Assembly (NCBI GenBank): GCA_006384855.1
Contig: VCJN01001300.1
Coordinates: 1 to 64,000 of the forward strand
DNA length: 64,000 bases
Reading direction: 5' to 3'
DNA from: Tetraselmis striata
Lineage: Eukaryota; Chlorophyta; Chlorodendrophyceae; Chlorodendrales; Chlorodendraceae
The translations under genes and the position numbers were made by a program. This document shows positions 1-64,000 of the stretch, piece after piece (position 1 is the first letter of the stretch; each line of letters starts with the position of its first letter). The notes under the pieces were generated by a model. That model ran no database searches, was not told the origin of the DNA, and saw only the letters and a list, made by a program, of their open reading frames with translations.

Positions 1-698
1 GTGCAAGCCAATAATAACTGCATACCGTAGCCACGTGAATGAATGTAACAGTTTGCCATGGGGGCTTTCCAAGCTTGCAGGAAATGGGGGTGCGTGGTAT
101 TAAGTATATAGTGTGACAACATGGACATTAGTATCATTTAATGTGTTTGAGGCGGTGCCAACCAAATGGACAGTTGCAGCTGGTGCAAATTTTTGGTGTA
201 CAGCTTGATTGGCCCAGATTATGACCTACAAATGCTAGGGCAGCAAGTACCCATGTCCAGCCTAGCCTGTTCGCTCCACAGTGCACTTCTATTCCGACAT
301 GATACACGTAGGATTAATGGGCGGGTATCGCCAAGTATCGATGATAACTAGATGTATGTGCATGCAAACTCAGCGGGAAGGTGTGCAAACAATGAATAGA
401 TGTACAGGCTCTTGTAACAGCGCGGCTCCTGCACATGTCAAACGCCCATACCACAATTCCTAGGCAGAACTGAAGAAAGTATGCATCAAGTCCGCATTTC
501 CGACTTCGGGGCACCGCGCGCGGTAGGTCATATTTTAACTCGTAAGTTTCAAAATAATTGTAAATGTACAGGTGTACATTCGCGGCGGTCATACAAGTTT
601 GTAACCTGTCGCTATTTATAGCCTGTCTGCGAATGGTCGTAATTTAAAAGGATTATACCTTTATTCGGTATTCCTTTCATCCTCAGCCACAAAGATAT

Positions 699-883
699 GA
701 TCTAAACTAGTTTATGGGGTTTCCATCCTTGACCTAACCGTTTTGTAGCTACAAGTGCTGCGCAATGGTACGGGAACTAGTAACTGTTGTTGCGCCCTTG
801 TTGGGTGCAGCACGAGTAGACATAAAAGCAGCCAGAACAGCTGAGCCTGCCATCTTCCAGTTTTCGATGCGTTCCACGCAGCG
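699..883 (+). repeat. Split direct repeat A1 of the tyrosine-recombinase retroelement
   Basis: 185 bp beginning GATCTAAACTAG and ending CCACGCAGCG. It is identical to A2 at 3598-3782 except for one base (866 versus 3765). It lies at the left edge of the element, against the empty-site sequence known from copy 2. Confidence 0.9.
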
Positions 884-1093
884 ATGTAAAAACTGTCTCG
901 TAACCAGTTGCGAGCAAGGTCACCCCAGGTTGTTCAAGACCACACCCGGCTCGCCATCCGAGTGTGATATTCTCGTCCGTACGTCCGTGCGTTACTATGT
1001 CAGATGGAGAAGAACCCGTCGTTGAGCCGACGCTAAAGTCGTTGCAAGCAGATGTGCGTGCATTGGCTACGGCTGTAGCCCAATTGACGGCTC

Positions 1094-1855
1094 GTGAGCG
1101 TGTTGTTGATGGAGAAGGGGCACATGGCTCTCGCTCCGGGCAGCGCATCGCGGGACAGCCGACAGGCAGCGGGGGAGCCGCAGAGCGCCCCCGCCGACTT
1201 GCTAGAGCTAGCCCAGAGCGGCCGTGTCGGAGCAAAATCCGTGAGTGCCGAGGATGACTACCTCGCGGTGCCAGAATTACTGCAGAGAGCAGAGTCTGGT
1301 TATGAGGCCGTTCGACCGGTCAGCCGAGTGCCTGGACTCTTTCCCTTGAGCACCGACCTAACGAACGAGTACCTCAAGCAGGATGACCGGCGTCTGCCGG
1401 CCCAGGAGGAGTACTTGTGGATGTCGTGTTTCGGGGCCCACATGGCCGCGCTTTTCGTGGCTCTCGACGAGCTACTGCCCTACGTCCCTGCCACCAACCA
1501 GGACTTCACCCCCTACCTCGCGAGAGCTCGGAACCACGCCGAGGCCATCGACAAGGCGTTTCGGTTTCGTTTGGCCTTCCTGCGGAGGCTAAATGAGATC
1601 AAGCGTGTCCACGGTGACCAAGGTGTTCTGGATGTGCTGCGAGCCCAGCATTTTCAGCCTGCTTCGGAGCATCTGGGCTCCGCGATCTTTGGGGACCTCA
1701 TGCGTGACTACGAGCGCCGTGTCTTCGAGGCGACCGTAGCCAGCAGCGCGAAAGCAACCGCTACTGCTCGAGTGGTGGCTGCAGCTGCCGGTCGCGGGCG
1801 TGGGCGAGGACGAGGTGGTGGACGTGGGCGTGGCCGCGAAGGTGAGCACGATTGA
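1094..1855 (+). CDS. Gag-like protein of the retroelement
   Basis: 253 codons. Residues 90-225 form a mostly helical, charged region, followed by a Gly/Arg-rich tail (about residues 230-250) typical of nucleic-acid-binding Gag tails. The segment around residues 200-225 (FGDLMRDYERRVFEATVASS) resembles the gag fragment at 47120-47220 (FTELLEIYKDRVYDANIASA), and the block around residues 100-165 resembles 46840-47030. Both therefore appear to be ORF1 of related elements. It stops 36 bp before the recombinase ORF. An overlapping ORF starting at 964 is an alternative 5' part; the true start is uncertain. The role (RNA or DNA packaging) is inferred from position and composition only. Confidence 0.65.
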   Translation: MSVLLMEKGHMALAPGSASRDSRQAAGEPQSAPADLLELAQSGRVGAKSVSAEDDYLAVPELLQRAESGYEAVRPVSRVPGLFPLSTDLTNEYLKQDDRRLPAQEEYLWMSCFGAHMAALFVALDELLPYVPATNQDFTPYLARARNHAEAIDKAFRFRLAFLRRLNEIKRVHGDQGVLDVLRAQHFQPASEHLGSAIFGDLMRDYERRVFEATVASSAKATATARVVAAAAGRGRGRGRGGGRGRGREGEHD

Positions 1856-1891
1856 CGGTGTGGGGCGCCTTTCGTCGGAGCTGCTGGAGCT

Positions 1892-3517
1892 TTGCGAGGC
1901 CACCTTTCGGTGACCGCCGCAAGACGTACCCTTGCAGCTCAACGGCGAGATGAGCGCCCCGTGTTAGGGCATGATCCCCCCACCTTACAGACTTCCTTTA
2001 GACCTTCCTCGGTGCGGCGCTTCTCACAGCTACAGCCGAGTGCGGCTCAACCATCCGCACACCTGCACATGGCGGCTCAACTAACCGCCTCCCGTACCAT
2101 TCCACCGCTGTGTCCGTCGGTTGTTACACTACGTGTTACAACTGGTTCGCAACGACCAAGTTTCGCGCGAGTACGTTACGCACGAGACATGCGCTACGAG
2201 CGCGAAGGGCGCGCAGGGCGGCCCTCTTACCTGAACCTAGCCCCGCAAACCCGTACCGATGCTACTGCAAACCCGTCCAGCAACTACCGGCCAACCGCCG
2301 GGAACCTAACTGCTGCTGCCGAGTACTTTGCGAACAGTAGTCGTACCGGTGGAACTCTGTCAGTAAAACGACGCACTTACGTAATTGACGAGCCCGAAGC
2401 CGTCGCTCCCTGGGCTGCTTCCTTGCGAGCTCGGCTGCAGGACGCGTTCGGCTCAGGCGAGCTGGGCCAGCGCACGCTCGACCTACTCTCCAGCTCCCTC
2501 AGCCCTCAGACACTCAAGAGCTATGCCGGCCGGCTGTCTCAGTTCGCGGAGTTCTGTCACGACTCCGAGAACATCAGCCCGCTGGAGGCGACTACTGCTA
2601 CTGTCGTTCGGTACGTTGCCTGGATCGGCGAGCGGGGGCATATCGCCGCTAAGTCACTGCAACCTTACCTGTCTGCGATCAACACGTTCTTCGAGCTGCA
2701 CAACCTCGACCCAATCGCCAAGGACAGCCTGCACTTAACTTCAGCAAGGCGTGGGCTGATGCTGCGTCAGCGCCGACTGGACGCTGCCCCTTTGCGTGTC
2801 CCTCTGCCTGCGGATGTAGCTTACCGCTTCGTCACAAAGGCCGAGCTGATTGTGTCTGCTCCCTACCCAGAGTACCACCACAACTTCCGGGCCCTCTTGG
2901 CCTCGGTTGTCAACTTTATGTTCTTTGCCAGGGGCCTTACTGGCGTGTCCTGTCGAGTGCGAGACGTGCGTGTCGACGACTACAACATCACCCTGCAAGT
3001 GTACCGCGAGAAGGGTCGCGCTGGCCGACGGGGACCCGACGACCTGCGCGTACTTCTCCTTCCGGTGTCCGAGCACCCTCGAGTGGCACGTCTCCTTCAC
3101 CACTTCATCGACAACGTCCAATCTGTCCCCCTGGCTACTGTTGACTTGGCTACATCAAACTTCTGGGCTGTCACTGCGGCCGAGCAGTCGAAACCTTGGA
3201 CTGCGGCTACAATGTCAGACTGGCTGTCTGCAGCCATCAGTCTAGTCAACGCTGCCCCCCCTGCTGGCACTTCCTGGACTTCACACAGTCTTCGCAAGGG
3301 CGCAGCTTCTGCAGCAAACGCCATCGGAGTGCCATTGTCCCACATTCGCTACCAAGGCGGTTGGGCCACTAACTCAGACGTCGTTCTGGACTACATCGAC
3401 CCCAACGTTCTTCCTTCACCTGGCGCATGGTTCTTCTTTGGACACATCGCCCCCCTCCGCCACTTCCAAGTCCAACAGGACTCCGCAGCGGTGGCCTTCC
3501 CAGTGCCTCCTTCATGA
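1892..3517 (+). CDS. Tyrosine recombinase (YR) of the retroelement
   Basis: 541 codons, uninterrupted. The catalytic C-terminal half is recognisable: Arg347 in FFARGLTGVS, a candidate Lys374 in YREKGRAGR, His465-x-x-Arg468 in HSLRKGAAS, Trp491 in GGWATNS and the nucleophile Tyr501 in VLDYIDP. An N-terminal SAM-like DNA-binding region (about residues 195-290) contains SLQPYLSAINTFF, also present in the decayed copy at about 57.75 kb. Residues 1-160 are low-complexity, so translation may start at a later Met. The enzyme is expected to integrate a circular DNA intermediate by strand exchange without target duplication, which agrees with the clean empty site in copy 2. All catalytic positions are present, so the ORF could be functional. 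Confidence 0.85.
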   Translation: MRGHLSVTAARRTLAAQRRDERPVLGHDPPTLQTSFRPSSVRRFSQLQPSAAQPSAHLHMAAQLTASRTIPPLCPSVVTLRVTTGSQRPSFARVRYARDMRYEREGRAGRPSYLNLAPQTRTDATANPSSNYRPTAGNLTAAAEYFANSSRTGGTLSVKRRTYVIDEPEAVAPWAASLRARLQDAFGSGELGQRTLDLLSSSLSPQTLKSYAGRLSQFAEFCHDSENISPLEATTATVVRYVAWIGERGHIAAKSLQPYLSAINTFFELHNLDPIAKDSLHLTSARRGLMLRQRRLDAAPLRVPLPADVAYRFVTKAELIVSAPYPEYHHNFRALLASVVNFMFFARGLTGVSCRVRDVRVDDYNITLQVYREKGRAGRRGPDDLRVLLLPVSEHPRVARLLHHFIDNVQSVPLATVDLATSNFWAVTAAEQSKPWTAATMSDWLSAAISLVNAAPPAGTSWTSHSLRKGAASAANAIGVPLSHIRYQGGWATNSDVVLDYIDPNVLPSPGAWFFFGHIAPLRHFQVQQDSAAVAFPVPPS

Positions 3518-3571
3518 CTTGGCGCTACCTCTTCTCCGTCAATCCACCGCTCTCTGCGTTCGCTCAAGACT

Positions 3572-3903
3572 GGCAAAACCAGACTCAACTTTGAAATGAT
3601 CTAAACTAGTTTATGGGGTTTCCATCCTTGACCTAACCGTTTTGTAGCTACAAGTGCTGCGCAATGGTACGGGAACTAGTAACTGTTGTTGCGCCCTTGT
3701 TGGGTGCAGCACGAGTAGACATAAAAGCAGCCAGAACAGCTGAGCCTGCCATCTTCCAGTTTTCGCTGCGTTCCACGCAGCGCCCCCCCTGACTCCGTTT
3801 TCCCTCCACGCTTTCGCTAAATACCATCCTGCCAATTTCGGCTCTTGACCGTGTAAAACAGCCTGCGCGACCTTTTTGGCAAATCCAGACTCAACTTTGA
3901 AAT
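3572..3903 (+). repeat. B1-A2-B2 right-end repeat block of the retroelement
   Basis: B1 (3572-3597) and B2 (3878-3903) share GGCAAA(A/T)CCAGACTCAACT plus TTGAAAT. A2 (3598-3782) lies directly between B1 and the 95 bp leading to B2. The A2-to-B1 boundary is exact, with no spacer, which is the junction expected of a circular intermediate. Confidence 0.85.
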
Positions 3904-4194
3904 ACATTTTTTTACGCTGATCAGCCAAGGACGGCTCCGCCGCGGCGCCGTCGGTCGATGCGGCGCAACCGTGCAGCAGCAATGCTGGAGGGGGCTTTTG
4001 CTGCTTAGGCACTCGCTGCGGCGGCCTCGAAGCGATTATGATTTGTCGCCGGCACAAACTGGCCGGCCCTTGGCCGTTGCTTGCGCAGGCGAGCCTTGCC
4101 CCTTCACCCTGCCTCAAAGAACGTATCGCTTTCTCGAGCGCCCAGCCTCTCGCAACTGAACATTTGCCGTTGGTTGCGAGCTGCTCGCGAGGTG

Positions 4195-5404
4195 ATGTCC
4201 TTCAAGTTCAACTTCGCGGTGGGCGGCGACAGCGCGGCGGCGGCGGTGGGTGGCGGGCCGGGGCAGCCGGCGGCGGCGGCGGAGCTCAGGCCGTGCGTGG
4301 AGGTGTTTCCGGACGAGGTAGCGCACTCGTACCGGGGGGAGGGGAGGGGGGTTCTAGTGTGTGGGATGGGGCTGTGGCGGCCCGTCTGAGAGCTGATGCC
4401 CTGCGGCAGGCGCAGGCCAGCAGGGAGGCGGAGGTGGAGGAGCACCGAGTGAGTGAGCTCATCATCCTCGCCAAGGTGCCTCTGACCCTACCCGACCCCG
4501 ACCGCACCTGTCTCGATGCCCAGCTTTCGCGGAGCCTTGTGGTGTGACGGCGTGGGTGGGGTTACAGGGCCGGCTGGAGAGCTCGGACGCGAGTCGGCTG
4601 CTGGGCCTCGACGAGCTGGCGGTGGCGGACCTCATCCCGGGGCAGTACGAAGGTACGCCCGAGGCGGAGGCCGAGACGGAAGGGGCGCGACCGCGAGTGG
4701 GCGGGCTGTCGGTGTTCGGTCGCATTGCAGTCGCGAGTTGTCTGATGCTGGAAGGCTATTGGAAGAAGTATCTAGCATTCTCTGCGGCGCGTTCGCCCTG
4801 TCGGTGCTGGCGCGGCGCTAAACATATTGGCATTATATGACATCATTTATAGAATTACTGCCTTACCCCCCCCCCCCCCCCTCTCTTCCACGGGTGTCAT
4901 CCTGCCACCAGGCGGATTCAAGCTGTGGGAAGGCAGCGACGACCTGGTGCGCTGCCTGTGCCTGGAGTGGGGGCTGCAGCGCTCGCCGCTGGACAGCGAC
5001 TTTGAGCCGCCGCCGGAGTGCTCCGGCAAGCGGGTGTGTCCCGCTCAGCCCCCAAGCGCGCTTGCTGCCAGTGAGGGGGCACCGCCGCGCACCCGCCTCC
5101 GACCCTCCAACTCCCTGACGCACCCGTCTCACCCACTGGTGTTTCTCCCCTGGCCGGCCGCTGGCAGGTGCTGGAGCTCGGCTGCGGGCACGGGCTGCCG
5201 GGCGTGTTTGCGGCGCTGGCGGGCGCGGCGGAGGTCTGCTTCGCGGACTTCAACGCGGAGGTGCTGCAGCACCTGACGGCGCCCAATCTGCGCGCCAACC
5301 TGCTGCGCGCCAACCTGGGCCGGCCGCCGCAAGGTTCACTCCCACGCCTGTGGCTTGCGATATACCTCTCCAGCAACACCTCCCACAGGAGGCAGCCTCT
5401 GAAG

Positions 5405-5438
<34 letters not shown>

Positions 5439-6750
5439 TCCACACACACACACCCCACCCCCGCGCCTTCCGTCTGGCGCAGGGCAATGCTCGCCGGCGG
5501 TGCGCTTCTTTTCGGGTGACTGGCTGCGGGTGGCGGAGGCGCTGCGCAGCGAGGCGCCCTTCGACATCATACTGACCTCTGAGACGGTGTACTCCCCCGT
5601 CGACAGCACGCGGCTGCTGCAGGTGCGCCCACCACGTGCCCCCCCCCCCCCCCCCCCCCCGCCCCCCGCTCTCCCCCCCCAACACCCGGATTGGTGAGGT
5701 ATGTAGACACGCAGGTGTGCTCCTCACAAAATGCGTGCGTTTGAGTGTTGCATTGTGTTATGTCACAGCAATATATAGTTCACAATTAAGTGACTCACAA
5801 TGAATAGCTTGTGTGACTATGTATATGTATTATTACATGTTATGATTGTTATCACAACTTATAGCGGATTAAATAAAGCATTTCGCATCATATCATTGCC
5901 ATTATTGTTATTAATATCATACTCTGCCTGCTAAAGCAGTATTGTTGATATGTTGTTTGTATCATGGAGAAATACTATCGATGCTACTCTGAAATAGATG
6001 TTCAGTTTATATCGACGCCAGCTAATACAATCAATGCACTCTTTCCCATTGTGGAGCCGGCCATGTAGTAATGACATGATACACGAATGTACTCCGGCGC
6101 AGGCGCTCGAGCTGCTGGTGCCGGAGGGGCATGCTGCCACCAAGGTCTACGTGGCCGCCAAGTCGTACTACTTTGGCGTCGGCGGCGGGGCGCAGCAGTT
6201 CCGGCAGCTGGCGACCGGCACCGGTGAGTGAGATAGTGGCGCTGGCCCATCGCTGGCCCCTCACTGCGCACGCCAACCTCCAATCAATGCTCTGTTTCTC
6301 AGTCCTCCGGCCGGACGGCAGAGCCAACGCGCTGGGGGTTTCTGCTCCGAAACCATATGTTAACGCCATGCACCTGGCATTGCATGCGCCGCGCTTTTTG
6401 GCGCCGTGGAAACACAGTGTTTCAAATGACCCTAGCATGGGACAAATAATATCATTGATGTATTAGGTTGTGGGTGTAGGGTACTAGGGTTTCCGTTTGG
6501 GTATAATTACGTCTCAACCATAGACATCGAACAAGTCTAACCGTAGCAGCATGATTTTAGCATGATTTTAAATAATGTGATGATGGCACTCCGTTGATGC
6601 TTGTGTAACTTCGGCCACATGGAGGTGACCGTTTTGGCTGACGGGACCGGGTGTGCCGCCGCAGGCAAATTCAGCTGCGAGGGCGTCTACGCGGTGGAGG
6701 ACGGCGCCTCCAACAAGCGCGAGGTGCTCATCCTGCAGCGGCTGCCGTGA
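4195..6750 (+). CDS. METTL18: METTL18/HPM1-like protein-histidine methyltransferase, copy 1
   Basis: Eight exons: 4195-4317, 4410-4448, 4568-4652, 4912-5033, 5168-5333, 5483-5622, 6103-6223, 6665-6750. They sum to 882 nt and code for 293 residues. Seen motifs follow the family order: GGFKLWEG (substrate-side loop), VLELGCGHGLPGV (SAM-binding motif I), FADFNAEVL (acidic motif II), VRFFSGDW, FDIILTSETVYSP (motif IV) and YYFGVGGG near the C terminus. Animal METTL18 and yeast Hpm1 methylate a histidine of ribosomal protein uL3; that role here is inference from family. Introns 3, 5 and 6 contain C runs of about 16, 31 and 20 bases. The start is the first ATG after a short leader and opens an Ala/Gly-rich N terminus. 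It is almost identical to the copy at 11772-14333, with at least two substitutions in exon 6. Confidence 0.9.
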
Positions 6751-7668
6751 TGCAGCAGCCCTGGCGCGGCGGGGGCCTGTGAAGAGTGACAACGGAGGGG
6801 ATATGGGGGCCCAGGAGAGGTGTCAAAAAGGGGGGGGGGGGGGGGGGTGAGAGGACCTAAAGCGGGCCTAAGTTAGACGTGAGGACCTAACGTCAGGACC
6901 TAAAGCAGACCCTCACGTCCAGGCATGGCATCTTGAAAAGCAGTCATTCGAATATGATGAATGCCACAGGCTTTTGGCGAAAGGTGTGTCATGCGTGTAT
7001 AGGCAGTAGTTATACGGACTGGGTGCCCTACGACCAGGTGGTTGCTTCATATAATTGCGCATGCGCTATCTGCAATATGTAAATAAAAACTCACATCATC
7101 TGCCGCCTAATGTGGCATCGGCTCACAGCACAGTGCGACTGCTTGAATGAGACGCGGCGTAGAAAGAGATAGGAGCGCCAGGGCTCAATATATGTACCCA
7201 TGCTGCGCTAATGGCCCAGACCACCACACCGCAAGTCAGCCACAAGTCTGCTTAGTTAGGGTGCTACGCACGCGTCGGCCCCTACGTCTTGCAGCCACTA
7301 CTTCGCCTCCCTACTGTGTGCGCCGCGCAAATGCTGGCGGAAAATAGTGGCGGGGCGGCTGGTGTCGTAGTTATTTTGCGCAGTGCGGGTAAGCGTGGTA
7401 CGCAGTGGTGTTATTCGCAAGGTGGGAGGTTGGATCCTCTATATATTTCAAAAAGTACATGCCTCATTAATATGAGTCGATGATGATATAGGCAGATACA
7501 CTTCAATAACTAAGGAACGGAGTCTGGCTGTATGTATAGTCTTAGTTGATGACAGTATCGTCGGCGAGAGCCGTGTGTCCGTGTGGGGTGCTCACAGCGC
7601 GTAAATCTAGTACATAACATTGTAAAGTTTATTATTTAGTATGATAATTAGAGCGGCGTGCGGGGTAC

Positions 7669-7834
7669 CATCATCGAGCAGGACGTTGCGCGCGTCAACC
7701 ACCGCATGTCGGTTCCAGATTTCCGGGCGATGGGGCGCAGCGTGGAGTGCAAGGTGCTCCACCGCGCGGTCAAGTGGCACCTGGAGGACCGCGTCTTCAT
7801 GGTAGAGGGCAACAAAACGGTGGTTTTCTCGTGA
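7669..7834 (+). pseudogene. Orphan terminal exon of an unknown gene at the duplication junction
   Basis: An open GC-rich frame runs from the breakpoint to TGA at 7832-7834 and ends KWHLEDRVFMVEGNKTVVFS. The codon usage resembles the host exons and differs from the AT-rich flanks. It begins exactly where homology between the two duplicate copies ends, so it is probably the last exon of the gene that lies upstream of copy 1, carried along and cut off from its 5' exons. I do not recognise the family; the segment has the look of a small winged-helix-like C terminus, which is only a guess. Confidence 0.5.
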
Positions 7835-8536
7835 GGCGGGCATTGGGGGGCATCCAATCAAAGGTACAGACTGGGCAAAGCCGTGCAAGCTAATAATAAC
7901 TGCATACCGTAGCCAAGTGAATGAATGTAACAGTTTGCCATGGGGGCTCGCCAAGCTTGCAGATAGGGGGTGCATGGTATTAAGTATATAGTGTGACAAC
8001 ATGGACATTAGTATCATTTAATGTGTTTGAGGCGGTGCCAACCAAATGGACAGTTGCAGCTGGTGCAAATTTTTGGTGTACAGCTTGATTGGCCCAGATT
8101 ATGACCTACAAATGCTAGGGCAGCAGGTGTCCATGTCCAGCCTAGCCTGTTCGCTCCACAGTGCACTTCTATTCCGACATGATACACGTAGGATTAATGG
8201 GCGGGTATCGCCAAGTATCGATGATAACTAGATGTATGTGCATGCAAACTCAGCGGGAAGGTGTGCAAACAATGAATAGATGTATAGGCTCTTGTAACAG
8301 CGCGGCTCCTGCACATGACAAACGCCTACACCACAATTCCTAGGCAGAACTGAAGAAAGTATGCATCAAGTCCGCATTTCCGACTTCGGGGCACCGCGCG
8401 CGGTAGGTCATATTTTTACTCGTAAGTTTCAAAATAATTGTAAATGTACAGGTGTACATTCGCGGCGGTCATACAAGTTTGTACAGTAACCTGTATTTAT
8501 AGCCTGTATGCAAATGGTCGTAATTTAAAAGGATTA

Positions 8537-8572
8537 CCCCCTATATAGGATCGATATTGCTTCGGTTCGGTT
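8537..8572 (+). repeat. Left terminal inverted repeat of the Harbinger element
   Basis: Begins CCCCCTATATAGGATCGATA and continues TTGCTTCGGTTCGGTT. Its inverse complement ends the element at 11436. TTA precedes it. Confidence 0.9.
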
Positions 8573-8723
8573 AAGCGATTTCCCGGTGTTAAGGAATAAA
8601 AAATATTGTACTCGCGAATATCCTAACCGGCTCGGTTTAGCGGCCTTACCGAATCGTCGAATTGACCGTTACCGGGTCGTTGCAACGTCAGCACCTCGGG
8701 GTGCAAGACCACACATTTTCCTT

Positions 8724-8787
8724 AACCGAGAGTCCGGTTAGCCAGCACCCCCCCCGGGGGGGGTGCTGGCTAACCGGACTCTCGGTT
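8724..8787. repeat. Perfect 64-bp palindrome inside the Harbinger element
   Basis: Two 32-base arms with no spacer: AACCGAGAGTCCGGTTAGCC, then AGCA and eight C, followed immediately by eight G and the exact inverse complement. Such a sequence would extrude a cruciform or form a long hairpin in RNA. It lies between the left end and the accessory gene region. Function unknown. Confidence 0.9.
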
Positions 8788-9039
8788 TGAATATTTTTAT
8801 TCCGCGCGCGTGTGAGCGCCATCGCCGCACTTCGGAGTCTCCACCCGCACCCTGTACCTTACCCGCGCCATCGCAGGCACAGTGTCTGGGCAGCAACCCC
8901 CGCCCGACCGCACCGGCGCCCCGCACTTTGACCCACGAAACGCGTGGCGCTTTTGGGCAAGGGCCAGCCGACCGGCCCCGCAGACCGCCCGCCCGCAGTC
9001 CCAGAGCGCGACTCGCCCCTAGAGGCTGACCAAGTCGAT

Positions 9040-9594
9040 CCGGACCTGTTAGGGAGCAGCAGCCCGATAAGGAGGACGAAGACGGAGCTTACGGTTTCGG
9101 CGACAACTCACCCTCCGACAGCGACGGGTCGGGGGGTCTTTGGTCGTGTGGCTCCGACGAAGGTAGTCGCTGCTGCGTTGCTTGCTTGCCTGTCTGTAGT
9201 CTGTACCGCAGCCGCCGCAAGTCGGACTGTCGAGTAAACGAGTGCTCGACCTACCGCAAGTGCCCCCGATGCACGCGCGTTCTCACGAGTCGCGGCGTGC
9301 GTGCTGCCACTCGCAGCCGATTACGCAGGCGCTACCCAGTCTATCCAGGGAAGTCAGCCTGTGAATCCAGTGTATGTCGAAGCGGGCAGTGTTCCGAGGC
9401 TGAGAATGAAGAAGGTGAGGTAGTGTTCCTGCGCGATTGCTGCGCTTGATCCGCCTTTGTTGCATGCCGCCGTGGAGCAGGCAACAAAGGCGTTGAACGG
9501 GGGCGCCCTGGAGTGTGCCACGTATTTGGCGGGCGCTGTCAAGGAGGGCGCCCGCCAGCAAGCTGAAGCCCTGAAGGAGGAAGGCCGGTAGAAT
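9040..9594 (+). CDS. Possible accessory (second) gene of the Harbinger element, partly resolved
   Basis: Coding character shifts between frames, which suggests introns. An acidic stretch around 9057-9160 reads QQPDKEDEDGAYGFGD and continues SPSDSDGSGGLW. A terminal piece at about 9477-9594 reads ATKALNGGALECATYLAGAV, then a charged helical end finishing at TAG 9592-9594. Putative splice sites occur near 9163-9200 and 9320. Harbinger elements normally carry a second gene for a Myb/SANT-like DNA-binding protein, but I do not see a clear Myb motif here. The exon structure is not settled. Confidence 0.35.
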
Positions 9595-9674
9595 AGGGAG
9601 AGGAGGCGCGTATGAACAGGGAGGCTTTCCTCACCGCTCTTTTAATGATACGCCAGGCCATCAGGCCAGCTGCT

Positions 9675-9895
9675 GGAGGTCCTCCGCCTGCCACTGCTTA
9701 TCATGCATTACCATCTGCTGGAGGAGCACCACCTGCGCCTGCTTATCATGCCGGATCACCTGTTGAAGCAACTCCGCCTGCGCCTGCTCATCATCTTGGA
9801 GCACCGCCTGCGCCTATTGACTATGCCGAGCCACTTGCTAGTGGAGTTCCTCCTGCGACTGACTGTCATGCAGGGCATCGTGCTGATGGTATGAG
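9675..9895 (+). repeat. Degenerate about 36-bp tandem repeat within the Harbinger element
   Basis: Six or so units of the type CCTGCTGGAGGACCACCTGC followed by GCCTGCTTATCATGC. They keep an ORF open at 9612-9911 with repeating PPAPAYHAG. This may be the C-terminal part of the accessory gene or a non-coding minisatellite. Confidence 0.6.
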
Positions 9896-10176
9896 TGGCG
9901 ATCAGAAATGAGGCTGATGCTACTGCCGATGATGATGATGATAGAGTGCAACTGATGTAATTACATTATGGACATATAAATCCGTTGGGGGGGGGGGGGG
10001 GGGGGTTGCACACAGACATACACATACGTAGATATGAAAGCCAGCGAGAGATAATCAGAAAGCACTTCCAGGCGGGCGGGAGCGGTGGTGAGTTTGGCTG
10101 ACCAGCAGAGTTATATTGTGTGAAAGCGATACCACTATTAACCTGGTATATAATTTACAAGTCGTTTTCACTGTAG

Positions 10177-11166
10177 CTAATCATAAGAATTGGGTTTGTA
10201 GCCAGCAGCCGGTTGGCATTTGGCAATCCGCAATCTTTCTGCTATTTCCTCCCTGCGCTGTGCCATAGCGGCGGCCCCGGAAGAGCAAGCGTTCACCCAG
10301 GATCTATTGAGGTGCACATAGTGCACCGCACCGTGTTCCTTGCAGTGCTTGCATCTAGACATTTTTTCCATGAACGCTGCAAGATCTGGCGCTGCATCCT
10401 CCATATAATCATCGCCACAATCCCACTCAGGAGTATTCCTATAATACATCCACATGTTGTGCAATATCATGGTGGAATACGTCATAAGCATCATCATGAG
10501 ATGAGAGCATTCCTGCTCTTTGTTGCAAACCTGCCATCTAGACTTCCACATCCCGAACACCTGCTCAACGAACATCCTGGTGGAGCTAAAGCAGAAGTTG
10601 AACCACTGCTGCTTGGCCGTCAAATTCCTTCCAGGGTAAGGCACCATCATGAAGTCGCACAGACAACATGCTCCGTCGCTGATGAGAAGGCTGTCGGGGC
10701 CCAGCCAGCCCTCCTTATCCTCGAACATGCCTTGGTAGAAGCTTGAGAGCTGGGTGGCTGTGCTGTCGCTCATTCTCCCAGGGCGCCCAACTTCCGCAAC
10801 GACAAACATGGCGACCACAAGAATGGAATACCAGCCCTTGTAGTTGTGGAAGTCTTCCATGTAGTGCTCGCAGTCGGGTTGCCACGGAACGTGGGTGCCG
10901 TCCACAGCGCCGCCGACATTCCGGATACTACGCCAACAGGCGAAACGCTCCTCGACCTTGCGGACTTGCTCTGGAGTGGGCTTACCAGGCATGAACTGTG
11001 GGCGCAGCACGTAGACGATGCCCTCACAGGTCTGGCGACAATCCGGCAGGCTCGCAGGCATAACGCAATTCATCGGACTGCTCGACGCGCGCACTGGCGG
11101 GCAGCAGGGAGTGGCGAGTCCGGCCGCCGTATAAACTACTACCCCCTGGTGACGGTGGCATGGCAA
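10177..11166 (-). CDS. Harbinger transposase (DDE_Tnp_4 superfamily)
   Basis: 329 codons on the minus strand. Seen motifs: GGAVDGTHVPW (first catalytic Asp, residue 89), FHNYKGWYSILVVAM (the Kg-ysi strand of the family), VGRPGRMSDS (Asp134, the hDs position), LLISDGACCL (residues 160-169, the ladsgY-like position) and FVEQVFGMWKSRW (Glu201 with the ErafG-K signature). It would cut and paste the element using the terminal repeats. The region before residue 45 does not look like the usual N-terminal helix-turn-helix, so an upstream exon may be missing or frame-shifted; another open minus-strand frame overlaps at 11024-11476. The C terminus is rich in Cys and Met. Confidence 0.85.
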   Translation of the reverse strand: MPCHRHQGVVVYTAAGLATPCCPPVRASSSPMNCVMPASLPDCRQTCEGIVYVLRPQFMPGKPTPEQVRKVEERFACWRSIRNVGGAVDGTHVPWQPDCEHYMEDFHNYKGWYSILVVAMFVVAEVGRPGRMSDSTATQLSSFYQGMFEDKEGWLGPDSLLISDGACCLCDFMMVPYPGRNLTAKQQWFNFCFSSTRMFVEQVFGMWKSRWQVCNKEQECSHLMMMLMTYSTMILHNMWMYYRNTPEWDCGDDYMEDAAPDLAAFMEKMSRCKHCKEHGAVHYVHLNRSWVNACSSGAAAMAQRREEIAERLRIAKCQPAAGYKPNSYD

Positions 11167-11399
11167 CAGAGGCGCGCGACGATGGTTGCGATGCTCGGGT
11201 GCGCTGAGCAGGGCGGGGCTGAGGGCCGCCTAATGTGTTCTGGCTCGCCCGGCGGCGGTGTTCATCCAGCATAAGTATTTCAGACCGGCCGATCTCTGGG
11301 CGTCGTGTACAGACCTGACGCTTCCAGCCCGCGCAGCGGTACGGGACAGCAGCTGGCGTCACGCGCTGAAATATAATAAAAGTATTAAAAAGTAATGAA

Positions 11400-11436
11400 A
11401 ACCGAACCGAAGTGAATATCGATCCTATATAGGGGG
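11400..11436 (-). repeat. Right terminal inverted repeat of the Harbinger element
   Basis: Reads ATCCTATATAGGGGG at its outer edge on the plus strand, followed by the duplicated TTA at 11437-11439 and then the same TACCTTTATTCGG that follows TTA in copy 1. Confidence 0.9.
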
Positions 11437-11771
11437 TTATACCTTTATTCGGCATTCCTTTCATCATCAGCCACAAAGATATAGATTTTTATATGCTGAT
11501 CAGCCAAGGACGGCTCCGCCGCGGCGCCGTCGGTCGATGCGGCGCAACCGTGCAGCAGCAATGCTGGAGGGGGCTTGCTGCTGAGGCACTCGCTGCGGCG
11601 GCCTCGAAGCGATTATGATTTGTCGCCCGCACAAACTGGCTGGCACTTGGTCGTTGCTTGCGCAGGCGAGCCTTGTCCCTTCACCCTGCCTCAAAGAACG
11701 TATCGCTTTCTCGAGCGCCCAGCCTCTCGCAACTGAACATTTGCCGTTGGTTGCGAGCTGCTCGCGAGGTG

Positions 11772-12445
11772 ATGTCCTTCAAGTTCAACTTCGCGGTGGG
11801 CGGCGACAGCGCGGCGGCGGCGGTGGGTGGCGGGCCGGGGCAGCCGGCGGCGGCGGCGGAGCTCAGGCCGTGCGTGGAGGTGTTTCCGGACGAGGTAGCG
11901 CACTCGTACCGGGGGGGAGGGGAGGGGGGTTCTAGGTGTGGGATGCGGCTGTAGCGGCCCGTCTGAGAGCTGATGCCCTGCGGCAGGCGCAGGCCAGCAG
12001 GGAGGCGGAGGTGGAGGAGCACCGAGTGAGTGAGCTCATCACCCTCGCTAAGGTGCCTCTGACCCCACCCGATCCCGACCGCACCTGTCTCGATGTCCAG
12101 CTTTCGCGGAGCCTTGTGGTGTGACGGCGTGGGTGGGGTTACAGGGCCGGCTGGAGAGCTCGGACGCGAGTCGGCTGCTGGGCCTCGACGAGCTGGCGGT
12201 GGCGGACCTCATCCCAGGGCAGTACGAAGGTACGCCCGAGGCGGAGGCCGAGACGGAAGGGGCGCGACCGCGAGTGGGCGGGCTGTCGGTGTTCGGTCGC
12301 ATTGCAGTCGCGAGTTGTCTGATGCTGGAAGCCTATTGGAAGAAGTATCTAGCATTCTCTGCGGCGCGTTCGCCCTGTCGGTGCTGGCGCGGCGCTAAAC
12401 ATATTGGCATTATATGACATCATTTATAGAATTACTGCCTTACCG

Positions 12446-12494
<49 letters not shown>

Positions 12495-13015
12495 TCTTCC
12501 ACGGGTGTCATCCTGCCACCAGGCGGATTCAAGCTGTGGGAAGGCAGCGACGACCTAGTACGCTGCCTATGCCTGGAGTGGGGGCTGCAGCGCTCGCCGC
12601 TGGACAGCGACTTTGAGCCGCCGCCGGAGTGCTCCGGCAAGCGGGTGTGTCCCGCTCAGCCCCCAAGCGCGCTTGCTGCCAGTGAGGGGGCACCGCCGCG
12701 CACCCGCCTCCGACCCTCCAACTCCCTGACGCACCCGTCTCACCCACTGGTGTTTCTCCCCTGGCCGGCCGCTGCCAGGTGCTGGAGCTCGGCTGCGGGC
12801 ACGGGCTGCCGGGCGTGTTTGCAGCGCTGGCGGGCGCGGCGGAGGTCTGCTTCGCGGACTTCAACGCGGAGGTGCTGCAGCACCTGACGGCGCCCAATCT
12901 GCGCGCCAACCTGCTGCGCGCCAACCTGGGCCGGCCGCCGCAAGGTTCACTCCCACGCCTGTGGCTTGCGATATACCTCTCCAGCAACACCTCCCACAGG
13001 AGGCAGCCTCTGAAG

Positions 13016-13050
<35 letters not shown>

Positions 13051-14333
13051 ACACACACACACCCCACCCCCGCGCCTTCCGTCTGGCGCAGGGCAATGCT
13101 CGCCGGCGGTGCGCTACTTTTCGGGTGACTGGCTGCGGGTGGCGGAGGCGCTGCGCAGCGAGGCGCCCTTCGACATCATACTGACCTCTGAGACGGTGTA
13201 CTCCCCCGCCGACAGCACGCGGCTGCTGCAGGTGCGCCCACCACGTGCCCCCCCCCCCCTTCCAACACCCGGATTGGTGAGGTATGTAGACACGCAGGTG
13301 CGCATGTGTGCTCCTCGCGAAATGCGCGCGCGTGAAGTTGTGCATTGTGTTATGTCACAGCAATATATAGTTCACAATTAATTGACTCTCAATGAATAGC
13401 TTGTGTGACTATGTATATGTATTATTACATGTTATGATTGTTATCGTGACTTATTGCGGGCGCGTTAAATAAAGCTATTCGCATCATTATTATGATCATT
13501 ATTGTTATTAATATTATATTCTGCCTGCTAAATCGGTATTGTTTATAAGTTGTTTGTATCATGGAGAAATACAATCGATGCTACTCTTTGAAATAGATGT
13601 TCAGTTTGAATCGATGCCAGCTAGCTAAATCAATGCAATCGCTCCCATTGTGGAGCCTGCCATGTAGTAATGACATGATACACAAATGTACTCCGGCGCA
13701 GGCGCTCGAGCTGCTGGTGCCGGAGGGGCATGCTGCCACCAAGGTCTACGTGGCCGCCAAGTCGTACTACTTTGGCGTCGGCGGCGGGGCGCAGCAGTTC
13801 CGGCAGCTGGCGACCGGCACCGGTGAGTGAGATAGTGGCGCTGGCCCATCGCCCCTCACTGCGCACACCAACCTCCAATCAATGCTCTGTTTCTCAGTCC
13901 TCCGGCCGAACGCGATGTGGGTTTCTGCTCCGAAACCATATGTTAACGCCATGCACCTGGCATTGCATGCTCCGCGCTTTGTGGCGCCGTGGAAACACAG
14001 TGTTTCAAATGACCCTAGCATGGGACAAATAACATCATTGATGCATTAGGTTGTGGGTGTAGGGTACTAGTGTTTCCGTTTGGGTATAATTACGTCTCAA
14101 TCATAGACATCGAACAAGTCTAACTGTAGCAGCATGATTTTAGCATGATTTTAAATAATATGATGATGGCACTGCGTTGATGCTTGCGTAACTTCGGCCA
14201 CATGGAGGTGACCGTTTTGGCTGACGGGACCGGGTGTGCCGCCGCAGGCAAATTCAGCTGCGAGGGCGTCTACGCGGTGGAGGACGGCGCCTCCAACAAG
14301 CGCGAGGTGCTCATCCTGCAGCGGCTGCCGTGA
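11772..14333 (+). CDS. METTL18: METTL18/HPM1-like protein-histidine methyltransferase, copy 2
   Basis: Same eight-exon structure as copy 1: 11772-11894, 11987-12025, 12145-12229, 12523-12644, 12779-12944, 13092-13231, 13702-13822, 14248-14333, 882 nt, 293 residues. All splice sites, the SAM-binding GCGHG motif, the ILTSETVYSP motif and FGVGGG are kept. Visible protein differences include RYFSGDW for RFFSGDW and SPADS for SPVDS, both in exon 6. The C run in intron 3 has grown to about 47 bases (about 16 in copy 1), while that of intron 6 is shorter (about 11 versus 20). Both copies look intact. Whether both are expressed cannot be told. Role as for copy 1. Confidence 0.9.
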
Positions 14334-16164
14334 TGCAGCAGCCCTGGCGCGGCGAGGGCATGTGAAGAGTGACAACGGAGGGGATATGGGGGCCCAGGAG
14401 AGGTGTCAAAAAGGGGGGGGGGGGGGGGGGGGGGGGTGAGAGGACCTAAAGCGGGCCCAAGTTAGACGTGAGGACCTAACGTCAGGACCTAAAGCGGACC
14501 CTAACGTCCCTCTCGCCCAGGCATGGCATCTTGAAAAGCGGTCATTCGAATATGATGAATGCCACAGGCTTTTGGCGAAAGGTGTGTCATGCGTGTATAG
14601 GCAATAGTTATACGGACTGGGTGCCCTAAGACCAGGTGGTTGCTTCACATGATTGCGCATGCCCTAGCTGCAAGATGTTAACGAAAAATCACATCATCTG
14701 CCGCCTAATGTGGCATCGGCTCACAAAACAGTGCGACTGCTTGAATGAGACGCAGCGTAGAAAGAGATAGGAGCACCAGGACTCAATTCATGTACCCATG
14801 CTGCGCTAATGGCGCGCAGACCACCACACCGCAAGTCAGCCACAAGTCTGCCTAGTTAGGGTGCAATGCATGCGTCGGCCCCTACGTCTTGCAGCCACTA
14901 CTTCGCCTCCCTACTGTGTGCGCCGCTCATATGCTGGCGGAAAATAGTGGCGGGGCGGCTGGTGTCGTAGTTATTTTGCGCAGTGCGGGTAGGCGTTGTA
15001 CGCAGTGGTGTTATTCGCAAGGGTGAGAGGTTGGAGCCTCTATATATTTCAAAAAGTACATGCCTCATTAATGTGAGTCGATGATGATATAGGCAGATAC
15101 ACTTGAATAACTAAGGAACGGAGTCTGGCTGTATGTATAATCTTAGTTGATGACAGTATCGTCGGCGAAAGCCGTGTGTCCGTGGGGTGCTCACAGCGCA
15201 TAAATCTAGTACATAATATTGTAAAGTTTATTATTTAGCATGATAATTAGAGCGGCGTGCGGGGTACACTACACTAGTACTTTGCTTTTCATACGACGAT
15301 TCATATTTTACATGCCTTCATCATGCACATTTTCTGTCGCAGATATGATAAAGCCGAGTAGCAGTCTGTAGCAATATATGGCAGATACTAGTTATCATTG
15401 CAGAATATAGTATAAAAAATGTAATCCCGCCATATAAAATATTATGATGAGTGATCATACCGCAACATCTTAATTATATAAATGATGCTACTGCCCAGTG
15501 AGCAGCAATCATGGTGACATGCGTGCCACCCTGCTGCCGATGGTTTATATGGTTCCATCTTAGCACGCGCGAGCTATGTGGGGAGCTAGACGTCGACTGC
15601 GGTATACATTTCGGAGCAAAATTAAGATCATGACTGTGCAACAGCACCAATAGAGTGACGTACTAGTTCGGATCCATCCCAAATACATGCTGCAACGCGT
15701 GGGGCGTATTTCATGCGATTCATCCATTCCCATTTAATATTGTGCCGCCCCTGCCGAACAAGTGCTGGTCTGAAAAAAAATACAGCAACCGACCGCGCTG
15801 AGTGAGCGACGATTTCGGAGCCATCGTCCTAATAAACATGCCGCGGAATGCTTACATATAATTCTGCTCGCCGCGGCGCTCGGCGGGGCGGTGGGCTCCC
15901 CCGAAATCACGTCCTGCACTCCAGGCATACCCTGCCTGCGACCGACCGTGCTCCGCGTACAAGCAGCATACCAATCGTCTGCCCAAGCATAAATTGTAGC
16001 GACCTGTACTGGCAGGAACTAGCCGTCGCTACCAGTAAGCTACTCCGCGCTAAATTAAGCGCATGCTATAGGACGGACAATTTCGAGCTACCGGTAAGGA
16101 TTATACTACTGGTACATGTTTTTAAATGCGCGCCGGCGATGAAACGCAACCAGCCCGCGCGCCC

Positions 16165-16245
16165 AAGGTACATCCCTTGTCCGCTCGGTAGAGCGGTCGT
16201 CTCGTATGCGAGAGACCCGGGTTCGATTCCTGGCTCATGTATTTC
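16165..16245 (+). mobile_element. tRNA-derived SINE-like sequence (head)
   Basis: A Pol III promoter-like pair is visible: box A-like GCTCGGTAGAGCGG at about 16179-16192 and box B-like GGGTTCGATTCCTGG at about 16217-16231, separated by a hairpin around CTCGTATGCGAG. The five bases TACAT near the start can pair with ATGTA after box B, but a full seven-base acceptor stem does not form, so this is not an ordinary tRNA gene. About 200 bp of unrelated GC-rich sequence follows, as in tRNA-derived SINEs. No target duplication or tail was found with certainty. Confidence 0.45.
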
Positions 16246-16796
16246 GGCAATATCGGCCCGGGGTGTCCCGGGTTTACCCGGTTGATGCATTAGCCCTTCG
16301 GGGTTCGAATGAGGCAATGGTCTATGGGCTATGCCAGACCTACGACTGCAGTTGGCGCACGAGGTCAAGTGCTGGCCTGGGGCGGCTTCGGCCGATGTCC
16401 CGGGGCGAACTTTATTTTAATTTTACCAGCCCGCGCGCTCACTCATCTGACGCAGCCCCGCCACTATCTGCCGAGCATGGTTTCGGAGCAATTAGGATAA
16501 AGAAATGGACGGCGGGTTTCATCGGAGCCATGACAAAACTAGAGACGGAAATATGCTCCGGTTCATTCCGCGCCGTTCGCCGTCCGCCCGAACCGGCCCA
16601 TGCCGCTCCGCCGGGCCCACCAGAGCGCGCAACACATAGCGGGACGGCCACCATTGGACACGCAAACGTTATTCACACAGTCATCGCCTGATACAGCCGC
16701 AGCCGCCCCGCCAGTGCAGCAGGGAGGCTGCCGTCCGTACCCGCGCCCGGTCTCGGAGGGCGTCGTGCCGCCGCTGCAGCCCCCGCCGTACTCGCG

Positions 16797-19700
16797 ATGG
16801 CGGCCGGGTCCGCGTTCAGCCCCGTAGCAGGCATGCCGGTGGCGGCTCCCCGGCCAATGCGCCGCATCCCGACAGGGCCGGGGGGTCACCGCGCACGCCA
16901 CCCGGTCGCTGACGCGAGCGCAGGCCAGCAGCCGACAGCCGGCGGAGGCCGGCCCACCGCGTTGGTAGTGGGCGGCGGCTGGGCCGGCTTTGGCGCGGGA
17001 TGGCAGCTGCAGAAGTTGGGCTTCGACGTGCAGGTTGTGGACGGCTCGCCCAATCCCGGCGGTCTGGCAGCGGGCTGGCGCACCAAGGAGGGCCGCGGCG
17101 TGGAGGCGGGTATCAAGGGCTTCTGGTGCGAGCCGCGCCCTGGAAAATCCCCCCCCCCCCCCCCCCCCCCCCGGCGCGCCCAATGGCGCAGCTACTGCCC
17201 GAAGCCCAGTGCTGGTGCCGACTCAAATACAAGAACCCTATAATAGGCGCCTCAATTATGCTTGCATGCAAGCTATAACAACACTTGCTGTGTTTCCGCC
17301 ACGTCTTTGTCTATATTATCCCTCTGGCAGATAGGGTAGGTTCCTATTCGCAGTGTTCGTATTACCGCGGCACCTGTACTCTCTTCAATCCATCCGCCCT
17401 GGCTGCCCATTCACGCCGCCGCACCGCCTCCTTTTGTTCGCAGGTACCACTACCGCAACATCGACGCGCTTGTGGAGGAGCTAGGCATCAAGAACCCGTT
17501 CACAGGCTACACATCCAGTGCGTTCTGGGGCCCCGAGGTGGACCCCCCCCCCCCTCCAGCCCCCACACGTACTGCAACTTCATGCATGGCAGCGGCGGAG
17601 ACGTGGCGACCGTTCAATATTAATTCTATATTGGCGCCGGCACAGTATAGCAAGATCGCGGCGAGTCTGAACCCGTCCAACGTAACTCCAGGGGGCAAAC
17701 CATGACTACACCCGCCTAGCATAGCAGCGGAGCAATCGCGGATGTTTCTATAGGCATGCGATCCCTATGCGTGCGCCCCATTGTAAATGCGGGTTTATAG
17801 CTTGGCCTTCACCGGACTTCACGCTGCGCGCTTTACTTAGTGAACCCCATGCGGGTTTACTCTGTCGGCACGCTGGTATCCGTCGAGTAGACTAAGCACA
17901 GATACACGCTTAGGGTTCCGTCGCTCTGGGCTGCTGTTTACGACCCCCATGCGAAGAGAGGAAGCTATATTCATTAATTCGGAAATGTACCAGCACACGC
18001 CACAATGCACCATCGAATAATCGACTCCATGGTGCAAAAAAGAGTTCATTTTTTTGCCACCCGGAACCCGTTGTTAAATGGCAAGGTGTACAGTGGGTCC
18101 CGGGGCCTTGTTGTTGTAAGCTCTGATGCTCCGCCTAGCGCTGACTGTCCCCCTCCGCATGCATGCGTCCACCCGGACCCGACCCCCGCCGCGGCGCCGA
18201 GCAGGGCATGCAGGTGCGCGCGCCCATCTTCCAGGAGCTGCCGCGGCTGCCCACGCCGCTCGGCAGCTTCCTGTACACGGCGCCCTACTTCACGTCGCTG
18301 CCGCTCCTGGACCGGCTGAGCGCGTTGCCGCTGGTGGAGGCGCTGCTTGGCTTTGACATCGACGAGGTGCACGGCGCCTCGATAACCCTCTGGCTCATCA
18401 TCACGACGATGGCATGTGGCGCAGTTAACCACCTAATCAGTGCTCGTGCTTGATCGTGTATATACCCCCGTACCATTTCATTGGGTTCGCGGGTCAGAAA
18501 AACGCAATGAAAGCTTTCGCACCATCAAGCCAGAGATTCCGTGTTATTCTTGCGGTTAATTGAAGAAGAGGTATATATATGTATATATGTAATGCCCTTT
18601 ATATATGACCCTGTTAGTATACAAAGTGTACCATTAACTGGGGTTGCAGGTCGTCGAGAAACAATGATTTAATGTTTTGCAACAACGATTCGTAGGATCG
18701 TTGTGCTAGTCGTGGTTGATTCTGCTATGTTTCAAGATAAATGTAGTTTAGTCCATTTTCGCGCGGGGGGGGGGGGGGGGGGGTCAAAAACGCCAATATA
18801 TCGCGAACCCAAAGCAAACTTACGGTATGTCCCATGTGTACTAGATATTGTAATTGGAGTCTTCCATTTCTTACAGTATGGATGTCAGGCACAGCCATAT
18901 TTAGCGAACCCAAAGCGCGGTATGCATGCATTCTTATAGTCATCAAATATGTGGGCAGTAGCGGCTGTCTGCCATCAGCTGAGCCACCGGACCCACCCCG
19001 CGCTGCGCGTTGCCGCGTAGCACTGATGCGGCTCCTCCGTTCAAATGACCACAGGACAGCTTTGCGGAGTACGACCGCATGAGCGCGCGCGAGCTCTTCC
19101 TGCGCGCCGGCGTCTCTCAGCGGCTGTACGATGCCTTCCTGCAGCCAGTGCTCATCGCGCTGCTGTTTGTCCCGCTGGAGCAGCTGTCCGCGGCGACGGC
19201 GCTGGCGGTGCTGTACAACTATGTGCTCGCGCACCAGCCCGACTTTGACGTGCGATGGGCGCGCGGCTCGGTGGCGGAGACCATCTTCCTGCCGTGGGTG
19301 GCGGCGATCAAGTGCGCGGGGGGCCGGGTGTGGGGCGGCATGAAGGTGCGCCGCCCTGCGCAGTGCCGAACTCAGGGGGTCCCCACGTGGCTGAAAACCA
19401 CAATCCTTTCAACGTTATGTAACCCGTCACCGCCACACGCTGGGTTCGCTACACAATATTGCTGTTTTGGATCGCCTGCTTGCCAAGGGAGGAACAACAC
19501 ATTTCTCCGCCCTCATCATCATTGTCCCTTATACGAAGCCCCACGGATGGTGCGACTCGATGGTGCGAACCAATTCGTTCATTGAACCGCGAACTCAATT
19601 GAATGCGGTATGTACGGCATGTACGGTACTGTGGTAACATTTCATCGGGTCACGGCAAATATAACAAGTTGTGGCGCGTCATCAAGTTGGAGATTTTGCG

Positions 19701-22700
19701 CTGCTTTTGCGGCGCTTTCTGATTCATTTCCGTATGGGTATAGGTTTTATGTCTTTGCGCGGGGGCTGAAACATAGTGATATTTATATGCTGCCATATCA
19801 AAGCGCGTTCCGTTATCATGTATAGTTATTAGCAGTAGTTACCAGCGCGTAGGCGGCAATTGATGCTAAACGGGCGGTGCCTGGCCGTGTTTAGATTTGC
19901 CATCCTTCTAGCGTTTTTCTATTTGTATTCTATCATGCTATTCTAGTCTTTTATTTTTCTTAATAAACCGTGTATTACATATACTGTTCACCGGTACGAA
20001 ACCGCAGCAGGATAGCGTAGGGTGCCGACGCGGCTACAAGAAACCGCGCTATGAGCAAGTGTTCGCTTTTCCTAGCTCATTTGAATACGATATCACAACG
20101 AACATACGGCAAAATTTAAGAAAGTGCGGTTACCGACCCACAAAAGTCTTAAACCGTGTTTTTCTTATGGGTGCGTCGGCACCAGTACGATACGATGATA
20201 GTAATAAATAGGATGAGGACTCGGGGTGTGCTTGGGCCGTACCTTTAAAAAACGCGTAGTGATCGTCGACGTAGTCCTATCATTGTGTGTCGTCGATCCG
20301 CACTCATGTATCGCTATCAAATTTAAGATAATGCATGTGAAACAATCCAAACTCAATGGGCAATACAAACTCAAACAATACATTTAATGTCACCCTTCGA
20401 AATCGATTCGCAATTTACGACAATGTACTGCCGGTTAGATTTCTTTCAAGAAAAGGCAAATTGTGTAGGCATTATTTTCTATTCTATTCTTATAGTATCA
20501 ATTCCTGAACTCGCATCGCAATAGACTGGTTAGTTAGATCCGCGTACTCGCACATCCTTGAAAACACTATCTGATGTACGAGTCCTGCGGGTACTCATCG
20601 TGGCGAGTATTTTACGGAAATTAAATACAAAGCATATATATTAAGTACGGTAATCAATTTACCAGTAGCACCGATGACCTCCCGCCACAGCAACTTTGTC
20701 AGCTCTGCCGCCGGGCACCGTTAGGCCGGAGATGAGAGTGCAGAAAGACTAATTTTGCGGGGCCGAAGCAATGATATGTCCTCCGAGCCCATATTTGCAC
20801 TTTCGCGCCCTGATTTCAGCTCGTTCCAATGCTGTGCTCAATGCACTGGAGTCCCAAAATACCATTGGGACGACTGCTGGGTCTCCTCATCGGACATGGT
20901 GACACACGGTCATACTGCATTTTAAAACCGTACTAGCAAGTGCCGTAAACTACGAGCACTGGATGTGTAGTCCTCTGCCTCATCTGTGAATCACCCCATG
21001 TCGTGCTGCCATCAATGGTGTCCCGCAGGTGCAGGAGGTGCTCCTGGAGGGGGAGGGGGGCGGGCCGTGGCGACCGGTGTTAGCGCCATCGGGCCGGACG
21101 GCACCAGCTACACCTTTGAGGCGGACTACGTGGTGCTGGCGGTGGGCGTCAAGGGGCTGCAGGCCATTGGGCGGGCCACCCCGGCGCTGGGCGAGATGGA
21201 CGTGTTCCGAAGGGTGAGCGGCAACTCCCCCCCCCCCCCCCCCCCCATAGACTGTCCCAATACTATGAGGAGTCCGAGAGGGCCGCGGGAAGGGGGGGTG
21301 GGGGGGTCACGTGCAGTTTTATTGGGCGGGTTTGCGGGTCGCAAAAACGCTGAGGTGTTTGGGATATCAATTGTACGGAGATTCCGTTCTATATTTGCGG
21401 CATAGTATTATAGATTTTCGTATAGACGTAGTTGCGAGGTTGTCTAAACAGTTAATGGTGATACATAGCGAGCCCAGGGCGCGGTTATGCTGTGGAGTTC
21501 TTCGTCCACAGTGAGGATCTGCGGTGGATTCAGTGTTTATTGTATTCGCCATGTTAAACCGCATACGGGCATTGGACGTATTGGAACAGTGCTCACAATC
21601 GACTACATGTGTAAACATTGGGCGACATGCTACGTTGCTATCGTTGGCCTGCATGTGCTATTGTATTGGCGACATTTGTCTGTAGTAGGCTTTTCGGGGC
21701 GCTCGTACGTGGGATGAACTCATTTCAAAGCGCTTTGTAGATAAAAGTTAGTCCTCGAATTTGCTGCTGACATGCCAAATAAATTGTCACCGCCAAACTC
21801 GTGACTGTGAGCTTCATCACCAGGGGACCTCTTGTTTATGCAGCGGAATGGGTCGCCACCGCCGGATCACGGGGCTGGTGCGACCCCGGCTGCCGCTGCA
21901 GGTGAACAACTTTGAGGGTGTGAGCGTGATGGCGGTGCGCCTGTGGTTCGACCGCAAGGTGGACATGCCCGCGTCGTCTAACGTTTTCGGCGGCGTTGAC
22001 GCCGGCGTGGGCGGCACCTTCTTCGACCTGAACGCCCTGCAGGTGAGAATACCTGCACCCGTACCGCTGCCTAGTTGGGTGCGCGGGTCACAGTACAAAT
22101 AATGAATTCTTTGGAAGCACTTAGTCGGCCATACTGTGCAATATTTGCGGTTTATTCCGATGGTAAAGGTGATAAAGGTCGTCCGAATATGAATGTGCAG
22201 CATACTTTCCAGGGTTTCAGGTGATAAACCCTAGATTCAGCTGCCCTACTTTTCGTAAACCAACTCAGATTAGGCGAAAACGGGCCTCGGACTTATGTGG
22301 AGGGGTGTATATGCGCCCAGCACAAGTAGGGGAGTGACCTGGAGGGCAAACCCCTCTGATACCAAAATAGCGCGGGGCGCCCCTTGTCTACTTTATCTAG
22401 TATCAAGTGACACTACATGCAGCGGCCCCCCTCAAGCAGCCCCCGCCTCTATCTGATGATGTGGACACCCACTTGAAAGGACGAGTACGCGGATGAGCCG
22501 GGCAGCGTGGTGGAGGTGGACGTATACAACGCCGCCATCTACCTTGGCATGGAGGACGAGCGCGTGGTGCGCGACATGCAGCAGCGCGTCCTGGGCGCCT
22601 TCCTGCCGGCGTTCCGCGGTGCAAAGGTCGTGGACTTCAGCGTCATCAAGGTGGGCTGCATCGCAGGAACCCCCCCTCCCACCAGCACACACCTAGCCAA

Positions 22701-22838
22701 TTCTCAGCATGAACAGCCCAGTCTCCCGGGCAGCTGTTTTTTTCTGCCTTGCTTTGTATGATACTTTGTATGCAGGAAAGCTGCCAAGAAATATATAAAG
22801 AAACCAACAACGGTATTTCAAGATACAGCAGCAATACA

Positions 22839-22890
<52 letters not shown>

Positions 22891-23530
22891 CACAACTAGG
22901 TCCGTATAAGTATACGTACTTGTACGTACGTAGTGTACGTCTACTTAAAACTAATATGTATGCGGTACCGTAACATTGCTGAATTTGGTTTCAGGGTCGA
23001 ATACTCACACGATGAAAAAATAAAAAACGTCGACAGGAACGGTCGGAATATCCGTTGTCAGTGTGTTTTTTGCGCGGTATCTCCTGATATATTTCAAGGT
23101 GATAATTATGCAGCGGCGAGGGGCTGGAGAACGACAATATACCTACCGCAACGAACCCAAAGCGGTAAGTTGTAAGTTACAGTATACCAATAAAGACCGT
23201 CAATGCCGAGCCCGCACCAGCGATTGATTTGACGACCGCAACTTCCGCATGACAAGCAGTTTGCATGCTGCTGTGTGAAAGTGACGATGTACCATGTACG
23301 AAGTCCCCTGTACTCGAATAGCAACTCTATTTACAGTTCGACTCCACATCTTGTACGACAAGTACATATCTTGACCGGCACCCGGTAGTCGCAGTGCTGG
23401 GATAATACAGTGTAACGCTACCGGTAGCCACATTAAACCAACTATACTGCTGACATTGCGCACAGATACCTCTGTGTATTGGGAAGTCTCCCCTCTCCCC
23501 CCCTCCTCCCTGTCTCTCTCTCTCTCCCTC

Positions 23531-23581
<51 letters not shown>

Positions 23582-24178
23582 GTCGCTAACGCCCTTATTC
23601 CGAACATGCAAACGTGTTTCTCCTGCACATAGTTCTGACAGCACCTCATTGTCAGTTTTCGGGTGCTCGAGCCTGTTCGAAACTCTTACATAACAAGTCA
23701 TTGCCATATCACCCCAATCAATGCACAAGCTCGAATTTAAAGTATTAAATAAATAAAGGGCCGTCGATTCCAATTATACTGCTGACATTGCGCACAGATA
23801 CCTCTGTGTATTGGGAAGTCTCCCCTCTCCCCCCCCCCCCCCCCCTCCCTCTCTCTCTCTCCCTCCCATCCTCTCTCTCTCTCTCTCTGCGTCGCTAACG
23901 CCCTTATTCTAAACATGCAAACGTATTTCTCCTGCACATAGTCCTGACAGCGCCTCATCGTCAGTTTTCGGGTGCTCGAGCCTGTTCAAAATACGTCCAT
24001 AACAGGTCATTGCCATATCACCCCAATCAATGCACAAGCTCGAATTTACAGTATTAAATAAATAAAGGGCCGTCGATTCCAATTATACTGCTGACATTGC
24101 GCACAGATACCTCTGTGTATTGGGAAGTCTCCCCTCTCCCCCCCCCCCCCCCCCTCCTCCCTCTCTCTCTCTCCCTCC

Positions 24179-24220
<42 letters not shown>

Positions 24221-25037
24221 GTCGCTAACGCCCTTATTCTAAACATGCAAACGTATTTCTCCTGCACATAGTCCTGACAGCGCCTCATCGTCAGTTTTCG
24301 GGTGCTCGAGCCTGTTCAAAATAACAGGTCATTGCCATATCACCCCAATCAATGCACAATGGTCGAATTTTAATTATTATATAGATAAAAAGCCCTTCAA
24401 ACGTCCAGAAAAGGCATCTGCAGGTTTGAAAGGTGTAGTGAACACAGATTTGGGGCAAAACGGCCTTACTTGGCGCATACCCGCCACGCAAAGAAACGAC
24501 TTGTGCCGCCTGACCTGCTTAATTTTTTTATTGTGAAACAGGGACAATGCTGATATTAAATGGGTAAACTTTAATTGACATGGGCGACTCCGATATTGGA
24601 AGGAGTATTTCGCTCACGCCGTGAAGCTCCCAGGCCATGATTGAGCACGCCCACCCCAAGGCAAGGTATGGTAGTATTACTGTTGATGTTGGCACCCGCT
24701 GCGTTCCGGGCAGGTGCCGTCCGGCGTGACCAAGTTCACGCCCGGATCGTACGCCTGGATGACGGAGACGGTGACGCCGGTGCGCAACCTCATGCTGGCG
24801 GGGGACCACATCAAGCACGGCCCGGGGGCCATGTACGGCGCGCGCGGGCTCAGCCAGGAGAAGGCGCTGGTGACGGGGCTCGCGGCCGCCAATGCGTGCG
24901 CCCGGGCCGCGGGCCGGGCGGTGCCCGCCCGCCTGGAGCCGCGCAGCGTGGAGCCGGACGAGGCCCACATCGCTGCGGGGCGGCGGCTCCTGGCCGGGCT
25001 GCGAGCCGCGCAGGGCGTCCTGCCGCGCCTGGGATGA
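16797..25037 (+). CDS. FAD-dependent oxidoreductase of the carotenoid-desaturase/amine-oxidase superfamily, plastid type
   Basis: Eight exons: 16797-17125, 17444-17537, 18205-18366, 19055-19345, 21029-21213, 21902-22042, 22480-22650, 24714-25037. Residues 1-55 are Ala/Arg/Pro-rich, like a plastid transit peptide. The dinucleotide-binding motif is VVGGGWAGFGAG with the acidic strand end VVDGSPNPGG; then GIKGFWYHYRNIDALVEELG, MSARELF, HQPDFDVRW, AVRLWFDRKV, DLNALQDEYADEPGSVVE and a C-terminal FAD-contact block ending LAGDHIKHGPGAMYGARGLS. The order matches plant zeta-carotene-desaturase-like proteins of unassigned substrate. Exon 5 lacks one base in the G run at 21055-21060: the frame before (VQEVLLEGEG) and after (RAVATGVSAI) differ by one, so this is either a sequencing error in a homopolymer or a real lesion. 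Introns hold large repeats. Confidence 0.85.
22839..22887. repeat. (TA)n microsatellite in intron 7 of the FAD oxidoreductase gene
   Basis: About 24 uninterrupted TA units. The YIYIYI peptides read from it are artefacts. Confidence 0.95.
23447..24390. repeat. Three tandem copies of a 310-330 bp unit with C and CT runs
   Basis: Units start CTGCTGACATTGCGCACAGA at 23447, 23779 and 24088. Each contains ATACCTCTGTGTATTGGGAA, a C run, a long CT microsatellite of different length, GCGTCGCTAACGCCCTTATT and ends near AATAAATAAAGGGCCGTCGA. All lie in intron 7 of the FAD oxidoreductase gene. The minus-strand ORFs with RERERER tracts are translations of the CT run. Confidence 0.92.
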
Positions 25038-25204
25038 AGCTTATTGTCGGCACCGCTGCATACTCTTTGCATGAGGAACCCATGCCGCACTGCAAGCTCG
25101 TCCACGTGGCAGGTCACGAGTCGCACCCTGATAATAACAACGTCGCATCTATTATATGAACAAATGTCGAATCCCAACATGCCGAAATGCCAGATGGGGC
25201 CGCT

Positions 25205-26154
25205 CTACTCACCCGCCATCAAGCGAACTTTTAAAGTGTAACGGTTCATCCCTGGAAAGCGCCGAGGGTCAGCTGTCTTACGACCCTTGGAGCGAACCCG
25301 CATGGAGTTGGCTGAGCCCGTTGCATGACGACCCTTGGAGGCCACATCCTTCCAAATCCCATCAGAGCCCCCCCCCCCCCCCCCCCTCCTCCCCCCTTTT
25401 ACCATTCCACTGCTGCCAGACAGCATGACCTCCTGTCGCTATTGGTCAATGGCAGACGATTCCAAGAGGTGCGTCATGGAAGTCAGTTACCGCAAGTCAA
25501 GCGACACGCATAACGGGCCGATGGCGCTTACTGATGCTGCATTTGTCCCTTCCATCGACGAGAAGGGCATTCCGAAAGACTCCCCCCCCCCCATGATGTG
25601 GCCAAGCGCTGATGCTAAGAATCAACTCCTCGTCAACTCACAGAAGATGCCTGCCCCTGTGTTTCAGCACCGAGGCAGCAGCTCCCTAAAAGTACCCCCT
25701 ACGCATGACCACTTGGAGATAAGAATGACATTCAGCATTCATGCCAAAACTCACCGTTTTGGCTTTGCCGCCCTGGCCGTCCTCGGCGACATGTTTGCAC
25801 GAGATGTGCAAAGATACGGGCCCTGACTGGTTTCGGAGCTTTGCGCCACGGGGGGGGCCAATGCTTCAGGGCTTCGCCCACGGTGTGGGTGATATCGGCA
25901 GCCGCCCATAAATCCGAAATCACTTGATATGTGTGAGCTTCTACCCTCAGCACATAGGGAACAGCGCTCATCTTGCGCCTTGGACCATGGACCATGGACC
26001 GGTTTGGGAATGCGGTGCAGCAAATCTTCATAAAAACGCCCCTCATGAGGCGCCCCGCCTTGCTCGTGAATGCTTGTTCGCTCCGATACCGTGCGCGTGT
26101 TGCTTCTTCTTGGGGTCGAGGGGTTGGGTGGGGGCAAGGGCAAAGGGCGCACAC
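25205..26154 (-). pseudogene. Possible decayed coding element, minus strand
   Basis: Minus-strand frames at 25732-26154 and 25205-25426 have protein-like composition (for example VLRVEAHTYQVISDLW and ADITHTVGEALKHWPP) and appear to continue across frame changes. There are no splice signals that restore one frame. This could be an old transposon ORF or the 3' region of the neighbouring minus-strand gene. I do not recognise a family. Confidence 0.25.
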
Positions 26155-26179
26155 GTGGAAGGAGCGCGGCCGGAGACGC

Positions 26180-27712
26180 CTACTTTTGCGCGCTCGCCGG
26201 CTGCTTCTCCGACCAGCGCAGCCGCTCCATGGTGCTGATCACGGGGCTGCACTGCAGCTTGACTTGCTCCTCCAGCATGTTGTTGGACCGCTGTGGAAAC
26301 CGCATGCGGAGTAGGCACTCTCAGCCACTTCTGCATCCGCCAAATGTGGCGCCTATGAGCACCGCATCAGTAATCGGTGCCGACGCCGCGATAATAACCA
26401 ACGCAGAGGTGGTGACTAATTCTTAACGCCGTGTTTAAATTTGCCACTCTTCTAGCGTTTCAATAAACCGCTTGCAACAAACCTGATCACTCGAGTACTG
26501 GTATTACTAGTATTACCAGGACAATCAGTACCGGTACGAGTACAGCACCTGTTGATGGATGATTAATACTGCGGTAGATTAGTGTTTTATATTGGAACGG
26601 GTATTGCTAGGCCGTATCAACTTATCCTTATGTTAGTCATACTCGTAGCAGGATCAAAATATAATCGATCGCGATCAGATACACGATTACGCGATGCGCG
26701 GCAGAAAAGTATAAATAATGAGAGTGAACCAATCCCCGAAGCAGCGGCTCTGGGACGAGTCGACAGCAGCACACACCCGCTCAGCATCCAGCGCCTTCTC
26801 CATTTTCCGCAGGCGCTTCATCTGCCATGTGGCGACACCGTGCATCAACGTCAACACATGACGTGCGGAGGCAAGGTTGTGCGCTACCAATGCATGAGCT
26901 TGCTGCGGGGATGTGTGTGTGTGTGTGCAGGGGGTAGGGGGGGGGGGGGGGGGCTGACCGCGGCGCGCTTCTCGGGGCTGGCGACCGTTCGCGGCTTGAC
27001 CTCTTGCCGCCGCATCGACTCCCTGTGTGCCGCCGTTTTCAAGTTGTACAGCTGCACCGCCTTTGCCTGGGTCACCCACGAATCAGGGCGGTGGGACATA
27101 CAATCACACAATTAGGTATCGGCAGAATCAATGATTTAAAACATGTAGTGTTCATGATACGTAAAGCCATTTCAATTAATGTTAACACATCTTAATATTG
27201 CTAATAAGTGGCCGTAGTAATTCACGATTCCTATAAATAATGATGTAACTCGCGATTCCTTACAAGAAACATTGCATCATATTAAAGAATTGAATAAATT
27301 GATAGCATTTAACCATGTAAGTGGATTTGTAGGTGGTTGAGAGAGCGCACTATCTAGTGATGCTAACTCCAGTTGTACTACCAGCGGGGCCAGGCACAGG
27401 AGGTGCTTGGGCAACGGACCTGCTGGCGCACGGCGTCCTCCATCGTCCAGGCCAGCTCCGGGGGCTGGCCGTTTGTGTTCCCCCCCTCCTGCGCAAAATT
27501 AACCGCCGTTGACACTCCCCTCAGAGCTTGGCCCCGAAGGCGCGTTGGTTTCCGATACAAAAAACAGCGCGCTGCCATAAGCGTGGGGGGGTTGAGCGGC
27601 TGCGCGCGCCTTGGACAGCACTTCTCGCCACATCTCGGTCTCCTTTGCTCCCGGCGGACCCTGTGCGAACAGCCATTTGCCAGCGGGCCGATCGAGCGTC
27701 AGCATCAGTAGT
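26180..27712 (-). CDS. Coiled-coil protein of unknown family (5' end not resolved)
   Basis: Five exons in phase 0 on the minus strand: about 27712-27514, 27488-27420, 27066-26959, 26821-26777, 26290-26180 (TAG). Readable parts are RPAGKWLFAQGPPGAKETEM, SKARAAAQPPHAYGSALFFV, then PPELAWTMEDAVRQQ, AVQLYNLKTAAHRESMRRQE, MKRLRKMEKALDAER and NNMLEEQVKLQCSPVIST, ending WSEKQPASAQK. The last three exons together are strongly charged and likely form a coiled coil. The intron between exons 3 and 4 has a C run on the sense strand (G run at 26939-26953). Upstream exons beyond 27712 are probably missing from this model. I do not recognise the family. Confidence 0.5.
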
Positions 27713-28296
27713 GCTGCCCTCGCTTCCCTCTCCGCTCAGTACCAGTGAGTCAGTGACATTACCCTTGAAAGCGAAAAAGACTCCAGTCCCAGCCCTTGTG
27801 TTCACTGCTATTGGGGTGGGTTCACTAATCACTTATCACTCTGTGGGTAATGTCGCCGGGGCTACTTAACCCCACCCGGCATGCCCGCTAGACTAGCGCC
27901 GGGATAGGGCGGCACAGAGCAGCCACGATGCGAAAGTGCTGCACTCACCGCACTGCGTTGGCCCAGCCACTGCGGCGTCCGCGGCGGCGCCGGCTTCCTG
28001 GACTGTGTCGCCATGGTGCGATAGCCCTACCCTGTCCTGCACCAGTAGTTGCGGGGGCCCTCGGCGGTAGCAGTGGGGCCACCCCGCAGGGGCGCCTGGC
28101 GACGGGGCAGAACGCAAGCCGCCGGAGCGTGGGTGGAAGACTGCGGGTGAAACTGACGATTCAAACGGCAGCTACTCAGGGTAGGCAGCCCTGTGCACGA
28201 GTAGTGACGATCAGGTGGAGGTGAGCTGCCGGGCTCAGTATTCCCTCTATGCCGAGAGGCGGACCCCACATGCCGGCGCCGCAGCCCCGAGCATAA

Positions 28297-28713
28297 TTAG
28301 CAGCGAACTACCCGTACGAGCGATGAGAGGGCTTGATGAGCGCGAGCGATGCGCGCGCGCGCCGCGATAGAAACGTATACTTTTCCAAATAATAAAGCTT
28401 CTTCCTTTCGCGTCTCAGCGTCGAGATGGATGGGCATATCGATAACAACTCTCCTCGCGATCATATCGTATTCGTCAAATCTACAATGCATCACCTCGCA
28501 TGGAAACCACAGCGCTGCGGTACAGGGCCACGGCCACTGGGTTGTCGTCAGGAATCGAGCTTCGTCCAGCGACGCAGGGCGCTGTTCAAATATTGACAAG
28601 ACCCATCGGCATGGCGTCTTCTCAATTTCTACAATTTTTAATCTGTCACCTACATGTTTCCAAAATTTCATGATTAGACCGCAACTGGCAACGAGAAAGA
28701 ATACCACCATCAT
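28297..28713 (-). CDS. Hypothetical ORF, 138 codons, doubtful
   Basis: Begins MMVVFFLVASCGLIMKFW, which could be a signal anchor, and continues with a mixed charged sequence. Its base composition is near 50% GC, unlike the GC-rich host exons around it, and an open frame of similar length exists on the other strand (28349-28783). No domain recognised. It may be chance. 27713-28296 shows nothing else. Confidence 0.2.
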   Translation of the reverse strand: MMVVFFLVASCGLIMKFWKHVGDRLKIVEIEKTPCRWVLSIFEQRPASLDEARFLTTTQWPWPCTAALWFPCEVMHCRFDEYDMIARRVVIDMPIHLDAETRKEEALLFGKVYVSIAARARIARAHQALSSLVRVVRC

Positions 28714-28909
28714 GCAGGTGCTGCTGCAAGGAGCTTTGTGTCGTCAGCCTTGTTCCCGCAGCAGAAGGAGAGCCCTCACATGACAAAATAATACATTGTA
28801 CGAGTGGAAGCACGAGATAATTACTCCAACATACCGCGCTTTGGGTTTGCGGTATATATGGCTTTTCCAAACCCCTCTCCCCCGGCGCCTGTGTCAAGGG
28901 TGCTACCCT

Positions 28910-30276
28910 CTATGCAGCGGCGGCCCGCAGCGCAGCACCTCGCTGCTCGTGCCACTCGGCCGCATCCAGGATCTGCTGGGTGTTGTCGAACAGCAGCGCG
29001 CAGGCGGAGGACATGCGGAGGTGGTTCCAGTGGTCCTTCCTGAACGGAGACTCGCACTCTGTGGACGCCCCCTCCACGCCCAGCATGAAGAAGCCGATGG
29101 CGGCCAGCGCGGCCGGGGTTCCCCAGCCCCACGAGGCCACGAACAGCACGGGCATGAGGAGGAGGTAGAGCAGCAGGGAGGTGCGCAGGTGCGAGACATA
29201 GACGAGCGGCAGCGGCGTGGACTTGATGCGCTCCATCATGCCGATCAACGACACCAGCAAATCCACCTGCCGCTCCATTGCGTCCCGCACGCTGGAGCGG
29301 TAAATTGCCGCCTCGATTGGCTCGCCCGGCCCCAATGCCACGAGGAGGCTTGTCCGGATGGCGCTGCTGGCAAACAACGGCATGTGTTTGGCGGCTTCCA
29401 TCATCCGCACTTCGCCCGCACTCAGCACACCGCTCAGCTCATTGGCGTCCATTGCAGTGCCGTGTAACAGTTGCTTGCAGCCAACCACAAATGCCAGTGT
29501 CCTGTGCGGCGTATCGAGTCGGGGGACATTGAGGGGGAAGGGGGGCATTCAGGGTGAAGGCACATACGGTGCCGCTCGATATCAACCCAGCTATGTGCTT
29601 TCAGTGAGATGCCATACCCTTTTGCAAACGCGCTGCAAGGTAAGTTCGCAAGGTAAGCCTCAGTCGGTTTTGGAAGGGCCTCAGGCGCAGGCTGCGATGT
29701 CGGGTCGCACCAGCGGATTATATCATCGCGCAGCGCCATGTCGTGCGCGCAATGCACGCAGGCCTGCTCCGCCAGCAGCCGCCCCGCCTCCACCAGCTTC
29801 CCCCAGGCGGTGCGAGAGTCCCAGAAGCGGATGGCCGCCCGATTGAGGCGGAACACGAGCAGGAAGCCCACGACGGTCAGGACCAGCGAATACCCCGCGG
29901 AGTACGGGGCGGTGCTGTCGTTGAGCGCCGCGCGCTCGGCGCTCGAAAGCGCTAGTTTGTATACGAGTGTCACCAAGACCGAGAAGCCGACCACCACGAG
30001 CCAGGGCACCGCGTACGTCCGCACCGCGCGCGGTTCCCACACAAACAACGTCTTCATGAAGCGGTATGGCTGATATCTTCCCACGTCTCGCCATCCTGGT
30101 GGCCCCCAAGCCGAATCACGTAACGTGGCGGCTGCCAGAAGGCGCTGCGCGAGTGTCGGCGGCGAAGCATGGCTCATCGGAAGTCCGCATGTCGGCACTC
30201 CGGCAGCCGCCGCCGCCGCCTTGTCACCTTGACTGTCGCGAAGCAGCCCTGCCTGAAACCCCCCCGCAGTCGCCAT
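28910..30276 (-). CDS. Bestrophin-family anion channel
   Basis: Two exons, 30276-29711 and 29501-28910, joined through a split Trp codon; 1158 nt, 385 residues. Family features: a conserved block FRLNRAAIRFWDSRTAWGKL, a C-terminal helix pair around LPLVYVSHLRTSLLLYLLLM and PVLFVASWGWGTPAALAAIG, then GVEGASTECESPF and DNTQQIL. Four hydrophobic stretches occur (about residues 88-105, 125-145, 280-300, 305-325). Algal and plant members conduct chloride or bicarbonate across the thylakoid or plastid membrane (VCCN1 and Chlamydomonas BST proteins); the Ser/Ala-rich first 45 residues could be a targeting peptide. Substrate is inferred, not seen. The intron is only 209 bp and has no C run, unlike its neighbours. 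Confidence 0.87.
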
Positions 30277-30927
30277 CTCACGCCGAATTTCTTCCTCTCG
30301 CCTCTCAGGTTACTGTACAAAGCGGCTCTCCCTCTTCTGAAGGCCGGCAGTGGCTGCCTCCTTCATAGTCACCACGCCCCACGACGATGCCCAGCACACA
30401 GCGCGAGTTGACGGCGGATATCCCTATTCGCAAACCACAAGTATGTAACTGTACTGCCCGTACATCGGAGCGCCGCCACTACAGATGTGATCGGCAACGG
30501 CGCCTCCGCGCCTGATGACTCTCAGGATGAACAGGTGTGATAATTCATCATTGCGCTGTTAAGATAATAAATAGTCCGCGCTAGATGCGAGTCTTCGGCA
30601 TTCGCCTACCACTTGCTGCAGAAACTACGGATGTATATTGATCCGAGCATATATATTCCGCGCGATATTTTGCGAAATTTGAATACACAGACGGGGCGGC
30701 CCTGAAAAAAAACGGCGGCGAGCACACTCCGATGGTCGATGGCGACGCACTTAGTCTGCAGACCACCATGAGAGTGGCTATGGCAGTTAGACAGATACAG
30801 CAGTCGCTAAACTGGGTATTAGACCAGGGCTTTCTAATAACCCACGCTGCACTGCACGTGTCATGCTGCCGCCAGTCAGCCACCTGTGCTTCACACAATC
30901 AAATCTCAGTGTTTGAAATAAGCAGCA

Positions 30928-30983
30928 GTGATGCATCATCATTCGTACAGTCACCGGTGATGCATCATCATTCGCACAGTCAC
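30928..30983 (+). repeat. Two 27-bp direct repeats upstream of the bestrophin gene
   Basis: GTGATGCATCATCATTCG(T/C)A followed by CAGTCAC occurs at 30928-30954 and 30957-30983, two bases apart. The flanks 30277-30927 and 30984-31779 show no gene that I can support. Confidence 0.9.
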
Positions 30984-31779
30984 ACTGAAGATGCACATTT
31001 TATTCTGAGAAACCTGTGAAGCCCGAAATGTGGTCCTTATCTGCAGGCCTGGTGAGTACATTTCTCCTCCGCGAACAATATGAATAGTGGGAGATGGACA
31101 TTATGAAATATATGGTCTGTTGACAGTCTGAGCTGAATTTGCAGTGTGCACATGCGAGGTGATATGATATGATAGCACCCAATTCTTCCACATGCCTTTG
31201 CCAACTATTCGTCCCTTACTGAGCCCTGTCCGGCCGCTTTTGCACCACTGTGTCGCTTGACGTAGTGCTTTTCGCGCATGCCGAATAATGTAATGTTACA
31301 GTATGCGTGTGTAACTGCTACTGCAGTATACACCCTAGATATCATTATTACATTTGAACGTACCGTATGAGCTCTTATCTGGTGGCATCAAAGAGTAGGT
31401 ACCGTCAATCATGTCATTAGCACACCGCCATCTCTAAGGACAACTGCAATTTGTTGCAACTCCTGGGCACACCAGGCCACCTGTCTTACATTCCGGCTAC
31501 ATAAACAGCATTCCGGCTACATAGGGGCAGCTGTGTTCGTGCTCATTCTACCTGCTCCTTTATCATTGCTTGCGCCTCGCGGTCGCCACAGTAGGAGTTA
31601 CCTAGTGCCTTTTCTGGTGATTTCCTGATCGCCTGTTTCACCTAGCCCATGAATGTATATACTCCTTTGAGGACCACCTCTCGGGCCATTTATGACAAAA
31701 TTTATGTACTTGCACGGGCTGCTGGTAAAAGCATACGTGCCGGATGACGGGGACCTGGCGCATCTTCAGGACGGGCCGC

Positions 31780-33667
31780 TCAGTATCCAGGCGCATCCTC
31801 GGCGCCAATCCGGCGGGGCACGTAAGCCTTGTACCAGACAGGAATGTCCTCCCACTTGCTGGTGGACCACGGCGGCCCCGCTGGCAGAACATCCCGCGTC
31901 GCGCCGACCAACTTCTGCATGGCGGTGAATAGGCTGCCGCCAGGAGGGGTGACGCCCACTGCCGCGGTCAGCCCTGCCCCGGCACAGTCGACTGTCAGTG
32001 TGAACCAGCCTGCGGCCATGTGGTATACCGTGCCATTTAATGGGGTTCACATATCTCACAAATAGTAACTAGATCAAGGTGCACCGCCGCGGTGCACGGC
32101 CATTCCATTTTGTATTCATGGCGTAGTCTGCCAACATTTCAGATGAATAGTGTTGTTCCAATCCGAGAGGGGTCAAACCAATAAGATATAGCAGACGCAA
32201 CGGGTGGCTACGGTGCAGAAGGGGAATCCGGCATTGCACGGGGAGGTGGGGCCACGTACCCACAGCCGCGCCGAACTTGTTGCAGTTGGTGTTTGGTGCG
32301 TCAAAGTCGCAGGCGTATCCCACCGTTAGGAGCCTGACCTTCTGGTTGTCGTCAAACAGAATGCTGTACGCCTCGGGGCCGACCATGGCCTTCTTGTTGG
32401 TCGCGGGGAGCGAGAAAAGCTCCCCGAATGTGATGGGCCCTGTGTTGGTCCCTGTTTGCCTGAGGTGTTCGTGGCGTCAGGTCCGTCAGAACCTGGAGGT
32501 CTCCCCATCAGCAGAGCACCGGAACCAGAAGTAGGAAGTACACATACCGGAAGTGACCCCGCCCTAGGATCATAATATATTGTTTCTCTGTAAGGGAGGG
32601 CTACACACCACTTTTGTGGAATCACAGGAGATCACATCACGAATACAGCACAAAGAATCTGACTCAACGGTGCACAGCCCTTTAAGTAATCGCGTAACTG
32701 TTGCGGCAATTCAGGTTCAGTCGCAGCAGCGCACCTGACGAAAAACCAGACGCGGTTAGGCTCCTGCGGGTCCACACTGTAGCCCCAGCTGTTGCTCTGG
32801 ATGTCCGGGAACGACTTGTAGATCTGCAGCATGCCCGCAAGGCTCAGCCAAGACGCCATTGCGGCGGTGAGCTATAAGTGGGTCATTAAGGCATGCACGC
32901 TGCGCCAGTGAAAGGAGGGGGAAGGGTCTACCTTGAAGGCATCCATGGTATCAAGGTAGTCTTTTTTCGCCAATGGGCCCACCACCGGGCCGCGGAACAC
33001 AAAGTCATCTGATGGGCAGAAACCCACGCAATATTAAGATTTCGCTCTTGCTCAGTGCATTGCCGAGGATCAACGCCGCTTTGTCCGATCATCCAGCTAT
33101 ACCCCAACCATCGTGGCAGTGCGCACCGGCAAACAGCTCCTCCCTGTAGGGCGAGAAGTAGCCGCTGCCCGTCTCTGCAAAAAGGTTGCGATGGAACTCA
33201 GATGAGCTCAGGAAAGCTGCGTGAAGCTCACGGAATCAAGAGCCGACAAGGAGATTTGCCGTGTCCTGGCTCGCGAGTGACGGGCTGTCAAGGAAAGAAT
33301 GAGCTGGAGGCGACCAGTAGGGTGTACTCAAGACTCGATATCAGGAGGCGGTCGGGGGGGGGGCGGGGGGGGGGGGGGGGGGGGGGGGCAGGTGCCCACC
33401 AGTGAACTCGCGAGCGAGTTTGCAAAGCGTTTCCGGGCTGGCGGCGGTCTTGTTGCCAGTAGCAGGCACGTCGCTTGTTTCGGCGGCAGCCAGGCAGACC
33501 ATGCCGGTGCGACCCTGGCGCGTGGTGGTGCGAGAGGTGCTGCGAGCAGTACGCCGGTCGGCCACACGGGCCGCTGGCAGCGGGCCAGCAGCGGAGGCGC
33601 GACGCCGCGAGGCGGACGACTGTCCCCGAACCGCGGGCTTGACGACGGAGGCGCGAGCCAACATCAT
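31780..33667 (-). CDS. SnoaL/NTF2-like fold protein with plastid transit peptide
   Basis: Six exons on the minus strand: 33667-33400, 33207-33127, 33008-32932, 32823-32735, 32459-32260, 32009-31780; 945 nt, 314 residues. The first about 55 residues are Arg/Ser/Ala-rich without acidic residues, like a chloroplast transit peptide. The core carries DDFVFRGPVVGPLAKKDYLD, AFKIYKSFPDIQSNSWGYSV, NRVWFFVR, then GTNTGPITFGELF and the strand RLLTVGYACDFD, typical of the SnoaL-like ketosteroid-isomerase/NTF2 fold seen in uncharacterised algal proteins. A Pro/Trp-rich tail (GPPWSTSKWEDIPVWYKAYV) follows. No catalytic assignment is possible. Alternative acceptors for exon 2 exist (33217); the chosen one keeps the frame open. 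Intron 1 has a C run on the sense strand. Divergent from RHL1 (796 bp between starts). Confidence 0.75.
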
Positions 33668-34462
33668 TCTGTGTTGATCCGGAGGGGTTCCGCTAGGGAA
33701 CGAGATGTCGTGAAGTTTTAATGTGGTTGTTTGACCGGATTGAGGTAGGAAAAGGGGTGAGTCTGCTAATCGATGGTGAGTAATGTTCAATTGCCAACGC
33801 ATTTGCGCTAGAGCTCGATCTCCTCCGCGCCGATTCCCGTGCCGACGGGCGCATCCGTATCATAGACGCGACGCGCGGTTGCCGACCAGAACGCGAGTAA
33901 CGCGAGGTTTCACACGTGCGTTGCCGGGCTTATTCGCGGCGCAGCAGGCGGTTGAGCGCCGGCTGACGCGGAGCGCGCATGCTTTGCTCACGTGGCGCCC
34001 GTGCAGCAAAGCAGCAGAAGTTTTTTTTTTCGCAGCAGCAGCAGAAGTACCCAGGTATCTATCAAGACAAGGTAACCCTAGGGCATGAATTTGATCTGTA
34101 AAACCCTGATGCGTGCGTTCGAATTTTGAAACACACCGCCCCGCCGCTCCCTACGAGCCCCCCCCCCCCCCCCCCGCGGCGTTGTCTTTCCCGAACCGAC
34201 GCCTAGCTGAAAATGGAAAACGACACACACCACTCTGACTCAGGCTGGGCTGGTTGAGACCCCGACGCGACCGCCAGAACAGCGAATCACTGCGCCTGAG
34301 GACCGTGACACCCGAGGCACAGGAGCTGACGTCTGCCGCCGATCCCCCGGGCAACTGTCCCGACAACCAGCTGCGCGCACAGCGCACGCGCGCCCAGGAG
34401 AGGCTGCCACCGGGTGGGGGGGGGGGGGGGGGGGGGGCGGCGGCAGCAGCAGCAGCAGCAGC

Positions 34463-36922
34463 ATGGCTCCGAAGGCCAAAGCGGCCGTCGATAGCAGCTA
34501 CGCGGAGGAGACGCCCGAGGCGCGCGCGGCGCGGCTCGAGAGCGCGCGGCTGAAGGAGGCGGCGCAGAAGGGCGGGGTGCGCGCCGTCACCCCCCCACCC
34601 CCACCCCCACCCCCCTCCCCCGCCCCCCACACCCTCGGCCCCGACCCGTTGCCCTCGGCACGGGTCCACCCGTTCCATCTGCTTGGTCGGCCGGGCGTGG
34701 CGTGGTGGTTGAGATCGCTCCCCTCCCCGCTTCTCTGGCTGTGCCTGGCCAGCAGGTACTCTCCAAGACGAGACGGATATGCCCGGAACCAAATCCCCCT
34801 TCCAAGCGTGCGGCCCCCCCCCCCCCCCCCCCGGGTTGATGCCATAAATCCTCCGCCGCTACCAATCTCGCACCTGTCCGCGTGGGGGCTGGCGCAGTGC
34901 TGCAGCGCGCCAACGGGAAGGACATCGTGAAGAAGACCTCCATCCGGAAGAACAGGTACATGCTGCTCTTCAACGTGTCCATCACGCCCAAGGCGGGCGG
35001 CAAGCTGGTGCGCCCGGCCGCCCAGCGCGGTGCCCCCTGAGGCCACTTCGGCGTGAGCTCGGCTGCGGTTGGTGACAGGAGGCCGGGAATCGGTTTGTGG
35101 CTGCCAACACAGGGCACGCTCAAGCACCTGGACACGCAGAACCCGGTGATGTACATGGACTTCCCGGAGGGGCGGCTCAAGTTTTTCGGCACGCTGGTCT
35201 TCCCCAACACCAAGTACATGATGCTCAAGGTCGGCACCAAGGACATTCTGTGCGAGGACATCTTCGGGAGCATGGTGGTCTTCTCGGAGGTGTGGTGGGT
35301 GGGGAGCGCGGAGGAGAACCCGGAGGAGAGGCGGCTGGACATGCCGGCGGCGCTGCTGGAGCGGCGGGTGCACCAGGAGCCGGCGGAGGGGCCCGAGTCG
35401 CAAGACCCCGCCGGCAAGATGGAGGAGGACGCTGAGGAGGCAGAGGAGGACGACGACGATAAGATGCAGGTGTGGCTGCTTGGTGCGGCAACACGTGCCC
35501 AGCCCCACCTCATGCCTACAGTGGGAGAAGTCATGCATCAAGTCAATGGTTGCATGTTGCGACGTATTTTATTTACCAATACGAGTACTAATCATTAAAA
35601 TGACAGGAATGTCGATTATTCCCCTACATATATGTGTATATATATGTATATCTGCTGCTATTTTGGCATGCTTGCCTTTATGTTTTGTCATATGTGGGCG
35701 TCTACATGCCCGTGCGCTGGAGATCCGACAATCTGCGCCGCGGTCGCGCAGCCGCCGCCGCCACGCCCGTCCTCGAAGCCCATGCGTGCCGCCGCCAAGG
35801 GCGCGCTCAAAGTGCTGCGTGGCGAGGACAGCGACGACCTGTCGGCGCAGCTGGCGGGCGGCGACGAGGACAGCGACGGCGAGTCCTATGACGGCGTGGG
35901 GGTGCTGGGCAAGCGCAGCTCGCAGGACACGGGCGTGGGCTCCTCTGGGGCGGGCAAGCCGCCGCCGCCGAAGGGTACGCCTCCTACCTGGGGCAGCCTG
36001 CAAACAAGTGCACCCGGATACAGCCTGTCATCTGCTCCACGGGGTGACTGCATGATTGCTTATCCGGAGCATTGGATTGCTCAGGTGTTTAGGGTTTTAA
36101 ACCTCGGATCAAACCTCCTGCCTGTTGCCTCCCGCTGTGCAGGCAGCATCCAGTCGATGATTGCCAAGATGAAGGCGCCAGCCGCAGCCAAGGGGAGTGG
36201 GGCAGGCGGGGAGACTGGCAAGGCTACGCCGCGAGGGCAGGCGGCGGCAAAGGGGGCGCCCTCGACGGTGAAGAAGGCGGGCAGCGGCGGCCGGTGCGCA
36301 TGGGCTTTAACCCCCCCCCCCCCTCCCCCCCCCAAGGTGCGCGGTGAGGCGGGGCATTTGCCAGGGCCACGTTCTGAGACGGCTGCCATGTGGCACAGGA
36401 AACGGAAAGCTGCGTCCGAGTCGGATGACGAGGAGGTGGTGGAGGAGGATGAGCTGGAGGACGCGGGGGTGGCGGCCACCCAGGGCTCTCAGGTGCACAT
36501 TGCGTGTTCCACAACCCATCCCATCCCGTACTCACCCACCCATGCGCAGCGGGCATCATCCTGTGCGCGCTTGTCTTGTATCAGCATGGCTTGTTTGGTG
36601 TCCTCGAGCGTTGTTCCCGTCAATGTGCGGATGAGGGTGGCTGGTTGCCGGCCGGGGGGGGGGGGGGGGGGGGGCACGAAGGCAATGTATTCTCTCTTCC
36701 AAGCGAGCGCACATCTCTCTCTTATGAGCATCATGATGGGGCTGTCCCACAGCGTGCTGACCCATCCCATCTGCCGGCCGCATTTGTTCCGCCCTGTAGC
36801 CGCGTTCTAGCGACCGACCGCAGCGGCGGGCGGCCGCCAAGCAAGTCAAGTACGACCTTGGGTCGGATGATGATGATGATGAGGAGGAGGAGGAGGAGGA
36901 GGAGGATGCAAGCAGCGAGTAG
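34463..36922 (+). CDS. RHL1: RHL1-like subunit of the plant topoisomerase VI complex
   Basis: Seven exons: 34463-34576, 34906-35007, 35113-35469, 35752-35974, 36143-36293, 36399-36492, 36800-36922; 1164 nt, 387 residues. The conserved core reads KNRYMLLF, HLDTQNPVMYMDFPEGRLKF, NTKYMMLKVGTKDILCEDIF and VVFSEVWWVGSAEENPEERR, which matches Arabidopsis RHL1/HYP7 in order and spacing. The tail is acidic and basic by turns and ends in runs of Asp and Glu, as in the family. RHL1 binds DNA and works with TOP6A/TOP6B in endoreduplication of plants; in an alga the same complex is inferred. The first junction is ambiguous: GT-AG as listed (QKGG-RANGKD), or a GC donor at 34572 joined to 34900 (QK-VLQRANGKD). 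Introns 1 and 5 have C runs, intron 6 a G run. Confidence 0.88.
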
Positions 36923-37277
36923 ACGGCTGCAGTGCGCCCGGTCGTGCCCCTTGAGAGGCAGGGGCACAAGGGCGGTGGCAAGCGGTCGCTCTATAAGCTT
37001 GCAAGATCTCCCCTGGATGGCACACGGGCAATTGCGTGCCGCAACGATGCTCTCGTGATGTTATGATCCTTCCTTCCCTCCGGCAGGGATTCGGCCTAAC
37101 GTGGGGCCTCACTATCGACCAGGCACAGCAGTGGGGGGACGGGGGCGCCTTGCCCCTTCAAGATGTAGCCGACTTGCCCAAAATGGCCGTCACAACATGG
37201 CATTGTATTGGCAATGGCGTGTGGAGTCACGGACCAGCGCCCCGGTCAATATATACCCTCACCAATTACCGCACACA

Positions 37278-38976
37278 TCACGCTGGGCGGCGCCCAAAGC
37301 GGCGCTGCCGGCCGGCATACACATGACACGCCGCACGCAGCTCCGCCTCCCCAAAGTCGGGCCACAGTGGCTCCGCAAAGTGCAGCTCCGCGTAGGCGAG
37401 CTCCCACAGCAGGAAGTTGCTCAGGCGCTGCTCGCCGCTGGTGCGGATGAGGAGGTCGGGCTCGGGCGGCACGGCGGGCGGCAAGGGGGGGCGCAGGTCC
37501 GCCAGTGCGCGCCCCAGCGCGGCTTCGTCCACCTCGGCCGGCGACAGCGTGCCGGAGGCGACGGCCTCCGCTAAGGAGCGCGCGGCGCGCGCCAAGTCTG
37601 ACCGCCCGCTGTGATTGAGCGCGATGCGGAGGTGCAGTGCGGCGCCGTGTGACGTCGCTGCCTCCGCCCTGCATAGGGCCACCGGGGAGGGGGGGGGGGC
37701 AACATCGGGGAGGTGAGGATAGGCACACGCAAGCGCTGGAATTCCCCGCGGCCATGGTTGGAATCTGTGTAGGTATACCTGGGAAGTTCGCGTAATCCAA
37801 TCAATGAACGCTCAGGAATGCCACAGGATTTACTAATGAAGGCTGGGAATAATGCGCCCGATGATTTGATGACATCACTTGTATGCACGGAAATCATTAA
37901 CAGTTATCAAATGTTTCAATGTGGAGGTTCCTGTGGAACTGGTGGTCCCGGTGCTGATAAAAGGTCATGAGCGCACCGGCGGACCTCCCGCCGCACATAG
38001 TCCGGCAGCGCCTCCACGTCCCCGAGGAAATGCAGCCGCACGCCCTGCTCCCGCAGCTCGCGGGCGGTGTCCCGCAGCTCCCGCGCGATGAGGCGCATCA
38101 GGAAGGCCACCTCCTCGGGCCCGCGCCCCCAGTTCTCTGCGGAGAACGCATACACCTGTGCCACGAGCAGGCGCGCGTCATCCACCGCCAGCGATGCCAG
38201 CGGCCCAAGTGAGGGAGGTCGGCGCCCGAGGGGACCACCTTCCATTACGAAAGGCTGTACGCCTGCCGATGCGCTGGGAAAGGGGGGGGGGGGGGGGGGG
38301 GGGGACCGTGAGTGCCGGGATGCCCCAGGCAACGCAGCACTTGACGCACTCCCGCAGCGCGCCGACACCTGCCTCATGGCCCATCTGCACGCTCTCGCCT
38401 CGTTGCCGCGCCCAGCGGCCATTCCCATCCATTATGATCTGAGGATCAGACGCGAATTGGGGCAGTTGGGGTGGGGGCGAAGCGGGGATGTCAGCTTACT
38501 CCGGGGGTTGCTTTCCATCGTGAATCTCCGCCCCCTCTCCCGCACCACCCCTGCTCCCGCATTCCCATTTCTGGACAACTTGCTCGCTGCCTGGGACGGC
38601 ACCTCCCACATGGGAGGGCCTCACGCCACGGCGCGCATTTCCCCCCGCCAGCGCCGCAAGCTATGGTGTGCTTCGAGCTGCTCACCGCTATATGCTGCGG
38701 CGCGCAGAGCGGCTCCAGTGCCAGCGGCGCGATCGCCCCCTCCGCTGACCCATCCACGTCCGAATCCGACTCCGGCTTGGGAGCAGCCGACGGCCAGCTG
38801 GCCTGCTGCCGCCATCCGCTGCCCCTGCGCCTGTCCTGGCGCTCGCTGGTGCGGCGTTGCGGAGCGGTCGGCGGCGGCCTCGGTTGAGGCGGAGGCGGCC
38901 GGCCGCTGGCGCACCGGGCGGAGGTGGAGCACTCGCTGCCTCGGCACCTTGCGGAAATTCCGCACGCGCCGCGCAT
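37278..38976 (-). CDS. cis-Prenyltransferase (undecaprenyl/dehydrodolichyl diphosphate synthase family)
   Basis: Four exons on the minus strand: 38976-38686, 38438-38307, 38155-37977, 37668-37278; 993 nt, 330 residues. Diagnostic motifs are HIAIIMDGNGRWARQRG (region I with catalytic Asp), GHEAGVGALRECV (region II), YAFSAENWGRGPEEV (region III), LHLRIALNHSGRSDL (region IV) and PDLLIRTSGEQRLSNFLLWE (region V). It condenses isopentenyl diphosphate onto an allylic primer to make cis-polyprenyl diphosphates. About 95 Ser/Arg/Pro-rich residues precede region I and suggest a plastid transit peptide, so a plastid enzyme is more likely than the ER dolichol enzyme (inference). Introns 2 and 3 carry C runs on the sense strand. 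Divergent from the p28 gene with 1 kb between starts. Confidence 0.92.
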
Positions 38977-39980
38977 CCTTGCCGGCTATCCCTGGCTGAG
39001 GCGCGCTCTTAAAGCGTCGGAGTTCCGCAGCAGCTGGGCTGTGGCGGCGCTATGTCGTCGTTGGATCGGCGGCGGGAGTGACGCTCTGGATAGCGACGAC
39101 TGCTGATGCGCGTCCGTCGTCGTCCGTGGCGTGCGCGGGGGCGGTTTGATGATGCGCGCGCTGTTTTATTGCTGTCTGATAGGGGCCTCCGTGGCCCGAG
39201 CGGGGTGATATGGAACACGAATATTTCATTGAAAAGCTACGAAAGTATGGCGTAGTCGTATGGAATCGCAACATTATTTAAATTGAGCGGGCCTCATCGC
39301 GGCGCCGAAGTTCCGAAGAGCAGTAGCACTTATTCGCTACAGGTACCCGTACCAACGCCGCGCGCCGGTGCGCATCAGTATCTGACAGCAATAATGCTGA
39401 TATTCAAAAAGGGTCGCTATATACCGGCGGCGAGAGCGCCCAGTTCTCGCGTACCGTAGATCTGCTGCGAAGTATGAGAATAAGTTCGAAATAATAGTGT
39501 CTTTAGTGAAAATGCCGAAATTCGTACGATGGTTCCCCGTTGTTTTCATCGTTTCCCGTTGTCCTCCGCCCCCCCCCCCCCCCCCCCACCCCACCCCCAG
39601 ATGCCAGTAACAATTGCCACCATATATATTTTAAATAATTATTGTTATATGTTATTATGTTCCGCGCATTACTGCTGTAAGTAGCCCAAGTATTATTTAC
39701 ATGAGCTAGCAGCAGAAGGCGATAAAATATCGGAAATCACCAAAAATAGCCCAAGTATGAAAATAGCAGTAGTGCTGTAAATAGCCCAAGCAGGCCGTGG
39801 GCCGTGGCCGTGGGCGGTGCCGCCGCGCGCCTGCATGCCGCATGCAATGTCCCAAGCCGCCGACACAGATGCGGCCCGCGCACCGGTACTCTTCGCACCT
39901 GACACGCCACCTTGCTCAAGTATATCCCCGGGAAATACTTGAAACAACAGCGCCAGGTCCGCTGCGGCAGGCAGGACGAG
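38977..39980. other. Intergenic region between divergent prenyltransferase and p28 genes
   Basis: About 1 kb with a C run at 39569-39587 and AT-rich stretches around 39610-39670. Presumably it holds both promoters; I see no clear TATA box or recognisable element. Confidence 0.5.
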
Positions 39981-40279
39981 ATGATTCCTCAGCTGGTGTC
40001 GCTCGTCAAGTATGACAACCCCACGCTGGTGAGCACCACCAAGGACAAGCGCGCCAAGGACAAGACCGGCAAGAAGGCGAGTGTCCGCCGTCGAGCGACC
40101 CTCACCGCTCCCCCCTGATCCTCGCCCCGCCAGTCTTGGCGCCACAATGTGGCCGAACATCTCATGTATCCGAGCGTCCATTGGAAGGGAGGGAGATGGG
40201 GGGGGGGGGGGGGGGGGGGGGGGGGGGCTCAGCCGGTGAGGGTGGTGAAATGATGTCTCGACGCCGCCGTGCACGTCGT

Positions 40280-40321
<42 letters not shown>

Positions 40322-41873
40322 CCGCCGCCCTCCATATCTCCTTCTCTGCCGCACCCACCCCACAGTATCAGAAATGGCACATGGAAATGGCTATACGTTG
40401 CAGATATGATAGAAGTAGCGGATTGCTGTTTTTGCGTTTGCAAGTGCTGGCAGCAGTAGCGAGTGGGAGGGGAACGGGGTGGGGCGTCTTTCATATTCAT
40501 TGAGGTGGAGTTTGCTTCCAGAGGACATGCTCGCCTGGCTTTTAGGTGCATGCACATTTGCCTTGATCCGGGGTCACCCTACCGGCTTGAGGCAGGGTGC
40601 TTCACGCCGTTTGCTGATGCGGCTCGACCATGTCCTGCGCCCAACAGAAGGACCTGCCTCCTGTCGAGCAAAAAGCGGGGCTCACACAGACCGAGGACAT
40701 CCTCAACTCCATCCTACCCCCTAGGTGATAAACGGGCCGTGGCGTTTCACCCACAACCAAGTCCGCATGGGCCTGGTCCGCTGCTGCGCGGGTTCATGCC
40801 CTCCGTTGATTTAAAGTACGCTCATGTGCTATGTGACGCGGCAGGGAGTGGACGGAGGACGGCCAGCTGTGGGTGCAGTATGTGTCGAGCACTCCGGCAA
40901 CCCGCCTAGATGTGATCAATCTGCAGGAGAAGCTGGACCAGGAGCTTCAGAGGCGGCAGGTACGACCCTGCTTTGGCCCGCCGCCCCTTCCATGCCCATC
41001 GCATGCCTACCTTTCGCCTCCGCCTGATACCTTGCCCCTGCCACACTCGTGTAACGATACCGCCTTCCCTCCGCAGGCGAGAGAGACCGGTATCTGCCCC
41101 GTGCGCGAGGAACTGTACGCGCAGTGTTTTGATGAGCTGATCCGCCAGGTCACCATCAACTGCGCGGAGAGGGGCTTGCTGCTCCTCCGTGTCCGCGACG
41201 AGATGCGCATGACCATTGCCGCCTACCAGGTGCTGCCTCCTACCAGCTCCATCCTCCTGGACCCGTGCACACATGCGCCAGGAATATAATGGGTGCATGA
41301 ACTTCTAAACTGATTGACTTTATACAACTGTTTTATCTACTTATGTATCTATCCATATATAGACATATATATATAGATATAGATACATAGACACTGGCTT
41401 TTCTGGTGTTAGAACTGCATGCGGCATGGATGAAGCAGGACTTACACGCCCATCCCGTGTCATCTCGGTTGCCCCTTCCATGCTGTAGACTCTGTATGAG
41501 AGCAGCGTCGCCTTTGGCATGCGCAAGGCTCTTCAGACTGAGCAGGGCAAGAGCGACATGGAGTCCCGCATCCAGGGCCTGGAGGCTGACTGCAAGGACT
41601 ATGAGCGCCAGGTCTGGCAGGGGCGGTTGCCCCCTTCAGCTTACACTGGACAGGCGGTGCTGTTGCTGCCTGGCCGATGGGGGTTGCCTTATGGTGAATG
41701 TGCTGCCGCAGGTGAATGAGTGGAAGATGAAGTGCGAAGCCATTGAGAAGCGTGAGAACGAGCGCCGCGAGGCGGACGCGAAGAAGCACAAAGAGGAGGT
41801 GGCGTACCTGGAGAACCACACCAAGCAGCTCAAGCAGCAGCTGGATGCCTTCTTGGCACCCGGCAAGAAGTAA
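39981..41873 (+). CDS. DNALI1: Inner-arm dynein light chain p28 (DNALI1/IDA4)
   Basis: Six exons: 39981-40076, 40648-40724, 40845-40959, 41077-41229, 41489-41611, 41712-41873; 726 nt, 241 residues, close to the about 250 of Chlamydomonas IDA4. Family blocks: VKYDNPTLVST, DILNSILPPREWTEDGQLWV, SSTPATRLDVINLQEKLDQE, RETGICPVREELYAQCFDEL, IRQVTINCAERGLLLLRVRD and TIAAYQTLYESSVAFGMRKA, then a C-terminal coiled coil. p28 is a subunit of single-headed inner dynein arms of the axoneme, so the organism builds motile flagella. The start is the MIP that matches the family. Intron 1 begins AAG-GCGAGT, a GC-AG intron, since the only nearby GT (40082) would break the frame. Intron 1 contains both a G run (40199-40227) and a C run (40281-40318). 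Confidence 0.95.
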
Positions 41874-43500
41874 GAGCACGAGTAGCAGCACCGCCAACCA
41901 TTGCCGGGCTCAGTTGAGCGTCTGTCAGCTGAGCCACTCAGGGTTCATTTGGCTACTGTGCCGAAAGCCAAGCTATATGCACAAAGTACTATGAGGCAAG
42001 TCAACACACAGAAACAAATATGCCCGCATCTCCAGCTGTTTTATACACAGTTGCCCCCCCCCCATCCCTCCTCGCTTGTAATAGCATTATTTCGTCAGTG
42101 GGTTCGCCGCTGTGCTGGGCTGTGCATGCTACGGTTGCCAGGGAAACACGTGGGTGTATCAGTGCAAGGCTAGATATTTCACTCCCATGCAGTTGCAGAC
42201 ACCTTTCTGCGTCAGCTAGTCAGCAAAAGACTGGGCGGTCTCAATGTCCTAGCGGGGGGTTGGGGGGGGGGGGGGATCGCAATCATCATACTCCGAGGAA
42301 TTGATCAACGCCGCATGGGCAAGTATGAAATAATACTGTTTCGCTATGCCCCGTGCCGCATGCATTTGGCACATGTCCCTGCTTTGCCTTGCCACATACC
42401 ACCACGGCGGACCTGCATGCGCATTCTTAAATTTGCGAGTACTGTGTTCTACAGTATGCGGAGAGCATATACGGATTGAATGGCGGCTTTCGCTGCCCCG
42501 GGGCCGAGCTGTAGTTAACCTTTAGCATTGAATGTGCCAAACTCGCCACTACAGTGCACCAACTAATAGAAAATACGGCGGAGGCAGTAGGCACACACGC
42601 CGCACGTGACAATGTTATTATCGTGTCCAAGGGTATTATTATATGTTGACCATAGCTGCCCAAGCGCAGTCCGCGCGCGACCGGTGAGATTCCGTTTGTT
42701 CCTATTAGTACACTGCAAATCCGAACAAACAATTGTTGTTTTTCATGACACGGTAATCAATGCACTGCGAACAGCGAAGCTCTTGTCACAATCGTCGTTA
42801 ATAATGCTACGGTGTGAATGTGTGCAAATTTGAAATTTTCAACTTTCAACTTTATTTCTTAGATTTGAATTCTTTATGCTTAGTGTTTGATGCGAACATG
42901 TCAGCTGTCTTACAGCCCGCCTGCACGAAGTGCGTAGCATGCAGCCCTCTGAAGCATGCCAAGTCTCTATGCTATATACCGCGCACGGAAACGGAAGGCA
43001 CCCGCACTTTTCAACTGTATTTCGGATATAATTCGTGTTTATTTCGGATATACTACGTTTTTTTAATATGGCTGTGCCCGCGCATGAGATCATGCGTATC
43101 AATACACTTGAGTAATTAAAACAAGTTAAATCCAAAGCGCATCCTCCAATTTTCTTGCTCGTTCGTTCCCGTTTATAACAGATAGGTTGCGTAATATGTT
43201 TCAATTCGACGCGACTAGTACGTTAAAAAGTCGGCATATCCCAGTTTTCCATGCGCCGTGTCGGGCAGAATACCTGTTATTAATTACATGTAATACTTGT
43301 TGTTTTCTTTTTGACATTTTAGGAAACCCTCTGACCCATCCCTACCCGTACCCTAATCCGCCCTGGCCGGGTGTTCCTCGTGATTTAAAAGCCTCATACA
43401 TATATGAGGCCGGGTTGTACAAACCCAGCCCATCTCCCCCTAACAGTACTTTAGTTCCCGTCCGCCATCCAAGCCGTTGCATATAGAGCCCCTAGTGGAC
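41874..43500. other. Intergenic region without recognisable gene
   Basis: Mostly AT-richer sequence with a G run at 42261-42274. Open frames are short and lack host-like codon use. I see nothing I can support. Confidence 0.6.
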
Positions 43501-43559
43501 GCCCTCTCCCCTCAATTGCCACCTCTTCACCAACAGAGCTTCAACGCTCCGGCTATTGA

Positions 43560-45600
43560 AAGGCAGCCGAGATGCCCCGCCGGCCGCATGAGTTGGGGAT
43601 GTTGGGCTCACGGATAGTCGGCGGCGCTACGGTGATGGCCTTACCCGCCGACTAGCTACGCTTCATGGACGGCGAGCTGACTCGTTTCCCGACTAGCGGA
43701 GCGTGGGAAGAAGGCCACTGTCCACGGTAAGTCTCCCGGCTCTTCCTTGTCCCCAAGCCCAGTGTCTACAAGCGGAGGCTCATCACCGACCTCTGACCCA
43801 TGAACCGGTCGTTCTGTTGCGGAGCGAGACCTGAGCTTCGGGACGCTCACTTGACTTCGCGCCATCTGGCACGACTTAGCGACTATATGTTGTCCATGGA
43901 CATGCATGACCGCAGGCTTCTACGCCGCCGGTATTGCCCCCGAGGACCGCGACTATATACTTTAACGTCGACTACCGGGGCAAGCTCTACCGCCGATTGG
44001 CATGGCTCCCCATGAGGTGGAGCCTGAGCACATGCTACTCTACTCCTTCACAGCCGCGTTAAACCGACACTTGCGCCGCCCCGACTTCACGGTGACCCCT
44101 CGCGGCGTTGGTCGCGGTCCAAGCTCAGCATGGCGGGACGGCGCCATACCCTACGTTGGCACTTCCGCGGGTGTCGGATGCTTCCCTACATGAACGACTT
44201 CTTGTTCTTCGCGTCGACGGGTCAGCACAATAAGCCTACGCCGTACGAGACCGCATCACCTCTATACTGGCTAAGCTTGGCCTTAGTCGCCACCCGGACA
44301 AGGCGCAACGGTAGGAACTTGTGCAACGGCTCGGGCACAACGGCATGGAGCTTACTACCATGACGGGATGATTCGGGCGCTAGAGTGCAAGCCCGAGTCG
44401 CTCGAGTGCCGCGTCGGTGCTCAGCCGTAAACACCCGGCGAAATGAGACAAGCGATGGCTGCATATACGCAAGCTAGCGTCGCTTGTGGGGCGATCCCAC
44501 TTCCACCCCCTCGTCATAAAGCCAGCATGGTAGGACCTCCGCGAGCTGCACGAAGTGCTCCGCACAAAGGACTCGCATAGCGGACGCGTAAATATGACGC
44601 GCCACCTCTTGTCAGACCTTGAGTGGTGTGCCGCGGTCCCTCCGCACAACAACAGTCGCTCCATCGACAAGCCGCTCGAGACTGCCTACATGCACGTCGA
44701 AAGCTCCGGCTACGGGTGGCGGGGTGGGACACCGTCCTCAACAACGAGCGAGACTACCGAGGCGCGCACATCACCTACGCATCACCTACAAGGAGCTCCG
44801 TGGTGTCCAGTAATAAGCCGTGCTCACCTTCCGCACCGAGCAACTACGAGTTCGACATGTATTTCTCCACGAGGACAACATGGGGTTGGTCTACAACCTG
44901 GCTCGCCAATCTCACCTCGTGTTCGCCCCTTCTTACGCTAAAACTACGGAAGTTATGGTCCATCCTCGACAACAACGACATCTCCGTTCGCGCGCGCTAT
45001 ATCATGACCACGGCGAACATCTCGGCGGACCGACTCAATCGCGACATCGACTACGACGACATGGCGTTTAACCTTCGCCACCTCGATCACCTTGACAACA
45101 TATAGGGTTGTCACACCATCGACCGCTTCGCTGTCATCATTGGGAACGCGTGCCTATCTCAATGCAACCCCCGCTGGCGCGATCCGTGCAGTGATGCCAT
45201 CGATTGCTTGCGCCTCTCCGACGGCGCGTCGCGACGCGAGCACACCCCCCTTTGGGGCCTCATCGACGATCTCGTCATCAAGCCCCAAACCTCCGGCGCG
45301 GCAGCCACCGTCATCGCGCCCTACAAGCCGGACATGAGGTGGCACTAGCGCCTCTCAGAGAAGGTATCCGAGGTAGTTGTCTTCCCGCCCTCGCTCCCGG
45401 ACCTCTCCGCGCCCAGCGACCTCGTCGTGCGCGAGGGGGTCGGTCCTCCCAAGTGATCCGTGGCCGCCTTCCGGCTCCTTCTCCGGGCCCGGTGCCCGGC
45501 CCGGTCTTCATGACCGCCCCTCGTCTGCCCCTCGGGCCGGGCGTCGTGCCCCGGCTCGGTCGAGCTCGGCCAACCACAAAGCCCCCCCTGCTTATTTGAA
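43560..45600 (+). pseudogene. Decayed DIRS-type reverse transcriptase and RNase H fragment
   Basis: Several frames must be read in turn. Around 43740-44230: LFLVPKPSVYKRRLI, then (about 43890-44030) a domain with IAPEDRDY-like and YRGKLYRL-like blocks, and at 44181-44210 LPYMNDFLFF. The last is the RT active-site box, but the first of the paired Asp is Asn. 44640-45100 carries the RNase H and connection region: AAVPPHNNSRSIDKP, ESSGYGW, AHITY, LHEDNMGLVYNLA, LRKLWSILDNNDI and RARYIMTTANISADRLNRDI. A further block to about 45470 contains ASPTARRDAS-like and AATVIAPYKPD sequences normally downstream of RNase H in DIRS elements. Many frameshifts and the altered catalytic box make it inactive. 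Confidence 0.75.
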
Positions 45601-45984
45601 ATATTCATTACCGCCAATAGTTGGGGACGGTTTTCTTCCGCCTGGCGCACGCCTACTTCGCGCGCTCGTCCGTGACACGCAGTTCCATATGGCGCGCACG
45701 CAGCGCGCAGCTCCACACCTTATAAGTACGGGCGTGGACCGCTGTGCCGCGGGCCCGCCGCTACGACACTAAATCAGACGTAGAAAACTGCAATAATGAC
45801 AACGGGCGCGGTTGACTCCGGTGCATCGCTGCGAGCCGACCCCGCGCGAGATAGTATTTTACAATAAACTAGGGAGACCTATTGTCTGCAGTCCCCACCT
45901 TCCACCTTAGTGCCCCGCCTATACCGTGTGGCGGGCCGCGTCCTTCCCACCCTCGCTCCGTCGCTCATTTCAGGCTTATTTTGT

Positions 45985-46265
45985 TTAATTTGAGCTGTGT
46001 TCTTGGGGTTACCTTTAATTCCCTTCCTTACACCTAGGTGTATGCGGGTGTCAACACCTGTTGCCCGCGATCTCTGCGCCACGCTAGTGATCAACCACGG
46101 ACAGTCATGGTGCTTCGGCACGGAGAAGTTGATGTACGCCACTTGGCGTACCACCCGCGGCGAAAACATATGTCACCCCCGTACCCATCAAATCTTATAA
46201 AACCATAATCGTCCGCTAGACTGGACCATCACTCTCGTAGTTTTGCGTTCGCCTCAGGCCCTCGG
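45985..46265 (+). repeat. Terminal repeat of a DIRS-like element (copy 1)
   Basis: Shares a long stretch with 58730-58985: TGTTCTTGGGGTTA, ATGCGGGTGTC, ATCTCTGCGCCACGC, GGTGCTTC, GGAGAAGTT, CCCCCGTACCCATCAAATCT, CCGCTAGA and CTCTCGTAGTTTTG in the same order. Here it stands just before a gag ORF, so it represents the left terminal repeat; at 58.7 kb it follows a recombinase, so it is the right one. Confidence 0.8.
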
Positions 46266-46395
46266 AGACGGTACTAAACCTTTTATCCTCCGCTCTCGGT
46301 GCTGCTACATGACCAGCTCAAGCCGAGGCTATTCTTTTCTCTCTTCTCCACGCGGCTCAATGCCCGACGACCCCTTTGCTATGTTTGGCGACGGC

Positions 46396-47485
46396 TAACC
46401 CACCGGGCCCAAGATGGCCGACGCGAGCAAGCCGACGGTTGTCGGAGGCATCGCGACGGCGGCTATTGCGTATGACTCCATCCAGGCAGCGCGTCGTGAG
46501 GCGGAAGACACAAGACTGAAGCAACTCATCCGGGAGCATCTCTCTAGGTTCTTCACCACTCAAGGGACTCCTATGCCGCCGGCTGCCGCCGGTGAAGAGG
46601 ACGCCATTCCGGGCGGGAACGAGTCCCGCGCCGGTGGCCTGGACCGGAACATCCGTGCGCCCTTCGTCCCTTCGAGTGAACCACATTACCGTGATTGAAA
46701 AACCGCCCTCGCTAATGCTTTGCCCCGTTTCGAGACCAGGTTGCCTCCCGACCGTTTGCGACGCCCCGGGCTCTTCGCCATCGCCCTCGACCGCGTGCTC
46801 GAGTACCTGCGTGATAACCCTCGTCTTCAGCCGGCAGCGGATAAGTACTACAACGCCGCGTGCTACGGGGCTTTCATCGCCGGCTCGGTTGTCGAGCTGC
46901 GTAAGCTATTGGCGGCAGCATGCGTTACCGACGGGATCACACCGGCCTTCGTGCAGCGGCTCGAGGGCATCGTTCACATCACGGAAGCCATCGACGACTC
47001 ACGGTCATCGGTTCCGCCTCGCCTACCTCCGCAAGTAATTGGGTATGCGGATGTACCACGGCGACACCCTCGCTCTCGACGTCGTACGGAAGCGCTACCT
47101 CCGCCTGGTGCTGAGAACACGGGGTCGCCCGAGTTCACCGAGCTGCTAGAGATCTACAAGGACCGCGTCTACGACGCCAACATCGCTAGCGCCGCGAAAA
47201 CCAGTGCCAATCTGCGCTTCCATCGGCGGCGCCTTCCGGCGCAACGACCGCGACCGGGACAGCGGCGGCGGCAGCGGCAAAAACTTCAAAACTACGTGCG
47301 CGCCCGGGGCGCGAGGCGGTGGCGCGCCAAGCCATATTGGCAAAGGACGTCACCAAGGACTCTGGTGATGAGGACAAGGCGAAAAGTGAGGCCCCTACTG
47401 CCTCGGGCAAATACGTTGTATGGCATATATACAACACGAGTAAACAACACGCGGGTCGCGTTGGCATCATTAACGGATTTTAATT
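46396..47485 (+). pseudogene. Decayed gag-like ORF of a DIRS-like element
   Basis: Starts MADASKPTVVGGIATAAIAY and continues in a second frame with FETRLPPDRLRRPGLFAIAL, ADKYYNAACYGAFIAGSVVE, LEGIVHITEAIDDS and FTELLEIYKDRVYDANIASA. The last two blocks resemble the gag-like ORF at 1094-1855. There is a stop at 46696 and a frame change near 47035. The 3' part of the element (RT onward) is missing here. Confidence 0.6.
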
Positions 47486-48248
47486 CCATATCACTAATAC
47501 TACAATGAAAGCGTCGCCCTCTAACACTGTGAGATTCAGATGTGACATACGGGTGACGAAGCACTACTACTAGCGACTATTATTTATCCGTGAAGGCTGC
47601 TGCTGGTGGCGGCACGTCCATCCAGTTACGTGCGAGTACATCCGGCGTTATTGCCGGCGGGCGATAAATCCTTTTTGTCATCATTCTGGTAGTCGTACTA
47701 GCCCGGTAAAATGTTACATGGCACTGACGTATAAGGTACAAGGTTGTCCGTGTAGTACCGGGTAGTACGCGATATATTTATTGAGCCGGTACCGGGTATC
47801 TAGTACCCGGTACCCGGTACCCGGGCACGATGACGAGTGGTCCTGTGGATAACTACGCCTATTAGTACATGGGAGCGCAAATCGCAGCCGTTGTATTTGG
47901 TAACAGTGGGGAATTTTGTGTACATTACAGCTAGTACTGCTGAACGGGCCTGCCAGCCGTCCGATCAAAGGTCATCAGATGGGCGGTTTGGCTGCCATGT
48001 TTTGCCAAAGAGTGCTCACGTTACATAAATATTCGCGAGGGGGAGGGCGGGGGCAGGCAGCGGTTTACCGAAGAATGATTGAATTACAATATTCGCGACA
48101 GCTGCCATCGGGGAATGTGGCCCGGGGGGGGGGGGGGGGGGGGGGGGGAGGCGGGCGGGCGTGGTCCCCCCGCCGCCCCCTCCCCCCCCCCCCCCCCCCC
48201 CGCCGCTCCCGCCGGGGGAGTGAGGGGAGGGGGGTAAGGGGGCGGGGG
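47486..48248. other. Low-complexity intergenic stretch
   Basis: Contains a short repeat of GGTACCC around 47790-47823 and paired G (48125-48148) and C (48187-48200) runs that could pair with one another. No gene recognised. Confidence 0.6.
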
Positions 48249-48467
48249 CTACTGCTTGTTCTTGTTCTTGCGTGCCCGGGGGACCATCCGCTTCGACGAT
48301 CTCGCTGCCTCCGCCTCCGCCTCCGCCTCCGCCTCCGCCTGCGCCTCCGACTCCGCGACCGTCAGTTTCTTACCTCGGCGTTTCTTCACTGGCCTCTTCC
48401 GCTTCTTGTCATCCGTCAGTGTCTTCACCACCCCGCCGGGAGGCTGTGCCGTCGACGACGCCGCCAT
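48249..48467 (-). CDS. Small Lys/Arg/Ala-rich ORF, 72 residues
   Basis: Starts MAASSTAQPPGGVVKTL, then DDKKRKRPVKKRRGKK, an (AE) repeat from (GGAGGC)n codons and ends RARKNKNKQ. It looks like a nuclear-localised tail. It may be the last exon of the adjacent gene at 48541-48833 or a separate transposon-borne ORF. Confidence 0.3.
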   Translation of the reverse strand: MAASSTAQPPGGVVKTLTDDKKRKRPVKKRRGKKLTVAESEAQAEAEAEAEAEAARSSKRMVPRARKNKNKQ

Positions 48468-48540
48468 GAGCTTCCTTACCTTCGCGTCGGGACGCCCCCT
48501 TGTGCCCAGACACCAACAACAAGCCACAATCGTTTCGCCT

Positions 48541-48833
48541 TTAAGCGGCTGAGGATGCGGCCTCCTCGGCCACCACGAGTTGCGCCGCTGGCACTGTGGA
48601 AGCCTTGGCGTTGAGGTGGGCCTTACGGCGCTCCCAGCGGACGAACCTGCGCGCGGCACAAGTTAGCCACGAGTGGGTGCGTGCTAATGTGGAGGATGGA
48701 GTGTTTTGTTGCGCGCCCACCTTGTCACGCGTTTCCTCATGTCTTTCTCGTCCTCCTCGATGCCGGCGGCGCGGACACGCGAGACAACAAGGCTCGCCGC
48801 CCACTTTTGCCCGGGGGGGGCGAGGTCGGCCAT
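48541..48833 (-). CDS. Small two-exon ORF of unknown function, 72 residues
   Basis: Exons 48833-48721 and 48646-48541 on the minus strand join in frame (219 nt) through a GT-AG intron. The product starts MADLAPPGQKWAASLVVSRV, continues RAAGIEEDEKDMRKRVTRFV and ends EEAASSAA. Charged and helical; no domain recognised. Its position next to repeats suggests a transposon-linked gene. Confidence 0.35.
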
Positions 48834-49156
48834 GGCGCTGTGAGCGGTGAAGGGGGGGGGGGGGGGGGGCGGCCGAGGTGGAGAAACTAACACCCAGTCG
48901 ACGACCGCCTTCCGCAGCAGTCAACGACACATCGGAGGCGAGGAGCAGCGCGCCACTACTATTTATATGCACATATTGTCAAGAGCTAGTCGGTGCGGCA
49001 TTGTGTCGGTGTAATTTCGCAATGTTTATTGTTGAAGTAGCACGGCGTAATGGATACGGCGAGTGAATCCGGGATAATGTGTGCGACGAATGTGCGCGCG
49101 CAGCGGTGTGCGGCGGTGTGCGGCGGTGTGCGGCGGTGTGCACCGATGTTAATATA

Positions 49157-50405
49157 GTGTGAATATTATATCGGCCGTAGACGATCAGGTCTGGCAGCAC
49201 CGCCCGTGCTTGTGAATAAGCGACAATGGATCTAGTCACCCGCTAGTCTGTGCACCGCCAGTGCACTCCGCAAGCCTCGCCTCCATCCGCGTCGGAACCG
49301 GTAGTAAGTGTTGTTGTGTGCGCACATCGTGACAACATTACACGGTGGCAATTGCAATTAGCGGTGGATAATGTGAAGGCGTTTTCGAAATCGACAGAGA
49401 ATGAGGCGGTGCTGGCGGAGTGCATTGGCGGTGCATAGAATAGCGTGTTGCTGGGGTTTTGGCTGCATCGGACGCCGTATTCCCACCCATCCGGCACGGA
49501 ATGTCCGTTTTTCACACATTTGTGTGTTAATATAGTGTGAATATTACGCGTCTTTTACGCCGGGTGGATGGGCATCCGGCGTCCGATGCACCCCAATTAT
49601 TTGCAGCACGCTACTCTACGCACCCCCAACGCACTCCGCAAGCCTCGCCTCCATCCGCGTCGGAACCGGTAGTAAGTGTTGCTGTGTGCGCACATCGTGA
49701 CAACATTACACGGTGGCAATTGCAATTAGCGGTGGATAATGTGAAGGCGTTTTCGAAATCGACAGAGAATGAGGCGGTGCTGGCGGAGTGCATTGGCGGT
49801 GCATAGAATAGCGTGTTGCTGGGGTCTTGGCTGCATCGGACACCGTATTCCCACCCATCCGGCACGGAATCTCCGGTTTTCACACATTTGTGTGTTAATA
49901 TAGTGTGAATATTACGCGTCTTTTACGCCGGGTGGATGGGCATCCGGCGTCCGATGCACCCCAATTATTTGCAGCACGCTACTCTACGCACCCCCAACGC
50001 ACTCCGCAAACCTCGCCTCCATCCGCGTCGGAACCGGTAGTAAGTGTTGTTGTGTGCGCACATCGTGACAACATTACACGGTGGCAATTGCAATTAGCGG
50101 TGGATAATGTGAAGGCGTTTTCGAAATCGACAGAGAATGAGGCGGTGCTGGCGGAGTGCATTGGCGGTGCATAGAATAGCGTGTTGCTGGGGTTTTGGCT
50201 GCATCGGACGCCGTATTCCCACCCATCCGGCACGGAATGTCCGTTTTTCACACATTTGCGTGTGAATATATCTATAGTGTGAATATTACGTACGCGTCTT
50301 TTACGCTGGGTGGATGGGCATCCGGCGTCCGATGCACCCCGAATCTCACCAACACGCTACTCTACGCACCCCCAACGCACCCCGCCAGCCCCGCCTCTTT
50401 CCGCG
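49157..50405. repeat. Tandem array of 368-bp foldback units with long terminal inverted repeats
   Basis: Unit starts (GTGTGAATATTA) lie at 49157, 49535, 49903 and 50277; the last is partial. Units 2 and 3 are almost identical. Within each unit the left arm (CGGCGTCCGATGCA, CACGCTACTCTACGCA, CGCACTCCGC) recurs as inverse complement in the right arm (TGCATCGGACGCCG, TGCATAGAATAGCGTG, GCGGAGTGCA), giving imperfect inverted repeats of about 130 bp around a centre near ACACGGTGGCAATTGCAATT. The 89- and 90-codon ORFs on both strands are by-products of the repeat. Confidence 0.88.
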
Positions 50406-51392
50406 CAGGTCCTACGTTCCATTGTATGTATATACATACGTACATGTACTGCTCCGAAACCAGCCCAAACTTAATGAGTGCACAAGTGTAAATGGGGGAG
50501 GGGGGGGGGGGGGGGATGTGGCGGCGGGGCATCCACTCACACATACCCCGGCGATGCATGACAGATATTACATGCCGTGGCGGGTCGGCGGGCCGACCCG
50601 GCGGGCCGACCCGGCGGGGGGGGGGGGGGGGGGGGGGGGGGGGCGTCTATTCAACTACACGTGCGACAGTGTCGTTTCGTGGAGCAGTATATGTGCCCGG
50701 CCTCATTTATACCGCCCCCTACCTGCGCTGCATGGTCCACCCCTACGAATTACTTAGCACAAACCGCCATTACTTAATAGGAACCTAGCACAGCCATGCT
50801 TATATGCCCGCTTTGCCGATCAACTTCCACGCACTTTCCGTCCCTCAACCGCCGGACATGGGGGTTAAGCCGCCAGCCTCGGCAGTTGCTTAGCCAAACT
50901 TGGCTTCCCGTACCGTGTCCATGGCTTCGCAGCTCTGCCGCCGGCACACGCCGAGTCCGGCGCTTGCTGCCGCCGGGTTGCGCACGCATGCACGCACGGT
51001 AATACGCCGCCGACGCCGCCACGCTTACTTCCACCACCTTCGCCAGCCGCAGCTTCGCACGCCGTTCCGCCGACATACGAAACGCACGAATCCCCCTCCC
51101 CCCCCCCCCCCCCCCCCCCGTCCCCGCGTCATGTATAATATATTCGAGGCGACTATGCGGGGCGCAGCACACGCCGCGGCGTGGGTCGGCGGAGCGGCAT
51201 GCGGCGGGAGCCCTAATGGCCGGGCAGTATCGACACCCACACTGGCACCGCCGCTCACCTCCGACGCGGATGAACCGCCTCCCAAAGGAAACATGCCGGT
51301 TGGTGGTAAGCCCAGCAGGCGTGGGGTGCCGGCGCCGGTACTGGTGCGACGGAGCTGTCGCGTCAGGAACCGCACCGCATGTGGAGCAACAC
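50406..51392. other. Low-complexity region without supported gene
   Basis: G runs at 50503-50515 and 50614-50643, a C run at 51095-51119, and short tandem GGCGGGCCGACCC. A minus-strand frame (50774-51463) is open for 229 codons but is Cys/Arg-rich with no recognisable domain. Confidence 0.5.
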
Positions 51393-51996
51393 ATGGCGGT
51401 GCCAGCCCCACCTATGTCTAGGGCCACCTCCTCGCAACACCCCGCCACGACGGCGTCGGCCACCGCCGACGGCGCCGTTGCGGGGGGGGACGCCCTGCCA
51501 GGCGACGATGATGCGCCTGGTGCGCCGCGTCAGGAGGCGGAGGAGGCCGTGGTCGAGGCGACCGATCGGGCTGAGGGGGTTGTTGAGGCGAGCGAGGCTG
51601 TGCTCGCGCCACCCGCCCCGCAGCCACCTGCGGGACATGCCGACTTGCTCGTCGCCATGTTGACCGGAGCACTACGAGCAGTGGCGGGAGGCGGCCACAT
51701 GCACTATCATGTGCGTGGACTGCGGCCAACGGACGGACTGGGAGTGTTGCTGCGACGGCACCCCGGCTTTGTGCGGCCCCAAGTACCCATGCATGGCGAC
51801 CCATCAGCGGGCAGTCCCCTGCCCGACCACGGCCACGGTGAGGGCGGAGTTCCGCCATGTCAGGGACGCGTTCCACGACGCGACTCGCGCCGCCGTGTGT
51901 GAGGCTTCCGAGAAGGCACGCGCGGCTGGTGGGGTGCGCAGGGTGAGGCGGCGGACGGCCCAGGAGCTGAAGGAGAGCGAGACATGCCGTCAGTGA
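51393..51996 (+). pseudogene. ORF with acidic region and cysteine cluster, frameshifted
   Basis: Frame 1 from 51393 reads MAVPAPPMSRATSSQH and a Glu/Ala-rich stretch up to about 51705. The sequence then continues in another frame with HMCVDCGQRTDWECC, TPALCGPKYPCMATHQ and a basic helical end (TCRQ, stop at 51994). The cysteine spacing (CxxC, then CC, LC and C with H) is like a transposase C-terminal zinc ribbon. One indel separates the halves. Probably a transposon remnant. Confidence 0.4.
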
Positions 51997-52040
51997 GGTC
52001 GGGCGCAATGTCATCGGGTGGGGCACACGGACGTGTAACA

Positions 52041-52564
52041 CTTGCACTTTGCGCGTACTGCTGGGTTACATCCAGGCGGTGTCACACTATGCAACCGGAA
52101 AGGCTGCGTTGCTACTGCAAACGATGCTACGCCTCACTCGGTAGCAACCGCTGCCCCGCCTATCCCACAGCCGCTGCCCTCCCCCCCCCCCCCCCCCCCC
52201 CCTCGCGCACCGTCCTGCGACCTCGCGTGGATCCCCGCCACCAGCAGCTTGCACTTGCACTTTGCGCGTACTGCTGGGTTACATCCAGGCAGCGTCACAC
52301 TATGCAACCGGAAAGGCTGCGTTGCTACTGCAAACGATGCGACGCCTCACTCTGTAGCAACCGCTGCCGCGCCTATCCCACAGCCGCTGCCCCCCCCCCC
52401 CCCCCCCCGCGGAATCCCCGCCATCAGCAGCTTGCACTTGCACTTTGCGCGTACTGCTGGGTTACATCCAGGCGGCGTCACACTATGCAACCGGAAAGGC
52501 TGCGTTGCTACTGCAAACGATGCTACGCCTCACTCGGTAGCAACCGCTGCCCCGCCCATCCCAC
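52041..52564 (+). repeat. Three tandem units, each encoding a cysteine-rich zinc-ribbon-like segment
   Basis: Units start CTTGCACTTTGCGCGTACTG or its variant at 52041, 52254 and 52437 and differ in length because of internal C runs. One frame reads CAYCWVTSRRRHTMQPERLR, then CYCKRCDASLCSNRCRAYP in each unit. This spacing resembles the C-terminal Cys-rich domain of PiggyBac-type transposases. No transposase core is attached. Confidence 0.7.
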
Positions 52565-53098
52565 TCGCCTTGGCGCCGCGCTGCCCCGGCCGCCGCGCCT
52601 TGGCGCCGCGATGCCCCGGCCGCCGCGCCTTGGCGCCGCGCTCCCCCGGCCGCCGCGCCTTGGCGCCGCGCTCCCCCGGCCGCCGCGCCTTGATTGGCGC
52701 CGCGCTCCCCCGGCCGCCGCGCCTTGGCGCCGCGCTCCCCCGGCCGCCGCGCCTTGGCGCCGCGCTGCCCCGGCCGCCGCGCCTTGGCGCCGCGCTCCCC
52801 CGGCCGCCGCGCCTTGGCGCCGCGCTGCCCCGGCCGCCGCGCCTTGGCGCCGCGCTCCCCCGGCCGCCGCGCCTTGGCGCCGCGCTGCCCCGGCCGCCGC
52901 GCCTTGGCGCCGCGCTGCCCCGGCCGCCGCGCCTTGGCGCCGCGCTGCCGCGGCCGCCGCGCCTTGGCGCCGCGCTGCTCCGGCCGCCGCGCCTTGGCGC
53001 CGCGCTGCCGCGGCCGCCGCGCCTTGGCGCCGCGCTGCCCCGGCCGCCGCGCCTTGGCGCCGCGCTCCCCCGGCCGCTGCGCCTTGGCGCCGCGCTGG
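52565..53098. repeat. 30-bp GC minisatellite, about 17-18 units
   Basis: Unit is close to CCTTGGCGCCGCGCTGCCCC plus GGCCGCCGCG, with C/G variants and one unit carrying an extra TTGA-type insertion at about 52690. Because 30 is divisible by three and the unit has no stop, every frame on both strands stays open, giving long spurious ORFs (up to 430 codons). Confidence 0.95.
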
Positions 53099-53109
53099 GT
53101 CTAGAGTCC

Positions 53110-54549
53110 TCCCCTCCCTGGTGAGCGCGTCCACCTGCGCCTTGCGCTCGGGGCCGTCCTCCTCCGTCACCACATTCTGCAACCCCCACCGCGTGACGAA
53201 CCACGCAGCTCCTTGCATGCGCTTGTACACGTGCCCAAGCACCGCCTGGGGACGCGAAGCTCCTTCTCGGTCATGATCGCCTTCACCCGGGCCTCCTCGA
53301 GCAGCGGACCGGCGTTAAGAATGGAAAACGTTTCCATGTGGTTCAAGCAGTCCTCCATGACCCAGCCGGACTGCACCGTCACCTTGCCTGACCCTGCAGT
53401 CATGGAGGGGAATGCCGTCACGCCCACGCCCACGCACGCCCACGCCCGGGGGGGGGGGGGGGGGGGGGTTTACCTTTCGATTCTTGGACACTGCAAACGA
53501 AGGGCGCAACCCGCGTTCAAAGTTGCTGGGTATCGGGAATAAAGCCTGGCGCCGGTCTTCCTGCTTCATAGCTCGGAATCCAATGTGGCCCTGCACGGTG
53601 ACAAATTTCCTCCAGAAGTCCCTTCCCAAGCCAAAAAAAAACAGGTGGAACGGCGCGAGGGGGAAGAGGTTGACCATGCTGACATAGCCAAGGACCACAT
53701 GCACATGGCACACGCCATGGCAGCCAGTGTTGTGCTTGGCCTCCGCCAGCCGGGTTGTGTTGAACGCACGCCGGGCAAGGTGCGTGATTCACTGGACAAG
53801 TCATCGCCTTCATGGACGGTTACCAAGCGAGCATCCCCGTCCGCATCCACAGGGGGGTGCTCCTGGGCAGCCGCCATAGCCTCCACAACCTGCCACGCCG
53901 ACCGGGCGGGTGCGTGTGATTCCATACAACCGCAGTTGAGTGGTGCCACCCGCACGCAGGCCGGGCCCACTCACCTCTGAACGCAGAAGGTCCACAATGT
54001 CACCGTCCTCGAAAACAGCGCGCCACTGGGTCGCCCCGCCGTAGTCCTCCAACACCCACTCGGTAACGACGACGGTTATCACGCCGTAGTGCCATACTCC
54101 CCGGAACTTCTTGGCGATGACCTTCATGTAGAAGTCACCGGGATCGCCTTTCCGTATCACGCCCTCATCGGCAGCTTCCACGTCCGCCGGCGGCCACGCA
54201 GGCGCGTCGATGTCCACACCGTCTTCGCCAACGGGGTCCTCCCCCACACCCATCACATCGTCCTCCGAGACCGGCGCCGGCGGGCCGTTTCCGACGGCTG
54301 CAGCTACTCCTGCTGCCGCCCCTGCCGCTGCTGCTGCTACTGCTGCCGCCCTGCTGCTGCTGCTTGTAATAAGGCGGCCTTGCGGTGCAACTTAGCCGCA
54401 CGCTTCAACGAGTGGCTACAGTTCGGGTATTTCCGGAAGTGCCGCTCTCGCGCCGTCCTTTCACTACTGCCCGTCACGATGCCGTGGCAGTGCTTGCATG
54501 TGTACACGCCATTCTTCGACACACTCGACATCCATCCCTCTCCTGGCAT
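53110..54549 (-). pseudogene. Broken transposon-like gene with BED-type zinc finger and Tudor-like region
   Basis: Minus strand. The start MPGEGWMSSVSKNG is followed by VYTCKHCHGIVTGSSERTAR and RHFRKYPNCSHS, a C2HC BED-type finger. Then a GCA/CAG-repeat region changes frame, followed by an acidic stretch (VGEDPVGEDGVDID) and FRGVWHYGVITVVV with VFEDGDIVDLLRSE, a Tudor/agenet-like pattern. Further exons at about 53713-53460 (FPLAPFHLFFFGLGRDFWRK, ending at a GT donor) and 53400-53110 (VQSGWVMEDCLNHMETFSIL, VYKRMQGAAWFVTRWGLQNV with a one-base frame change) continue the gene. BED fingers are common in hAT-type and related transposases, but no catalytic core is recognised. Confidence 0.45.
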
Positions 54550-55317
54550 GCCTGCTGCCGCGCGCGCGCGGGGGGGGGGGGGGGGGGGGGTTGAGATTTG
54601 GGGTGGATGTAGCCCACCACCGGCAGGGAGCACAAATGCGAGTGCGCGGCTGTCCGCGCTTGGTTCAGCGGTGAGCGGCGGTGACCGCCAGGCGACCCCG
54701 TACTTCATGCGCGTGCTGGGGCGTTACACATACAATCATCAGCAGTTAGGGCGGCTGCATTAAAACGCGCACCTACGAACACCACCTACCGCCTACCACC
54801 TACCGTACCACCTACATCCGCCCACACCTCCGCCCGTCGTGCCGCACACCGCCACACATGTGCAGCGATGTGCAGCGAGTACTTGCAGCCGCCTGTACTT
54901 AGCCCGGGTACTCCGCGTCGGCGGGCGACACGCGAGCCCGCGTGCGCATATCAATTTGATGAAATTATGGAAACGAGAAATTCATATAGTACTTTACAGG
55001 TCGCGCGCGATAGTCGTCGCTACTGGGTATGAAATCCACGTCCCTCGTCCGTCCCGTATCGTCCCCGTATGTCGTCGTTCGTCACCAGTAGGGCACATTT
55101 ACGTCACATCTGAATCTCACAGTGTAAGATGTTGTAGCTCGATTAACCAACATCATACCACCTGTTCCGGCCAAGGCACTGCGGAGGAGCAACCATAAGC
55201 CGGCAACCGACCGTGGAAGGAATGTTTTGAGGTTTCAGGTTTGGGAACGAGAGGGTTGACCGGCTGCGGCCTAGTACGTTCGGCGGTGGACCCCGTACGC
55301 CGCGAGCTCATGGGCGC
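54550..55317. other. Region without supported gene
   Basis: Contains a G run at 54571-54590 and repeats of CACCTACC near 54781-54815. Nothing else recognised. Confidence 0.5.
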
Positions 55318-55590
55318 TCATGTGGCGGTGGCGGCTCCGTCCATCACGCGACGCCCTTGCGCCTCGCTGTTGCTCGGGGCGCACAGAGGTATGTCACACT
55401 CCGGGCACTTGTAGGAGATCCAGCCAACCATGTCGTCGTCAACACGGCACATAGTAACGCGGGTGGACTTATTGGCATTGTTGTTGCCGGGGCGTTTGCC
55501 GAGTTGTCGCAGTCGGACGGAACAGTAGCGGCGGCGAAACGCGACGGAAGCACAACAGTTGGACCAACGTTGTTCGGCACATGGACACAA
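55318..55590 (-). pseudogene. C-terminal fragment of a PiggyBac-like transposase
   Basis: Minus-strand frame reads GKRPGNNNANKSTRVTMCRV, then DDDMVGWISYKCPECDIPLC and ends at a stop at 55318-55320. The pattern R/T-rich approach, CxxC, LC is that of the PiggyBac C-terminal cysteine-rich domain. The preceding catalytic region is not found; 55741-56106 (minus) may be another degraded piece containing a GWDDGTE Tudor-like strand. Confidence 0.4.
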
Positions 55591-56294
55591 GAGAGAGCCG
55601 GCGCCGCGACCATGGTACGGCCGGAGATGTCTTGGAACGTGTGGTCATGGGCATGGCGTAGCTTGCCTCGAGTCCGGGAGGGGCTGGTCGGCATGGCTGG
55701 CAGATCTGCGGGGCGCAGGTAAATCAACAGTTGTGATGTTTCAAAAAAAAAACGAATTCCGATTCAACAGCCAGACGCGATCGCACGGCTGCGGCGATCG
55801 CACGACACGCGTCGACATAAACATCACATGCCGACAACATATCATCCATGCAAGGTATGATACGAGTCCGGGGTGGTAAGGGACCCGAACCCGAGGCATG
55901 GTGCCGGCGCCGGTGGATTTCAGGTCTCGGTGGACTCGGTGCCGTCGTCCCACCCGATGCGGAATGTGTTGTTCACGACGGTAGATAGACTCCGCGACTT
56001 CTCCAAACTTCATAGCCATGGGTTGGCGTAATCTGCCGGGGGTAGGGGCTTGATACGGCCCGCGGCGGGCGGCTACACGGCTCTTGAGCTGATTAGGCTG
56101 CCTCATGGTGAATCGGTGGGTTGGGAATGGTGGCCGCTTTGCACTAACCGATCAGCCGACCCGAGCGGTCCCGGACCAACTTAAGTATCATATTTAGGGA
56201 TTTAGGGCCCTTTGGACCTCCCCTGACGCTGTGGTGGTTTTCATGCCAGTTTTGCCCATAGTTCTAGGCCCGCACTTTTTTGTTGATAAGGGTG

Positions 56295-57054
56295 GAAGGA
56301 TAGAAGACGCTAGCGTAACGCGTAACGAAGCGAATACTGCGATATGATTGGCTGCGAAGTTTACGCTCTCAGCTACATCTATCACCGAGTATATCTGAGA
56401 GGATAGAAGACGCTCGTGCGACTCGCCGTCACGCGTCACGCGGGCCTGGGGTTCCGTGCTATCACGCCCCGGTCAACACCGGCATTGCGAGCAGAATCCA
56501 CCCCCGATCGGCCACTGCCCACTGCTATTTGACTCACCCCGCCGCCGCTACCCGTTACCCGCTGATACAGGGTAGTCACTATGTCCTCTCGTGGCACTGG
56601 GGATGGTAGTTCCGCACGCGCTTAGCGGCACCAACGGCGGTCGGCCGAGAAGGGTGCCCGCGCCTCCGGTTCCCTGGACGCTGATCCTCGTCCCCTGTCC
56701 TCTCAGTTCACCGCCGCCTAGACGCAGCATACGACCCGGCAAAACCGGGGCGCGCGGCGAGGGTACTACGGGTGGGGTCATACTGCCCGATCATGGCGGC
56801 GGTGGCTGTGGATCTTGCGCAATGTGCGATGCAAAGCCGCGCCGCGGGGTCATACAGACGTTACGCGTAACGTTTTTTTGGGGACTTTTTTCATTTCGAA
56901 TTTTGCCCAAAAAAGTATCCGTTACGGTTTGTGACGAGTATTCCGGAATACTCGTCACGCCGGGAAGTGACGCTCCGGTGACGCCTCGATCGACGTGGCA
57001 CGTTCTGGTGCGAGTATTTAGCGTTACGCGTTACGCAAGTGTCTTCTATCCTTC
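56295..57054. mobile_element. 760-bp element bounded by 33-bp inverted repeats
   Basis: Left end GAAGGATAGAAGACGCTAGC plus GTAACGCGTAACG (56295-56327) matches the inverse complement of 57022-57054 at 31 of 33 bases. A partial direct copy of the motif (GGATAGAAGACGCTCG) lies at about 56401. The interior has no transposase; it includes a perfect 28-bp palindrome at 56931-56958 (GTGACGAGTATTCC and its complement). Outer flanks ATTTAGGG (56197) and CCCTAAAT (57057) are also inverted. Likely a non-autonomous DNA transposon; target duplication not determined. Confidence 0.65.
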
Positions 57055-57639
57055 GACCCTAAATCACATATGGCCGAGGCGCCTCTATGGTCGACATGGC
57101 CGAATGATGGGGTGCTCCGTGCCGACCCCATGGAGCTGCATGCGTTTCGAGGGCACGCCTTCCAAGCAACACTACACTGGAGTCGTCGGCATGAGCGGGA
57201 CTCCCTCACCGCGGATCCTCATGCGCGAGCCGTCATCATCCTCCCCCTACCCTCGCCGGGATCAACCCCACCGCCTCTACTCGGTTATTCAACATCGCGA
57301 GTCCAAACTACTTTCTCCCTCTTTCTGGCGCGGCCCCCTCCCGACCTGCCGCACTGACCCTCTTTTTCTATCGGCCGCGCAGCCGCCTCTCGCGGACAGC
57401 CAGACGAGCCAGGTACTCACGCGACGCTCGCTACAAGGTCAGCGGCTACAGTGCCATGCCGTCCTAAGCATCGGCTTGGTGCTACACATGGTTTTGTTGT
57501 CACCGCCCGGCGAGCACCACCCTCGGTAGCAGCGGCGAACCCAACAACGGCCTATGGAGCGTTCCGGCGCGTCTACTACTACGAAGACACTAACCACCTA
57601 CTTCATCGCCAATACTGACGCGAAGCCCCCCCCCCCCCC

Positions 57640-58720
57640 TTGAGCGAGCTCATGCGAGGCAGCATCGAGGCACTCTACGGCACCGAGTACACATGCGTCC
57701 GATACCTCGTCTTGATTGCGGAGTGCGGCACCATCGGCGCCGGCTCTCTGCAATTATACCGCCTCTCGGCCAAATCAACACCTTTCTGCGTCATACCGGT
57801 CGAGATGACGCCCCGGCCACCGCCGGCCTAGCCATCGGCGACATGCAGCGCGCGCTTCAAATCCGTCAGCTCAAGACTAGCGAGGAGTTGCGGCGCGCCC
57901 CCCTTGCACGCGACGTCATCACGACATCCTCAACGACCTTGCTACCCTTCCCATGACCACCCCCGGCTATGACACTACCATCCTCCGCGAGGGCGCCGCA
58001 ATACGTGTGTTCAACACCCATGTTTTACTCTCGTGGTGAGTCCAACGTCTCCTGCCGACTCCGCGACAATTACTCACCCACAACATCACCCTCTTTGTCA
58101 ACCGCGAGAAGGGGCCGGGGACATCGCAAGCATCGAGACGGGTTTAAGCCCCTACTCCAAGTCCCTGCCACCGCCGTGCCCGCGTGGAGGGCCCTTCTCC
58201 GACGCCTCATCGCCTACCGCGACGAGGCGTTCCGGGCAGCCCCCACCGCCAAGCAACCATATCGATTCTGGGCGCTCCCCGGCGACAAGGCTACCCCCCC
58301 CCCCCCCCCCCCCCCCCATTACGTAGTTACGTAGTACTCCTACTCCACCCTCGGCGATTGGGTCAAGCGGGCCGTCGGCCGCATCTATCGAGCCCCCCGC
58401 CCCCCCTTGCCGAAGGCTTCGTGTGAACCTCGTACTCCGACCTTAGGAAAGGGCGCGGCGTTTGACGCAAACGCGGCATGCGTGCCCCTGGGCAAAATCT
58501 GCCACTGGGGTGGTTGGGCCCGCAGTATTCAACGACTACATCGACCCAACTACGCTTCCTACCCGCACCGCCGCGCTTCCGTTCGGTTGGCTCTCCCCCG
58601 GCTCTCGCCCTTGTGGTCCTTCGCAGCCTTATTGACAGCGCCCCCGCTCTGTCGGACGCCCCCCCCTCCCTCTACAATCCTGCCGACCGAGGTGGCTACC
58701 CTTCCCTGCCTACCTCCCTT
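57640..58720 (+). pseudogene. Decayed DIRS-type tyrosine recombinase
   Basis: Frames must be switched several times. Seen blocks: RGSIEALYGTEYTCVRYL (57655-57710), then SLQ-YL-AIN-like sequence at 57745-57790, REKGRGHRKHRDGFKP (about 58104-58155), FRAAPTAKQPYRFWAL and, near 58450-58550, KGAAFDANAACVPLGKICHW with GGWARS. The HxxR-GAAS box, the W box and the region before the terminal repeat follow the order of the intact recombinase at 1892-3517. The sequence after GGWARS has lost the Tyr context by frameshift. A C run at 58293-58317 interrupts it. Upstream sequence to 57055 contains no clear gag or RT. Confidence 0.65.
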
Positions 58721-58729
58721 GGAAATATT

Positions 58730-58985
58730 TAAAGTTGTGTTCTTGGGGTTATCTTTATTCCCCGCACCTAGGGTATATGCGGGTGTCGACGCCAGTTGCC
58801 CGCGTCGATCTCTGCGCCACGCCAGTGATCGACCACGGGCAGTCTTGGTGCTTCAACACGGAGAAGTTAATGTACGGCACTTAGCGTGCCGCCCGCGGCG
58901 GTCACCCCCGTACCCATCAAATCTCATTGAACAATCATCATCCGCTAGAATGGACCACTCTCGTAGTTTTGTGCTGGCCTCCGCC
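58730..58985 (+). repeat. Terminal repeat of a DIRS-like element (copy 2)
   Basis: Homologous to 45985-46265 with frequent substitutions and small indels. It directly follows the decayed recombinase, as the right-hand repeat of such an element should. Confidence 0.8.
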
Positions 58986-59929
58986 CGCCAACCCGCCCTC
59001 CCTCCCTCTTTTGTGGCTCTTAACCGCAAGTACCCCCCTTTTCGTGTAACTAAGCCTGCGTAGCTACTCTTCCTTGCCTACCTCCCTGTGAAACTCTTCT
59101 TGCTGCGGATTGCCGACTTCACGCTCCTTCCCCTGACAATACTGTAACCCCACCGAAGGCCTCTTTCCGGCAGCCCCCCCCCCCCCCCCCCCTTCTCGTT
59201 GAAACCTGTAGTAAACAGTATATTGTTCACAGCGGTCCCGCGGCGGAGCACGTGTAAACCCGCTGAAGGAGCTACAGGGTACCTACTGTACCGTCGAGCT
59301 ACTCTGTGCAGCGCGCGGCGGAGTTGCTGGGCCGCAGCGCCACCAGATAATCCTTACTAAGGCGGTGGATTATCCTTACCGGTACGGTACCAGTACTATA
59401 CTATTATAGCAGTAGGTGGATTTGTTACTGCCCTTTTTGTAATTCACACCGGTACGCGCGGTGCGGTTCGTCCGCTTCAGGTACCCTGTACCAGTTTGTT
59501 GCTGCCCTTTTTGTAATTCACCCCAGTACCTAATATACCTGTATACCTCATATGTGCTCACACTGTTAGGCCTTGCGACCTTGCGTGCCCAACCCAAACG
59601 CGAGCAGGCTCGCGGTCACACAGACGGAGAAGCGGTACCTCTAATCCTTACGTGCGAATCCGCCGGGAAGGACATCTCGTTTTAGTGGCCAGGCCTCACC
59701 CCCCACTTCCGCAGCTACTCGAGGAGGGGCCATCAAGTACACAGGGCACCGGTATCTTCAGCGTAGATACCGCGCGCAGTACATCACGCGATACGATCAA
59801 GGGCTCGGAGGTCGCGCCCGCCTCGACCCCCACACGCCCGTACACCGCGCCCCGCCCGCGACTCGTTGAAGCACCCCACAGTCCCCACTCAACCTTTGCC
59901 AGTGGCGTGGCTAGCGCCGCGTGGGCGCC
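58986..59929. other. Intergenic region without supported gene
   Basis: Contains a C run (59176-59193) and repeats of GGTACCGGTAC-type sequence plus two near-copies of TTGTTACTGCCCTTTTTGTA at about 59420-59520. No coding signal like that of host exons. Confidence 0.5.
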
Positions 59930-62900
59930 ATGGGCTGCGCCTCGAGCACGCCGGAGACGCAGGTGCGCTACGCGGCACGGTTGTGGCTCGCAACAGGCAC
60001 CAGCCGCCAGTCCAGCAATTCAGGGTTTATAGGGTTATTGTCTGCTGGTGTTGCTCCTCGTACGACTACGGAGTAATCCCCCCCCCCCCCCCCCCCCCCG
60101 CGCGCACCTCCACCTCCACCTCCACCGACCTGCCCCAACCGGCCGTAGCTGACCGGGTGGTCTTCTCGTGCAAGAAGCCCTAATCTGGCAACTGTCGCCA
60201 TGTTTGTGCGGCGCCATGCAGGAGGGCGGCCATAGCGGGGCAGCGACTGCCGCCAGGTGAAACTTGCTCCCACCCGATCCCATCTCTGCCCCCCCCCCCC
60301 CCCCCCCCCCCTCCCCCCCCCCCAACCTTCATCTCCTGCGCCCCTCGACACAGCCACCCGCCAATTCTTCCTGCTCGCCGACATGGTATTACGTTTTCGC
60401 CGCCCCCAGCAGCCACCCAGCCGGCGAGGCGCCCAACCCCGTGTTCACCGGGCAGAGCGACGTTGCGGCGGCCAATGGCGGGGACACCACCTTCTCCGTG
60501 GAGGAGCTGCTCTCCGGCGCGCGCGTGCCGAGCATGCAGCCTCAGGTGCGTTTGCGGGCTGCTCTGCGGGGCCTGCTCTTCTACACAGGGGATGAGACAC
60601 CATACATGGCTGATCAGGGGAAGGGGGAGGGGGAGGGGGGGGGGGGGGGGCATGTGGACAAGCCTTCGACCCCCCCTTCCCCCCCCCCCCCCCCCCCCCC
60701 TTACCTCACCCCCCCCTCACCCCCCACTCCAGCTACTATTTACAAAGCTTAAAACTGGACATGCATGCAGCCTCTAGAAACAGTCATGAACTTCCCACGG
60801 TAGCTTCGTCTACATTTGTCAGGCGGGGTAGGTCCTTGTTCGATGTGCCGCCATTACCGCGCCCGCGTCCGCACTTGTACGGGTGACCGCCTGGCTTGGG
60901 CGGCACATGCACCGGTACCCCCCTCGCCGGATCATCACAGCCACATTTTGTCGAATTCCAAACCCTGCCTTTGTTATGCGTCATCTGTGCCCAGTTCCTC
61001 TAGCTCAGGGCTTCCCCTGCGTTGTCCTCACGTGGGCACCCCCCCACAACCCCTCCGCCCCCGGGCCATGCGTCGCCTTGGGCAGAAACGCAGTGCGCGG
61101 CGCTCCACGGACTCCGAGTTTGTGGAGAACCTGGACGTGTTCAACTACACCGACGTGCACACGGAGCTGCCCGGCAAGAAGAAGCCGCCCAGCACCGCCA
61201 AGTTGACCTTTGAGACGGACGGCGTCAACGCCAGCTTTGAGGTGGGGAAGGCGACGTCGATGGACAAGCTGCTGCGGGGCGCCCGCGCAGCCACGTACTC
61301 GGGGCCCATGAGCGGGGACGCCCTCGCGTCGGCAGAGGAGGTACATCCCCCCCCCCCCCCCCCCCCCCCCCCACCCCCCCTTCCCCGTTCCCCCGCGCCC
61401 CTCGTGATGAATGCCGATTTTCCTCTTTCACAATAGGGTCAACCACAATCTCATATAGCGAGCCCAAAGCGTGGCCGCGGTGAGGGCCGACGTGGTACAG
61501 GACTGACTCGCCGGACTCTGGCGGTTTGCGCAGCTGGCAGACAGGCGGCGCAGCTACCTGGAGAAGATCACGCTCCCCATGCTGGTCGAGGTGCGCGCGC
61601 CTGGCCGGGGCATGCTGTGTCTTCATCCGTGATCCAGGGTTGCCCTTGCACCCACCCCCCCCCCCCCCCCCCCCCGCCTGCCTTAATGGAGAGCCCCCGG
61701 GAACCTCCTGACTGCGTCCTCGGAGCATGCAATAAAACACAATACGCGGACTTGCCCTGCCCCGCTCCCCCCCTGTCTGCATCCCGCCCCCCTCGCTAAC
61801 CTGACCTCCAAGTACACCCTGGAAACCAAGCCTGTTCAGCCGTGTCGATCCCGCACATGCCGGCATCGCATGGCTTCAATTTAGGAAGGCCGGAGCATCG
61901 GCGGCCGAGACGCCAACCGTTTCGTTGCCGTTTCATTCCGGGAGGCTGCATCGGCAGCACGGCCGCGGGAAAAGGGGCACGGCGCTGACCCCCCCCCCCC
62001 CCCCCCCCCCCTCCCCCCCCCCCCCCCCGCTGTTGGTTCCGCACTTCCCCCACTTTGGGATGCCGCAGTCCGATGGCGAAGGCAACACGCAGTACGACTT
62101 TCAGGCCACCCACAATGTCACAAACAACCTGCAGTGGAACGAGTACTTCAAGCAGGTACCACCACTGCCCCTCCCCCCCCCCCCCCCCCCCCCCCCGCCC
62201 CCTTCCCCTCTCCCTTCGTTTGGTCATGTGTGGTTAATACCGTAACCACGGTGTGGGGGGTCGCTAAATTATGTCACCGTGTCTACCCCCACTTCCCCCG
62301 AAGATGGGAGAGGGGGAAACTACATTCACCAGGAAGTATATGAGAGAATGCATGCTGCAAAAACAGCATGGAAACTCTGACCCCCCGATGATGCCAAACA
62401 GTGCATTCTCGTGACTCGCGAACCAACGCTTGACTGTTGCGGTGGATGCGGGTGATGGCGACCCATCTGCATACATGCGCGTTAGGGTTTCCGTATTCAT
62501 CAGTATATATTTGTGAACACGTAGAAGCTCGAGGTCAGCATGGGGATGTTGGGCTTTAAAGTTTGAAGGGCCGAAGTCTTGGTTGCGCGAAGGGTTGCTG
62601 TGAGCCCTGAAGCTCTGTAGACCCCCGACGCCGCGCAGCCATGAAGCCGGGGTTCGGTAGGGCATGTTAGGGTTTGTTGCTTTGCCCTAGGTTGCCCTAT
62701 GTCCCCAACACCCATCCCATCCCATCTCATCCCAACCTCTACAAAACCGGGTCGGACATTTAGGGTTAAAGGCATCACGGATCGTACGGCAGTTGATGCT
62801 TTACACCCATGACGCCCCCCCTGGAAGTTTCTAGCCCCCTGAAACCTTAGGGTCTGGGGTCAGTGTCGTGCAAGCTTCAGGGTTCAGGTCTTTTTAGGGC

Positions 62901-63171
62901 ATTTGGGAGCCCCTGCTCGCAGCAGTCTTCACGGAATCGTTCAGTATCACTCAACACGCCGGCGGCGGCTGCCCCCCGCGGCGTGCAGGAGGGCAGCAAC
63001 GCGCCGCGCCAGGTGGCGCCCGCGCCCACGCCCTCGCCGTCCGCGCAGCCCTCCGACATCGGGGGCGTCCTCAGCCTGGAGCAGCTGCTGAACGGGACTG
63101 CGGAGACGCCCGAGTCCGCGGCGCCGGCGGCTGCCCCCGTCAGGGCCTCGCGCCGTGCGTCGGCGATGTAG
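59930..63171 (+). CDS. Unknown protein with N-terminal acylation motif MGC, seven exons
   Basis: Exons 59930-59962, 60354-60385, 60410-60545, 61086-61340, 61534-61590, 62069-62155, 62989-63171; 783 nt, 260 residues, all GT-AG and in frame. The start MGCASSTPETQ fits N-myristoylation (Gly2) with palmitoylation (Cys3), suggesting membrane attachment. Three similar short blocks occur: FSVEELLSGARVPS, SMDKLLRGARAATYS and LSLEQLLNGTAE. Between them are EFVENLDVFNYTDVHTELPG, LADRRRSYLEKITLPMLVE and QYDFQATHNVTNNLQWNEYF. The C terminus is Pro/Ala-rich and ends RASRRASAM. I do not recognise the family. Nearly every intron carries one or two long C runs. Exon 1 and the 32-nt exon 2 are the least certain; they are chosen because the phases fit. 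Confidence 0.6.
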
Positions 63172-64000
63172 GGCGCCGTTTCCCCCAGCGGGGGCGGAAC
63201 GGAATGGGGGCTGCCGACCCGAGCCCCGCCCACCAGGCACCGGAACCCGCCTTCCAGCCTCCCTTTTTCACGCCTGCGCCGCCGTCCCCTCGTTTTCTCA
63301 ATCTCAGCCTGTAGCTTTCTTGGGCAGCGCGCGGGCCACCCCCGAGCCGCACTGACCCGCCGCGAGTCGTTGTAACCTATGTGGACCATGGCAGGGCGGG
63401 TGCGGACTGCGTCACGTTTGCCGCTCGGGCACCGGCCGCCCGCTCCGCCCGCTCCGTAAGCGAGGGGTGGCAATGGGGTCGGTGGTGACAGATTTTAAAT
63501 TTGAGTTCCAGCATGTGGACCTGCCGTTGCCTCTGGTCAACGCCGGGCTGCTCTCCAGGGCTGCCGGACGGCTGCACTCGGTGACCCACTATCCGCTGAC
63601 CGCCGGCCGACGTTGATCCGCTCTCGCGGATACAGATTGCAGCTGAACAGAGCCGCGATGCGGCCGGATGAACGCGAAGCAGTGCGCCGAGTCCGGTCAG
63701 CGAGACCGGAAAGCAGATGGCAGGCTCTGCCGGTTGCGGCTGCTTGTGAGTCTGCCCGCAAAGACGCAACGCCGGAAAACACTGGTGACCCGTACCACAG
63801 CACGAGCGGCTGGAACCGGTTGGAAATGCCAGAAGCCCAACACAGTGGTTTTCAACCTATAAATGCGAGGTCACATTATTCCATCAATGCCCCCCACCTC
63901 TCCCAAAAAACTCCCACGGGAGCATAAAAAAATAACGGTTTGATATCACCGCAGTATCTTTGGATCATGGGTTTATGTATAAATATCCTTAGCATGATTA
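63172..64000. other. 3' flank without supported gene
   Basis: A short open frame at 63473-63616 starts MGSVVTDFKFEFQHVDLP and could be an exon of a further gene running out of the window, but nothing joins to it. The last 200 bases are AT-rich. Confidence 0.4.

Follow-up and report, generated by a model that had tools for sequence, protein, structure and literature searches.

Analyzing a window of 64,000 nucleotides from Tetraselmis striata (the whole stretch of DNA studied here), we found that a compact element on its forward strand (698..3902) represents a family of ~1,500 copies, as judged by whole-genome counts, that retains gag-like and tyrosine recombinase (YR) genes under purifying selection and carries no reverse transcriptase (RT). 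This RT-less gag-YR family is a variant of the PAT/DIRS-order retroelements, and we found no description of such an element in the open-access literature searched. We consider it likely that it is a non-autonomous retroelement of the PAT kind, within the DIRS order, that still codes for proteins, with Gag-YR produced by readthrough and RT supplied in trans.

The split direct repeats A1 and B1-A2-B2 given in a preliminary description of this DNA were recovered in the window and in other copies, and correspond to the PAT layout, A1-ORFs-B1-A2-B2, as set out in PMC4157794. Repeat A1 (698..883), which holds a promoter-like ATAAAA with a putative TATA-box role (822..827), matches A2 (3597..3782) over 190 nt at 99% identity, while B1 (3571..3596), which begins with TGGCAAA and has the crossover at its end, matches B2 (3877..3902), the right terminus, over 27 nt at 96% identity. 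The B1|A2 sequence is that expected of a circle junction, a spacer of 94 nt (3783..3876) separates A2 from B2, and the crossover base common to both ends is a single T, at position 698 or, counted at the opposite end, 3903. YR (1892..3517, 541 aa) lies on the same strand as gag, and the gap from the gag stop (1853..1855) to 1892 is exactly the 36 bp reported earlier. An Rfam scan of the window returned 0 matches.

The reported absence of RT and RNase H proved to be a property of the family, as all 45 aligned copies were RT-less, with 36 nt between the gag stop and YR. Because 45/45 copies have this structure, a lone deletion in the window copy, with RT in all other copies, is ruled out. Upon searching the organism's own genome, we obtained 44 matches from 40 scored candidates, and whole-genome pattern counts gave 1,497 gag ends, 1,535 YR starts, and 1,276 B1|A2 junctions, with 0 hits for reversed control patterns, so that the occurrence exceeds chance; the many copies, their common structure, and the shared gap establish the family that the preliminary description had envisaged. 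Among the matches listed, 45 of 100 gag ends had a listed junction within 12 kb, and the spacing was 1,658-1,825 bp in 43 of those 45; other long spacings among the matches listed were 11,685, 11,778, and 10,376 bp. Four YR matches that the DNA-level list lacked, fetched as possible RT carriers, all proved RT-less, and a further candidate carrier (C225), with gag end and YR start 3,322 bp apart, is actually two RT-less elements end to end. A PF00589 search of the genome yielded 7 matches, none from the RT-less family, and a DIRS-type RT was not discernible in a generic PF00078 search, which was swamped (150 scored rows among the matches listed, all at 134-140 bits, many with a common 1,539- or 1,541-codon frame).

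We found gag and YR to be under purifying selection. The recombinase is complete, with R347 (codon at 2930), H465 (3284), R468 (3293), and Y501 (3392) present as first described, that is, with the R, HxxR, and Y of PAT recombinases. Pfam recognized Phage_int_SAM_1 (1.9e-8) and, under its cut-off, Phage_integrase (0.0047), and the YR profile matched Cre over the HxxR-to-Tyr segment (2.5e-5). Neither the gag nor the YR frame gave a Pfam Dam match, and the methyltransferase domain of PAT elements was thus not found in them. The putative gag gene is a conserved frame with an RGG-rich tail, which had no Pfam gag match, gave a poor structure model (pLDDT 46), and showed similarity only to a remnant at 46.7 kb of the window. 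The earlier statement that gag is kept open holds for the family, with 284 codons open in 31 of the 45 copies, and not for the window copy, which is frameshifted: from the family's ATG it closes after 86 codons (997..1257), and an open frame at 1094..1855 holds the part of gag further downstream, read as in the family and ending in the RG/RGG-rich tail. YR was likewise open for exactly 541 codons in 31/45 copies. Following up a check proposed for the recombinase, we obtained dN/dS values among copies of 0.198 for YR and 0.153 for gag, and omega-like ratios of 0.22 and 0.14, respectively, for variants in at least 4 copies, as compared with ~0.6 for singleton variants.

An in-frame UGA-CGG with a stem-loop between gag and YR had been overlooked in the preliminary description. 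The two genes share one frame with a single UGA between them, which was found at the gag end in 44/45 copies and was followed by CGGTGT in 43/45 (UGA-CGG at 1853..1858 in the window). Type II readthrough motifs are defined as UGA followed by CGG or CUA, with an extended stem-loop starting ~8 nt past the stop, according to PMC3542737; in the RT-less family UGA-CGG is present, and an extended stem-loop (1862..1960) starts 7 nt after the UGA. The region folds to -57.3 kcal/mol (1856-1965), another stretch of the window (start 1121) folding to -58.2 kcal/mol, and covariation in the stem-loop comprised only 1 two-sided change, with broken cells at 23/1,232. As UGA-CGG together with a strong stem-loop constitutes a type II readthrough signal, the recombinase is probably synthesized fused to Gag. 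Production of separate Gag and YR proteins, with YR made via a non-AUG start or reinitiation and the UGA acting as an ordinary stop, appears rather unlikely to us. It would agree with the lack of N/S constraint in the 12-codon linker (1856..1891) taken by itself (among shared variants, S 2 and N 2), and with the readthrough product being a prediction from sequence. Against it stand the common reading frame of gag and YR, the UGA-CGG between them, the linker length of 36 nt, fixed in 45/45 copies, the stem-loop (z -4.02), whose stability was matched by 0/200 dinucleotide shuffles, and the in-frame constraint upstream of the first Met, with S 11, N 8 in the shared frame as compared with S 1, N 17 in one of the other frames and S 7, N 12 in the remaining one.

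Comparing the A repeats, we observed that A1 and A2 diverged by 1.1% within copies versus 4.1% between copies (0/10,000 shuffles as low), and that at 12 marker sites A1 equaled A2 in 472/478 comparisons. The homogenized stretch spans 700-839; at 840-882 no homogenization was seen, with too little variation there to decide, and 19/81 within-copy differences recurred in another copy, which is not expected under strict homogenization. This likeness within copies fits retro-replication and is not predicted by plain movement as a DNA circle, so that the circle-only route raised earlier does not explain it. The termini, examined in 38 copies, behaved as YR crossover sites, and target-site duplication was absent at one nested insertion with a natural empty site, in keeping with the duplication-free integration of PAT elements. 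Crypton-like DNA movement, in which YR would excise the element as a circle at B2|A1 and integrate it again without an RNA intermediate, copies being gained via replication timing, could account for these termini, for the intact YR of many copies, for a tandem array (C348) whose adjoining units share a single B|A junction, and for the end-to-end pair C225. We nonetheless regard it as improbable, as A1/A2 differences would travel along with the circle, contrary to the marker comparisons, and as it leaves the internal B1-A2 module and gag without a reason; we know of no counterpart with split direct repeats that needs no RT. Very unlikely in our view is that the A1/A2 match reflects post-insertion gene conversion in an old deletion derivative that was spread by its parent's machinery, its own YR and gag unused: tandem and nested copies do show recombination among copies, and gag and YR each have a non-standard length in 14/45 copies, but purifying selection on the shared variants of both genes would not last with the proteins unused, and conversion would be needed at 40 scattered loci and on the A repeats only.

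For the retroelement reading that we favor, we propose that an RNA would begin within A1, past the TATA-like element, and run to B2, encoding Gag and, by UGA readthrough, a Gag-YR fusion, such that the recombinase would be carried in the particles. A related family of the same genome, whose repeats are laid out alike, would most likely provide RT and RNase H in trans. During circle formation, the internal B1-A2 copy would serve to restore the 5' part of A that had been lost, yielding a B|A junction, and YR would then recombine the core of this junction (AAA-T-GATC) with a target that ends in T or C, leaving no duplication. Tentatively, and with slightly less than an even chance in our estimate, we further suggest a self-sustaining RT-less YR lineage that makes Gag-YR by type II readthrough, packages the recombinase that it encodes, obtains RT from a related family, and now outnumbers that family by ~5:1 in junction counts. 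RT-less elements are usually regarded as short, gene-poor passengers; here RT was given up, yet packaging-like and integration genes are under selection across the whole family, which would split the steps of YR retrotransposition between partners and make them separately testable. The A1/A2 pattern offers sequence evidence on how split direct repeats get restored, the UGA-CGG signal, if it works, would mean that readthrough couples Gag to an integration enzyme in the DIRS order, and RT-based surveys of YR elements would be expected to miss RT-less families.

The element resembles PAT elements (Pat1, TOC, Kangaroo) in its split direct repeats, YR, gag-like frame, and absence of target duplication, and differs from them in lacking RT, RNase H, and the methyltransferase domain, in the readthrough-type stop that joins gag and YR, and, relative to Kangaroo-type elements with inverted YR, in its forward YR. 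TR-GAG and similar plant non-autonomous LTR elements likewise keep gag, have lost RT, and need a partner, but they are LTR elements without YR, whereas the present element retains the integration enzyme too. Cryptons, which to our knowledge have no gag, similarly combine YR with the absence of RT. The 190-nt A repeats and the gag-like frame set our element apart from them, as Cryptons have no long direct repeats according to PMC3212892. Ngaros share the A1-[ORFs]-B1A2B2 repeats and ORF loss, some Cafeteria Ngaros being without ORF1 (PMC8547959), but they retain RT and RNase H. Within the Ngaro/PAT-order assignment first proposed, PAT is the better fit, as the nearest relative found has a DIRS-type methyltransferase domain.

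This relative, of the type that could provide RT, had been overlooked in the same genome. It is a second abundant family (L060 and L061) with the same repeat order and similar sizes, whose YR shares 39% identity across 361 aa (E 4.7e-73) and, unlike in the RT-less element, is preceded by a frame of 849 codons with a DIRS-type methyltransferase domain at its end; besides YR, only this methyltransferase tail of the frame was read. The Dam-like domain scored weakly in L060 (0.0042) and at 1.2e-6 in the complete PAT element L057. Both families have B repeats of the form TGGCAAA + 16 nt + AAAT and the crossover core AAATGRTC, and the relative's A2-B2 spacer is ~91 bp as compared with 94 nt. Its A repeat (181 bp, A1 versus A2 99.4%) showed no similarity to the RT-less A beyond the first bases (z 2.0), its gag showed no significant similarity to the RT-less gag (hhalign E 0.086), and it has about one fifth of the B1|A2 junctions (266 versus 1,276). 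From layout, core, and YR, we judge this family likely to be the RT donor, and borrowing of RT from relatives, combined with the element's own integration, as first suggested, is probable for an RT-less family with selected gag and YR. As parents, the Kangaroo-like L053 and the complete PAT elements L056/L057 were rejected for their lack of repeat similarity and their YR alignment scores of 65 and 56 against 650 for L060. For the RT of the related family, we compared pieces of two remnants with L057 and L053. None of the RT or RNase H pieces aligned convincingly to L053 (23 to 618 of 1,000 shuffles did equally well), and three window pieces did not align to L057 (139, 622, and 848 of 1,000). 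One L008 piece aligned to the RNase H region of L057 (1/1,000) and another window piece aligned to its RT region (0/1,000).

We found the RT-less family, which carries gag and a tyrosine recombinase (YR) and lacks a reverse transcriptase (RT), to be real, large and under selection. Its copy in the window (698-3902) runs in the order A1 (698-883), gag-like frame, YR (1892-3517), B1 (3571-3596), A2 (3597-3782), a 94-nt spacer and B2 (3877-3902). All the YR catalytic residues listed in the preliminary description were located in this copy; its YR profile matched Cre across the HxxR-to-Tyr segment (E 2.5e-5), the SAM-like N-terminal Pfam model matched clearly (1.9e-8), and the Pfam integrase model gave 0.0047, under that model's own cut-off. 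Upon searching the DNA of the same genome, with 40 of 3,148 candidates scored, we obtained at least 44 matches to the element. For comparison we used 45 copies, each 2.8 kb or longer, a partly non-independent set (L040 and L041 have both flanks in common, L013 and L050 nearly so), and the gag-YR linker measured 36 nt in every one of them, in line with the earlier notion that many copies with the same 36-bp gap would show an established family. Genome-wide pattern counts at up to 3 mismatches yielded 1,497 gag ends, 1,535 YR starts and 1,276 B1|A2 junctions of this family, while the reversed control patterns gave 0 in each case; ~1,500 copies of 3.2 kb would amount to ~2% of the 224-Mb assembly. 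Spacings were taken among the first 100 places listed per pattern: among these matches, a YR start lay no more than 12 kb from 29 gag ends, in 26 cases at 53-57 bp; 45 gag ends had a junction (43 at 1,658-1,825 bp), and 19 YR starts had a junction at 1,480-1,736 bp. A long spacing reflected a tandem pair in the one examined of four. An older relative, 79-84% identical and host to an inserted young copy, likewise lacks RT.

Judged by their sequences, the gag and YR genes of the family appear to be in use. Gag (284 codons) and YR (541 codons) were each open in 31 of 45 copies, with another five YRs at 538-570 codons. The proposal that both frames are kept open held for the family but failed for the gag of the window copy, which is frameshifted and reaches 86 codons counted from the ATG at 997. 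Among open copies, dN/dS was 0.153 for gag and, as the check proposed earlier for the recombinase, 0.198 for YR; variants common to at least four copies gave omega-like ratios of 0.14 (gag) and 0.22 (YR) and singletons 0.63 and 0.60, all somewhat biased through the picking of open copies.

Readthrough of the gag UGA probably produces a Gag-YR fusion. Both genes occupy a single common reading frame, the gag stop is UGA in 44/45 copies and is directly followed by CGGTGT in 43/45, the linker is stop-free in 44/45, and the first Met after the stop lies at residue index 71 in 39/45. The type II readthrough motif, as given in PMC3542737, comprises UGA-CGG or UGA-CUA plus an extended stem-loop ~8 nt downstream; here, a stem begins 7 nt 3' of the UGA. 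The fold of 1856-1965 reached -57.3 kcal/mol (z -4.02; 0/200 dinucleotide shuffles equally stable). With mononucleotide shuffles its z was -3.74, against a lowest value of -3.03 among 84 windows along the element, the segment at 1121 being slightly lower in energy (-58.2). The older relative retains the motif and a similar fold (-58.9, z -3.32). In the 1,232 cells compared for 28 distinct sequences, the stem showed 1 two-sided change and 67 one-sided pairing-preserving changes, and 23 cells were broken. Between stop and first Met, variants in at least three copies numbered S 11 and N 8 in the gag-YR frame, against S 1, N 17 in one of the two other frames and S 7, N 12 in the second; the linker by itself (S 2, N 2) was uninformative, and its higher third-position variation (0.060 vs 0.016) was mostly due to two sites.

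Other DIRS-type elements of this genome, located through a motif pattern and follow-up searches, fell into three kinds. L053 (1045-4396) is a Kangaroo-like PAT element with inverted YR and DIRS-type RT. L056 (1018-6862) and L057 (724-6579), 96.8% identical across 5,860 bp, are PAT elements complete in their coding parts, namely gag (CCHC), RT-RNase H-Dam and a YR in forward orientation (Pfam: RVT_1 3.6e-16, RNase H 4e-6, Dam 1.2e-6). Read by eye, a degenerate remnant at window 43800-45400 resembles RT and RNase H, with a methyltransferase-like piece at 45106-45345, and this last piece led us to the third kind, an abundant family whose frame was open at exactly 849 codons in 44 rows, tallied by reading (150 of 1,269 candidates scored). 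This 849-codon family, known here by its YR and Dam-like tail, is probably the RT donor in the same genome. On contig C2236 its A1 (L061 1045-1225) matches A2 at 99.4%, and the frame terminates in a Dam-like domain (Pfam weak, 0.0042) that scored 192 against the L057 domain (1,000 shuffles, at most 62), followed by YR, B1, A2 and B2. Its YR is 39% identical to that of the RT-less family over 361 aa (E 4.7e-73), and the two families have in common the junction AAATGRTC and B repeats of the form TGGCAAA, 16 nt, AAAT; homology between their gags was not supported (hhalign E 0.086). The junction of the 849-codon family occurred 266 times, 242 bp from the YR motif in 6/6 loci read. Paired junctions ~300 bp apart (C158:107033/107331 and C555:96469/96771) suggest a duplicated A-spacer-B module.

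In the 40 copies that carry A1 as well as A2, the two repeats diverged by 1.1% within and 4.1% between copies (0/10,000 shuffles equally low within copies), were without any difference in 7, and agreed at 12 subfamily marker sites in 472/478 cases. The within-copy differences totalled 81, 51 with a base unique to that repeat and 19 found again in another copy. Homogenisation was strong over 700-839 (ratio 0.14-0.28, 0/2,000 shuffles) and was not seen over 840-882 (0.74-1.0), a stretch that varies too little for a decision; the motif ATAAAA occupies 822-827, within A1. This positional pattern would be expected if the element's RNA lacked the start of A1 and the missing part were regained from A2.

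In 38 copies with both ends located, the left terminus starts TG and the right ends in AAA, with T next in 21 copies and C in 17. Within L009, a nested copy revealed an empty site with zero target duplication, one T being counted once and the flanks summing to the length of the uninterrupted homologue. L059 is a tandem array of a 2.9-kb unit with one A only between units, as joining via the B|A junction would give; homologous recombination could instead have made it. L012 and L045 hold copies of very unequal age with identical left flanks and right flanks shifted by 2 bp, reflecting either independent insertions into a target present more than once or duplication of the locus.

Our searches of the open-access literature turned up no account of a gag-YR family lacking RT. 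According to PMC4157794 and PMC3266345, PAT elements combine A1-B1-A2-B2 repeats with a YR and a methyltransferase domain; from Chlamydomonas relatives, PMC8226300 reports PAT-like DIRS elements. The Kangaroo-like and PAT elements of this genome suggest that the host is a green alga. PMC8547959 mentions Cafeteria Ngaros that have lost ORF1 and not RT; the family here is without RT.

Elsewhere in the window we observed a remnant akin to the element's gag (46400-47500; 30% over 156 aa, E 2.7e-12, hhalign E 5.3e-9) and a degenerate YR remnant of the element's type (57200-58600; 26% over 269 aa, E 2e-9). A ~368-bp unit stands in three head-to-tail copies at 49241-50405, and the minus strand carries a DDE_Tnp_4 transposase-like frame (10177-11166, Pfam 7.6e-18) and a Bestrophin-like frame (29434-30276, Pfam 9.5e-13).
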